Program-made: the position numbers and the translations under genes
Source: Botrytis cinerea B05.10
Taxonomy: Eukaryota; Ascomycota; Leotiomycetes; Helotiales; Sclerotiniaceae
DNA length: 64,000 bases
Reading direction: 5' to 3'
Assembly (NCBI RefSeq): GCF_000143535.2
Contig: NC_037315.1
Span: forward strand, 2,542,001 to 2,606,000
Notes under the pieces: model-generated
The model's input: only the letters and a program-made list of their open reading frames with translations
Database searches by the model: none
Told to the model about the DNA's origin: nothing
Shown: positions 1-64,000 of the stretch, piece after piece
Layout: every line of letters begins with the position of its first letter
Numbering within the stretch: position 1 is the stretch's first letter

Positions 1-542
1 AATCTATCTCGGACGTCTGGATGCAAATTACAAGGACGCCACTGATCACCTGTGTGCCACTTTAATTTTCTGCAAGCACTACGTAATTCTCGTGAATAAA
101 GGTCGTCCCAACGCTTTTCAGGCCTACATATGAATCTGATTTGAGAGTCGGATCTTGGTTCTGTCAAATTCCGGTCAATTTCGAGTGGAACTTCAAGAAT
201 AATGATATCGAATTCAATGGGGATGTGACGTTTCTTATTCGAACGATCGATGTAATTTTCGATAGATTTGAGTTGCTCTTTCACCGAATCAGATATTTTA
301 TACGCGTGATTTGTCTGGCGGGAGTTTCCATTTCGATGCTCACTTCTCTGCGATGAGGGGGTTTGTTTTCCATGTTGCTTATCATGTAGAGGATCTCTTG
401 AAGATCCATCATTCGTCACATTAGTCCGGTGAGTCTTGTTAGTCTTGCTAGTCTTGCTCTGTGATGATTCTTGTGTGTGACTGGTGTGGTTCTCATGACG
501 GGAATTCTTTTTTAGTCTGCGGAAGTAATCCAGCAACCCCAT
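1..542 (-). CDS. Partial unrecognised protein, 5' part only, runs off the left edge
   Basis: On the minus strand an ATG at 542-540 opens a frame that stays open for 180 codons to base 1, where the window ends, so the 3' part is missing. The protein begins MGLLDYFRRLKK, then has a Ser/Thr/Lys/Asn/His-rich low-complexity stretch (about residues 20-75, with repeated SKT/NKT triplets), then a more ordered region with a VPLEID segment and a Trp/Arg/Cys-rich end. No intron signal is needed. An uninterrupted frame of this length in AT-leaning DNA, and the switch from low-complexity to mixed composition, support coding. I do not recognise a family and assign no function. Confidence 0.6.
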   Translation of the reverse strand, partial: MGLLDYFRRLKKNSRHENHTSHTQESSQSKTSKTNKTHRTNVTNDGSSRDPLHDKQHGKQTPSSQRSEHRNGNSRQTNHAYKISDSVKEQLKSIENYIDRSNKKRHIPIEFDIIILEVPLEIDRNLTEPRSDSQIRFICRPEKRWDDLYSRELRSACRKLKWHTGDQWRPCNLHPDVRDR

Positions 543-1923
543 ACCGAGATATCAGGGCTATTCCAAGTTATTTTATCGCGGTTTATACGATTGTTAACTC
601 ATAAGGCAGTAAAATATTACCTCGATCTACTTGGGACGACAACACATCGTGATTCCCGTGTGGGAATGGAAGAATCCTTCTTACCAACGAATGAATATAA
701 CAACCAAAATAAATGAATGGATCCTTGGGCCAAGAAGGTTTCTTAGTAGCTCTAATCTCAACTTATGAAACTAGAATAATTGGCCCTAGAAAAGAAAACA
801 GGACCTACAAAGTCTTGCCAGGAGATAGGAAAAAGAATGCTGTAAATATAGAACAAGCTATGCAAATATTGAAATCAAATGAGAGTTGATGTTGGAAAAT
901 GTTAGAAATCCAACAGAGAATCCTTCGTTGTATTAATATTTGACTGCGGAAAATTACTGCTCAAGATTGAGATCAGGTCTTCATGACCGCCACTCTAAGC
1001 GAGGAAAACTTCTTGCATAAAGACCTGTAACATGGCCATGGCAAGGAGAGTGCGAAGGCAATAACGAATGATGATGTATGTTGTTGACGGTTCGGGCAGG
1101 TCATGGCCGACGTGGCCACCAATGTACACCACCGTCTTCGCATTCGATAGTTTGGCGTCTCAAATACATTCTGAATAAAACAAATTAGGCGCCCCTATAC
1201 CCGCGATAATTGAAGTCCGAATTGGTTCTCGGGTGAGGGAAGTCTGCATAGCAAAGGGAAATATATATTGATAATAGGATGAAGGTACGGTTCAAATAGG
1301 CGCCGGGAAGTATCTTGAACATGTAGCTGAACACTATAAGCTAGAGGATGATGTTGTGTGTTAGTGTGATAGAACTTCAATCGTCGTAAAGGCTCAGGAT
1401 AAGAATACAATCAATGAACGTATATCTGTACAATTCATGAAGATACTATCGTGAACGTCTCGTTGTTGTTATTGTTGTTGTTGTCGTTCATGATCTGGGT
1501 GAAGTTGGTTTGTTTCGCTTAAGGTTATCAACGGAGCATCGGCATCAGAAATGCCGAACTCATCATTACATAAGCATCATTCTGTTGCGCACAAAATCCA
1601 GTGACCAAAGCCGCCGGGCACCACGAGTCACACACAGCTCACGGCCGACCAGGTAGAATTTTTTATATGGTCGACCAAAAACCCGCGATCCGAGGCGAGG
1701 AGATCTCTGTTTGACTCTGATTTCTCTAAGAGAATAGAGGTACATCTAAAAATCACAATGATGAGATAGAGGGCCGAAGAAATGGTCGTTGTGAGCGGAT
1801 GATGTAAGCTGACGGAGATACAACCCGGACGACGGAGATCCGTCAATGGTATTAAACTGGATGTTTCTGAAGTTCTTTCACTAAAGGAAGGCCAGCAAAA
1901 TCGACTCTGTCTCTCCACCAAAC
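543..1923. other. Intergenic region between divergent genes
   Basis: About 1.4 kb between the start of the left-edge gene (minus) and the start of the dehydrogenase (plus), so it should hold both promoters. It contains a GTT-rich trinucleotide run near 1460-1490. Short open frames on either strand show no recognisable protein features. Confidence 0.5.
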
Positions 1924-2960
1924 ATGGTTAAAATTCCAGAAATCATTGAAGCAAACGCTAGCTTCGGCAAGAACAATGACGGTCCCCAAGGTCTCATATG
2001 TGTCTTTGCCGGAGCAACCAGCAACATCGGTGCCTCTACTCTTGAAGCCCTAGCAAAGATGCTGCAATCCCCCACTTTTTACGTGTTGGGAAGATCAGCG
2101 ACGAGATTTGCTGCTCAGCGCGAGAGACTCCATAGTCTAAACCCTCAAATGAAGCTCGAGTTTCTTGAAGTCGAAACCTCGTTAATTCTCAATATCGACG
2201 CTGCTTGTAAGCAGATTCTGGATGCTGAAGAACGGGTGGATTTCTTGTATATGAGCCAAGGATGCATTCCCCTGAATGTACCACAATGTATACAACCCCA
2301 TCAACTCCTTTCTTCTGTGCTATCTATATCTAATATTCTATAGACACGAAAGAGGGCCTAGAAATAACTTTCGCTCTATCGTACTACACACGAATGCGAC
2401 TTCTGACCAACCTCCTCCCATTACTCTGCTCTTCTTCACGTCCGCGCGTCCTGAGCGTCCTGAACGCAGGGCAAGAGCTGAAAATGCAAGATGAAGATAT
2501 CGGACTTCTTAATCCCGAAAACTTTGGCCCTCGTGTAGCTATCAACCATACTACCACGATGATGACGCTAGCATTGGAATATCTATCCCAGAATGACGCA
2601 AACATGAACATCACTTTCATACACTCGTTTCCTGGACTGGTAGCTAGCGACAACTTTTCTCGGTTGACTGCGCCAGACTCTTTTGGTCTGCTAGGAAAGA
2701 TTCTGGTGCCGCTCATCGGGACTTCATTTAGTGTGATACAGAAGATCTTTGGTATCTCGACAGCAGATTGTGGTGCCAGGCAGGCATTTCTATTGACAAG
2801 CGATAGGTTTGAGAATGGCAAGACATGGAGAGTAGATGACAAAAGCGAGGTTATCACTTCTTCAAACGACGCATTAGAATACTATCGAGAAAAAGGTTGG
2901 CGAGAGAAAGTCTTTACTCACACCTTGGAAGTCTTTGAAAAGGCAACAAGTACTAGATAG
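1924..2960 (+). CDS. Short-chain dehydrogenase-like (SDR) protein, atypical active site
   Basis: Two exons, 1924-2287 and 2344-2960, give 326 residues. The 56-bp intron starts GTATAC and ends CTATAG, with a TCTAATA branch-like site. A donor ten bases upstream (2278) would shift the frame into a stop, so 2288 is preferred. The N-terminus carries a Rossmann nucleotide-binding motif, GATSNIG (residues 30-36), followed by VLGRS and, later, a LYMSQG segment at the place of the usual NNAG strand. Across the junction the protein reads TKEGLEITFALSYYTRMR, typical of a fungal SDR group. The usual catalytic YxxxK is not visible; the region reads NHTTTMM instead. It probably binds NAD(P), but substrate and even activity are uncertain. 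Confidence 0.8.
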
Positions 2961-3408
2961 CTTACAATTTCATTTTCTTGTTTTCTCCAATGCCATGAGC
3001 TTTGTGTAGCTTATAATGAGCTCCCCAGCCCTGTAGGACACCCGATTGATGGATATCCTCAAGCGAAAGTCTTGGCTTTTTCATAAATTTGCAATACAGA
3101 TACACTATAATAACGATTCTAGTTTTGCGACGCATTGCACAACATGCGAATTGCTTTACACATCTAACTATAACTATTCTCCAGTATATAAATATGCACC
3201 AGAGACGTGTACCAGATTTCACAGTGATCACAAACCGCCATACTTGTTGCAAATACTCGCGAAAAGATAGAAAAAGAAAAAGGTTCCTTGAACTGAGGTT
3301 CGTATTCCTCACTCATGAGACCGTCAGTCGATTTCCCTGATGCTGATATTCCAAATACAGAATTTTACACCTCACAGCTATCTACGCCCTCAAACCCTAC
3401 ATCCCACC
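2961..3408. other. Intergenic region
   Basis: Spacer of 448 bp between the dehydrogenase stop and the next plus-strand gene. AT-rich, with short open frames on both strands that lack protein-like composition. It presumably holds the 3' UTR of the former and the promoter of the latter. Confidence 0.4.
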
Positions 3409-3751
3409 ATGACACCGCAAAAATCCCAAGCCCAAGCAAGAAACAGCGTAGAAAGCTCTCTCAAGTAAGAAACTCCCCATCACCAAACTGCCCCCCGTCT
3501 CACCACCCCCCTTTACAAATTCCCCTTTACCAACCAACCCACCACATAACTAACTCGTCCCTCGCTATCATCACAGAGATCTACAAGCAGAGACCACCCC
3601 TCCAATGCTGTCGCACTATCTTCACAGTCCCAGTACAGCCATCGAGCGACTAGCGAACAATTTGCCCGCATCTTCTAGTAGTAGGAGTGAAAAGAAAATG
3701 GAAGGGGTGATGAGGGATTTGATGGGTGTGTTTGGGGAATCAAATAAGTGA
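3409..3751 (+). CDS. Small two-exon protein of 76 residues, unrecognised
   Basis: Exon 1 is 3409-3464 (ATG in a good CACCATGA context, ending in phase 2). The intron is 3465-3576 (GTAAGA ... ATCACAG) with a CTAAC-type branch site. Exon 2 is 3577-3751, ending AAATAAGTGA. Joining restores one frame: MTPQKSQAQARNS, then KDLQAETTPPMLSHYL, then a Ser run and EKKMEGVMRDLMGVFG. No other frame across this intron stays open as long. The second half has helix-like spacing (IERLANNL, MEGVMRDLMGVF), suggesting a small helical protein. I do not recognise a family. Alternative: exon 1 in another frame (ATG at 3315) gives an 83-residue product that stops earlier and looks less protein-like. Confidence 0.5.
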
Positions 3752-4243
3752 GGATTGGAATGAGGGGGATTTGTGGAGGGGGGGGTGAAGTATAGACTAG
3801 AGGGTGGGGATAGAGGCTTTGGGGTACGGGAATGGAAGAGTGAAATGTATGGCATGGCCAGTATGTATTGGAGATGAAACACATCATCGCTATTTGAAAA
3901 TCCTTCGAAACATGTTGATCTGTTAAAAGCAGGGTTAGGAGATAGAGGAATTCAATTCATCGAGGGGAAGAAGCAGGAGAAACTTGGGATTGTGGGAAGT
4001 CACTTAGCCCATTACAGTGTTGTTGTCTCTTTTCCTCAAAAGTTCTAGCTTATAAACAGATGATAAAGTTTTCATATTGTTTTGTTTTGTTGCTATTGTA
4101 TCATTTGTCAGTTTTGAGAGTAGATGTTCCAAAGCAAACTGTTTTTGGTCACTGTAACGATCTTTCTGGCTTTTGCGTGGACTTCTCTGTCGTTAAAAGT
4201 ATGGCGAAGGCTAAAGATTCTACAAAATCAAGCCTATTTCCTT
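3752..4243. other. Convergent intergenic region
   Basis: Shared 3' region of the small plus-strand gene and the minus-strand NLR-like gene. It is T-rich toward 4050-4200. No gene or structured element seen. Confidence 0.4.
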
Positions 4244-7200
4244 TCAAATGCTATTCTTTTCTTCATCTGTGTTTTGATCTTGATCTTGATAATCGTTGAA
4301 CATAGGCTCTTTTAGGAGTTGCAAATACTGACTTTGGTCCAGATCAAAGATATCATGAAGGCTGGACGAAGTCGGAAGATCTTCGCTTGAGGCATGTATT
4401 TGAGCCCGGAGTATATTGTCGCTATTAGTTTGCGTCTCCGGAGCTGTTGACTGGTTTTGTGTCAGTATTGGCGCGTTTATCGCAGTTTCGTGTTCTCCCA
4501 TCATTGATCCAGCAGCCTCCGTTACAGCATCCCGACTAAAGTCATCATTAAGTGAATATTCATAAAAGCCAGAGTCACTGGAAGGCTCCATCATGAAGTA
4601 AGGTAGAGAATCAAAAGGCATCATTTGAGAGTTGTGCCGATCAAGTGGATTTCGCCCAAGAGGCGGTGGTTCATACACTTGGTTTTGAGAAGCCCCAGGG
4701 TGCTGTCGCTCTGACAGTTGAGAAGACTGTCTCGGCATCGGTCTAGTAGTAGTTGTCCCGGAAGATTCGGTCTGATGTCTGTTGATGATGTTTAATATAG
4801 CATTGATTGCTTCTTGGCTTTGAACATGTTGGGAAAGCTCGCTTCTGAGGGTGGAATCCTGAAGTCGCGAAAGAGCACAAGACTCGTCATATAGCCTTCT
4901 GTTTATGTTTTCTTCGTGCCCTGTACTCAGAAATCAGGCAGTGTTTCAATTGTCTGCGTTAAAAAGTCACTTACATGGTGTTGGCATGTTTGCATCGTCG
5001 GTGTTTGGAAACAGTATTTTGTACACCGCTGTCCAATACTGCGCTTTATCCAAGTGGTTCCTCTTCTCTGTTCGCCTTTTGAGCTTATCACGCTGAGAAT
5101 CATCAAATCCATCGGCGTAGTCCCGTTGAAACATTGCGGCACATACTGGAATGTCGTAATGCTCTTGAAGCTCAATCTCGCCATTGCAAATCAAATGACA
5201 CTTTCGACATATTTTTAGAGAATGTGCTTTATACAAATGCTGCCTAGCTCAAAGTTAGCATGCCAAATTAGCGCAAATGAAGAACGTGTCCTACTTTAAT
5301 CTATTCATATCTGGGTAGCCAGGGGGTCCACGGCAAGCTCTGTTTGGTCCGTATCTTCCCGGATCGTGCTTAAAGTAGGGGCAAGCAAGATTTAACCCAA
5401 GATCACTCGTGGTAGGATCTTTTGAAGAAGTGGGCTCTAATGTGGGCTGTTTGTTGGGTCCATCGCCCAAGCCACCACTCCCACCAGAGCCGCCACTTTG
5501 GAAGTCCTGATGTGATCTTTTCTTACGTCCACTGCTGGAGTTTCCAGAGGTACCTTTATTGCAATTACCCGAACTTGATTGCCCGCTGACCTCGGAGTCT
5601 TGCGTACAAGTACGTAGTCTGATTTCTAGATCTCTTAAAATTGAGGTACCAACCCGATCAGGCCAAGAACTAGATTGGGGTGAATCAGGCAATAGGAATG
5701 ATTTCTTGGATGTCCCACCCATCTTGGCGCCATAATCCAACAGAATCTTGGTAGTCGCGTGACGACCCTTGTATATGGCATAGTATAGTGGCGTTTGCTT
5801 CTTAGATATATCGATAATATTCGGGTCGGCACCACAGGAAAGAAGTAGAGATGCAATAGCTGTATGCCCATACCCGGCTGCAAGGTGAAGAGCTGTACAT
5901 CCCCAGTACTGATCTAGAGAGTTAATAGTGGCACGTTTCTCCAATAGCAACTTTACAAGCGACTCATGCCCTCTTGCCGCTGCGATAGAGAGTAAGGAAG
6001 TGCCGGACCAAGAAATTGCTTTTTCCATAAGTATCTCAACTATTTTAACATTGCCTTGTAAAACTGCCCATTCCAGTGGAGAAAGACCATATCGATTGTC
6101 TCGAGTAGTAATGCTTGCTCCTGCTTCCAGGAGAAGTTGAAGTACAGATACATGATTGTTCTCAGCGGCCAGTGATAAAGCAGTACGCCCATACGCGTCT
6201 CTGGTATCAAAGCACTGTACCTCTCCGAGCTCTAGTATAGTTTGAACAAGATTGTAAATTCCAAAAGCAGCGGAGATGTGGAGAGCTGTCCACCCTTCTA
6301 ACATATACTTTGAGGAACTACGTGAGTTTACATGCTTTTGATATTGGGCAATCCAGAATTTCAGAAAGTTTGGTGATCGCGAATTCAAACTTTTGAAGAG
6401 AGGCTGGTATGATACGCCAGGGCGATCAGCTGCTCTTGCGTGTTCAACCCAGTGAACGACGGCATATTGCAAGAAACCGGAGTTGTCAAAATCAAAATTT
6501 ACATCTGATTTGTCGTCGAGAGATCTAAATGCTAAATAAGTGACGCATACTTCAGCAATAGAAATGTGCGTATTATTGAAGTATTTGGCATCAGAATACC
6601 CTAGCTGAGGATTCTCCGAGGCGGCTCTTGATATCAAAAATGTTCGGGCGCTTAGGTGGACAAGGGAAACAATTCCATCTGCTCCCTCAACTTCTAATAG
6701 TCCATGACAGGATGCGATTAAAACTTCAATGCTAACTTGGTATGGCGATAGGGTCTGATCTTGAGTAATATGTCGAGAACTTTGACTTGATACTGTTATT
6801 GAACGTTCATAGACATCCATAGCAACTTTCAGTTCCCTGAGAGAAAATGGCCGTCTGGCAAACACAACCCAACCTAGAAGTCTCAGTACAGCCCTTGACT
6901 CTACTCGAAGTACGTATTCGTAGATCGCGTTATATACATCATCTAAGCTTGTAGGAATTCGCGAAACTGATATTTTAGTGATATTCTCTTCGTGATGTGT
7001 GAAATCTCGTAGATTATGTATGACAAGTTTGACCCAAAGAAAAGTACCCGCTGCTCGTTTTAACAATGTATCGGAGATCTGCTTCTGGTTGGGAAAATCT
7101 GGAAATTGTGTCGACATCTTGAAGGAGACGAATTGCTGTAATTCTGTTTGATTTTCATTCTCTAGAACAATTTTGTGATGTGGTAAACATGAGAACGCTT

Positions 7201-8989
7201 TCTCGTACATCAAGCTAGGCCGACATGTGATAAACAATTTAATTGAATTTTTCAAAGAAATCGAATTTAAAAAATATAGAAGAGACATAATGGAAGATAT
7301 CTCTCCGTCGGGACATTCGTCTAGGGCGTCGATGATAATGTATAATTGATGGGCTTTGGCGGTTGCTTCTAAACACGTTCCCAAGAATTCTTCCGTGAGT
7401 ACGGTTTCAGAAATCCACTCTCCCCAGCTATTGCGGGGCTCCTCGACCTTGTGGTAACAATTTCGCTTTTGGCTAAGCAAAGAAACGAGATCCGACAAGG
7501 AGCTCGTATTTATCGACATTAATTGAAAGATCAAAGAGCGTAGGAGACTACGTGCGGAAGTATCCGGGGACCCGGAATGGAAAAAATGATCGAGGATGAT
7601 CGCAGGCCGGTCTTTCAGAGAGTAATTTTTGAGATCTTTGACAAAGTTGGCAGCAAGTGTTGATTTACCAGCGCCAGGGCTTCCTTGGATCCACAGGACA
7701 GAATTATGGTCACTCGATTGCCATGACCTGAACTCTCGATTTTTCATAAGCCACTTGCCGGATCCAGGCGCTGCAGAATTGGCAATTTGTGACTTTTGTA
7801 TTGCCAGCCAGCGAAGTATTTCTATTAAAGTTATGCCGAATTCAAGAGATCATTCAAAATTGACACACCTTGCTGATGTTTTTGCAGGCTCGGTACACAC
7901 TCTACGCTTGGGCGGAGGATTCTTCTGAGTGTTGCTAATACTCGCTTGAAGTTCGGTTCACCGACGCTTGTGAACTTGCAGATTGTCTTGACAAACTTAT
8001 TAGATAGACGACATGGTACTAGAATAATTGCTTGGAAAGCTCTGAATCTTACTTGATGGTTTGAATGTAACATAACGCTATGTGAGAAATTATTCAACGA
8101 TGATGTACCGTCGACCACCTGTTTAGTTAATCGAAATCTTTTCCTGGACGCCTTCTCCACTTACCAGTCCAAAGTTCGCGACAGGTAACTCCTCAAAAAA
8201 ATAGTCAATGCTGAATTCAGAGGACTGCTGAACGCGAAGATGCTCAAAATCTTCTTGAATTTGCCTTAGCTGCGCAGATGTGTCATCTAGATTGCGCTGA
8301 AATTGAGATTCGCATATGAAATCTTCACGGATTCCCTGACATTTTCTCACACCCGAAAGATACCGAAGGATATTGGAGATACCTTTGTGATCTGTATGAT
8401 AAGGTGTAGCAAAGAATAGTATAGCAGAAGTAGAACGCTTGATGGAGACAAAGTCGGCTCGAGCCCTTGTTGACGCGACAATCAAGGCCTTCTGAACGAC
8501 AAGACCTCCAAGACTATGGGCAACGAATACTAGAGGTCGTGATGGAGCCTAATATTGTTTTGAGTATTAGTGATACAATGACTAGATTTGAAATAGTATG
8601 CAAGTAATGATAAGAGAATCTTTGTAGGTAATTAGAAAGATAGATTATACAACGCGAGATAGAAATAGACTAGCCTCTTGGTGTGGGGCTCGAAAAGCTG
8701 AGAGAGATTCGAGCAAGCTCTCAGCAAGAGTTGAGATTTGTGATCCGTTCGAGTTGACAAGAGAAATCACGTTACTTTGGTAGCCAAAAGTGAGAATCCT
8801 CGCAGTGGGTAAGCTATTAGGAAGAAGGTCATACAGCCAGAGTTTTTCTGGTGTCTTCTCATTCTTCGGAAACCTAGTAGTGGCTGCGCCTTGAAGTCCG
8901 TGAACGAACACTATATCGACGGTACCGTAAGCTTGACCCCCAAATTCGTCATCTGGATGGATTAAGCTCAAGCCTGTAATTTCTGCCAT
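4244..8989 (-). CDS. NLR-like protein: alpha/beta-hydrolase, NACHT, ankyrin repeats, zinc-finger-like C-terminus
   Basis: Seven exons on the minus strand (8989-8651, 8548-8165, 8118-8053, 7995-7869, 7821-5295, 5243-4975, 4920-4244) join in phase to 1,462 residues. Residues 1 to about 300 form an alpha/beta-hydrolase of the SesB/DUF676 type: IVFVHGLQG, a WLYDLLP segment, the nucleophile elbow AHSLGG, and a late LHSNHQ. The NACHT P-loop is GSPGAGKST (about 352-360) and the Walker B region LYIIIDALDE (about 465-474). Ankyrin repeats occupy roughly 800-1010 (TALHISAAFG, TALSLAAENN, TALHLAAGYG). Next comes a Gly/Ser linker and a Cys/His region (CPYFK ... C, HLYKAH, CRKC, C), then a Gln/Ser-rich acidic tail of about 220 residues. 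Known fungal NLRs act as self/non-self sensors in incompatibility; that role here is inference. The 102-bp first intron is the least certain junction. Confidence 0.88.
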
Positions 8990-10115
8990 TGGGGATTAAG
9001 GAGGAACCTACGTAACTGTCAGGTATATTTCAGCAAAAGAATTGCGCGCAAACGAGATTTGGGGAAATACCCGATCACTTATAGAAATCGCAAGACCAAA
9101 TAAGCATGCGAAAAGCGCAAGAAGAGAAACAGTTGTTAGGGGGAAAGGATAATCTTGATACGATTGTGATCTTAACTACTCATAAATAACATCGTTGCCA
9201 CCATGAGTTTTGCGAGTTCTCGCATAACTTTTCCAGTGCAATAGTAACAATGAAATTTGCCATGTAAGCCCTACTGGGGCTGCAAGTACCAGGGCACACC
9301 ATTTTGCTGACACACGGGATGTTCAAGGGACGAGATCGAATATATATTTACTCGTATGCCAGGTTTGATTGGATGTAACAATTCTGCATCCTGATGCATT
9401 GCAAGGCAAATTCAGAGGCATACTGCTGCTATCTCTCACAGCCACAAAAGGTGGCTTGGTGAATTACTAGCACGTTGATATCCCAAGCCACGACATATAG
9501 AGATTATCGAATGAAGGGAATGTACAATTATTGAATGTAGAAACGATGATAAACAAGATGCCTGATCAAGGGGAGGTCAAGATGTAGCCATTCGTTCGTC
9601 TGCCCCGCTAGCCCGTGCGAGATAAAATATCTCGTGACTTTTACTAACAATTGATGGAGGCCTCCATTCATTCCTTGGGCCCGTATGCTATGAATTGGTT
9701 CTCCTTCTGTCCTTTTACTCACTCCGTCACTGTATAGCAAGCGTACATGGAAACTTGTTGGAACATGATATGAAATCATCGTTGAAGTGTGTGTATATAT
9801 GTATTGAATCGATTCATTCGTTTATTCAAGCACTAATCCCGGGAGTATCATACCAGCTATCCATCCATCCAACGCGCTATCCATAAAAACAGGTATACTC
9901 ATACAATATATGAACCCTAATGTGCTCGAACAAAAAGACCCGACCCTTTCATCCGCCATGCCATGCAATTCCATGCTGTGTATTGAGCAATCCATTCCCA
10001 TCCCATGTAATCCCAGCACAGTCAAGCTTTCGTAATCATTATCTACACCTCACCCCAGTTTCCGTTCCCATTTTCCTTACACCCTCTACCGCCGGATTCA
10101 TAGCCCGACCAAACC
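8990..10115. other. Intergenic region upstream of the NLR-like gene
   Basis: About 1.1 kb holding the NLR-like gene's promoter and the CDC45 3' end, both on the minus strand. No convincing coding exon, RNA gene or mobile element was seen. Confidence 0.4.
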
Positions 10116-12906
10116 CTAACCAACCACACCTTTCAAGCTCAAACTCTCCAAGAAGCCCCCCAAATCCTCCTTCTTAACCTCCACCACACAATGTTCAAAA
10201 CTGTCAATCCTCACCCTCGCATTCGTCTCCTCTACTACCTCCTGAAAGGCATTTCCGAATTTGTTCCTTCCAAATCCCTTTCCTCTCTCCTGTTCATCTT
10301 CATCTTCGTCTTCTTCCTCTTCTTCTGATTCCGATTCCGAAGATTCTTCTTCGGTTTCGTCGTCTTCATCATCATCTTCTTGACCTCGCTCCGCTCGTGC
10401 TGCTTGTTTTGCCGCACGCTTGTCTTCGCGGATTTTGTCTTTATTTTTCCTCCTCAAAGCTCTTGCCGCTTCTTTTTCTTCCTTCTTCTTCGCCTTTTCC
10501 CTCGCAGCCTTCTTATCACCAAACCCCCATCCACCTATTCCACCCCCTCCACCACCAGTACCAACAACCACATAAACACCCCTGGCTTCGTTCAAACCTG
10601 CCACAACTAACGGGGTACCTCTCCCACCATTACCCAGCTTTCCTTTACTTTCTCTTTCCTGTTCCGCAATTGCTTCACCGATCCAGAGCGCGAGTTTGGT
10701 AAGCGCAGCTGGATGAGTGAAGAGTTGGACATCTGGGCCATCTTTTACTACTGCCATACGGAAGGCACGTAGGTGTTTGATTTGTCGTTTTTCGATTAGG
10801 GAGGTTCCTGTGCGGAGAATTGCGCGGTGGAGATGTTGAGCTATGGGAAGGGCAAGTTTGAGTTCCTCGATTCTGTTTTGGGGGTGTAATTAGTATTTAA
10901 ATCTTGCTTTTTTCATTCGGGAACTATGGAGGAATAGCCGAAACAACAAGGGGAAAACTTACTTCTCGAGGGCATCATAAGCATCCCAAAATCTCCCAAC
11001 CCACTCCTCGCCTTCCAAAGCACCATCTTCATCAGTAGTTTCCTTAGTCTCTCGACTTCGATCCCAAGCACCATTCTCTGGAGCAGTGACTGCCTTCTTC
11101 CCAACCTCCAAGATAGATCCGACTACAACACCAACATCCTGAGCACTAAGTGTGGCCTTCCAACCCCAACTTCTGACGAAACCCCATCCTTCCTTTGAGC
11201 CTCCACGATCTCTTCCATCTGTGTCTGCACTTGGGACAAGATCGTCTAGACCATAAAGTTCCGAGTATTTCAATAGTTTTGTTCGAAGTCCTCTTTTAAG
11301 TTCCATATCCATATGAGTATAACTTTGCTTGCATTGAACAAGACTTACTCCCATCTTTGCCAGTAATTTGTGTAGTCGCTTTCGCCCACTATCTGACCAA
11401 ATGTGCAACCTCGCTGACAAGTATGGAGAATGCAACATGCTATCATATAAACTCCAATGTCTAATAAGAAGAAATTTTGGCTCAGGGGACAGACGAATAC
11501 TTGTATCTGTTGGACTTCGCGCTGTTGTCGGTATAATGCCACTGTTTTCTGGTGGCATATTTCGGTTCGAATTAAAAGCCGAGTCAGAAAGTTCTGGGGG
11601 GTTAAGACGTCGTACTTCATCTCGCAGAAGCTGTCGAGTTCGCGATCCTCGGGAGCCTAACCATCCTGACGGCGATGACTTTTCTGTAGTTACTGCAATT
11701 CCGATTGCAGATCGACCATATAATTCTTGAGAACTGACCCCGACTATTGTCATCCAAAGGAGATCATTATCTTCTCTTCCCAACTCTGATGCTAAGGAAT
11801 ACATCATTGAAGATATGGGTTCGGAATATGATGCACCCAGATTATAGTATGTTTGGAGAACCATTTCATTCTTCCGGCGCAATTTTCGTAATCTTCGCCG
11901 TAACGCTCTCGGGGAGGGTGGTTTCGGGGGTTGTGCTGGTGAAGGAGATACGGACCGCGAATGTGAATCTGAGAATATTGTCGGATCGTTTAGTGATAGA
12001 AGTCCACGTTGAGGCGCACGAGTTGGAAATTCTGGAATTGGACTTGACTAGTATCATTGTTAGCAGGTATAGACTGTTACATCCTAAAATACCTACCGAG
12101 TTGCTTCTTCGCCTCTGCCGTGGTCTATCATCCTCGACGTCAGTATCATCTTCCTCATCCCGATCCGACCAAGACTTTCTCTTTTTGCCTGGCAGCCTAA
12201 CTGGAGATTGATCATTGGCATCACTTTCGCCTTCCGTGTCGCTACCCTCACTATCATCTTCATTGTCTTCCATCTCGGGCATTTCCACCAATGCCAAGTA
12301 TGCGTCCTTCTCCGCTTTCATGTCTTCTTCAATATCCCCATCGTCGAATACAATAATTCCTCCTTTGCCTGGCTTATAATTTCTTGCAATCATGCCACCA
12401 ACTACACCCTTAGGCGGTTCGGATATAATTTCCCCGCCTTCTACTTCATGCGATATCATTGGAAAACCTCCAAAGACATTCCCTAAGTTCCAAGGACGTC
12501 TTGCATCCACGACCCAGACCTCAACGCCACCATAACTAGCCTCGTCTGCCTCCGAATCAAAACCCAACAACGCACCCAGATCAACTAAGCCTCCAACACC
12601 TAAACAAACCACAACACCCCCACTACCTCCATGATTTTCCATCATGGGCTGGATAACATTCTTGCCCGCTTTCTCCAGATCTCCATATCCAGCAATTGGT
12701 TGTATCTTGTGAGGAATATAATCGCGTTTCAGAAGTTGGGTAAGGATTCGACATCCGCATAGGGCGTCAGGTTCGAGAGCAACGAGTATAAGGACTGGCG
12801 GAGATAAAGGATGATGAGTCTTTTGAAGGTGGAGATACAGTGTGGCAAGCTGTGAGCGTGGTAAATACATGTTGGAAGATGCAAAACGCGTCAAATAATG
12901 TGCCAA
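10116..12906 (-). CDS. CDC45: Cdc45 replication initiation factor
   Basis: Three exons (12906-12097, 12047-10963, 10872-10116) join in phase to 883 residues. Cdc45 is the scaffold subunit of the CMG replicative helicase with MCM2-7 and GINS in the nucleus; it has a RecJ/DHH-like fold without nuclease activity. Diagnostic stretches are the N-terminal LPRSQLATLYLHL, VWVVDARRPWNLGNVFG, the central KFLLIRHWSLYDSML, and KMGVSLVQCKQSYTHMDME. The usual acidic linker (MEDNEDDSEG region) follows the first domain. Near the C-terminus is an unusual run of about 95 charged residues: a Gly run, then Lys/Ala/Arg-rich, then nearly all Asp/Glu/Ser. Introns are 49 and 90 bp. The first ATG (12906) begins MAHYLTRF, as expected for the family. 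Confidence 0.95.
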
Positions 12907-13767
12907 TTATGGCAGATTATATTGCACCTCTGCTGGAGTCGAATCCAAAGTCCGCGGGTCGTCTTAGAGGGTATTGAGGGACGCGTTTCGATATTCAGAA
13001 CTGGTTGGACTTATTGTGCAGAAGACGACATTGGAGCTTCGTGGATATTATATTTAGTACCAGAATTGGATTCTCGTATATTCGAATATCAAAATAGAAT
13101 GTATTATCATGAATTATATTGGGTTTTAAGAAAGTTGTGGGGGGTCTGAAATATATGGTGCACGTCGTAATTGAATTATGAGAAAGTCGCGATTTCACTT
13201 GGACGCGCTTTCGCTAAATTTCATGCAAGGTTGATTATTCTTTCACATCCTCGAGACATCATCTAACCAACCAACCAACCCACCGCTCAACTCGTTTCAT
13301 TCAGTCTCATCTCTACGACAACATGGTCTCACTCCACTCAGTCATCAAGAGCAGCAGCAGTATCAGCATCAGTTTGAGCATCATCATCCTCATCTACGTC
13401 CAACATAGCATTCTTGCTTATATAACCTTACACAAGATGAATATATGGTGAATTGTCGAGCAATCGTCGCGGTTCATCTCTCGTTCTCGTCGTGCTGAGA
13501 ATATTATGAACAATCGTCTGAAAGGTAGAGTAACTTACTCATCACTCCATTCACAAGTATGGCTTTGAGATTGCAAACATCAGACGACATACATAGTGGG
13601 TAGAGATTGGATGGTTTGCTTGTTCTGGACATATCAATCGAATTAATCACGGTACACAGTGGGTGATGATGTATCGTTCATTTTTTTGCTTCAATTCTGA
13701 GATCATTTCTGCTTATTACCGCAATCGTTCTTTGTATAATGGTGGAATTCCGAAGATAATTGCCCTC
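12907..13767. other. Intergenic region, possible 42-codon ORF
   Basis: Spacer between CDC45 (upstream region) and the monooxygenase 3' end. It contains a CAACCAACC run near 13263-13285, resembling a fungal 5' leader, followed by an ATG in an ACAACATGG context at 13323. The frame it opens is only 42 codons (to 13451), with Ser/Ile-rich hydrophobic composition. This could be a leader ORF, a tiny membrane peptide or chance; I do not call it a gene. Confidence 0.3.
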
Positions 13768-15554
13768 TCATCCCACTGTCTGCTCCTCTAATGTTCTGCT
13801 GTGCCCATTGCCGTTAAACAATTGAAATTCGGAGTTGGGAACTTCCCCTTTGCTCCTGAGATTGTATATCCGAGGATTTTCTTCCTGCTTCTCCTCTTGT
13901 TTCTTCTTTTCAAATCTCTTACGGAGTTTTCCCATTTTGATTTCATCTTCTTTCAACCATTCTTCGGAGTGACCTTCTACTTTCTGTCCTCCGCTCGACA
14001 CAGCATCTGCGTTGATCCAATCTACCAATTGACGAACATACTCAGGTTCTCGTCCTTCATTTAAAGCATGAAAAACTCTCCCGAACCCCTTTTCTGTTAC
14101 CCTAAGCCTATATTCTTTTCTCATCTCTTCCTCGCGTGGTAAGTATGCTTTGCCAGCGAACACAGCTGCGAGTGCAATGGCTTGGAACTCGAACAAGGAA
14201 AAGGTCGAGACGTAGTATGCTGTACCGACAAAAGCAAGTGTTGGATCTGGTATATAGAATATGTCTTTGTGAAGATTGTGGAGTTGCGTTCCGTCAGTTA
14301 CAAGGACTGTTTCATTTGCTTCGGCTGGGGATATTAGGTCGTTGTGATATGGATGAAGAAACGGATACGAAATATGATACCCTGTGCAAACTATCACTTT
14401 ATCGATATCACTAAGCGTCGTCCCATCTTTCAAATGAGCGATCCCTCGACCTTCACTGCCCGTCTCGAACTCAAAAGACACACATTCTCCGACTCTCTTT
14501 GCGCTTGGAGGTAAAAAGTCAAGTGGAAGATCAAATTGGCCACCTCGAGTGGATTGATAAACTGTCTTGGCAATACCGTTGATCTCCCTAGCAATGTCTG
14601 TCGAGGACACACTCCCCCCGATTAAAAGAACGTTCTGACAAAAGTCAGTCAACGGTAGTGCTATTGGGTGTTATTACTAACCTGGCCTGCAAGCTCTTGG
14701 GGTTTCCTGTAAGCCTTCGAATGCATAACCCTTTCAGGATAACGTTTCCTCCATTCACTCAATCCTTTGATGTCTGGCACTCTGTTGGCGTGATAATGCC
14801 CACTCGCCACAACTACTTTGTCAAATACCTGCCACGAGTCAGTATTCGCTTGCAGATGTTCACTTGACAATTTACCTCTTCTTCTTCCAGGAATTCCACA
14901 TTTCCGTCACGAGTCTTGTTTAAAAGCTTTGATTTCACAATCCATCTCCCATTTACCTTCTTAATCGTTTCGACTTTAGTATTGTACTTGAGAAAACGTT
15001 CTAGGTGAAATCTTTTGGCATAATCGCTCAGATAATCACCAACAACCTTCACATTAACAAAATCACCTGTGCCTTCCTTCCATGGATGGTCTTTCATTTC
15101 TTGGAGCTTAGTTGAGATGTTTGTTGTCAACCCAAAATATGCAGGGCCTGGTGGTGCGTGCTTTAACTTGAGTATTTCTTCCTGGGGGAATTCTGACTGC
15201 AACGTAACATCCTCGCTGTCTGAATCCGCGTCTGAGTAGAGGCCTGCAACCGACGGTAAAACTGATGGATATTTGTATTCAAGCGGTTTTCTTTCATCGT
15301 ATGCCCTAGGTTCTCGTATTAATATCAGTTTTTCCCCCGGTGGCTTCGGAGGGAACTGGGTATAGAAACATAACTCACCAAACGCCCCCAGGTCTTGAAG
15401 ATCGTTCATAGATCGTTACGTCGAGTCCATAATCTATGAGATGTCTCGCAGCCGCAAGTCCACTGACACCCGCACCGATCACAGCAACTCTTTCAAATTT
15501 CAGGCCCATGTTACGTTTGTATGCTTCTAGGTCAAAGTTAAGCCAATTCCACAT
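13768..15554 (-). CDS. Flavin-containing monooxygenase (FMO-type)
   Basis: Four exons (15554-15379, 15305-14876, 14828-14682, 14634-13768) join in phase to 539 residues; introns are 73, 47, 47 and lie at phases 2, 0, 0. The N-terminal FAD-binding Rossmann motif is VIGAGVSG (residues 25-32), followed by ERSSRPGGVW and a YDERKPLE segment. The middle has VVVASGHY and an HSKAY motif at the place of the FMO fingerprint. The second nucleotide-binding site is LIGGSVSSTDIA, and VIVCTGYHISYPF is a typical ATG-like signature. FMOs use NADPH and O2 to oxygenate soft nucleophiles; the substrate is unknown. The ATG at 15554 was chosen because an MWNWLNFDLEAYKRN leader stays in frame and resembles relatives. 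An internal ATG at 15509 is possible. Confidence 0.88.
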
Positions 15555-16928
15555 TCAAAATTCAAATTGTGTCAAAAATATATATAATAGGCTGAGTTTC
15601 GTGTTATCTTCGCGAGGAATATCAATTATTATACAAACAATCGACCTTGACGCCGCTATCAGAATACGAGTCCAAACTCTCTTGAATGCGGTGATTCATT
15701 GATATCTTTATGCTTTGCACTTATCCTTGGAGAGGAGCCCGAAATATTGTGTGATGGCTGCAGCCATTTCGCCATATTTCGCTTCCGCACACTAGTTGAC
15801 CAATGATGTCGAGCATTTTAGAAACATCCCCCGCAATGGTATTAATATCTTTGACGTGATTGCAGGCTCTCATAACATATAACGGGTACAACGGAATCTA
15901 CGAATGTTTCAATATTGTCTATTTATTTGGTGATTGTTTTGCAAAATGGCTAACACGTGAAAAAATCACATCGATATCACGTGGTTCGTGATACAACGAC
16001 ACTACGTTTCCCACAGTGACGGACACCAATTTGTTTCTCATTTTATATAGTGAAAAGCGATAATTGAATACTGATTTCACCTCCTGGTGGTACTAATAAA
16101 TACAGAGATGTCTTACTCATTATTGTACAAAGCTTGTGCAGTGAATTGGGGGCCCAACAACAACGAATATTTTCTTTGCAATTGCACCCATGGCATTCTC
16201 AAATATTGTTACTAGTAACAGGCCCTTTTGCATTCAGACAGTAGCATATTCGAATGGTTCTATTGAGATCAAGTCAAGTATATGTGCATTTGAGATAGTG
16301 CTTGACACGCGATGCAGCAAAGGGTTCAATCGCGAGGGGTCTCTGTTGTGCTGCTACAACTTTGCTATTTGGTTTAACACTCCCAAAACTCTTTATTATA
16401 GTTTAAGGGATCAAAAATTCTTCGATATATTATGAGAGTAGGCTAAAGTGGCTACGTGAGAGATGTGATATTGGTAATGGACGGATATCAAAAGAACTTC
16501 TTACGATACTAAGCAATATTCACTAATTACTCAATTGTTTCATCTCGCATTCTCAAAAAATAAATCCAGGTCTTTTCTTTTCCTTCCATCCTTTACCATT
16601 GTCAGAAGCAATTCGTTAGAAGCTCTCTTCATACCATCATAATGTCAAGCGTGGTCTTTCGCCGAGTCTCTCATTGATTGGTTTCGCAAGCACTTCGAGA
16701 GCTACTACTGTTCATGAAATCTAGTTACCTTGATTTGCAACTACCAATACCACCGCAGCCATAGATCCTCACAGTATTCTGCGCGGTAACAAAAATTCAA
16801 TAAAGCACCTCATTCTCGGCGGGATTGTTAAAAAGACACAACTATTACAAACCGTCACCAAACTTCATATTGATTTCCACCTTGCCGCCACATTCACATT
16901 AAGCACAGCGCTTGCTCTTAACTACACG
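15555..16928. other. Intergenic region
   Basis: About 1.4 kb between the divergent monooxygenase and the 50-residue gene. AT-rich, with short open frames (for example 16190-16435, plus) that lack recognisable features. A pyrimidine-rich stretch near 16560-16640 followed by ATG and an 11-codon ORF at 16642 looks like transcript leader sequence. Confidence 0.35.
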
Positions 16929-17138
16929 ATGAACTCTACAACTCATTCAACATTCATTGAAGACTCAGACCTCAATGGTGTAAGTTATTCCTGAACCATA
17001 GCACACTTTCATATTCTAATCAGAATCGCATCATAGTCTGCAGTGATGCTACTTATTTGCGTGGTGATTGGTACCGCTTGCTTCTTCTCTATATGGGAAC
17101 GACGCAATGTGCTATATTTCAACTTCTTGTCCTTGTAA
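16929..17138 (+). CDS. Candidate 50-residue single-pass membrane microprotein
   Basis: Exon 1 (16929-16979) encodes a 17-residue Ser/Thr/Asp-rich N-terminus starting MNSTTHSTF. The intron (16980-17036) is exactly 57 bp, a typical size here, with GTAAGT donor, TCTAATC branch-like site and CATAG acceptor. Exon 2 (17037-17138) encodes a hydrophobic helix (VMLLICVVIGTACFFSI), then WERRN and a short tail, ending at TAA. The layout suggests a type III or tail-region single-pass membrane protein with a positive stop-transfer flank. No family is recognised and coding status rests on splice signals and the transmembrane pattern only. It could also be the last two exons of a larger or decayed gene. Confidence 0.35.
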
Positions 17139-18285
17139 TAATATGAGATTTGGATTTGGTGGGGGAGATGGGAGGAGGATGGAATGAAGTTGACTTGCAG
17201 GATGTGATGCATAAAATGGCGTTTGGGTGAGCCGCAGCTTGCTTAGTCTATGTGCTTATGATGCGGAGTTATTGGTTTGGGGCGAGTCCTGGGTCGTTTC
17301 TCGGAATCTGCCAAGTATCATGGCTGAGGTGTCCATGATATCAAAACTGTGCTGATCAGCAATAAACAATGCCATAGCTGTTTGATATGGTCTCTCTTCT
17401 CCTTTTGGGATGCACAAGGGATAAGTCTTTCTGTCTATCTCTGAGACAACAACCTACTTAGCCAGAAGGCAAAGCTAATAAACTCTTCTACCATACAACT
17501 CTCACTAGTAGAAAGGAATTGGTGAGGAATTCTGATCATTATGGTCGCTTATGGAAGTGAGTATGTTTGATGTCAATTTGGTGACTCAGAAACACGACAA
17601 AGCAATACTTTGTGTAACTTACTCTTCATAGTGCCTACTTCTTTTCTCTCAATTATGTCTATTCTTACCTAGCCATACAAATCTATGGTACATTGCAATA
17701 GTGGGCAATGTTAGGGATCTCTTAAAGGTTGTTCCACTGATGTTCTCAATATGGGTATTGTCAGTGAGTACCACGGTATTCAAGATCATGTTCAAGGAAG
17801 AAATTCTGTCTATAAAAGATGTTTCTTCCATTTCAATACCATACTTCCTTCTATAACTCCTTGTTATCAGCGTCAGGTTATCAGGAGACTTCTTCTAATC
17901 TTTCAATATCTTCCATTATATATGTTTCTTAAATCAAACACAGGAAAAAGATTGTATCAAGTGTGATCTTTCTATGCTATGAATTGAAAATTGACACTTG
18001 TCAATGGGTTCATTCAAAACTTGTAATACTAGACAATTCCAAAATAAGAGGTGATTACTCCAAAGGCCCTTCTTTCATATTCTTTACAGTCTTCACTTTT
18101 CTTATCCAGAAGATACCATTCTCTCCGAAGGTGAAGCTGTCACGTCGCGTCAACAACAATTGATCCGGTTTCGGAAGATCCCCTTCCATAACAATCTCGA
18201 CTCAGCTTCTTTCAAGAAAACAACTTTGAGAAACAACAACTTTTCCCCATCCATTGATCAATAAGATAGATCGATAGCAATCAAC
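17139..18285. other. Intergenic region upstream of the tail-anchored protein gene
   Basis: AT-rich, 1.15 kb. The last 100 bp are rich in CAAC/AAC before the ATG at 18286, as in many fungal 5' leaders. No other gene seen. Confidence 0.35.
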
Positions 18286-19521
18286 ATGGACGAATTCAAA
18301 GTACCAATGGGAAAACAAAAGACAACAATTCCAAACAAGGTGGAACAACAGTCTATTCAAACTCATGGTGATTATTATAATCCTCATGCTGTTGCTGAAT
18401 GGGAGGAATTTGTAAGTGAATTTGAGAATCCAATCCGAGATTCAACTATTTCCTTTCCTTGCTCGAGGAACCCCTACTAATTTTTGTTGTTCCATAATAG
18501 TTAAAGTCGGCTCACTATGGCGCAGTCCTTCCTGCAGGATATCTCGAAGTCGATAAACTCCAAGATGACCCAACATTCTGCATCCAAACTTCCGTTCATC
18601 CCTTGGAGTTGGAAGCTCGATGCGCAACTCTAATTGCACAATTTAATTCGTTCAAAGGCATTTCCCCGCAAAATCGACTTCGTGTCTCCGATCTTGCTTA
18701 CTACAATCTCGCACATGACACTGCCGAGACCGAAGTTTGGCGTGGAATCCTCAACTTCCGTCAACCCAATACGACATACCTCAGTGCTATTTCTCCATTG
18801 CAAAACTGCGGGGATAGCTCCATGCAAGACCAGCTTGCTGACGCAAACTGGCACCCGGTCTTTGGCCCCAATTTCTTCCGCCCTGCTCCTCGCGACCCAA
18901 GCCTCACGAGTTGGGGATCGGAAGGTGATCTTGCTGCTTTTCGCTGCGAGGGCACTTCTGCTAGACTCACGCGCGCACCTACTTTTGGTAGTAGTACTGC
19001 TTCGGATCGCGAATGGGTTCACAATGTTGTTAACGGCTACATGAATGTCTCAGATGAGTGGCTTGTATATGATGGGGCCTCGTCAACTTCTGTCGCTCGC
19101 TCTAAGAGTGTGATCAGCAACTGCTCTGCCTTAATTAATCATGATCATGAGTGCACTGCTCCATCTAACCTCTTGCCTGCTTCGCCTGTCATTAACCTTG
19201 GTCCTGCGTCAGCTGCGACAGGTATTGAGTATACTGGACCGAACCCATCAGCAGCTCTCGAACAACGTCTAGATGATCATGTGGATGCACCTGTCGCCAG
19301 AGACGAGAGTGATTTGGAGAGAGCCAGTCTTCGCAGAGCTGAGCGTCACTACCTAATCGTAAGTTCTTATCATTTGCCCGCTTCACTGCCACGTCTTACA
19401 TTCATTACTAATTCTATGCTCGTCGTAGATTTTCGTACTTGTTGTTTTCATCTTCGTCGGTGGATCGATTGCTGCTATTATTGGAGCATTTGTGTTCGCT
19501 GCTAGAAGACATATTCTTTAA
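18286..19521 (+). CDS. Unrecognised 358-residue protein with a C-terminal membrane anchor
   Basis: Three exons, all joined in phase 0: 18286-18411, 18501-19358 and 19429-19521. Introns are 89 bp (GTAAGT ... ATAATAG) and 70 bp (GTAAGT ... CGTAG). The start ATG sits in a CAACATGG context. The protein has no signal peptide, a mixed soluble domain of about 320 residues (including GAVLPAGYLEV, PLELEARC and an RDESDLERASLRRAERH helix), then one strong transmembrane segment encoded by the last exon (VLVVFIFVGGSIAAIIGAF) followed by AARRHIL. This predicts a cytosol-facing, C-terminally anchored protein, possibly tail-anchored in the ER or an outer membrane. I recognise no family. Confidence 0.65.
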
Positions 19522-20257
19522 ATCTTGTTTCCAGATGTAATATAAATGACAACAATGGGACGGTATTGTGTAATGGTTTAGATTCTGGTCGGGAATTCTG
19601 AGGTATTTAGCTGATAATTAACGGGTGACTACTTTTTCTTGTTTCATTGGGGTGTAATTACGGAATGGGCCAAGCTGGTTAATCGGGACGATTCTTATAG
19701 TGAATGTCTCTCGGCTATTATATGGAAAATTAATAATTCAATGCTTTCCTGTCAAATGCTTGATTAATGGATGGCAGTTTGGTGAACATGTTGTCTACAA
19801 TTTATCCATGTTATTGGTATAATTTCTACGATGAGAGGCAATGATACAACGGAAGAATCGGAAACATCTGTCTGATTGCATTCTATCAGATATTTCCAGT
19901 ATTTCGTCTAGTTCATGGAACGGAGATACTCGTCTCATATTTCCTACATGACATAATTTAATTGTTTGTCTTTCATTCAAATTCATCAAAATTCATCACA
20001 TTTGTTCCTAATTTCACCTGAAGAATAAAAAAACTCACCGCATACTCTCTTAGACCAAAGTTTCAAAGTACCAAGTATAGATTTAGGAATCTCAAATATT
20101 CTTCTCAAATATTTCAGACTGGATATCTCAAAATTCTAAGATCATTCTAATCATTATGAGTGAACTACTGAACAGTCCCAGCTTATTATTGCTAGATGTT
20201 CAAATCAAGTATAGTTATCAGAGAGGAGCTTGCTAAGTAGCAACAAATAATTATCAA

Positions 20258-20288
<31 letters not shown>

Positions 20289-20534
20289 GAAAATATAAAT
20301 TGGACTATTAATAGTATCTCTATGAGCATTATATCAAAACTCCTGCCCAGTTGCATACCCGCTACTTATAAAAACAAACCCCAAAAATTATTAAAAACTC
20401 ATGCGAATCCCAATATTTATCCAACTTTTTCATTACCATCAAACATCAATCATTCTTCATTCTCCATCAGTCATCCGACTCACATTTCCACCCTAACCAC
20501 ATCTCAAACTTTTCGATCCTACTTCTCCTGCCCC
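19522..20534. other. Convergent intergenic region with poly(T)
   Basis: About 1 kb between the 3' ends of the tail-anchored gene (plus) and the giant gene (minus). AT-rich; it contains the 29-bp T run listed separately. No gene seen. Confidence 0.4.
20260..20288. repeat. Poly(T) tract, 29 bp
   Basis: An uninterrupted run of T in the convergent intergenic region. It is likely a mononucleotide microsatellite; no flanking duplication or element body was recognised that would make it a retroelement tail. Confidence 0.85.
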
Positions 20535-23500
20535 TCAAGCCTGACCAATACCTCCCCCACCATTACCCTTCTTCTTCCCCCTCTTACTTCTCCTCTTCTT
20601 CGGTACTCCTGTATTTACATTCCCACCTGTACTCCCATCCAAATCAAATTCCCCTTCCAAAGGCGTTTGCACTGCGCTACTTCCTTCACTCTCAAACTGA
20701 AGTTCCCTCTCTTCAAGAGGAGTTTGCACCGGACTACTTTCCTCACTCATGAGATCAAATCTACCATGATCAAGCGGCATCACAGCTTCGAGTTGGCTTT
20801 CTTGCAAGTATTGAGGCTGTTTCCCGACCGATCTGTTATCAGCAGGTCGAGGAAGAGAAGTGCCGAAACGGTCTTGATATGTCGGGATACTGAAACGCTC
20901 TTGTTGCGGAGGCGTTGAAGATGAGGATTCACCACTTTCGAATCGACTCAACAGATTTTTCACATTACTACTCCTCTTTCCATTACCTGGTTCTGGAATT
21001 TCCTCAAAAGGCTCTCTACCTGAATGCGTACTCTGTAGACTGAATCTAGATCCTTGCGAAGTCCCTAAAGAACGCACTGGCTCCTCATATGTAGTCTTTG
21101 AATAACCATACTCATTTCCGACCTCAGGTATCCTGCTGGACCTTCCAATAGAACCTGGAATTTTCGTCGGTGAAAGACCAAAATTGAACCCTTGTGAAGA
21201 TCCCAAAGATTTTCCTAATCCAGGCTCATCATGTGCATATCTAGAATAACTGCTCTGTTTTCTCAATTCAGGACTATGGCTCCTACGCATACTATCCGAT
21301 GATCTCTGGCTCGTGATTGGTAGTCGTGATTGTGCGGGAGATCGCATTGGCTCATTGTATAAAGGATATGTAGGCTCAGGACTTTCGCGAATTGTTCCAA
21401 CTCGTTCTGCTCCTCTTATCGGTAAGCCAAGATTTAGACCCTGGGAAACCGATCGGGACTCGTCATATGTAGGGAATGTTTCTGTAGACATCTTCGTAGT
21501 TAAAGCTGTTGGAGGAGTGGGTGGGATGGTATCCTCATGGGTTGTTTGGTCCGTTGGCGTTCTCGGTTGATTCGGTTGAGGCTCAGACTCGTTATAGTGG
21601 ATTTCTTGAGTCGGATGGGACTCTGAGAGGTATTCTTGAGAATAGCTTGAGCTAGAGTATGTAGGCATTGGTCTCAAATACTGGTTGTCATCTTGGTCGT
21701 TGAAGAAAGTTCGTGAATCGTGAGGGGGCTCTTCATAGCTTGAATATCTTGGTTGTGGTATAGATCTACTAAAGCTGGTTCCTTGGTAGGGGTAAGAGCC
21801 CCTTGATTCATAGCGAGAACTCGTTTGTTCCGACTGAATTGGCTCGATATCATCTTCCGAGTCGGAGTAAGTTTGTGTATTTAGAGTAGGCTCTTCATAG
21901 TCGTAGCCATAACCTGTGTACCTTTGCTCCGCTGAAGTTTCTGGCTGACTGAGCTGGGTCTCGTGAGTTGGGGTAGTTTCGGGAACAAAGTGTCTAGCTT
22001 CTAACTCTTGTTCCGGTTCTACTTGCTCGGCAGCCACATGTTGACCTGTGGCTGTCGGGTCAGAAAACTCTTCTCTCTCTTGTCTGTAGTGCCCTGTTGC
22101 GATCATTGGCTCATTTTCTTGGGAATAGATTGATTCGGTATCCTTGAGTTTTAAGTTATCTGTGACTCCGGAAGGAACAATATTCTCTGTTGTGTGCTTG
22201 GTGTCAAACGAAACTGGAACTTCTCTAGAGTTTGGCTCGTCCGTCAACTCTAGCTCATCTTCATCTGGAACATGGAAGCTGTTATTGACACCTTCATTAT
22301 TGACTGGAAAGACATCATCAGACATTTGATGGCTTTCGGGTTCCATGTCATTTTGGGCTGGAAGTTGTTTAATAGCAGGATTTTTCTCTTCCTCTAGGAT
22401 AGATTGCCCTTCTTGAACTGATGGGCCTGGGAGAGGAATCTCGGAAGCGATTTCTTCTTGACTCGGCTCGCTGTCATGATAATTTTCTTCGGTATCTGCA
22501 GCTTCTCCGTGATTAGACGTAGTTGATTGAGCTTCCGCTGCATGCTCTAATTCTTGCAATCTTCCATCGGAAATATCATGTACTTCATCCGGCTCGCTAT
22601 TGTCGATCGTTTCGAATTCAAGACTTCCAGGAACCACAGTATTAGCTTCTAATTCTTTGTGGTCTTCGAAATCTTCTCGGTCAGTTTCAGGCTCTACGGG
22701 GTAGAAATCTCCGTCATCTATGGATTCGAGCTCTTTTAGGTGCTCCTCAGGACTTGGCTCTGTTTCTACAACCTCGAGATGCTCTACTGAAGGACTGCCA
22801 TTCTCTATTTCCTCGTTTCCACTTTCTGGATCCTCTGTGCTTTCCTTAATGGAATCCAACTTCGGAATCGAACTTTCTTCGACAGGGTAATCTTCGAATG
22901 TCATTTCATCTTTTGGATTTTCCTGTTCGGATTCTACGAAAGATTGTTCAGGATTGATTTCTCCCTCCAGATTTTGTCCCTCTGGTGCTATCTCCCTAGG
23001 ATCTGATTCAAATTCAGTTTGGATAGACAAAGATTTGTCTTCCTCGCTGTCCAAAGGAAGTACAACATGGTCACCTAAGTGTGCGCCCTCAAGGTTTTCC
23101 GTCTCGGGCTCCATGTGAGATTCAGAGGGTAGCAATTCCATGTCCGGAATTTTTACTTCTTCTCTAGATAAAGCTTTATCTTGCATAGGTGCACTTTCAT
23201 TGCTCACAACTTCCATCTCAGGTTGCTCGGCTATGGACGGTATTCCAAGATCTATTTTCTCATCTTCGGAAGAGAACACGGAAGGCTTTTCATCTATATT
23301 TCCATCCTCTGTAATCTGATTTTGGCTCTCGTTAAGATCCTCGTAGTTGACCGGAATAGTATCCTCGACGTGATGCAATTTATCTGCAGGTAAAATATTG
23401 GTAGACTCGATGGCGTTGGTTTCTGGTAATATGGGCATGATATGCTCTTCAGAATCGGTAGAGGACACAACATGGCTTTCCAGAGGTTCTTCTGTGCTAG

Positions 23501-26500
23501 TGTCGTTTGAGCGCTCCTCATCAGTAACAGCAAACTTCTGCTCTTCTTCCGGTTCAGTCACTTCTTCCTGCGCATGCTCATTCTCAGTTCGGTCTTCGGG
23601 GATTTCGTGGCTTTCGACCAGTGGCTGTGTATCCGAGACATCAATAGGTTCTTCGACATGATATTCGACCTCCGGCTCCATAGGTTCATCCTCGGAAATT
23701 GTTTCCGTCTCTACCGGAACATTTCTCCTTTCCTCCTCCTCAGCTTCAGCTAATATTTTAGCCATCTCCGCGTTCAAAGCAGCAATTTCCTCACGGGCTT
23801 TGATATCTTCAGGATCTTCATAGATGGCTACCTCTGATGTTGGTTGGCTTTGAGGATTTGAATCTTGACCGCTTGTATCCGCAACCTGTTCATCAATTTC
23901 CATTGGTTGGTCTGCATCTCTGATATCTCTGGAATATTCATGAATTACACTCTCAGAAGTTGATCCGTTTTCAGGAACCGATTCTTCTTGATAATTATCA
24001 AGAATCTCTTTCTCATTTGATAGAGGTTCGTCTCCATGGTCGGTTACGATTTGTCCTTCTTCGCTTGATCCAAACCCATCAGAAATATGTTTGTCCACGA
24101 CATCTGGCTCGGGGGTATTTTCTGTTGATGCATTGTCCTCAATACTTTTATCTTCGTTGGAGAGTTCAAGTTGGCTCTCAATGACTGATTTTTCGACAGG
24201 TACCTCGACAGCTTGTTGCTCTGCTGTTTCAAGAGTTTCATGATCTTCGGTGACCCCTCTAGTCTCATTGCTCAATTCTGGAACAACAGGAATTTGATTC
24301 TCAACCACCGGCTCCTCAACAGTATCTTGCGGCGATGTTTCAGTGATCTGAGCTTCATTATTCACTTGTGGCTCTGTAATTTCCAAACCTGCGGCTTCTG
24401 GCTCACTAAGAGCGGGTTCCATAGACTTCTCTTCATTCTCAGCAGGGATTTGCATTTGATCATCTGACTCAAACGCCGGTATCTCGGATTCAGCATTTAA
24501 AACTGGAGTCTTTTCTCGAGGAACCGTTTGTTCGGTTTCGAGTGGTGTGTTCTCACTCCTAGATACCTGGTTTTCTGGTTCGAAAGTCTCTTCTTCATTT
24601 TCGACAGATCGGGTCAAGTCTTCGAAGTTTTCAGGTTCCTTGACAACAAATTCGCTGTCCTCAGGCTCCTTAGGGGGTTGCTCGTTCTCAACTGAAGGTT
24701 CGACGTAAGTGTTCAACTCGGGAATATGTTCCTCAGTTTCGACAGGTGATTGTGAAATGTTTTTCCCTTGTAAGGTCTCAGAGTCTTCTCTGGGCTCGCT
24801 AGAGATCTCCTCAGTGACAAGTTGATTAACAGGAAGTTCCGCTAGTTTCTCTTCGCTTTCAATTGGATTTTGATCATGAGAGTTTGATTCAGGAACATAT
24901 GTCTCGGTTTCGACAACCGGTTCAGAATCGCTTTCTTCCTGTAAGGTTTGTGAGGGTTTCTCCGCAGATTTTTCAGGTACCTCATCGCTGTGATGTTCCC
25001 CATCTTCCATTTCCAAATCCCTCGCCTCAACTTCAACAGGCTTTTCATCTTGGTCGTCTATCTCCGAAACGGGTACATCGGTTTCAAAAATAGGGCTGGG
25101 ATTACTTTGATCATTAGAGAGCTCTACAGCTTCCTCTGTCTGGTCTGGTGTCTCTTCCTTGCTGGGATACAAAGCTTCTGTTTCCAAATCCTTTGTATCT
25201 ACCTCGGCAGAACCTTCATTTTGATCGTTTGAATCCAAGTGCGGTGTCTCGATCTCCGCAACTGATTCTGAAGACTTATCCTCTTTCGATGGTTCAGCAA
25301 CACTCTCCGCGTTCTCGATAGGAATATCCTCATTGTTAGGCTCTCGATCCTCATTTTTCAGATTTGTTTCTTGGGGATCGATCGGATGTTCAGCCAGTCG
25401 TTCATTCTCGGTTTCTTCATCAACTTTTTGCTCTTCATTGAACGGCTCAATGACTTCAGAATCTGTAGGAATTTCTAAGTCATCCGCGGAAACTTCACCG
25501 CTTGCTTCGGGTACTTGAGTATGACTATCGACATCGTGATCTGGAACAATGGGTATTTCTTCGGTTTCCACTGACGGATCTGCAAAACCAGATACGTTGG
25601 CTGGCTCAGTCTCCGGAACAGGTTCGTTTATTTCCAAAGGTGGAGTCGCCTCCAAGTCCGTCGGTTTGTCTATCAAAACCTCTGGGCTAGCATTTTCGAT
25701 GTTTGTTTCCTCCAAACTTGGCTCATTAGATTCCTTGATTTCGGGCAGCTTTTCTTCTTCGTCTGCAGGAAGTGTATGTTGTAAGTCGGTAGTCAAATTC
25801 ACATCTGACTCCTGTGAAATTGGTTCATCGACAGGTCTTTTAAATATCAGCTTAGGTCATTATTTCAGCATATCAAAAATGCCTTACTTATCTTCTCCGG
25901 CCTGTAGAGCTTCCTCGCTTGGGTTCACATACTCGACTACATTTTCTGGAGCTATGTCTTCTGTTGATCTACTTGTGATATTAGTATCGACGCAATTGCG
26001 TCTGTATCAAATCTATCAATCCAAGACTATCGACTTACTTCTCTTCCTCCACAGCATCCGGCACTATTTCTTCAGTGGATCTTAATTGTGTGTTAGAATT
26101 TATGAGTAGCCTCGACTCTATCCTGAAACAATCAACTTACTTCAAATCATCATCGCCTAGATCTTCAATTTCCTGTACTTTAGCTCTCTCGCCCTCATCA
26201 ACTGCTTCCTCCTCAGACCTATGATTATCGTTTGTTAGCTCAAATGCTCTGATATTACAGTATACATTTAGAAATAACTTTTCTAGGCCTCTTCCAACCA
26301 TCAACAATTGAAATCATACGAAAAGAAACTTACCCTTCCATCGCAACAGCCTCTTCCTCACCAGGTATCTCCTCAACGGCAAGCTCTCTTTCGGGATCCA
26401 ATTCGTCCTTAGACAGTTCTGTGACATCGTCCTCTCCAGGTCTATATCGGCAAGTCTTTAGGTCAATTCCCCTCAATTCTGTTTTGTGAAATTTCAAGAA

Positions 26501-29500
26501 TCATGTTGACTTACATTGGTTCTCCTTCTATTTCTTGTATTTGAGGCGCTTCCTCTTCGGTACTTTGAGGCTTTTAGCACTATACAATGTGAAGGATATC
26601 TTGATTTAACTTACGTATCTTGGACCAAATCCGATTGTTCAACCGAATTTGGCGTGGTAACTTCAATTTCTTGTTCCTTCTCAAGAGCTTCGGGCTCCCG
26701 ATTTTCAATACTTGCTGGAACTTCAATTCCTTGGTTTGGTTCAGACTAAAAAAAGTTATCAGACATATACACAATCATGGCTATATAGGTAGAATTTACG
26801 GAATCTTCGGGGGTTGCTATGGGCTCAGCTTCCCCTTGAGGGATTGTTTCTTCGCCAGGGAGATCTTTTTCAGTATATTGGGATTCGATAGCTGGTGTTT
26901 CTTCCGTGGTTTCCAAGGTCTAGAGATATCGTTAGTTAACGTCAACGCCACGCAATATATGAGTCTTACAGCTGGTTCCGGCTTTTCCTCTGTTGGAATC
27001 AGCTCTTCAACGACAGCCTCCTGCGTTGGAGCCTCCGTTTCGATTGGTGTCGGCTCCTCGGCTGGAAATTCCTTGTCAATCTGAATTGTGGCCAATTAGC
27101 TGCTTGCTTTACGGTAAATTCTTCATTCCACAACATTAACGCGAAGATTAAATTTGTGGTATCTTACAGCTTCTGGCCCCGGTTCCTGGTCTACTGGTGC
27201 AGGGTCCGAATCTTCGTTGACGTCGACCTAGATAAAATGTCAGTTGATATTTCATAAAACATACAGATATCTATCTGGAATTACCGTCTCCTCAGGATCT
27301 GGCAAGATAACTTTCGGTTCTAGCTCTGGCTCTACTAGCGTTTCCTCACTGGCGGTCTTCTCTTCTTCCATCTAAAGTTTGTATTAGTGAAATATTCTAC
27401 TTCGACGAACTCAACAGGGTGTAGGATTGATGATGTACTCACAGACACTTCGGGCTCTAACTGTGCTTCTGGTTCAGGCAGAACTTGTTCTTCGACCTTT
27501 CAAATCATCAATATACTATAAAATCTGGCTTTCCAAAAATTTGAGGCTTACTGGAAGTTCCGGAGTTTGTTCTGTAGACTCTGGAGCTGGATCTTCCACC
27601 GCCTAATTTTCGTGTTAGTATTTCACAATACCCTCACTCATCATTAGCAGCATAACTTACAGGTGCTTCGGGCTCCAATGCTGGTGATTCTTCCTCAATA
27701 ACCTTGTCTTCTTCGACCTGCAGGATCTTATCAGTATTTACCCTTTCGTGAAACATCAAAAGTTTGGGTGACCTACTGGAGCTTCCGGCACTTTCACATC
27801 CCGCTCTACTACATCACTTACCTCGCCATCGTTATCTTCCCCATCATCCACAGCTTTCATGATCCCCGCTCCGGCAATTCCACCCAAAGCAAGTCCGGCG
27901 ATCGTTCCCTTCAACCCATCATGGCTGTCTTTAACCAAGTCGCCATGCTCCCTGATTAAATCCCCAAATTTTGACAGACTTTCCTCGTGTTTATTGGAAT
28001 TTTCGTCTACAAGGTTCCTTAAACCATCGATATCACTTCTCACCTCATTATGTTGTGATCCAGTGTCTTCTTTCAGACCTTCCAATAGACCTGTGTGTGT
28101 GCTTATGACCTCATTGATGCCACGAATAGGAGCAATTGTTTCTTTGATTTCGCTCAAAATTGTCGTGTGTGAAGTATGTGACACGTTTGATGCTGCTGTT
28201 GCGTCCTTGATTTCATTCAAAGTTGTTGTGTGAGATTCATGAGCACCTTTCATCTCTCCCAGAGTAGAATTTTGAGATTCAAGCGTTGTAATGATAGTTG
28301 TGAGCTGGGTGTCTAGTGCACTTGTATCAAGGAATGGTGGTGATGTCGACTCAGACGTATCATCTGGCGGTGACTGTGTTGGATGAATGGATTTCAGATC
28401 TGTCAAAGCGGCGGCGTGAGAAGTGTGAGAGTCATTCGATGCATTGATTGCTTCTTTGAGCTCACTAAGAGTAGTCGTGTGAGAGAGAATTGCGTCATTC
28501 GAGCTGACTGCTGCATCTCGTATCGTTGCTAAGGTACTGGTGTGAGTATTGTGAGATTCATTAGAGGCGTTTATTGCTTGCTTCAATTCAATCAAAGCAG
28601 CAATTTGGGCGGCATGTGCAGTACTCAAGGAGGCTGCTGCATCTCTGATGACTCCTAGTGTAGAAGTATGGGCGTCATGGGATTCGTTTGAAGCATTAGC
28701 TGCATCTCTGATTTCTCCAAGAGCTGCCACATGGGCTGCGTGAGAATCATTTGAGGCACTAGTGGCATCCTTGATCTCACCTAGAGTCGTGATATGCAAG
28801 CCATGTGCTTCCATTCCAGCATTAGTAGTATCCTTGATCTCACCTAAAACCACATTTTGGCCTTCGAGAGTTGCAATAATGGCACTAATCTGAGTCTCCA
28901 ATCCACTCAAATCTACAGCAGCAATCGGTGCTTGGACTACTTCAGCAGTATCAATGGACTTGTTCCTATTCTGTTCGGAGGAAATAGAGTTATTCACTAC
29001 TGTTTGGAGTTCAAGTAGTGATCTATCCAGCTTTTCTTGTGAATCATTGCATGTATGCAACGCAGTAAGTATCTCATCACTGACATCTGATTCCTTGAGG
29101 GTATTGAAAGCTGAAGAATTGCCTTCCTGCAGCTCATGCAATGCTGTCAAAATCTCGTCACTAACATCTGAATTCTTGATTTCTGTGAGTAGATCGGTGT
29201 GGCTATTAAGGGTATCCAAGATCCTAGGTAAAGCATCGTTGGCAATTTCGAATGAATTTGTGGTGTTAGTAGGAATTTTGGATTTAAGTTCTTCCAGAGT
29301 TTCTGTGTGTGCATTCAATGTATTTTTGATAGCTATGATGTGTGGTTCCAGCAAATTGTCTACCACCATTGCATCCATATCATTTTTGGCAAGGGCCTCG
29401 GACTTTATGTCTTGCAGCACAACCATATGAGCATCGAGTGCACTCTTAATCGCCGTAACATGTGGTTCGAATGATTCGAGGCCAATATTATCTCTTGATA

Positions 29501-32204
29501 TTGTAGGCGGAGTGGAATCATTGTTCTTTGATTTGATTTCATCCAAAGCTTCTGTGTGTGAATCTAGCATGCGTGCCAGAGAACTAAAGTGATCATCAAA
29601 TGCTGCTGTGTTCAACTCCGTTTGTCCTGTAGTCGCCGTGCAATCCTTTGCCTTAATTTCTTCCAGTGCTGCAGTGTGTGCTTCCAACATGTTAATGATA
29701 GAACCAAAATGTTTGTCGAGGATTTCAATGGTATTTTCTGCAGGCAGCGAAGCATTGGAAGGACTATCTTTGGACTTGATCTCGTCCAATGCGGCTGTGT
29801 GTGCTGCTAGTATACCTGTGATTGAACCGAAATGTGTATCGAAGGCATCCATGTTGATTGTCGCAGGTACACCACTAGATTGGACATCCTTTGATACAAT
29901 CTCATCTAAAACTGCACGGTGAGAATCCAGAGTCGAAGTAATTGGACTTAAATCAACGTTGTTTGCACTGTCCTTGGCCTTGATATCCTCCAAGGTTGTA
30001 GTATGAGCTTCCAACAATGCAGTTATTGGGCTGAAATCAGCAGCTGTCATATCTTTCGATTTGATTTCATCCAAGCTGGCAGTATGAGCGTCTAGCAATG
30101 CAGTTATTGGACTTAAATCAATACTGTTTGTAGTTTCCTTGGCCTTGATTTCATCTAAGGTTGCAGTATGAGCTTCCAACAAGGCACTTATTGGACTGAA
30201 ATCTGGATTACATCCCGGATCTTTCGACTTGATTTCTTCCAAAGCCACAGTATGTGCTTCAAGCATCGATACGATTGGACCAAAATCAGCAGGTTTTAAA
30301 TCTCTCGATTTGATATCCTCCAATGTTGCGCTGTGAGCTTCTAACAAGGCAGTTATTGGACTAAAATCCGTACTACCTCCTGCATCTATCGATTTAATCT
30401 CATCCAATGCCGCTGTGTGTCTTTCCAAGAGAGTATTAATGGAACCAAAATGGCCATCAAAGGCAGTAGCATCAATCACTCCGGCTCCGGGAGTATCCTT
30501 TGTCTTGATTTCTTCTAGAACAGCAGCGTGCAAGTCCAACTTTTCAATAATAGTTCCCATATCCTTCTCCAAGCCTCCCAAATCAACACTTGCACTTGCA
30601 GTTTCAGTTTCAGAAGGTGGAGTTGGTAGGGCCTTGATATTTTCCAATGCAGCTGCGTGTGAAACATGTGACTCGTTTGATTTTTGAACTTCCGTAAGAA
30701 TTGCTGTGCTTGTTTCTATTAAGCTGCCCATCTTAGTTTCGAAACTTCCTAGATCGATTGCGGTGGTTTGTTCTAGTGGTGGAGTGGAACTTTTGAGACT
30801 TTCTAGAGCAGATGCATGCGAAAGATGCAAGTCGTTCGACTTTTGAACTTCCGCTAATATGACTGCATTTGTATCCGATTCCTTCAAACTCTCGAGCGCA
30901 GCTGTATGTTTCTCATGTGCCTCGTTGGATTTCTGTACTTCTATCAAGATTGTTTGGAGTGTTTCCGCGTCTGCTGATGTGGGAGCCGGTTGAGTTGATA
31001 AATCCGCAAGTGTTGTACTTCTCTCTTTGAGCTCGCCCAAAATTGTGGCATGCGCTTCATGTGACTCGTTTGATTTGTGTATACCAGCCAAAACTTCAGT
31101 GCTATTATCAGCTTCCTTAATCTCCCCTAATATCTCTTTCTGCGCGTCGAGTGTTGACTGTAGAGCATTGATTTGTTCCTTCAATAGTCCCAAGTTATCA
31201 TTATGTGACGAAGTTCCTGTCTCCAAGCTATCCTTCAAGGCTTCTAATTTGGAAGATATGGCTTGAAGAAGCTCAACATCACCCCCACTGCCATTGGAAG
31301 CCACCGCCCTCGTCTCTTGAATCGTCGTTTCTCCAGTCAGATGATCATTGATAGCCTTTACATTTATTCCTAGATCCGGACCAATTCGAGTAATGACTAC
31401 CCTAACATTCTCCTGCAGTTGATCTATTTGCGTTTGTATTACCGAAGTCTTGGTATCATTCTTGTCTGAGCTTTCCTTCAAACTATCCAAGCGTTCGTTC
31501 GATGTCAATAGATTATTTATTTCCGCTATTCCTTCGACCACCTTCCCTAGTTTATGGTTATTCAAGTCCAAAGAGTCCGATATTTCATTTAATTTTCCGG
31601 CTGTGTATGTGAGGCCTCGGTTGAAGAGGGGTCTTGATTCCTGATTGGAAACGGAAACAGGTGTACCAGTTCCAGAGACCGAATTCTCTGATATTGGCAG
31701 TGACCCTTCTTCTGCTATCGGGTGTGAAGTCAGGGCGCCGTGAAAACTAAGTCGTGCTTGGCCTGGAGTCATTGCTCCCTCGTCATCTGCCATTGACTCC
31801 AACTTCAATAAAACATGATCCACGCTGTTGTTGGTTCTCTTCAAGAGTAGCTCATGTTGTAGAACTGCATTGACAACTGGCTCAATTGTATCTAAAGCCG
31901 TTTTGATCTCGGGCTTGAGCAATTTGGCTATATGTGAAGCAAGTCCAGCCTGGAAGACCTCTCCAGAGATAGCTTCATCGATTATCCGTCGGAGGAGTTC
32001 CGGATCTGTTGGACTGCTACCGGAGAAGCTCGCATGTTTAGGACTGGTAGAATCATGAGATTTCCTTCCTTCAAATGATGCCCGTATCCGATGCGATAGG
32101 GGAGGTCGCGAATTGGTCGGCATCCTTCTCGTGCCCTCTCCTCTTGAATTTTCTTTCCTGAGACTACCAGAAGTACCAACAGAAGGTTGAAGATTAACTG
32201 GCAT
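20535..32204 (-). CDS. Giant low-complexity protein (about 3,585 residues): repeat array plus very acidic C-terminal half
   Basis: Fifteen exons on the minus strand: 32204-27777, 27717-27661, 27602-27552, 27496-27443, 27371-27285, 27227-27168, 27080-26970, 26919-26800, 26745-26615, 26562-26515, 26441-26334, 26218-26141, 26080-26039, 25968-25888, 25836-20535. All phases match: phase 0 through exon 8, phase 2 afterwards. Residues 1-1476 (exon 1) have a basic Ser-rich head and a long array of degenerate helical repeats around an AHTAALDEIKSKD core, ending in a glycine-zipper-like stretch IAGLALGGIAGAG (about 1435-1447). Residues about 1477-1819 come from 13 mini-exons rich in Glu/Pro. The last exon is extremely Glu/Asp/Ser/Pro-rich, then Ser/Tyr/Pro-rich (about 2,900 onward), with a basic KKRRSKRGKKKG end. 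It looks like a coiled-coil plus disordered scaffold; no known family is recognised. Splitting it into two genes is possible but not needed. Confidence 0.75.
27840..31150 (-). repeat. Coding tandem-repeat array (degenerate helical repeats)
   Basis: Within exon 1 of the giant gene the protein repeats a unit of about 30 residues whose core is LEAHTATLDEIKAKD and variants (LEDIKSRD, LEEIKSKD, LDEIVSKD), followed toward the C-terminus by a shorter unit of about 21 residues with cores like SHAAHVAALGEIRDA and SHDAHTSTLGVIRDA. The DNA copies have diverged, so the array is old or under selection for pattern rather than sequence. Spacing of Leu, Ile and Ala fits amphipathic helices. Limits are approximate. 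Confidence 0.75.
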
Positions 32205-33872
32205 TGAAAAAATTAAACAAATGGTAAAACGAACGAAATAAACTTAAAGATGAACACTTGGGACGATTGACGTTCAAGAAATAATATTAGAGAGTTGCCT
32301 TACAATTAATCTTACCTTTTGCCCATGTCCCCAGTCCGCATATATGACAATTTGAACACTTGAGATATATAAAACATGGTTGTATAGCACGAATGGTTGT
32401 CAATTCATGCGTAGTTAAACGTTGGACTCAATGTTCAGTGGTTGAAAGGGGGTGAGAGAAGTGAGAGCAAATGATGTGTTGTTTTGGAGTGGAGTCAAAT
32501 GAATGAATGATGTTTCTTGAGGCGCTTTCGCTATGCCCAAGTTGCCTTTGCAGTGCTTTGGTACTTCACCGGGAACTGGGGTGCAGCTCAATGCCGGGCT
32601 TCCCCCCTCGAGCGATCATCCCTTCATCTGATGCCGTACACGTATTACCATTGAGGTTGTGATTAGACGCTGGCCAAAGGTGTTGTTATGAAAAGTTCGG
32701 ATCAAGCAAACTTTAATTGATCAGTGAGAACTGTCAGTCAATACAAGAGCTGTGAGTGGTGTCTAATAGTAGTAGTTCCAAAAATGACCTCGAAATGCTC
32801 AGGTAGACAATTAGGTCTGTGTGTGTGTCTGATGCTGATGGAGAAGAGGGAGGGGTTACATTTGGAGGGGAAATTCCCAACCATTGGCAGCAAAGGCCCA
32901 AAAGACCTAACATCGACACGACAGTTGAGGTGTAAATGTGAAATGACTACGACTTGGGCAGAAAGTAGTACATGTCATTTTAGCTCCCGTTGCCGTTGCC
33001 GTTGTTTGTTGTTCGGCTGGCGAAGGATAAATAAATAAATGACAATCAAGCTCCAACCTTGTTTTGTGCTTCGCTGGAAGCTATATTACAGAGTATGCCT
33101 GCGAAGTATCCATAATTGGGAAAGTGTACATCGTGTCACATCGAGCATGATCGGTTCTCTCATAGGGCGGAAATCTGACACAAGGTTAATAAATTACCTT
33201 TTATACCGTCACGACTGTGTGCTCTGGGAGAGGATCTTGTCTCGAACATGTATGGGATGGTTCAGGGGTCATCGTCTAAACCCAAACGACTAATTGAATT
33301 TAATGCTTCTCTCCCAAAATATCTTTTAAACTTCGTCGACGCCGAGACTTTTGCCTTTGCCATATGCCCTTCGCATTCTGTAAATTTGATGAATACCTGC
33401 AAAGGATTTCTGAAGGGTGGTCTTGGGTAGTAAGACGACGAATATACCCGGATTACAACACAAAACGATATCCAATACTTTGCCGCATTCTCATTGTCAT
33501 GCTCGTATATCATCGGCGTTCATGCTATCATATGACCCTCCTTTCCACCCTTTGTATTCTCCGACACTCTCTTGTGTTCACAGCATGTCAAATTCTGAGA
33601 TGTACATTATTCCACTGCCCCGAATTTCCCTCCTATCCGAAATTCGGTAATATTCTATGCCGATGACCGACCAACTGCATTTCGCTTGCATTTTGGCTGG
33701 ATTTTGGCCTGCCTCGGCAAAACATGGAAAAGCGCGGTATCGGTATAGCTCCCTCTTGACGATCACAAGCTTCATTCACAACATTCCCCTCCAATAAACA
33801 TTCCTTTCGCTGTCAGATCTTCTCACAATCCCTCAAAGTTTCCTTCCTTCCTTACCCTCTCCTCTCCCAGCC
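32205..33872. other. Divergent intergenic region
   Basis: About 1.7 kb between the start of the giant gene (minus) and the carnitine carrier (plus), so it should hold both promoters. It contains a short CCGTTG hexamer run near 32988-33006 and a pyrimidine-rich leader (CCTTCC runs) just before 33873. No gene was seen. Confidence 0.45.
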
Positions 33873-35002
33873 ATGGCTCCCACTTCTACCTCTACCTCTA
33901 CTGGAGCTCAGATAAATCAAAAGATTGACACCATCAACCCTCACCTGCCCCACGTCCCTGAATCTAAAGCCGAATTAAAACAAGACGCCGAAATTGTTGT
34001 TCAAAAGTCATTCGCAGGATTACGGTCACTGGCCGCTGGAGGTTTCGGTGGTGTTTGTGCAGTGATTGTTGGTCACCCATTTGATTTGGTCAAAGTCCGT
34101 TTACAAACGGCGGAGAGAGGGGTCTACAAAGGTGCTATTGATGTGGTTACGAAATCTGTCGCGAAGGATGGTCTTGCGAGGGGTTTATATGCGGGTGTGA
34201 GTGCGCCGCTGGTGGGTGTCACTCCTATGTGTATGTTTCCTCTTTCCCCTTCCTCTGCTATTGATTATTCTTTTCGTGGCTTCGAGATCGAACTGCCTTG
34301 ACACATAACTAATCTTTCTACTGAACAGTCGCTGTATCTTTCTGGGGTTTCGATGTTGGCAAGAACCTTGTGCGCAACTTTACCTCCACTGCCCCTCACG
34401 AACCCCTCACAATCGCCCAAATTAGTACGGCTGGTTTCTTCTCCGCCATTCCACAAACTATCATTACCGCCCCATTTGAACGTGTCAAGGTCCTCCTACA
34501 AATTCAAGGTCAAAAAGAACTTGCGCCGGGGGAAAAGCCAAAATACAATGGTGGTGTCGATGTGGTGAAGCAACTTTACAAAGAAGGTGGTATCAAATCA
34601 GTCTTCCGAGGATCAGGTGCTACACTAGCAAGAGATGGGCCTGGAAGTGCCGCATATTTCGCAACTTACGAATACATTAAGCGTCGTCTAACTCCTATAG
34701 ACCCCGTCACCGGAAAACCGGGGAAGGACTTGAGTTTATTGGCAATCACCGGAGCGGGAGCATGCGCAGGTGTAGCAATGTGGATTCCAGTTTTCCCAGT
34801 TGATACAGTCAAGTCGAGGCTACAGACTATGGAAGGGAAGCCAACCATTGGAGGTGTTATCAAAGGATTGTATAGAAATGGAGGGCTTAAGGCGTTCTTC
34901 CCTGGGTTCGGACCAGCATTGGCAAGAGCTGTCCCTGCTAACGCCGCAACATTTTTGGGTGTTGAATTGGCGCATCAAGCTATGAATAAGGTGTTCGACT
35001 GA
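33873..35002 (+). CDS. CRC1: Mitochondrial carnitine/acylcarnitine carrier
   Basis: Two exons, 33873-34230 and 34329-35002, give 343 residues; the 98-bp intron has a GTATGT donor and its removal restores VTPMFAVSFWGFD. The protein is a mitochondrial carrier (SLC25) with three tandem halves, each with the signature Px[DE]xx[KR]: PFDLVK (residues 69-74), PFERVK and PVDTVK. The RGLYAGVSAPLVGVTP and SFWGFD segments fit the carnitine/acylcarnitine branch (Crc1/AcuH). It exchanges acylcarnitine for carnitine across the inner membrane, feeding acetyl or acyl groups to mitochondria during growth on fatty acids or acetate. The 45-residue hydrophilic N-terminal extension (Thr/Ser repeats) precedes helix 1. 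Homologues of other SLC25 types are less likely. Confidence 0.93.
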
Positions 35003-35752
35003 GTGGCTAAGAGATGGAACCAATACCTCTTGAATGGAACTTGGGACAAAGGGGGGTGGTTACCGTTGAGAATAGACAATAGGGAACAGGGGGTACTTTG
35101 CTACTGCCACGTTGGTAGAGATAGATTTCTTTAATTCTGGCTGGAAGGAAAAGAATTTATAGACTTGAGATACCATACAATTGAACTTATTAAGGAGAAC
35201 AACACCTAGTTGTGTTCAAACATTCTCTGGATTTTGATAAGGGAATCGAATTCACATTGCATACCCACACGACATACTTTAATAATATTATTCAACTACC
35301 ACAATACAATAAGAACGAATAGTCGTTGTCGTCGTGTAAGTAGCTCATGATTACTTGCGCATAGTGAATATCGTTACATATTAGATAGATATCACGCTTA
35401 TCGTACAGTATCATTGAACTTCAAATTGATTACAAAGCATCTAATTTATTTATTCGTTTGACTCTCACTCCCCTCGGAACCATCGTCTCATCAACATTAT
35501 CATGCCATAAACCTTCCCTGGCCGCAGTGATTTGACAATTCTCTGGTAAGCTCCTCTAACCTCATAATGTTCTCTCCCATAACATATACCCTTATACAGA
35601 ACCCTCTTAAGCCAACCCTTGACCATGCTTTTAAACACCTTCGTCCTGTGCGATTTCATCCTTGAATGCTGAACGAGCTTTATGCGTAATATATATATAT
35701 ATTCTCCCAAAATACATGTTCATTTTCTCTACCATATATTGAAGGTTCACCA
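35003..35752. other. Intergenic region
   Basis: 750 bp between two plus-strand genes, with an ATATATAT run at 35690-35700 and a likely promoter for the downstream gene. No gene seen. Confidence 0.4.
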
Positions 35753-36955
35753 ATGACCCGAACACTTGTTCAGAGATCCTTCATTCGAAGAAGAGCTCCA
35801 ATTACAAATAATGGCCATTACCTACCGTTCATCCTGAGGAACTCCAGGAACGCTTTTCATTGTGTGCCGAGATCACCATATTCTACTGGTAGAGATACAG
35901 CGTCTCCAGGCATATCTGAGTACCCCTTGAGGAACTTGGGGCAAGATGAAGAACCCAGGTTTAAGCCTTCAAATGGGGGTTGCGTTCCTATGAGGGAATG
36001 GCAGAAATCGAAAGTATGGACCAAAATATTCAGTCCATACTATGACCCCAAAAAGTTTCAACCTTTGCGCCTACTAAGTACCCCTGTGCCACTGTGGGAT
36101 ATGGCGCCTGGTTGCATTCTATTTCTTCCCGGTGAAAGCAAGCTGGACCCTCTGGCCCGCGCAGCAGTCGAAAAATATGGCAACATTGGCATGGCTGGCC
36201 ATCCTGTCATGGTTCTGGCAGTTGATGTGAAAGGGGTTAACGAAGCTTCCGTTGCTGTGGCAATAGTCAGATCCTACTCTCAACATAAAGATGAGTGTCG
36301 ATATCTTGGGTTGGACTGGTTTGATACTAGACACTTCGAGATAAAACAGAGTGGCAATCATGATATACCTCCACGACTCGAGTACAATGTAAAAAGAGTA
36401 CGGCTGTACAAAACACCTTGTTCAAATTCTTCGAATTCAATACGACAATTCGTTCAAACACAATCCATCATCACTGTTCCTTTCCAATATTTGTTGACGG
36501 AAACCAGGTGGGACCCACTAACTCATTGGTGGCCTTCATCCTGTCTTAATGGTTGGGGTAAACGTATCATAAAGGAAGATTTTATGCACATCGCTGAAAC
36601 TATTGGCTTCAAGCCAGATCCATGGCTTAGTAGTGGTCCATACATGTGGAAGGATTTTGTTCAAAAGACTGGGATCAACACATTTGGTCTTGATATTGAG
36701 GATCCTGCGCTATACGACGAGCAAGCCTTTTATCGCCAAATGTGGGAAGAGGGACAGGAAAAATATAATAAGCACTTTAACTTGCCTTCGAATCACACTT
36801 TGAGCGCCAACGATTATTCGCCCTTGGGATGGGCTTTCGATCGAATGCCACATACAGGGCTCGTACGCAGGAGAGTTCACTCTCTGAGGTCATCTTCTTA
36901 TAAGAAATTTCGCCTCAATACTCCAGCTACATCTCATGTCTCTACTCAAGATTAA
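35753..36955 (+). CDS. Predicted mitochondrial protein, 400 residues, unrecognised
   Basis: A single exon from an ATG in a CACCAATGA context to TAA at 36955. The first 45 residues are rich in Arg, Ser and hydrophobics with no acidic residue (MTRTLVQRSFIRRR ... PYST), a typical mitochondrial presequence pattern. The remainder is an ordered Trp/Tyr/Pro-rich domain with VMVLAVDVKG, a CRYLGLDWFD strand, and WDPLTHWWPSSCLNGWGKR, which looks like a well-folded globular protein. No transmembrane helix or cofactor motif is evident. I do not recognise a family; the matrix location is inferred from the N-terminus only. Confidence 0.7.
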   Translation: MTRTLVQRSFIRRRAPITNNGHYLPFILRNSRNAFHCVPRSPYSTGRDTASPGISEYPLRNLGQDEEPRFKPSNGGCVPMREWQKSKVWTKIFSPYYDPKKFQPLRLLSTPVPLWDMAPGCILFLPGESKLDPLARAAVEKYGNIGMAGHPVMVLAVDVKGVNEASVAVAIVRSYSQHKDECRYLGLDWFDTRHFEIKQSGNHDIPPRLEYNVKRVRLYKTPCSNSSNSIRQFVQTQSIITVPFQYLLTETRWDPLTHWWPSSCLNGWGKRIIKEDFMHIAETIGFKPDPWLSSGPYMWKDFVQKTGINTFGLDIEDPALYDEQAFYRQMWEEGQEKYNKHFNLPSNHTLSANDYSPLGWAFDRMPHTGLVRRRVHSLRSSSYKKFRLNTPATSHVSTQD

Positions 36956-38395
36956 TTTCAATAGTTCCTATCTTACTCTTACACTCAGCTGTGGGGACTT
37001 ACCGAGTTATCAGAATCATAAAATTTTCAGAAACTGCATCATACCATATCGCATCTATCCTCTCGTTTCCAACAACTATTTTGCTTGATATGTCGCGGGC
37101 AAATCGTGAAGGTATGATGTCTGTGGTAATTCCGTTTAATACTCAATCTTATTGCTGAGTGTAGTGCTGAAAGTTCCCCATTACGTTTCTTGGGCATCGC
37201 ATACATTGCTGATACTTTGTCGATGTTGAAGCTGCATTCTGAGTTCTGTGATCTCCATAAGCGAATGTGAAAGGTACGTGGTTGAGGGCACAGGTGTGTA
37301 TTTTATTGTCCCGATCTCGTCATCGAAGGACTTTCCTCTTACTTCCTTGACCTTTCAGCTCTGTTTACCACTTGCAGCTTTTTTTCATCCCTTTACGAGG
37401 CCGCCAAAATTAGCAGATGAAATGGGAATGAGTGCTATGGAATCGGGCTTAGTTTATAGTGTGCAATAATGGTGAACACATTTTCTGTACTATGGATGTA
37501 TCGCTATTCACTGTCTCATTTTACAATCCAGTGATCAGTTCAAAAGCACAAATGTAACTACATGATATTCTACAACACTATAGAACAAAGAGGCGGGTAG
37601 AAAACGTGAGACGATGTGTTATGTATCCAAAAGTCTCGAATCAACTACTGTACTCCCTCGATCTTTGGACATTGTGTTTATTTTCGGTCCGCGATGGAAA
37701 TATCTCCTAGAGCTTTATCATCTGTGAAAATGTTTCGGAGGGAAAATATCGAGTGGTTAAGCCATGATGTGATACTCTCGTGATTAAACCACCCAGTACG
37801 GACGGCAATGTTGAGTCTACTCTCATTGCATATTTGAAACTTCGCGGTATCTATATGATATGAACTCGCGTCGAGATTTTACAAAGTAAATCTTTCCGCT
37901 GCTGATAGTTCGTATCTGTTCATTAGGTGTAGCTTATACTAGTATATCAGTATATCATTTCCGGACTTGCAAGTTTTCGTTTTTATGTTGTGTTGTGTTG
38001 TTGTGTGTTATGCTGGAGATGCTTTCTTAATTCCTGTCAAATACCTCTCCATCTCAGCCTTGAATCTTATCAAGGAGTGAGTTGGGGGGGAGGGAAGGGC
38101 ACTTCGCATTCATTAAAGAGCTGTTGGAGATGGGGTACTGGGAAGTCGGTATACGCATTATTCGCACCAGCAGATCATGTCATCTGTCGGGAATTCGTAT
38201 GGTTCTTCGACTTTACATCGGATACTTGTCTATCTGCATGTGCTTTCGACGTACTTTCTCTCTCTCATATTGAATATACTCGCGTTTTAGGAATGATCCC
38301 TTCCTTTTCGAGATGGATGGTGAAGCTGGTGATGTCACAAGTGGAGGTGTGTTGGTAGGTTGTGTTGTAGTGTCTTCCTCAACGGGAGGGAGGTT

Positions 38396-38396
<1 letters not shown>

Positions 38397-38441
<45 letters not shown>
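38397..38441. repeat. Heptanucleotide minisatellite, GTTGAGA, six copies
   Basis: Six perfect tandem copies of GTTGAGA followed by a partial GTT. It lies in intergenic DNA 3' to NCL1. Perfect copies indicate recent expansion and likely length variation between strains. Confidence 0.9.
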
Positions 38442-38460
38442 AGGGAATGGTGTATATGTT

Positions 38461-38493
38461 TGTGTGGGTGTGGGTGTGGGTGTGGGTGTGGGG
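38461..38493. repeat. Hexanucleotide repeat, TGTGGG
   Basis: About five tandem copies of TGTGGG (GTGTGG in phase), 20 bp after the heptamer array. G-rich and G-quadruplex-compatible in spacing, but with only short G3 runs. Confidence 0.85.
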
Positions 38494-38885
38494 CGCCTAG
38501 AGCCATGGAAATTATTTACGAATAGATACCCGTACCCGTAAATCCTTCGCTCCTTGGGTTCTTGTGTCTGCTCACTTACAGTCTTTGCTCATTTACCTCA
38601 TGTAATATATAATATACACTAGCTATCTAAGGACTCACTGAAATAGGGACGGAGATGTGACATTACTCAACGAGAAAAAAGAAAGAAAAAAAAACACAAA
38701 AAAACAAAGTCATATGTGCAATTTGATTCAATTTGTCTGTTCAAAGATTTATCAACTATTCCTTTCTCCCAAATTCGTGAATATACACGTCATGAGGAAA
38801 TAATAACGCCATTTTACATCCATCCCAACCCATCCCATCATCCATCAACCAAACTATCTATCCATTTTGATTTCTTCCCCTCAAT

Positions 38886-41829
38886 CTAAGCAATCCCACC
38901 TTCCTGTCCTTCAATTCCACCCATACCACCCATTTGTACTTCCGATCCACCAGTCTCTTCGCCCTTCTCAATCTTTTCGGCTTTAACATCCACACCCCTA
39001 TTAGCTACCTGCTCTACGCCTGCAACCAACGTATCATAAGGTCCTTCTCGAATTTGTACATCTCCATCTCTCTGATCTCCTTTCTTTATCTCTGTGGCAG
39101 CTGCACCCTCTAATCCACCATCAACATCAACCTTGACTTCTCCATTCTCAACCTTGAATCCTGGAGCTACCTCAGTCGTGGATTCTCCTTCCTTTTTAAG
39201 TTCCGCTTCCCTTTGTGCTCCCACTGAATTATTAACCAAAGGTGTGGTATCATTGAAAATTCTCAATAACATAGCACTTCTATCCTCCTTTGCCAACATC
39301 AAATTAAGCGAATGCATACTTCTCCACAAAGGAAGAACCATTCTCTCGGTAAAAGCATCTTCACCTTCACCTGGTTCAATTCTCAAAACACAACATCCCA
39401 TTCCGATATCTCTGACTCGCTCTCCAATCTCTCCAAGATCTTTCCATCCATCGCCTGATACTTTAGGGAACATTTCAATCAAGAGAGTACGAAGTGTCTC
39501 TTTCTTAGACAAATTGACAACTCTTCCGTCTCCGACATAACCTTGAAGAATTGGCATACCTTCAGATTGAATACGCCATCTGCAAACACCCTCTCCTTGA
39601 ACATCTTGTTTCATGAACATTTTGACACCAGCATGAACGAACTTTATTCCCTTACCCTCATTCTCGGATAAGATATCTCTGATCAACGCAGTTGTGTAGT
39701 AAATAGTCTTAGCTGGTTCACCAGTTGCATTTCTGACCAAGAATCTATCTCTTGGGAACTTTTCGCTTAATTTGTAGAAAGATTCAATATCTTGAACTTG
39801 AGAGTGATCGCCGGGAATATATTTGAATGCCTCCTCAAATGCTTGATTTTGACCGTACTTGTTAAGAAGCTTTTTTGGTGGAGCATCAGCTTGTTGATCG
39901 CCTGGACGAGTTGTGAGATCCAATTCTGCACCTGGTGGTGGTGGGAAATGTTCTGTACGACCCTCGGTAGGTGCCGAAGCATGAATTTCAGTATCGTCTG
40001 TCTTTAATTTTTTGTTCTCAATAGCGGCGTCCATTTCGGTGTCTTCGATCTCTGAGGCAGGACGCTTAGAGCCGACGGTGTGTGTTGCATCGGATCCAGA
40101 TTGTTCTTGGTTTTGACGTGCTACAGGTGTAACTTCATCAAGAGTGGATGTGGTAGGGTGAGTAAGTTCATCAGCTGCCTCAATTTTTGGTGCGACAGTC
40201 TCACCATCCTTTGGAGCAGGGGCAGACTCAATCTCATCAACAATTGCTGTGATGGGAGGTTTTGGTGCAATCTTTTTGTTTTCCGATTCTGGCTTTGCTT
40301 TGAATTCTGCTTGTTTCTCCAAAATTGTGATAAAGAAACCACCAGTATCTTGCAAATGTGCGTAGACACGCATGCATTGATCCAATGGAACACTTGACAT
40401 AGATTCATCAGTTGGTGGAAACATTCCCTCGACTAATCTACCAGTCCAGTCATCTTGTCCATTTTCTGCAATGAATTTTTGTAATTCAGCCCAGGATTTC
40501 CAAATACGGCCTTTCTTATCCATGACGGTCCAAGTTTTCAGACCTGGTCTCCTCTTCAGTAAAGGTAATTGATCATCGCTGGATACCAATTTAACCTTCT
40601 CGGGTCCCCCGCATCTTTCAATAGCGGAAGCAACAACTGCTTCATTTTCGATAGGATTCATACTACAAGTAGAGTAGACAACACGTCCACCAACCTTGAG
40701 CATTTGAAGAGCTCTAACCAGAATACGAACTTGTGTAACATAAAGTCCAAGTGCATTACCTGGATTCCAATCCTTCCACAAATTAACATTCTTTCTGGTT
40801 GTACCATCTCCAGAACAAGGGACATCGGCCAAAATTCGATCGAATTTAAGGTATCGGTTGGTCGCTGGGTTTTCTGGCGTAGGTGGAAGTTTGATTGATG
40901 GAAACATAGTGGCATCGTGATTGGTAACGATAAGATTGGGTGATGAAAGTCGTTTAAGTTGATGAATCAACATGTGACTTCTTTTGTAGTCGGCATCGTT
41001 GGCGATCAATAAACCTGTAGCTCTTCCATCATCACTTGGGTCAAGCTCTAATTCTGCGTCTGCGCTTCCGTCTCCTTTCAAAACCGCTTGAACTCTGCTT
41101 TCCTCTCCATGATGTACCATTTCCAACAATTGAGCTGCCTTACTTCCTGGGGCAGCGCACATATCCAAAACGGTCATTCCAGGTTTCAAGTCCATGACCA
41201 AAGGTGGAATCATACTGACAATCTCCTGTCTACTGATATTTCCGACACTGGTTTCTGAAACCAAGAATTTTTGGAATTTGGCAAAGGGAGGAGATTTTCG
41301 GATGACAGTTTTCGAAGTCTTCATCGACCATGCAAGTTCATCAGGGTACCATGGAACTGGCATTGGAGGTTCAACCGGGCTACCATCGAATTGCTTGATT
41401 TCCGAGATTTCAGGAATGTATCGTTCTTTCAATTGTTTTTGAACTGCAATTGCATGTCTATAAATTGTTAGAGAATTGGACCAGGCGAGACATATCATTC
41501 TAATGAAATCATATTCAAGTAAAACATACCCTTTTGACCCCGCAAATCGAAAACTATTTGGCAATTCTCTCTTCAAGGCTCCCCAGAATTCCTCGTTCTC
41601 CGCCTCTTCCAAATTCAAAAGCTCATTATAATATCTCTCGAACTTTTCGTTGGATTTGGGAACTTTCTCAAAGCTGCATCGATTATCGACTTGATTATCT
41701 CTCGATCTTCCACCATTTCTACCACCTCGTCCTCCTCTGCCGCCACGACCTCTCTGTTAAATGTGAGATGTTTTGATCATATCAATTGAAAAGCGGGAGT
41801 CAAAAGCTTACCTTTCCACGTTGACCCAT
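38886..41829 (-). CDS. NCL1: tRNA (cytosine-5) methyltransferase, NSUN2/Trm4 type
   Basis: Three exons (41829-41812, 41753-41530, 41457-38886) join in phase to 937 residues; exon 1 is only 18 bp (MGQRGK). Exon 2 begins with an RGG-box-like stretch (RGRGGRGGRGGRNGGR), consistent with RNA binding. The SAM-binding motif is DMCAAPGSKA (about 178-187). The catalytic motifs are DVPCSGDGTTRKN (PC motif, Cys about 295) and VVYSTCSMNP (TC motif, Cys about 345), the two-cysteine arrangement of RsmB/Nop2/Sun m5C methyltransferases. The linked FRFAGSK ... HAIAVQKQL and LPLLKRRPGLKTW segments fit the Trm4/NSUN2 branch. It methylates cytosines in tRNA in the nucleus. The C-terminal third, with an acidic Gly-rich tail, is variable. 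Confidence 0.94.
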
Positions 41830-42950
41830 TTTCAATTAATTGGGTTGATTGAGAAATGGATTTATGGAAAATATCGAATTTGCGCAAAATCAAGCTATGT
41901 CCTTCAGTCGCAAATGATGATAAAAATTAAATGTTGGAGGGCTATCGGAACAATTGATAATCCGAAGGTCCGAGATCATGTCTCGTGACAAACCAATCAT
42001 ATATATGCAAACCTATTCACATAAACTACCTGGTAATATTGATAGTAGAGTCGACAGTCACTTATTAGCTAGATAGAAGGTAGATACATAAACGCCCCCC
42101 ACAGCACCTGAGGCGAGACTACAATCAACCCCATATTCAACACAGGTATTCATCTGACATTCATGTATTCAGCTGCATCTAATCCGTAAGTACTTCATTC
42201 ATTCAATTCATGCGTTCATCTCATTGTGCACAAGAAGAGAATCCAAAATCAAGACTAGCTCTAGATCATAATCATAACCATTGTATTACACCATGTCCAC
42301 CCAGCATGGCAAAACTTACATGAATAACATGATAAGAATCTATTCAACTAGCAAAGCAGCCATGGATTTCCCTATCAAATCGCATTCTCAGCAAAGCTTT
42401 GTCACATCCCATAGAAAGAGCTAGGGAGAGGGTGATCTAGTATAGGTAAACTGAAAAGGAGATTAGCGTGCATATATGGTCAGTCGCCCCTTTCTTTCAT
42501 GAGTCTAACGAGAATCATGTCCTGGACACAAGTCAGAGGATACTTGGAATACAAGTGGGAGCAGATGAGTCTCAATAAGGTCAAAGGTTTCAGGATGTTT
42601 GTATTCCACCTCTCCAGGCAACCTATAACAGAGATGATGTTGATAGTCAGCCCTTAGGCTAGCTCGGGAATGGCTAGGAAGGAACTTTGTATGAGCTTCT
42701 CAAAGGGTGAGTCTGGATTCTTAAAACTGTAGAATAGATCTTATTGAAAAGCTCTGAAACTATCAGAAATATACAGAACAAGAAATTTAATATCAAATTT
42801 CATGTCTCAAAGTATTGCTTCCTGGAAAGCCAAAATAGACAATCTCATCCTCAGTCTTTCTTCCAGCCTATTACGCCTTCCCCAAATATGCAAATTTTTC
42901 CCAAGAAACTCCCTAGTTATTAACACCAAATCATCTACCCTCCAGCTCCA
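41830..42950. other. Intergenic region
   Basis: About 1.1 kb between two minus-strand genes; it holds the NCL1 promoter and RPB5 3' end. No other feature recognised. Confidence 0.4.
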
Positions 42951-43796
42951 TTATACGCACAATCTGTAACTGGCATAACGACCAGCAGTTTCCGACTTTC
43001 TGATAATCTTAACGACCTGCCCTCTTCTCAATCCCAAATATTTTGCAACTGGATCCGCAGCCTGAATACGTGGGAGTTGAGTATCCTTCAATCTATATCT
43101 TGACAACAACTTGGCCCTCTCTTCTCTACTTAACAAAACATGCTTGGGAACCAATTCATGATGTGTAATATTGACAAGTAAATCTTGCTCGACGAAGGTC
43201 TCGATTCTTGTCTCGGATGCGACAGCGGGAATAATCTTTTGAGCGGGACCTGATGGTGCAACAGGTGCGATGAGGATTCCGGCCGAGAAGTTATGTTGAG
43301 AAAGATGCTGGGCGAACGTTCGCATTTGTTTGATTCCAATAGAAACATCAGTGACCATGAGAAACTCAATCCAGATAGTACCGATTTCTGAGGTAGTGGG
43401 GTTTGGGTTCTCCGCTGTGGGCGCAACTGCGTATCTGGCAATCATAGCTTCACTTGGAGTTGCGGAGAAGTTCATTTGGCGACGACTAAGGAGGTTAATT
43501 GTTAGCCCATGAGTTTAGAGAAAGTATGACATGCCCGATGGAGATATAGAAGGCAGTGTGTGCTGAGAGAAAGTTGACTGAGATGAGAAAGAGAAGGGCG
43601 CATACTCAACACTTCCATCATTACTGGTGAACTTGCTCTTGAATGTATCAAAGCTCATGTTGACTTCTTCTTCAGCGAGAAGGTAACCCCGATCCTGGAC
43701 CATCTCGTGTACGGTTCGATAACATCTCCAAAGCTTTGCGGCCTCTCTATCAATTCCGTCCCGTTGCTTTTGCGCGCGATCCTCATCATCAGCCAT
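42951..43796 (-). CDS. RPB5: RNA polymerase I/II/III shared subunit RPABC1
   Basis: Two exons (43796-43606 and 43485-42951) join in phase to 241 residues; the intron is 120 bp (GTATGC ... CTTAG). RPB5 is a shared subunit of nuclear RNA polymerases I, II and III at the lower jaw that contacts downstream DNA. The N-terminal jaw domain reads AAKLWRCYRTVHEMVQDRGYLL. The C-terminal, archaeal-RpoH-like domain is clear: HHELVPKHVLLS, LSRYRLKDTQLPRI, then DPVAKYLGLRRGQVVKIIR and the end RYASYRLCV. The protein is about 25 residues longer than the yeast protein, mostly in the middle linker (TAENPNPTTSE). Confidence 0.96.
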
Positions 43797-44738
43797 TTTG
43801 AAGATTTAGGTAAGAGGTAGACGAAGGAAGATTAAATTGCAGGTCCCACGGTAATCGCGTAAAGAAGAAGAATCTTGTCCAAGAAGAAGTCTCGGAATGA
43901 GTCAAGAAAAGGATTGCGGGACGTTGACGTTGATTGTAGATTGACTTGTTGATGGAAGTTCAGATTCAGTCAAGGGCCCTTTGTAAATATTTTGACGCTA
44001 GTGGCTCAAAAAAAGTTCAAGTAGAGTGCAGAGGAGAATTCCATGGGGAAGTCACATGATACGTGAGGCTGGTGGCTGGTGGCTGGCAAACACCGACTTA
44101 CCGAGTCCGACTTGCCGAGTGGCTTAGCCAGTAGACTGAAGTACACTGGACAGTAGACGAACTCGGAGACATCAATAAGAGCATAAGAATAGGTCATCCA
44201 GACAATGAGACAGCTAGACAGCCAGACAGCCATACAACTATCAACCTCACCGTCACCATACTGTCCTCAACTAGTCCTATGCTTATCCGAAGGAGCTGTA
44301 TAAAGGAGGGAGTAGACGGATCCATAGACAATACTAATTACTGACTAATCATTCCCCCAACATGAATTCACAGTTGATTCAATACAACATACAGCCAATA
44401 CAACTAATACAGCTAATACAGCTAATACAGCCAATAGAACCCCGAGAACCAATTAAAAAGCTACCTGTCATCCCACAACTTAAAAAAAGAATAATTTACT
44501 AATATAAATCTTCCCACAACCTTGTCAATCTAACTTATAAACTGTCTAACTTACCGGAATAACCTCTACCTCTACCTTTTTCTTATATTCATACTTGTTG
44601 TCTATAAGTACAGATATAATACCGTGTCCTCTTCCTCCAAGTGACATATTCTTCTTTTCTTTTGGTGTCAGGTTAATTGAGCATTTACTTGTTCATTACA
44701 TTTCCCGTAGCTTGTCATAATCCCACCAAAAAAAAAAT
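43797..44738. other. Divergent promoter region, RPB5 / BFR1
   Basis: About 940 bp between two divergent housekeeping genes. It contains a nonamer-like repeat of CTAATACAG (44391-44436) and an A-run right before the BFR1 ATG. No gene seen. Confidence 0.5.
44391..44436. repeat. Short nonamer tandem repeat, CTAATACAG-like
   Basis: About five imperfect copies of a 9-bp unit (CTAATACAG, CCAATACAA) in the RPB5/BFR1 intergenic region. It could contain CCAAT-type factor contacts but that is speculative. Confidence 0.7.
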
Positions 44739-46438
44739 ATGGCTGAGATCAAATCCTCTCCTTCTGCGGCCAAGGTCGACGAGGGAGCCAAGAAGGATGT
44801 TCAAACCAGACCAGTCAAGCCAGATGAGGCTGCGTTCAAGGCAAAGTTAGCTCAAGCCGAGAAGGATCATAAGCAGAGTCAAGAAAAGGCCGTAAGTAAA
44901 AAATCTACATTGTTTCTGTTGGCGCATCGGCATGCTGCATTGCATTGTTCATTCCCAAGTATCTAACATGAGTTCATGCAGGCTGCCGCAAAAGCAAAAT
45001 TGGACGTTGCGCAACCAAACAAGAACAAGGACTCTCCGGCTGCCAAACGAAGAAATGAGTTGATCAGCCAATTGAAGGAAATCAAGGAACAACAAGGTGC
45101 TGGAAAGGCTGGTCGTTTACAAGTTTTTGATCAAATCAAGAAGATTGATGAACAAGTCAAGGCCAAGGTTAATGAACAGAAGGTTGCCAAAGGAAAGGTT
45201 GGATTCAAGAATGTCGATGAATTGGACAGAGAAATCGACAGATTACAAAAGCAAGTTGATGCTGCCACCATGAAGATCGTTGATGAGCGCAAGACTCTTA
45301 CCGAAATCTCCAACCTTCGCAAGCAACGTAAGGGATTTGCTGGATTCGATGATACCGAAAAGTCAATTGAAGCTTTAAAAGCCAAGAGAAAGAATCTCCA
45401 AGACTCCCTCGACGACCCAGAAAGCAAGGCATTATCCGAGAAATACTCAAAGCTTCAAGGTGAATTGGATATCTTGAAGGCTGAGCAAGACGATGCTTTC
45501 AAGAACTTTGGTACCCTCAAGGCCGAGAAGGATAAACTCCAAGCTGAGCAACAAGAGAAGTGGCTTGCTTTGAGACAGATCAAGGATGATCATTACCAAG
45601 CCGTCCGAGCTGCTAGCAACTACGATTACAACCAACGTCAAAAGGCTCGCGAGAGATCAAAGCTTGAGTGGGAGAAGAAGCAGACCGAAGCAAAGAAGGA
45701 ACGCGCCCAAAAGATGCTCGCAGAGGCCAGTGACCCTGCCTACCTTGACGAAATTAGAAATGCCGAATCAGTTCTCCGCTACCTCGACCCAACTTACACC
45801 ACAGCCAAGGCACCTTTACAAGCTCCTTCTGGACTTGAAGCCGCCGCTGGACGTACTGTTGATGATTCTGGACTTAAGGGAACTAGAGTCTTGAAGAAGG
45901 AAGACCGTGAAGAAGATTTCATGAAGGGAACTGGAGGCAAGAAGGGAAAGAAGGGCAACAAGAGAAATGCTGCAGCAACTTCTACCCCTGCTTCAACAAA
46001 ATACAGTTGCCCACCAGCTGTTATGGAGGATCTCACTAAGATGGGAATTGACCCACCTTTCAGCGCTGCTGATGTTCCAGCCGTTACCGAGAAGGTCAAG
46101 GCTAAGTTGACTCACTGGAAGGAGGACCAAGCTGCTCAAACTAAGCGCGTAAGTTTTCTATCACGAAACACTTTACAATAAACTAACAATTCCACTAGAA
46201 CATTGAGAAAGCCCAAAAGGAAGTTGAGAAACTTGAAGCCGAAGAATCAGGAGCTGCAACTCCAGCTTCAGAAGCTCCAGCTACTAATGGACATGGTCAT
46301 GGCGAAACCAAGGCTACCGCTGGTGCAGATGAGGGTGGATCTGTAGCTAACGAGGTCGAATTGATTAAGGAGGGTGAAAAGGATGCAGCTGCTGATGCAA
46401 CTGCTGCCGCTAAGGAGGATGCTGAGGAAACTTCTTAG
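44739..46438 (+). CDS. BFR1: Bfr1-like polysome/mRNP-associated coiled-coil protein
   Basis: Three exons joined in phase 0 (44739-44891, 44982-46148, 46199-46438) give 519 residues; introns are 90 and 50 bp. The protein is nearly all charged coiled coil: LISQLKEIKEQQ, GKAGRLQVFDQIKKID, the VGFKNVDELDREIDRLQ box and LRKQRKGFAGFDD, which mark the Bfr1 family (budding yeast BFR1 and relatives, associated with polysomes, mRNPs and secretion/ploidy). A Lys/Gly-rich stretch (TGGKKGKKGNKR) lies after the coiled coils and a conserved C-terminal CPPAVMEDLTKMGIDPP module follows. The final exon is Ala/Glu-rich. It likely acts in cytoplasm and at the ER. Confidence 0.9.
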
Positions 46439-47139
46439 ATTACCTACCTATCGTATTATCTCACTGCACTTAAATGTGTGAGGGATGACAAGGGATTGGG
46501 GATTGAGGGTTGGAGGGGACATAGTTGGGAGGGGGGGGAAGGAAGCACACACAGGTCTGATCTAATGAACTTGATGGCCTGATGCATAGATGAACGAGTG
46601 GATGGATGGTTAAGGATAGAAGGACGTTGTTGATACGAAAAAAAACCAAAATTCGTTACATCAATATTTTAATCTTTCTCCTCATTGCCTTATTTACATA
46701 ATTCTTTGCTTTGATTCGTTGTCTGATTATTTTCAATTTAATTTTCCAATTCATATTCATATGTATTCCTACTTTTATTTCTACATACTCAAACTCCAAT
46801 TCCAACTTCTACAACAAGATAAAATATCATGAGAAAGAATAGAATGGAGTGTAGTGGAATCATGTAAAATAATCTTGATGTAAACGATATTCAGTTCATC
46901 TATTCTTCTAAACTTCTGCGTGTCTTATTTACGAAGATTCATCTTCATGTTTTTATTCACATATAAACACTATATTGTACTGTGCTACACAATACTACAC
47001 GATACAATATGATACCACACGATCGGCATGGTACGATATGAGACGATAATGACTTTCTGTTCTGTTCTGTGATGTTGGTTTTGTTCTTCCTTTCTTTTTT
47101 TCCCCTTTTGTGGTAATCTAGATTTGGATTTGAACTTCG

Positions 47140-47285
47140 ATAAAGATGGAGATGGAGATGGAGAGTAGAGTAGTAGAGTGGTAGAGGTTGTTGATATTTT
47201 TGATATTTTTTTTGTTTCCAGAGAGAAGACGGTGAGGAGATGGAGAGGAAATGGAGAGGAGATGGAGAGGAGATGGAGAGAGTGA
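47140..47285. repeat. Purine-rich GGAGAT/GGAGAGGA low-complexity tract
   Basis: Imperfect hexamer and longer purine units (GATGGA, GAGAGGAGATG) over about 145 bp. Strand-asymmetric and potentially triplex-forming; function unknown. Confidence 0.7.
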
Positions 47286-47820
47286 GTAGGTGAATGGGTG
47301 TATGTGTGTTTGTTTGTGTGTTTTGGGAGGGCGAGAGAAAAGATGATAGGTAGTAGGTATCTTGAGAGTCTAAAGAGTCTAGATGCTCTTAGCTGGAGGG
47401 TCTGGACGGTCTGGGAGCTCTAGAGGGGTTTCTTTAAATAGTACTTCATTGTTATGTTATATTGTGTTATGTTATGTTATGATGGTTTTCGGGGGGTTAC
47501 GGGTTACGGGTTTGGATTTGGGTTTGGTATGCTGGGCACGGAGGAGGAAGATTATGATAATGAGACCGAGAAATATAAAATAGACAGAGAAGAGATAAGA
47601 AAAGTAAATGAGGGTTCCTAGAGTTAATGGATCTAAATCTAAAGTATGTGAGAAGATAGAATGATCTGTGGACATGGAGCGACTTGTGAAGGACTGTAGA
47701 TGTAGATGTAGATGTGGGGATGATGGGTTCTGGGGAGGTGGACTAGATGATGTTTCTTGGGGGGGGAGGGGGGCTATATGTGTGGTGTTAGAGAGTAAGA
47801 TTTGAGAGGCTGTGAAAGTG

Positions 47821-47850
47821 GGAAGGGAAGGGAAGGGAAGGGAAGGGAAG
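47821..47850. repeat. Pentanucleotide repeat, GGAAG, six copies
   Basis: Six perfect tandem copies of GGAAG followed by an A/G-rich stretch. Confidence 0.9.
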
Positions 47851-48236
47851 AAAGAGGTTCGAGAAGAAAAAAAAAAGAAAAAAAAGGAAAGAGATGAGAA
47901 TATGTAAAAGTGTCAAAAATTCATTTCGTATAGAGAGCTTGGTGTAGATCAACAACCGATTCGATGAGTTCGTAAAGCCGGACAAGCAGAAAGTTACAAA
48001 TCTATTAAGAATCATATGCATCACGTAAATAAGAAGTTGATGATGTGTTCTACCTGCTCTGGGGTGTGGGTAGGTAGTATGGTAGGAGTGTTATATTTCA
48101 TTATATTTCATTATGGGCAAGTAGGTCTTAAAGAGATGATATCAGTCAGATTCCAGAAACCGTAAGTACTGCACTATTGCAACAACCGAAGAAAGAGATG
48201 AACTAGCCAAACTAATAAGTGACATAGTACGTTGTA

Positions 48237-48293
48237 CATACTATGCATACTATGCATACTCCATACTTCATACTCCACACTTCACACATCATG
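48237..48293. repeat. Imperfect octamer-like repeat, ACTATGCAT
   Basis: Tandem variants of CATACTATG then CATACTCCACACTTCAC over about 57 bp. Intergenic; no function evident. Confidence 0.6.
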
Positions 48294-49590
48294 CAGCACA
48301 GGACCCTTCACCTACCTATCTATCCTCCTTGCCTGCTTATCGAAACACAGAGCACAATACTAAAAATCCTAAGGACTAGATGATGATGATGTGTTCCCCA
48401 AGCGGTTTCATATATATTAGTGCTGCATGATAGACAAACCTGTGGAGGCGATCCGGAGAAGTGGATCTTGGACTGCAAGTGCATTATCGATGAATGGAGA
48501 ATGGTGAGAAAATGAATGGGGCGTAGAGAATAGAATGAAGAATGGTGTATCTAATCCATACTGCACTAAGATTTGTCACCTATGAGAGAGAGTAGTATTG
48601 AAGAGTAGCAATCTGTGACGTGGTTATTCTGTGATTCGTGCGTGCGTGAGTTGGAGACACCCTTTCTCTGTGTAGAATTTAGGAGTGGTTCGGCTATCGA
48701 ACTATTGGACTATTCATGAGCACGAAACACTGATCGTGCCAGCTAGTACCGTATTACTTTTTAACAGTTTTCATCATTGATAATATATACAAGTATGAAT
48801 GAATGAACGAATGCACAAACTGATCCAATCCCACAAACTTCCTCCCTGCCGAGTCCATAAATTATCGTTCCACCAAGCCAAATACGAAATGCATATGAAA
48901 TGCAAACCACCAAAATACCGACAAAGATCCACCCTATCCCACCAAGCTCCAAAAGCAGACGGATAATATAACCATGACTGACGCTAATATGCTGGGTAGA
49001 TAGATAAGATATAATCCCTTGCCTAGAAAGAGATAGATAGATAATATGCTGCAACTGGATGAACATGAATGCACCAAAGCAAAAAAGCCAGACCCGTACC
49101 AATCTTTTCGTCGTAAGTCTCATGGAAGGTTCGTAAAGACGTGTTATTTCATGTTGTAGTCGTAATGATTGTAAGAAGAGTGAAATCGTGATGAGATGAG
49201 ATACGTTGACGTATCATCTGATGGGCGATAAAGATAAAATGATATGATTGTATTGAGGTGTAATGTAATATCCAGCAGAACGTGATCCGAAATGGTGAGA
49301 TGGTATGTACAAATGAGATAAACAGACTTGGTAGTCTGAGGATAATAAGACGTTGAGATAAACTTTCGACCAAAATTCAGGAATCCATCATCACCCGCTT
49401 GAAACCTGGGGATGATGCCAGAGTGACTATGCAAGCTAGGCCTAACTTTTGGCCTCGATAACTTCAGCTGTGCCTGGCATCATTAATCCCTACCCCAGGC
49501 ATCGTGGCAATCATACACACACGGCTGAAGTCATCTGTTCCTCTTTCAATTTTGTGTTCTCTCCCCCTTTTTGAAAACTAATCATCAATT

Positions 49591-50495
49591 TCAATAAGGA
49601 TTAACATACGCATATCCTGGCGTAGGAGCATATTGTGGAGTAGCCCTCGAGCTTCTATGTGTATTAAGTGCAGGCGCCATGTGTGGACCTCCTGGCGGCG
49701 GTGGTGCAGTCATCGGTCTATTTCTTCCTTCGGCCCTCATACTATCTCTTCTCTGTCTTTCGACATGTCTTTCTCTGTCATTAGCTGGCGTACCGATCCT
49801 TCTCTGTTCTCTCCTCCTGTCTCTTTCCCTTTCTTCTCCTCCGTCTGATACAGCAGGTGTTGACCCTCTTGGTGGAGCAGGCTCACTTAATCTAACTTTC
49901 CTTCCTCCTCCTCCGCCCAATGCTGATAAAGGTGGATCACGAACACCAGGCTCTTCATCGCTGGGTAAAGTTAATTCAACTAAACTGAAGAAGTACTCGA
50001 GGACTTCCGGGTAGCGTTGTACGCTTGCGCGCCAATCTTCATCAATGCCGCGTTTGAGCTCTGAATCAGCTGCTGCAATTTCAGATGGGTGTGGACGTGC
50101 GTTGTAGTAGTAGGCTGCTCGTTCGGTTATGCGGTGGATTTGGGCAGCGTGTTCGTCTTTACGGCGAGTGGTGAGGACGCTGAAGTATGAGAGGATGTAG
50201 TCTTGTGCGTGGCCACGGACCCATGTTCTATGTGGAGGATGAGTTAATGGTTGAACTAGAGGTGATTGATTGATCCCTATGGATGTTGTGGAAAGACAAC
50301 GATATAGGGGATGAACCGGAGGGGTATGATATGATGGGTGAGAGGTGAAGGAGACAAGAGACGTTACCTTATATCGTTATAAACACTAGTCATCATCCTC
50401 GCTTCAGCCTGCCTCACAGCGACGGTGAGGCCATTGGCTTCGCACTCGCATTTTGCGATGGCTGGCTGAGAACATATGGCGCAATCTGGATCCAT
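49591..50495 (-). CDS. Conserved fungal Cys-motif protein of unknown function
   Basis: Two exons (50495-50368 and 50227-49591) join in phase to 254 residues; the 140-bp intron has a GTAACG donor and CATAG acceptor. The N-terminus MDPDCAICSQPAIAKCEC carries four cysteines (residues 5, 8, 16, 18) that look like a small zinc-binding knuckle. A conserved-looking helical domain follows: RTWVRGHAQDYILSYF, ERAAYYYNARPHP, GIDEDWRASVQRYPEVLEYF. After about residue 140 comes an Arg/Pro/Gly-rich disordered tail. An in-frame ATG at 50537 would add 14 residues; the inner start was preferred because its context (AAGATCATGG) is strong and the Cys motif then sits at the N-terminus. Function is unknown; the pattern suggests a nuclear or adaptor protein. 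Confidence 0.8.
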
Positions 50496-53163
50496 GATCT
50501 TGAGGTTTTTGTTGTTTCTGGCGTTCTTGATTAACATTATGAAGGGGTATCATCTGATTTGGGTGAGGGGCAATAGAGAAAGAAAGCAATGATCAAGTGA
50601 AGATGAGGGAAAGAGACAGATGAGCGAGGGGGATTGAGGCTCAAAGAGAAGAGGGTATATGTGTAGGGATGAAGAAAGAAAGAAGAGTAAATGTTTGGTA
50701 TCAGAGAAATGGGAGGCAATTGAAGGGATGGAGGGGGGAAGATGAACCCATGGTATATGATGGGTTCAGAATATGGGGACAAACAGTGTTGTATCCTACT
50801 GTATGTATGTGTGTATGTATGTAGGTAATGTAATAGGTATAGGTCGCTTGACTGACAAGACGGAAGTCGAGATCTTGGGGGAATGGGGATACCTATCCAA
50901 ATATCGTATCCTCTGGCTCGCTGGCTTGCTTTGCAGTGCAGTTCGTGTGGGGTAAAAGTATGGAAAATGATATTCGAATCAATTGAAGGGATCTCAAAGT
51001 TAAACTAACCTTTGTAAGTGTATTCCCCTCTAAGCTCCCCTCTTCAATTTGATGCAGCGAGTCCGGATCGTAGTGTACGATCTGAAACGATACTATATTA
51101 TGCTATGCTTGCTTGCTGGCTCCGGAACTGCAGATTTCCACGATAGAAAGATCACGCTACGCAAATTTCTGCACCATTCAAAACGAAAAGATTAGAATAA
51201 TAAAAATATGAGGTGTTAAGGAAACCAAAACAAAAAGAGACCCCACGCTTAATAGTTCTGCTATCGTGAAGTCGTAAGATCAGGTAGTAGATGTGTACGA
51301 CGGGGGAAAGGGTATGGTATGGTATGTGGTATGTATGTACTGAGTGACGGACGGAAGATAGGAAAGGTGGTTTTGGCTAGATGTAATGGGATAGGAAGTG
51401 ACGGGTAGTTGGCATGAAAGAACGGGAGTTCTTTTTAGAATTTAGAATTCAGACGACAAGAGACTTTACCGAGATCTGACAACAAAACGATGCTAAACGG
51501 GAAGGACGAGTGAGGAAGAGGAGTAGGAGGAGTAGGAGGAGCAGGAGGAGAATGGGAAAGGGAAAAAGAAGTGAGATGTCGTTATTAGAGTGATGTGCAA
51601 GCTTGTCTGCAAGTTCGGCGTGTCGGTTGATGGTTGTGGTCGTGCGTGTGGTTTCTATTTTTTTGGGTGGGGAAAATTTTGGGTGAGAATCGTGAGGTGC
51701 ATGAAGACCTTGAAGAAAGGTATGAAAATGAGAACTAATTTGCCATCTAGCTACCTGATTCCTTCGTATGAAGCCGTATGTATACCTGATACTGATTTAG
51801 GTCTACGACATTCCGAGCATAATAAACATAATACCACTTATTCCACACATCACCACTTGCACAATATCGCCGTTTACCCTTTTACTACCTGATCACCTAC
51901 CATCTACCTGGAAAAAGATTAACTTGTACCACTTCACACAATCGACGCCCCCAGAAACTACCAACGCAGAGTGGCATATGTGGATCATACGCGAGAGGCG
52001 ACTCAGGCGAGAGGATACCTTCAAACCTTCAAAACCCAAGATAAAGTAGGGCACTGATTTGATGATTTGACTACATTTGGTTGATTACATACCAACCCCA
52101 TACCAGCTCCGGGACAAGAATGTAAGGTAAATCATCCCGATTAGTAGTAGGTTGGATCATATATAGTAAGTGCCCTCCAAATAAGCATATCCGTAGGTCA
52201 GTAAGTGTTCCAAGTGTTAACATTTCAGCGGAGTGTGCAAGTTGTCGTGGCTCGAGTGCTTTGATGTGACTTGCATCTCGTGGTTAGAGAACCAAAGACG
52301 AAATGCAAGGGTTGTTGGTCATGAATCATGATGATATCCGATTGCCAATGTCATCAACTACTCTTACTCTGTACGAAGATCATAGATAATGCCTCGAAAA
52401 TGGGTAGAGCAGACGAAGAGCCTTGACATAGCTAGATAAGGTAAGCATAAAAGTAAATATTGATACTGTTGTTTTTGGTTGCTTTGGGACTTCGGAGGTT
52501 CTGGACCAAAAAGATTGTGAGGCTATCTTGAATTCGTAGCACAACCAATAGAAGGCGATAACACGATTTGGCTGCATATATGCAGCCCAAGTCTTTTTTG
52601 TTCCTTCCCTCACAACTCAGGCTTTTGGCTGCATATCAAAAAGTAGGTGGTTGGTAAAAGGATGGAGGGCTTCTGGAATCACATCTACTCCGTACACTCT
52701 ACAGAGTACTCACCGCTTGTTCGCAGAACCGCAGAACTGCGTCGATAGAGGGGAAACCGAAGGTGGGGGATAAGAAGAAAGTTGAAGCTTAAATTCTGAG
52801 ATTGTACAATCGTGTGCTTGCATGTATGTAAGAGGTATATTTGGTTTCCGAGGTACCGGTACGTCAGGAATGGTTGATATGAAGATATATATCATCAGAC
52901 GATGTCAAACGAAATCATAAGAACCGTTCAAATACTACCGAGATCTAATTAAAGGGGCTCAAGAATAAAGTACCGGTAGGTATTCTGAACATTCACTCAT
53001 TCCACGCTTCATCGATAGATATCGGGAAGTCAGAAATATTAACCGGTAAGTTGATACTACGGTGACCGAAATTTTGTTATTTGCATCACAATATCAAAAA
53101 AAGATCTCCAGCTCGCACAGCTGCAAACGTATCTCTGCGATCCAGTAATTGATATCGTTCGTT
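50496..53163. other. Long divergent intergenic region
   Basis: 2.7 kb between the Cys-motif gene (minus) and MTG2 (plus). It has GTAT tetranucleotide runs (50800-50825), GGTAT repeats (51310-51340) and AGGAGG-rich DNA (51510-51555). No tRNA B-box or convincing exon was found. The frame at 51590-51892 (plus) is Cys/Phe-rich at the start and His/Thr-rich at the end and looks like chance. Confidence 0.4.
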
Positions 53164-54816
53164 ATGCCTCCACGTTGTTCAACTGTGCAAGGCACGTTGA
53201 CGCCATTTCTGTACCCATTCCTCCTCTCGAATGCATCTAGGTTGATCCACAGAAATCCTCGAATCTACATCAACGCGGTGCGAAGACAAAGTACCTTATC
53301 TGAAGAACTCGCCGCCGAGTCCCCAGCCGAAGAGTTCGACCGACTGAATCCCCCTCCCTCTGATTATTCTCGAACAATATTTGCGGACAAAGCAAAAATA
53401 GATGTCTTCGCAGGTGCTGGCGGACATGGATGTATTTCTTTTCTGCGAGAGAAGTACATAGCGGCGGGTCCTGCGAACGGAGGTGACGGGGGCACCGGTG
53501 GAAACATATATATACAAGCTGTGCGGGGAGAAACAAGTCTACATAAACTTGCAAGACGGAGGAATCTAAAGGCTGGCAGGGGAAAAAATGGACAAGGAAA
53601 AACGAAAGGTGGAGAGAGGGGCACTGATATTATTATTGAAGTTCCTGTAGGTACTATTGTACGAGAGCTAGATCGACATGATCCTGCAGCCATTGAGGAG
53701 GATAGAATAAAGATGGAGGCAGGCAAGTTGGATGGGCATGATTTAGACGGGCCCTATAAATGGGATCGAGAAAGATGGTTACTATACCCAGCTATTACAC
53801 CTGAAGAGATCGCTACTGCCGAATTCCCTTCATTACCAAAAGCAAGAAAGTCAAATTTAGCTGCCGCACAAGTGAAAGGTCCCATTTCCTTAGATCTTTC
53901 CATGCCTATGGAACGACCATTGCTCTTGGCCGCAGGTGCTGTAGGAGGTTTGGGAAATCCACATTTTGTCACAAAACAAGTACCAAGACCCAAATTCGCA
54001 ACCAAGGGTGACGCTGGGCTACGAATTACCTTGGAGCTCGAACTTAAACTTCTCGCCGATGTTGGACTCGTTGGGCTTCCTAATGCTGGAAAGAGCACTT
54101 TACTACGAGCTATGAGCAACAGCCGAACAAGAGTCGGAGACTGGGAGTTTACCACATTGGAGCCGAATATTGGTACTGTAATTATTGATGACAATAAGGG
54201 AAGACCTTTAGCTCAATCACATTACGAAACTGGGGAACCAAGAACGAATTTCACCATTGCAGATATTCCTGGTTTGGTCGAAGATGCCCATTTGGATCGA
54301 GGTCTTGGTATAAGTTTCTTACGACATGTTGAACGAGCTCGAGTTCTTGCATTTGTGGTGGATCTTGGGAGAGGCAATGCTGTTGAAGCTTTGAAAGGTT
54401 TATGGAGAGAGCTTGCTGAATATGAACGTATGAAGATTGAAGAGGAAAAAGAGAAGGCCAATCCAGTCGTGGAGTGGACTCCTTTCACTTCTGTCGAAGA
54501 TGCAGTGGCAAATCGATCCGAAACAATCGTTGTGAGCAGTGGACCTACCTTTGAGAACCCCCTCGCACCTAATCTCCCGTCGATTTCCAACAAACCTTGG
54601 TTCGTTGTTGCTAGCAAAGCAGATTTGCCTGGTACTCAGGACAACTTTCAAGAGTTGAAGTCGTACTTGAGGGAAGTCGCAGCGGGAAACGAAGAACATC
54701 CTTCAAGACATAGTAATCCATGGAAAGGAAAAATAGAGGCCATCCCCATCAGCGCAATCAATGGACACGGCGTTGAGAAGATTACCGAATGGACCGTTGG
54801 TCTTCTTGATGGATGA
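53164..54816 (+). CDS. MTG2: Mitochondrial Obg-family GTPase
   Basis: Single exon of 550 residues from ATG 53164 (MPPRCSTVQG); an upstream in-frame TTG is not a start. Residues 1 to about 45 are basic and Ser-rich, a mitochondrial presequence. The glycine-rich Obg fold follows: DVFAGAGGHGCISFLREKY, GGDGGTGGNIYI, KTKGGERGTD, VPVGTIVREL. The G domain has G1 GLPNAGKST (about 304-312), a G2 Thr in TTLEPN, G3 DIPGLVEDA, a G4 equivalent in VASKADLPG and G5 ISAINGHG. Mtg2/ObgH proteins act in late assembly of the mitochondrial large ribosomal subunit. A segment of about 80 residues (DRHDPAAIEEDR through SLDLSMPMERP, about 170-250) interrupts the Obg fold and looks lineage-specific. Confidence 0.93.
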   Translation: MPPRCSTVQGTLTPFLYPFLLSNASRLIHRNPRIYINAVRRQSTLSEELAAESPAEEFDRLNPPPSDYSRTIFADKAKIDVFAGAGGHGCISFLREKYIAAGPANGGDGGTGGNIYIQAVRGETSLHKLARRRNLKAGRGKNGQGKTKGGERGTDIIIEVPVGTIVRELDRHDPAAIEEDRIKMEAGKLDGHDLDGPYKWDRERWLLYPAITPEEIATAEFPSLPKARKSNLAAAQVKGPISLDLSMPMERPLLLAAGAVGGLGNPHFVTKQVPRPKFATKGDAGLRITLELELKLLADVGLVGLPNAGKSTLLRAMSNSRTRVGDWEFTTLEPNIGTVIIDDNKGRPLAQSHYETGEPRTNFTIADIPGLVEDAHLDRGLGISFLRHVERARVLAFVVDLGRGNAVEALKGLWRELAEYERMKIEEEKEKANPVVEWTPFTSVEDAVANRSETIVVSSGPTFENPLAPNLPSISNKPWFVVASKADLPGTQDNFQELKSYLREVAAGNEEHPSRHSNPWKGKIEAIPISAINGHGVEKITEWTVGLLDG

Positions 54817-55838
54817 AGTATTTACGGATAGAGGCATGTATAATATTATGATGCATATTAATGATCAATTCATGTACAAAGTTCTATTGATTTCAATTAT
54901 CCATTCTCATATCAATATCAAGTTGATCATATACGTCTGTTTCTGTCTGCATGCATCTTTGACGTTTGACATGGTGGGGTATCTCTAACGGCTACTTTCA
55001 CTTGATATCTGTCACAAGTGGCGTATGGTCTGATCCCAAGCGGGGTTTAAGTTCCATTTATGCTTCCATCTTTACTGTTGTCACTCACATCGGGAATTTT
55101 TCACGGTTGGGATGAGACATTGGAGCGGTAGCGATGCTGTGGCCCGTTCCCGTGACACCATCCTCTTCAACTCCAACGAACCTTTCAGTTCCAAATATAA
55201 GACGAATCGATTCGTACAAGTGTCGGCGGGAGGAAGGAACATTCTTCCTAAACTCCTGTCTCAGATTTCAAAGTCTAAAGCTCCCGTTAGTGGCGCTCTT
55301 ACCCTCGAGTTAGACTTAGAATCGATGATCTGAAGCTATCCATACACGAAACGCTGGATGGAACTTTGATATCTCAACAAAATTCTCCGCAATACTAGAC
55401 GATCTGTAACCGCTATGAGTACTAAATCAATCAAATAGAGTAAGAACTACTCTTATGGTGAAACAGTGAATACATGGTTGAAGTATCTCAAAGGTGAGTT
55501 GTGATGACATTCACCATTGATCGCTACCTTATTGAGATCGGATGAACACATAATGGGCTAAAAGGGCTGCCTGGACAAAGTTGTGTCAAAAGCAAAGTTC
55601 TTTTTGTTTACTCCGATGTCGTTATTGTCCTTGTTGAGTGAATATAAAAGTCTCTCTTGGTCCTATCTTCGGACAACATTTTCCTCCCACAAACAACACA
55701 ACCCTTGCTCGACATACCTCATCACTCTAAACTCTTTCATACAATCAAAGAAACCTTTATACAATCTAATTATTTAGAAATCATTCAATCACTTCTCTTC
55801 TTTTCTTGCAAGTTTGGTTTGTGCCGTCATTTTCCAAG
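54817..55838. other. Intergenic region upstream of the oxygenase
   Basis: About 1 kb with the MTG2 3' end and the oxygenase promoter (TATA-like element listed separately) and an AC-rich leader from about 55680. No gene seen. Confidence 0.45.
55642..55648 (+). promoter_or_regulatory. TATA-like element of the oxygenase gene
   Basis: The sequence ATATAAA in a TGAATATAAAAG context lies about 190 bp upstream of the oxygenase ATG (55839) and just before a CAAC/CCTC-rich stretch that looks like its 5' UTR. A clear TATA box fits a regulated rather than constitutive promoter. Not experimentally known. Confidence 0.45.
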
Positions 55839-57733
55839 ATGTCTGCAACTCTAGCAATCCTTCCTGAACCCTCCTCCCCATTTGACCCCCAAGCTCTTGC
55901 ACAAAAGTACAATCTTGAGCGAGAGAAGCGTATTCGTGAGGATGGGCTTACTCAATACAAGGAACCTACTGGCAACTTTGCTCGATTCCAAGATGAAACA
56001 CTCATTGACGAGATTGTCCCACGTGAACCAATGATAGATTCCACTGAGGTACTGATTATTGGTGGTGGTTATGGTGGTTTGTTGGCTGCTGCTCGTCTTG
56101 CTCAAAAGGGTGTTACCAATTTTCGCATTCTTGAAAAGGGTGGCGGTTATGGTGGAACTTGGTATTGGAACCAGTATCCAGGTTTGTTTTTTCTTCAACT
56201 CGAATTTCAATTACCCACCTCCATAACTCATTGATGTTTACTGATTGTCAATTTGCAGGTGCTCAATGTGACATTGAATCTTACATCTACCTTCCCTTGC
56301 TCGAAGAGCTTGGTTACGTCCCAACTGAGAAGTATGCTCGCACTACCGAAATCCATAAGCACATTGAGATGCTCGTCACACGTTACAGTCTCAAGGAAAA
56401 GACAATTTTTCAAACCGAAGCAAAATCAATGACCTGGGATGAGAATGTTCTTTCTTGGAAGACTGAGACAGATCGTGGCGATCATTTTACCTCCAAGTTT
56501 GCTATTACTGCTACGGGTATCCTCCACAAGATCAAGCTTCCAGGTCTTGAAGGCATGGAGCTTTTTGCAGGAAAATCTTTTCATACATCTAGATGGGACT
56601 ATGGCGTTACTGGTGGTGATGTCAACGGTAATCTTAGCAAGTTGGCTGATAAGCGTGTTGGTGTCATTGGCACTGGTGCAACCGCAGTCCAAATGCTTCC
56701 TCATCTCGCTAAGGCCTCAAAGCACGTCTACGTCTTTCAGAGAACACCATCCACAATCAATGTTCGAAACAACAAGCCTACTCCACCAAACTTCTGTCAA
56801 AATCTCAAATCTGGATGGCAACAAGATCGAATGGAGAATTTCAATGATCGAATTTCCAATTGTCGTCAAAAGGAAGATTTTGTTAATGATGGTTGGACTC
56901 TCAACCCTGCTACATCTATTTTAGGCAAGGCAGATGCTTGTACCGATCAAGCTAAATTGGGTCAGATGATGATGATGGCGGATTTCCAACTCATGGAGCG
57001 TATTCGAGCTCGTGTCGATGAGCTCGTTGAGGATAAGGAGACTGCTGAGAAGCTCAAGCCATGGTATTCATCCATGTGCAAGCGTCCTTGCTTCCACGAC
57101 GAATACCTCTCTCTCTTCAACCGCGATAATGTTCAACTCGTCGATACAAATGGAAAGGGCGTTGATCGCGTCTCCCAAGCTGGCGTTATCGTCGATGGTG
57201 TCGAATATCCCGTTGATGTTCTCATCTATTCTACCGGCTTCGAAGTCACAACCGCTTATCAACGCCGCTCAGGTATTACTGTCACCGGTCGCGATGGCCT
57301 CATTCTCGATGACAAGTGGAAGAAGGGTCCTTCCAGCTTTCATGGATTTCAAACCCACGGATTCCCAAACTATTTCTTTTTCGGTACAACTCAATCTGGT
57401 GTTTCTGCAAACTTCATGTATACACTTACCCACCAGTCTATGCATACCGCCTATATCATCTCCGAATGCAAGAAGAAGGATATCAAGGCTGTTGAAGCTA
57501 GTAAGGAAGCTGAGGGTCAATGGGTCAATGATATCTTGCGGGGAAGTGCACCTATGTTGCAGTATTTCACTCAATGTACACCAGGTTATTTCAATGGTGA
57601 AGGAATGGTTGGCAAGCATCCCGAAGTTAGTGGACAGACTGCTGTTTATGGACAAGGTGCTAGTGCATGGGGAAAGTTGTTGGAGGATTGGCGTGCTGAT
57701 GGTAAGATGGAGGGACTTGATAAGGTGTATTAA
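55839..57733 (+). CDS. Baeyer-Villiger-type flavin monooxygenase
   Basis: Two exons (55839-56181 and 56259-57733) join in phase to 605 residues; the 77-bp intron has a GTTTGT donor and removal restores [13 protein letters not shown], a hallmark of this family. The first FAD-binding motif is IIGGGYGG (about 73-80), then [18 protein letters not shown]. The Baeyer-Villiger fingerprint region is [13 protein letters not shown] (FxGxxxHxxxW). The second Rossmann motif is [10 protein letters not shown]. An N-terminal extension of 70 residues precedes the first motif. Such enzymes use NADPH and O2 to convert ketones to esters, or act as N-oxygenases; the substrate is unknown. The start ATG follows a leader rich in CAAC/CAC, and an upstream in-frame TTG at 55806 is not used. 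Confidence 0.92.
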
Positions 57734-58758
57734 GTGATGAGTTTGCTTCTCTGATCTTAGCTGATAAGTTTCTCTTCTTATGAAAAGTGGCTCAATATGG
57801 TGGTTGGCAAATCGGATGAAAAGTTTCTTTAGGTGGTGGAGCTGGTAAGAATGGCTCTTATGACTTCACTTTGGTGTATACATATTTTAGTCCACCAACT
57901 GCATTCACACAGTTATGAATCAGATAGTTTACTTATTTGATCTACCATTCATGGTATGGTCTATTTTGTAACTGATGGCTTCTGGCAATACAAAACACAA
58001 TTTTACATACGCTTTCATTGCTAATTGAGCTGAGTTGATACTTTGATCCAATATATCTTGTCCAAAACGACTTTTCTCTAATATCACAAGTGACCATTTA
58101 CATCCATATTATAATATCATTTTTCAACTCGTCCTACAGGTAACGTACCGTTACTACGATATCATCTCCAATGACCTTCAAATCCCTCAATCAAACTCCA
58201 ATCCAGACAAAAGATTATTCCCCATTTATGTTCAAATGTATAGAATGAATCACATGTTCAGTCTTCCCTAAGACCCAATACCTCAACCTCTCAAAACACT
58301 CTTCACCCACCTCCACATAAATCGTAGTGCTGAGACAAGAAACATAAAGATACATATTCTGACCAATCAATTTCGAGCAACTACAACCTACGAGATGCTA
58401 ATTCGCACTGCGTTTCGCATATCATGCAGTCAGCATATCATTCATTCACTCATTCACTGCACTGCACTGCACTGCAATGTAATGCAATGCACTATATGCG
58501 TAATAAGCTATATGCATGTAGAATACATTTTTTATTTTTCGACAATATAAACAAAAACGATCGATTATCAGTTTCTTCCGTGCTACATACATACTTGCCA
58601 ATATACTTTCTGTCTCGAGTCTTTTACCAAACTACTATTTGACCTGTCGAAGCATGCGAATATCTTCAAGATAATCAAAAGTCATCACTATCCTCTCCTC
58701 TCGCTATCTTCATAACACCCACCCCTCCAACCATCCAATCATCCACCTCAAATCCACA
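57734..58758. other. Intergenic region
   Basis: 1.0 kb between the oxygenase and the EthD gene, both plus. It has four copies of ACTGC near 58456-58475 and a C-rich leader before 58759. No gene seen. Confidence 0.4.
58456..58475. repeat. Pentanucleotide repeat, ACTGC, four copies
   Basis: Four perfect copies, continuing into degenerate AATGC copies. Intergenic. Confidence 0.8.
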
Positions 58759-59937
58759 ATGTCCCCCCCTCCTCCTTCTCCCTCCAGCACATCACCACCA
58801 CCACCCCTCCACGCCCTCCTAAAACGCAACCCCGCAATGACCAAAGCAGAATTCTCAACCTACTGGTTGCAAAACCACGCACAGATTGTTTTGCCTTATT
58901 TTCTGGGTGCGCGCGTGGAGCGTTACGTACAGGTATGTACATGAATTTTTTTTTTTTTTTTGTTTTTTGTTTTTTTGTCATTTCTCTTTCTCTCCGCTTC
59001 TATTTTCGCTATTGACTTTGAACATACCTCGTGCTCTGGAGCTTGCATTCATCATTCTTATCCTCATCTTCCTGCGAAAATGTAATGCATATCTCTACAT
59101 CCATAATCTCTGCGGGGGGGGGGGAAATGATGAAAATTCAAGAAGTGAACATAAGAACATTCAAGCTACGAGCTATACCTCACAAAAAACTTATATCCTT
59201 CCTATTCCTAATTCAACCCTACTTTGTTTACAGATACACGGCCCTCTATCCCTCTCCCTCTCCCCACCCGCATGCGCATCCACATCTCCAGATTCCAATC
59301 CCAACACCCCCATCTCTCTCCTCCAAGCAGAAATCGAAGCCGGAGAATGGGACGGATGCGCCGAATTGATTCGTTCTCCTAATACTAGTGCCGGTATATC
59401 TTTTTCTCGTCTCTAATCTCCTCTCTCCTCTGATGTATTTTGGAGGATTTGCAATGTCATCGCAGGCCCATCCAATACAGTATACTTTACAAACCAAGAC
59501 CAAAAAAAAAAAAAGACTGACCATTTCAAAACTTAGACACACCCGAAGCCACACCAGAACTATCTTGGAAATCCGCATATTATCAGGATATAATCGTAGC
59601 CGACGAACGACGATTTCTAATTTCCGAAGCATTGGACCACGTTAAGATTGTAGAAACTGGTGTGTTTTCCCCTTTGCATATACTGTCCTTTTTGTGTTTA
59701 TGTCTGTCTTGTTGAAGTCCCATTCCAACCTCAATGAAAAGAGTCATGTGGAGTGGTGGTATTGTAGATTGTTTTTGGTTTTCAATATCGGTATTGACAT
59801 TTCCCCAATATTCAGGCCTCATTACAGGTGAGAGAAAAGTGATAATTGAAAATGGGAAGAGCATGATAGATATTGATAGGGACGTGCTGGATGTATGGGA
59901 AGAGTATAAGAGAAATGAGGAAACAAGAGAGCTCTGA
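58759..59937 (+). CDS. EthD-domain protein
   Basis: Four exons (58759-58932, 59234-59393, 59537-59659, 59816-59937) join in phase to 192 residues. Introns are long for this region (301, 143, 156 bp) and the first contains a 15-bp T run and a 10-bp G run. The EthD dimeric alpha/beta-barrel fold starts after a Pro/Ser-rich leader of about 20 residues: LLKRNPAMTKAEFSTYWLQNH (a pattern of this family), VLPYFLGARVERYVQIHGP, then AEIEAGEWDGCAEL. The C-terminal part reads YYQDIIVADERRFL and ends in VWEEYKRNEETREL. EthD proteins include decarboxylase-like enzymes in fungal aryl-polyketide pathways, so a role in small-molecule metabolism is plausible. No catalytic residue can be assigned with certainty. 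Confidence 0.82.
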
Positions 59938-60508
59938 AATACGGATGAATATTGTAGAAGGATGGGATTAGAAGCGAGAGAGGAAGACCAAGAATTCGAT
60001 TTGCAATGAAATCTAGAGGAATTGAGGTGGCTAGTAGCTCAGTAGTAGACGAGAGCCGAGCTTGGTGCGGCGGTCTTTCGGTTTACAGGATGAGAATGGC
60101 GAGAGGAAAATGGGAGGAGGAAAAAGGTAAGGCAAAGAAGAAGAGAAGGCTATATAGAGAAAGGGGAAGTAGAAAGTAACAATTCGCGAGGTAATTGCTC
60201 AAAATCAAAATCACTACGATGTTCGACCTGGCCCATGTTATTTCCCTTTTGTATACACTGGCAGGGAATTATATGCAATTTTGGAGTTTCAAGAAATACG
60301 TACGTCATGAGAAGCTCACTCGCACGATGGAATTCGTACAATTTTGAGTTGACAGCCCGGTAAGAAAGACGTGCAGCTCAATATAAGTTCAAAGAGAAGC
60401 ACTTGCATCAACTTCCATCCTTCAAGTAGTAGACTTGCACATGACCGGGTAGATTCAGTGTTACATCGCACATAGTTCTATGTCTAACTTAAGATTAAGA
60501 TTAGTCTA
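59938..60508. other. Convergent intergenic region
   Basis: 570 bp shared 3' region of the EthD gene and the hydrolase. Purine-rich near 60100-60180. No gene seen. Confidence 0.4.
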
Positions 60509-61564
60509 TTACTCTATCGATGGCTCCAAATTACGCCTCAAAACATCAATGATCCAATCCTTCCCAAACACTCCCTCGGATATCTTATATGAAAATGTCA
60601 ACGGAAAACAATGCATCTGCTTATCCCATTCCAACCATTCGCCTTTAACTCCCTCCTTCTCCAGTTTCTTTCTGAACTCCACCGAGTCGGGAGCCAAACA
60701 ATCATACAAACCTACCACTCCATCTACTTGTACACCCGCCCTTTTGAAGACGCTTAGATCAGCCAGAAGAGGCGAAACTGTTGGATCTTCTGCTGGAATA
60801 TCTTGACGCCACCTTTCTGCTACCTCGGTGATGACGGCTCGCGAAAGAATTGGATCGTGAGCATCTATTGCGTCGATTCCTGGATTTGTATTTCGCATGT
60901 CGGTAGGCGGTGACATGACCATTACGTTTCTCAATGGGCAGACATTCCCAGCTCCTTCTGGCCCAGCATCCCGTAACCAACAAGTCGCTCCATACAGTCC
61001 CAAAACCAACGCAATATTTCCCCCAGCCGAATCTCCCATCAGTGTAATTCTATACCCCTCTCTCTTTGCCTGTTCCGCCAAAGCATCGTAGAATTTCCTC
61101 AAAAGCGGCAAGGAATGGGCAGCCGGGGAGCTGGGCGCAAGAGGATAACTGACGATGTTAATTTCGTATTCGGGAAGCTTCTTGCATAGTTCCGCGCAGA
61201 GACTCCAATGCTCTTTCAAAGCGCCACTTCTGAATCCTCCGCCTGCGAAATAATATAACTTATCGAGAACCGCTTGAGGTTTTTGCTGGGTGGATGGAGA
61301 CGGTGGCGGGGTGGAGAGGGGTGAGAAGGTATAGATATATGTATCTGCGATTTGATGTTCGGTGATTCGACAATGTTTCTCGATGGAATGGTGGGGAGTT
61401 AATTGGGCAGATCCTGATGGGAAGGGAGGATGTGTTTTGAGGATTGTTTCGGAGAATGTTTTGATGGCTTTCTGTGCCACAACATTCAAAGTCGATCGAT
61501 CATGTCGTTGGGTAAGTTTGATTGAGCTTGTAGAAGCTAGATGAGACGGTTCGAGATTCGACAT
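60509..61564 (-). CDS. Alpha/beta-hydrolase (hormone-sensitive-lipase/carboxylesterase-like)
   Basis: Single exon of 351 residues from the ATG at 61564 (MSNLEPSHL); the frame extends upstream but has no earlier ATG. Motifs: an oxyanion-hole region FAGGGFRSG (106-114) where most relatives have HGGG, the nucleophile elbow GDSAGG (177-182, Ser 179), a later VGLYDCLAPD with the likely acid Asp, and KQMHCFPL with the likely His. These give a complete Ser-Asp-His triad. No signal peptide, so probably intracellular. The substrate is unknown; the family covers small-ester and lipid hydrolysis. Its start faces the FAD-linked oxidase gene. Confidence 0.88.
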   Translation of the reverse strand: MSNLEPSHLASTSSIKLTQRHDRSTLNVVAQKAIKTFSETILKTHPPFPSGSAQLTPHHSIEKHCRITEHQIADTYIYTFSPLSTPPPSPSTQQKPQAVLDKLYYFAGGGFRSGALKEHWSLCAELCKKLPEYEINIVSYPLAPSSPAAHSLPLLRKFYDALAEQAKREGYRITLMGDSAGGNIALVLGLYGATCWLRDAGPEGAGNVCPLRNVMVMSPPTDMRNTNPGIDAIDAHDPILSRAVITEVAERWRQDIPAEDPTVSPLLADLSVFKRAGVQVDGVVGLYDCLAPDSVEFRKKLEKEGVKGEWLEWDKQMHCFPLTFSYKISEGVFGKDWIIDVLRRNLEPSIE

Positions 61565-62596
61565 GATTGGGATTGTATTTATTGGTATTTGCTGATTGTC
61601 AAAGGGATCATAGTAGATTGTGTTCTGTTCGCATATTCGTAGAGTCGTTGATGGATGGTAGTATGTGTTCTTGTAGACAGCATACAACAAGAAGTTGTTC
61701 TTGGTAAATATGAAGATATAACCTACGAGTGGATGGAAAGATGCAGAGAGAGAAAAGAACAGAAAAGAAAGGGTCTTGTCAGACCTGTCAAGCCCCTCAT
61801 CTCATCTCACTACACAGCATAGGAGAGATAACCTTGCCATCGACCAAATTTCCATGGGATCATCGATTCCTTCGCCATTCTTGGAATCCGTTTAGTTCCT
61901 TGAATTTGTTAGCTCCCACCTTTTCAAAACCCCCCATGGAGCTTTTTTTTTCTATTTCACTCAACACGACTCCAGCCGATCAGGATTAGGATTATGATAT
62001 TGAAGTCGAGATATCAATCCGTGGAAGGAAGACATGTTTACTTTGTATATCTGGGGATACAAATGTGGAGGGATGTTGTCGTTGGGGGAGTGAATTGTGG
62101 TGGTGAAAATGTTATCAAAATCTGGGGTTGACTGTTGACTGTTGACTGTGGACTGTGGACTGTGGACTGTGGACTGTGGACCGACCGGTGAACCTTGGAC
62201 CCTTGACATCTATCCATCGTCATACTATCCAGGGTGGTAGGTACAACAGTGGAGATTCCGAATGCACTCATCACTCACAGACTCATGAAACGAGGTTTCA
62301 TACAGATTTATTATTACTAACATTCATTCGATCATTCAGCTGCAATTCTTGGCACGGCATTACCAATAGTTGATGAAGATGATAATAAGCGGTCAACTTG
62401 GACTGAAGGGAACGAATACAAGTAGTCGGTTACAAAATACAACAGTCGGTCAAATCTTATGTATGTCATCTCTGAGTGGAGATGTCCCTGGGAGATACTG
62501 TAACAGAGGTCGTCCTGTAACGAACATTAATAATACATATACGAGGTAGAAATCTCGACAGCAGAAATTATCACCAACGTCTATTGCAAGGCGAGA
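61565..62596. other. Divergent promoter region, hydrolase / FAD-linked oxidase
   Basis: 1.03 kb between the divergent hydrolase and oxidase genes, containing the heptamer array at 62128-62181. Co-regulation of the two genes is possible. No gene seen. Confidence 0.45.
62128..62181. repeat. Heptanucleotide minisatellite, TTGACTG/TGGACTG
   Basis: About seven and a half tandem 7-bp units: three TTGACTG then about four TGGACTG. It sits between two divergent metabolic genes and is the second 7-bp array in the window, unrelated in sequence to the one at 38.4 kb. Confidence 0.9.
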
Positions 62597-64000
62597 ATGC
62601 TGTTTTCCCCTTTACTATCTTTGTTGTTGGGCTATGCCTTTACTTCTACATACGTTATTGCAGCTTCTCCTGATCGGAGTGAACAACAACCAATTGCCTA
62701 TGGAGATGTTCTCGAAGACAGTAGCTGCCATCAAACGGTAATACAATGAATTCCCACATCTCCCAAATCTATATTATTCTCCTCAGGACTAACACGAAGC
62801 TCGGTAGTGTATAGCCCTCCAACAAACCCTTCTGGAAACCTACTATGGATCCATTCCCCCAGATTTCACTTCCACCTACTACTCCTTCCAACAAGCATCC
62901 GTTGTACCAGCTTGTGTAATCCGTCCTCAAACTTCTTCTGAAGTATCCTCCGCCATGAAGATCATCCGGGAATCTGACTGTCAGTTTGCTATCAAGAGTG
63001 GAGGACATAACATGAATGATGGTTTTTCTAACGTTGAGGGCGGTATTACTATCGACTTGGTGAGGATGAAGGATATTAAGATTTCGGAGGATGGGGAAAT
63101 TGTAAATGTAGGAGCGGGTTGTAGATGGGGGGAAATTTATGAGGTTGTCGAACCGAGGGGATTAATGGTCGTTGGGGGAAGGGATTCGACGGTGGGAGTG
63201 GGGGGATTCCTTTTGGGTGGTAGGTGAAGCGGAGATAGATTCGATGGTGAAGAAGAGATGCTAAGTTTTTCAAAAGGTGGAATATCGTTTCTATCTCAAA
63301 GATATGGATGGGGTTCTGACAATGTTCGAAATTTTGAGGTTTGCTTATTCCACTACACCATGATATACACCGGACTAACATCTCCTTAGATCGTCCTTTC
63401 CAATGGAACCATAGCAAATGCGAACGCTCATGATAACCCAGACTTGTACTGGGCGTTACGAGGGGGAGGAAATAATTTTGGTGTAGTCACTAGATTTGAT
63501 CTACAGACTTATCCGCAGGGTCCCGCATGGGGAGGCCAAAATTGTGAGTGCAACTATGCCTTTTGATATTATGTCTTTTGATAAGAATCTTCTTTATCTC
63601 TTGTCAATGTCCTCGTAGCGACAATGTTCTCCCTCGATACTTCACTTTCTTCCTGAATCTCACAATTTTACTAACATCAAAAAGTCTACCTCTTCTCCGA
63701 CATTTCAACCCAACGCAATACTCTCTCTATTCCTCCTCGTCCCTTCCTTCCTCTCTCACTACACTCCCTAACCATCCCCCTCACCAACTTTTTCCTCAAA
63801 ACTGCCTGTCTCCTCTCCTACTGCACAACCACCTCCACCTTCCTAAACGCCATCCAAGATCTAGTTACAAACCAAACCTCCGACACCTCAAGCCAGTTCT
63901 ACGGTTCCATCGGCTACCTAGCACAGTACGATTTATTCGCCGGACTTACTTGCCTAACAAATTCACATGGTGTGCCTAATCCTTCGGCATTCGAAGAGGT
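62597..64000 (+). CDS. Secreted FAD-linked oxidase (BBE/6-hydroxynicotine-oxidase type), 3' end cut by window
   Basis: Five visible exons (62597-62737, 62808-63219, 63277-63338, 63390-63543, 63685-64000 and beyond) stay in phase. The product starts with a signal peptide ([17 protein letters not shown], cleavage near VIAAS). The FAD-binding PCMH domain shows [18 protein letters not shown], with the His of SGGH as likely covalent FAD attachment, then [20 protein letters not shown] and [21 protein letters not shown]. The usual second (Cys) attachment residue is not seen. The family oxidises secondary-metabolite or sugar-like substrates, often extracellularly. The last exon begins FYLFSDIST after a CTAAC-branch intron, but a pyrimidine-rich stretch (63720-63860) makes its first part less certain. 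The gene continues past base 64000. Confidence 0.82.

Follow-up and report, generated by a model that had tools for sequence, protein, structure and literature searches.

The window, a stretch of 64,000 nucleotides from Botrytis cinerea B05.10, contains on its minus strand a gene that extends from position 8989 to 4244. Seven exons (8989-8675, 8548-8165, 8118-8053, 7986-7869, 7821-5295, 5243-4975, and 4920-4244) were joined in phase and amount to 4,356 bases including the stop codon, which corresponds to 1,451 amino acids. A first-pass annotation of the same DNA had proposed this seven-exon joining without naming a strand; the joining was borne out, and the minus strand is added here. Judged from the sequence, an alpha/beta-hydrolase, a NACHT domain, ankyrin repeats, a Cys/His module, and a C-terminal tail are the product of this one gene (4244..8989); ten related proteins (P0001-P0010) share the order of the parts. 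CDC45 is located upstream of the gene at 10116-12047. No other NLR was found among the ten ORFs of the window that were scanned (40 were listed). In the own genome, at least 51 matches to NPHP3_N were counted exon by exon.

The borders of introns 2 to 6 are GT-AG. For intron 1, a donor scan of the window yielded no candidate, and a GC donor at 8674 was placed manually, which gives the 1,451-residue model. A GT donor at 8650, 24 bases past the GC donor, also preserves the frame and leads to 1,459 residues. Because this donor is in frame and five database models (P0001, P0002, P0003, P0007, and P0008) use it, 1,459 residues are at least as likely for the protein as 1,451. Note that residue numbers refer to the 1,451-residue model throughout.

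The first-pass annotation had also considered that transcription might end at the stop near 5291. This TAG (5293-5291) falls inside intron 5 (5244..5294; 51 bp, GT-AG, deduced from donor scan and exon joining), where it constitutes bases 2-4 of the donor GTAGGA. Removal of intron 5 unites both halves of the first zinc finger.

Receptor domains

Residues 1-293, encoded by exons 1-4 (7873..8989), probably form an alpha/beta-hydrolase domain of the SesB-like type. The putative nucleophile motif AHSLGG is found at 8521-8504 (residues 115-120), and a putative catalytic His lies in the sequence SNHQTICKF (residues 252-260). The Pfam family DUF676 (putative serine esterase) matched residues 26-136 with 19.3 bits, just below the cut-off of 20.3. 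Of the ten relatives, nine cover the site, and all nine keep AHSLGG, with one residue changed in each of P0005 and P0009; P0006 starts past it. We take the N-terminal domain to be of the SesB-like class and its motifs to have the catalytic roles known for that class. Descriptions of the class in parts of PMC4986451 and PMC9815663 underlie the assignment.

The nucleotide-binding domain comprises residues 314-495 (7220..7765), where NPHP3_N (E=3e-31) and NACHT (E=1e-7) both exceeded the Pfam cut-off. Alignment of the relatives located Walker A (GSPGAGKST, residues 341-349) at 7684-7658 and Walker B (LYIIIDALDEC) at 7345-7313; both are present, with variants, in 10/10 relatives. A post-NACHT region (residues 501-800; 6305..7204) with the motif SLVHLSARTFL at residues 680-690 was delimited by the same alignment and is presumably a winged-helix. 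It is followed by ankyrin repeats (residues 801-1010; 5675..6304), six by pattern, which matched Ank_2 with E=4.4e-37 and Ank in five stretches. At the sequence level, a NACHT domain with both Walker motifs and C-terminal repeats, here detected as Ank_2, thus identify the protein as a fungal NLR (STAND). The six repeats share pairwise identities of 6-42%; the near-identical tandem repeats of repeat-shuffling heterokaryon-incompatibility NLRs were not found among them.

Relatives were collected with residues 1050-1300 as query. This yielded ten predicted protein models, eight from Botrytis/Botryotinia, one from Venustampulla, and one from Mollisiaceae, all of which (10/10) contain NPHP3_N and ankyrin domains; the search admitted proteins of about 800-2,540 residues only, and long matches were favoured by construction. 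When the C-terminus of P0010 was used to look for shorter proteins, P0013 and two metagenome proteins were added, P0011 (340 residues) and P0012 (317 residues, from a record no longer than 16,212 bases). The latter two match the NLR C-termini closely; they may represent exons that gene prediction split off, or separate C-terminal genes.

Zinc-finger module, basic patch and tail

The Cys/His part following the ankyrin repeats is, as far as sequence and structure prediction can tell, a double zinc finger plus helix, with eight putative zinc ligands and a weak C2H2-like character. Finger 1 (residues 1108-1144; 5222..5383) has the spacing C-X15-C-X14-H-X4-H and is split by intron 5. Finger 2 (residues 1149-1171; 5141..5209) has the spacing C-X2-C-X12-H-X5-C. 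The ligands are residues 1108, 1124, 1139, 1144, 1149, 1152, 1165, and 1171. The remainder of the module (residues 1172-1226; 4976..5140), recognized by conservation and pLDDT, contains the sequences YWTAVYKILFP and MPTP, which are helices in the model; the helix has the pattern W..VY.ILFP...P.P. The Cys/His cluster is the one read in the first-pass annotation, with CPYFK from residue 1108, HLYKAH ending at residue 1144, and CRKC at residues 1149-1152, and the hydrolase, P-loop, and ankyrin motifs likewise lie where it had seen them. The annotation had read a single gene for a fungal NLR, with a zinc-finger-like part in addition to hydrolase, NACHT, and ankyrins, which agrees with Pfam, with the relatives, and with the ligand spacing. 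It had further noted that the zinc-finger-like part is distributed over exons that ORF calling would miss. Intron 5 indeed lies inside finger 1, but the finger is complete in 8/10 database models; P0007 and P0008 are devoid of its first part, and the second half is present in 10/10.

P0013, used as a query, identified 86 proteins (itself included) at E<=0.01 among 106 candidates. Judged by name, they are mostly from ascomycetes, with one from Rhizoctonia. Together with the earlier relatives they constitute a family of 98. In this family, the ligands of finger 1 are kept in 91/91, 93/94, 93/94, and 95/96 and those of finger 2 in 96/96, 96/96, 96/97, and 97/97 of the proteins with a residue at the respective position (positions were converted from P0001 numbering minus 30). 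W1207 is kept in 98/98, and an F and a P of the module in 97/98 each. The eight ligands together with W..ILFP..P place the window protein, by sequence, in an unnamed fungal "C2H2-type" double-finger module. Relatives combine the same parts in single proteins, and the Cys/His spacing hardly varies across the 98 family members; the architecture is therefore real beyond chance, and the module looks real and conserved.

The first-pass annotation had suggested a search of this part against zinc-finger families. A Pfam scan of the window protein at E<=1 gave no zinc-finger family, the profile of the classical type (zf-C2H2) included, and a scan of the module alone did not find a zinc finger in Pfam either. 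For 14 diverse members of the module, only weak matches were obtained, namely to zf-C2H2_4 in 9/14 (best 0.0034) and to zf_UBZ in 2/14 (best 0.002). A profile of these 14 members, compared with the PDB, ranked C2H2 proteins on top, mostly via finger 2. The best match (2.2e-7) is a six-finger design whose score is summed over repeats; its best single stretch has an i-Evalue of 2.5. The predicted structure of the module has a mean pLDDT of 84.4, with blocks of 67 at the start of residues 1172-1226 and of 81-94 thereafter, and resembles C2H2 fingers weakly. The finger segment is basic (pI 8.9).

Among the 86 module proteins, 72 have no Pfam domain. The remaining 14 combine the module with a protein kinase (PF00069; eight), Zn2Cys6 (PF00172; two), or SH3 (PF00018) and others (four). 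In a tree of 89/98 modules (P0007, P0008, P0011, P0012, P0020, P0093, P0096, P0097, and P0098 were left out), all eight NLR fingers group in a single clade (support 100/100 in the group table); seven kinase fingers are found elsewhere, in a clade shared with two kinase-less rows. The tree program flagged the small number of columns and the joining of long branches, P0010 with the other NLRs among them; a single clade of NLR fingers is likely but not certain. Since the NLR fingers form one clade, one fusion of finger to NLR is the simplest reading consistent with the tree.

Upstream of the fingers, the NLS-like basic patch KKRS (residues 1061-1064; 5513..5524) represents a feature that is widespread in the family. 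A basic cluster within 60 residues before the finger occurs in 81/91 members with enough sequence, compared to 12.2 expected from shuffling; note that here and in the motif counts given below, the members are related and thus not independent. This short patch suggests that the protein may act in the nucleus.

The module is followed downstream by a tail of 225 residues (1227-1451; 4247..4975). The first-pass annotation had described it as long (about 220 residues) and acidic. Length and acidity (pI 4.49, charge -20.5) hold; in composition, however, Q/N/S/T (80/224 residues) outnumber D/E (35/224). The tail contains the sequence SDSGFYE (residues 1341-1347; 4559..4579). DSGxxS is a known phosphodegron, which the tail sequence resembles with an E replacing the last S. 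DSG[FYW] is present in the tails of 47/98 family members, where shuffling of all 98 tails predicts 0.53. The motif was found in 11/12 NLR-type tails (P0007 is without; P0011 and P0012 are counted by likeness only) and in 36/86 of the others, 50/86 being without. A separate count of DSG in 65 proteins with both anchors gave 43/65. The exact DSGxxS occurs in 3/12 NLR-type tails and in 32/86 others; the Botrytis motifs end in E. DSG[FYW] also occurs before the finger in 13/98 stretches, which are longer in sum. A profile comparison of NLR-type with other tails detected no significant likeness (E 0.067 versus 0.11 for a reversed control). The DSG motif of the tail may nevertheless serve as a degron.

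Conservation and possible function

The rate of change was compared in seven segments between the window protein and six Botrytis/Botryotinia orthologues (P0002-P0006 and P0008; protein models in which parts are missing in some cases). The identities are 84-92% for the finger, 84-87% for the post-NACHT region, 83-86% for the ankyrins, 78-85% for NACHT, 77-82% for the linker, 76-82% for the hydrolase, and 69-76% for the tail. The finger is the highest segment in 5/6 orthologues, the exception being P0004 (ankyrins 86% versus finger 84%), and the tail is the lowest in all six. Of the two distant relatives, P0010 has its highest identity in the finger (48%); in P0009 the finger reaches 49% versus 54% for the ankyrins. 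Within the species, the comparison covered two further B. cinerea models. P0001 has one substitution (N58S) in 1,451 residues and one extra Q in the tail, besides differences in the gene model; in P0007, N58S, N399H, I543T, and the end of the tail differ. In these protein models and few strains, the conservation of the finger does not look like that of a fast-evolving recognition surface, nor does the gene look like a fast-diversifying receptor.

The reading that we put first, with about even confidence, is that of a fungal NLR in which the finger module provides a conserved platform for docking to a stable partner, so that the receptor guards a conserved component of the cell. By analogy with known NLRs, the C-terminal half would hold NACHT inactive; upon ligand binding, NACHT would bind nucleotide and oligomerise, and the clustered hydrolase would then act, probably on lipids, and cause cell death or a defence response. 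The finger module would dock the receptor to its partner, a protein or nucleic acid that is probably nuclear, and the receptor would thereby watch a conserved cell component instead of a variable non-self marker. The DSG motif of the tail may set the turnover of the receptor. In favour of this reading are the ten relatives that unite these parts, the nearly invariant ligands, the occurrence of the module both without other Pfam domains and next to kinase, Zn2Cys6, or SH3 domains, the single clade of NLR fingers, the high identity of the finger among the orthologues, the basic cluster, and the pLDDT of the module. Against it, the ankyrins exceed the finger in P0004 and P0009, the tails show no significant likeness by profile, DSG[FYW] is missing from 50/86 non-NLR tails and also occurs before the finger, long relatives were favoured by the search, P0011 and P0012 may be separate C-terminal genes, and the nuclear site is deduced from a short basic patch.

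A bolder version, possible if rather doubtful, regards basic patch, double finger, helix, and DSG tail as an undescribed plug-in signalling module. NLRs, kinases, and transcription-factor-like proteins would each have acquired it independently; it would bind a shared conserved partner and would be subject to phosphodegron-controlled turnover; the NLR of B. cinerea would then guard a conserved nuclear component.

Several alternatives have to be weighed against the docking platform. One is a nucleic-acid sensor, in line with the ligand- or nucleic-acid-sensing variant suggested in the first-pass annotation: DNA or RNA that is foreign or out of place, for example of a mycovirus or transposon, would bind to the double finger and switch the NLR on, which is unlikely in our view. 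The C2H2 proteins at the top of the PDB profile matches, the weak zf-C2H2_4 matches, and the basic pI of the finger argue for it, as does the predominance of C2H2 finger proteins, many of them solved with DNA, among the 50 fold matches listed out of 94.

We give a low probability to an integrated decoy, i.e. a bait finger copied from a cellular zinc-finger protein that parasite effectors attack. The module does occur without NLR parts in many fungi, and decoy as well as nucleic-acid-binding roles of NLR zinc fingers are raised in part of PMC12258605. However, a search of the own genome (42.6 Mb, 18 contigs, with the window on contig C6) with three single-sequence queries revealed no convincing second copy of the finger above noise (weak matches, E 0.24-0.46). 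A fast-evolving decoy and a polymorphic incompatibility receptor are both weakened because most Botrytis orthologues (5/6) are more similar in the finger than in any other segment and only one of 1,451 residues is substituted relative to P0001. A polymorphic heterokaryon-incompatibility (het) gene is very improbable, since in addition the ankyrin repeats are mutually diverged and not homogenised, although very few strains were compared; moreover, the ankyrins change between Botrytis species at a rate like that of other segments. Finally, two adjacent genes or an annotation chimera, with the Cys/His exons belonging to another gene, would fit the end of the long ORF at an in-frame stop and the short C-terminal proteins P0011 and P0012, but are most improbable, as splicing out intron 5, which contains the stop, restores an almost invariant finger 1 and as ten models, albeit predictions from a search favouring long proteins, are single proteins.

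Comparison with known systems

With the fungal SesB-like/NACHT/ANK NLRs described in parts of PMC4986451 and PMC12258605, the window protein has in common the N-terminal alpha/beta-hydrolase, NACHT, and the C-terminal ankyrins. In contrast to these, it adds the double zinc finger and a 225-residue tail, and its ankyrins are mutually diverged. Zinc fingers at the C-termini of fungal NLRs are already known: in the sections of the 2025 survey of Sordariales (PMC12258605) on which this comparison is based, 57 zinc-finger NLRs are listed, with the finger C-terminal in 52, as in the window protein, and of C2H2 type in 34. Only 16 of the Sordariales fingers adjoin canonical repeats, and all of these are treble-clef, whereas the window protein has a C2H2-like pair, undetected by Pfam, after its ankyrins. 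What appears to be new is therefore a C2H2-like pair placed behind the ankyrins of an NLR, an order absent from the Sordariales cases in those sections, and a module that matched no Pfam family. According to the same sections, the survey relied on Pfam-A or order-specific profiles. A module invisible to Pfam may escape such surveys, and extra domains on fungal NLRs may thus be undercounted.

Outside the NLRs, the closest counterpart is P0013 from Truncatella angustata ("C2H2-type domain-containing"), which has the same eight ligands and the W/ILFP...PSP part and for which, in contrast to the window protein, no NACHT or ankyrin Pfam domain is listed. Most P0013-like fungal proteins have the basic cluster before the finger, and part of them have the DSG motif. 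In the finger-bearing fungal kinases (P0051, P0052, P0055, P0056, P0059, P0061, P0063, and P0098), the module is C-terminal in a signalling protein, as in the window NLR; a kinase takes the place of the NLR, and the fingers of seven of them lie outside the NLR clade (P0098 is not in the tree). As receptor, kinases, and uncharacterised proteins have the module in common, a partner found once would be a candidate ligand for several fungal signalling proteins.

Intron 1 of the NLR gene

For intron 1 (8674-8549) two donors are possible, GC at 8674 or GT at 8650, and the reading frame is preserved with either. The GT donor is the choice of five database models.

Neighbouring genes and long open reading frames

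Upstream of the NLR gene, also on the minus strand, lies the replication gene CDC45, split into two ORF pieces (10116-12047). An FMO-like monooxygenase is likewise represented by two minus-strand ORF pieces (13768-15415). The ORF listing further contained two very long minus-strand ORFs of 1,773 aa (20535-25856) and 1,495 aa (27756-32243); a Pfam scan of both yielded zero domains above the cut-off.

Other loci in the genome

The zinc-finger module of the NLR, used as a query against the B. cinerea genome (G000), matched the loci L015, L016, L017 and L018 weakly (E 0.24). These loci, on contigs C5, C6, C9 and C16, probably represent a multi-copy element. The score was identical at all four, and each contains a 1,827-aa open frame.

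Matches to the nucleotide-binding domains NACHT/NPHP3_N are densely grouped at G000:C4:255452-405870, which suggests an NLR cluster in another part of the same genome.
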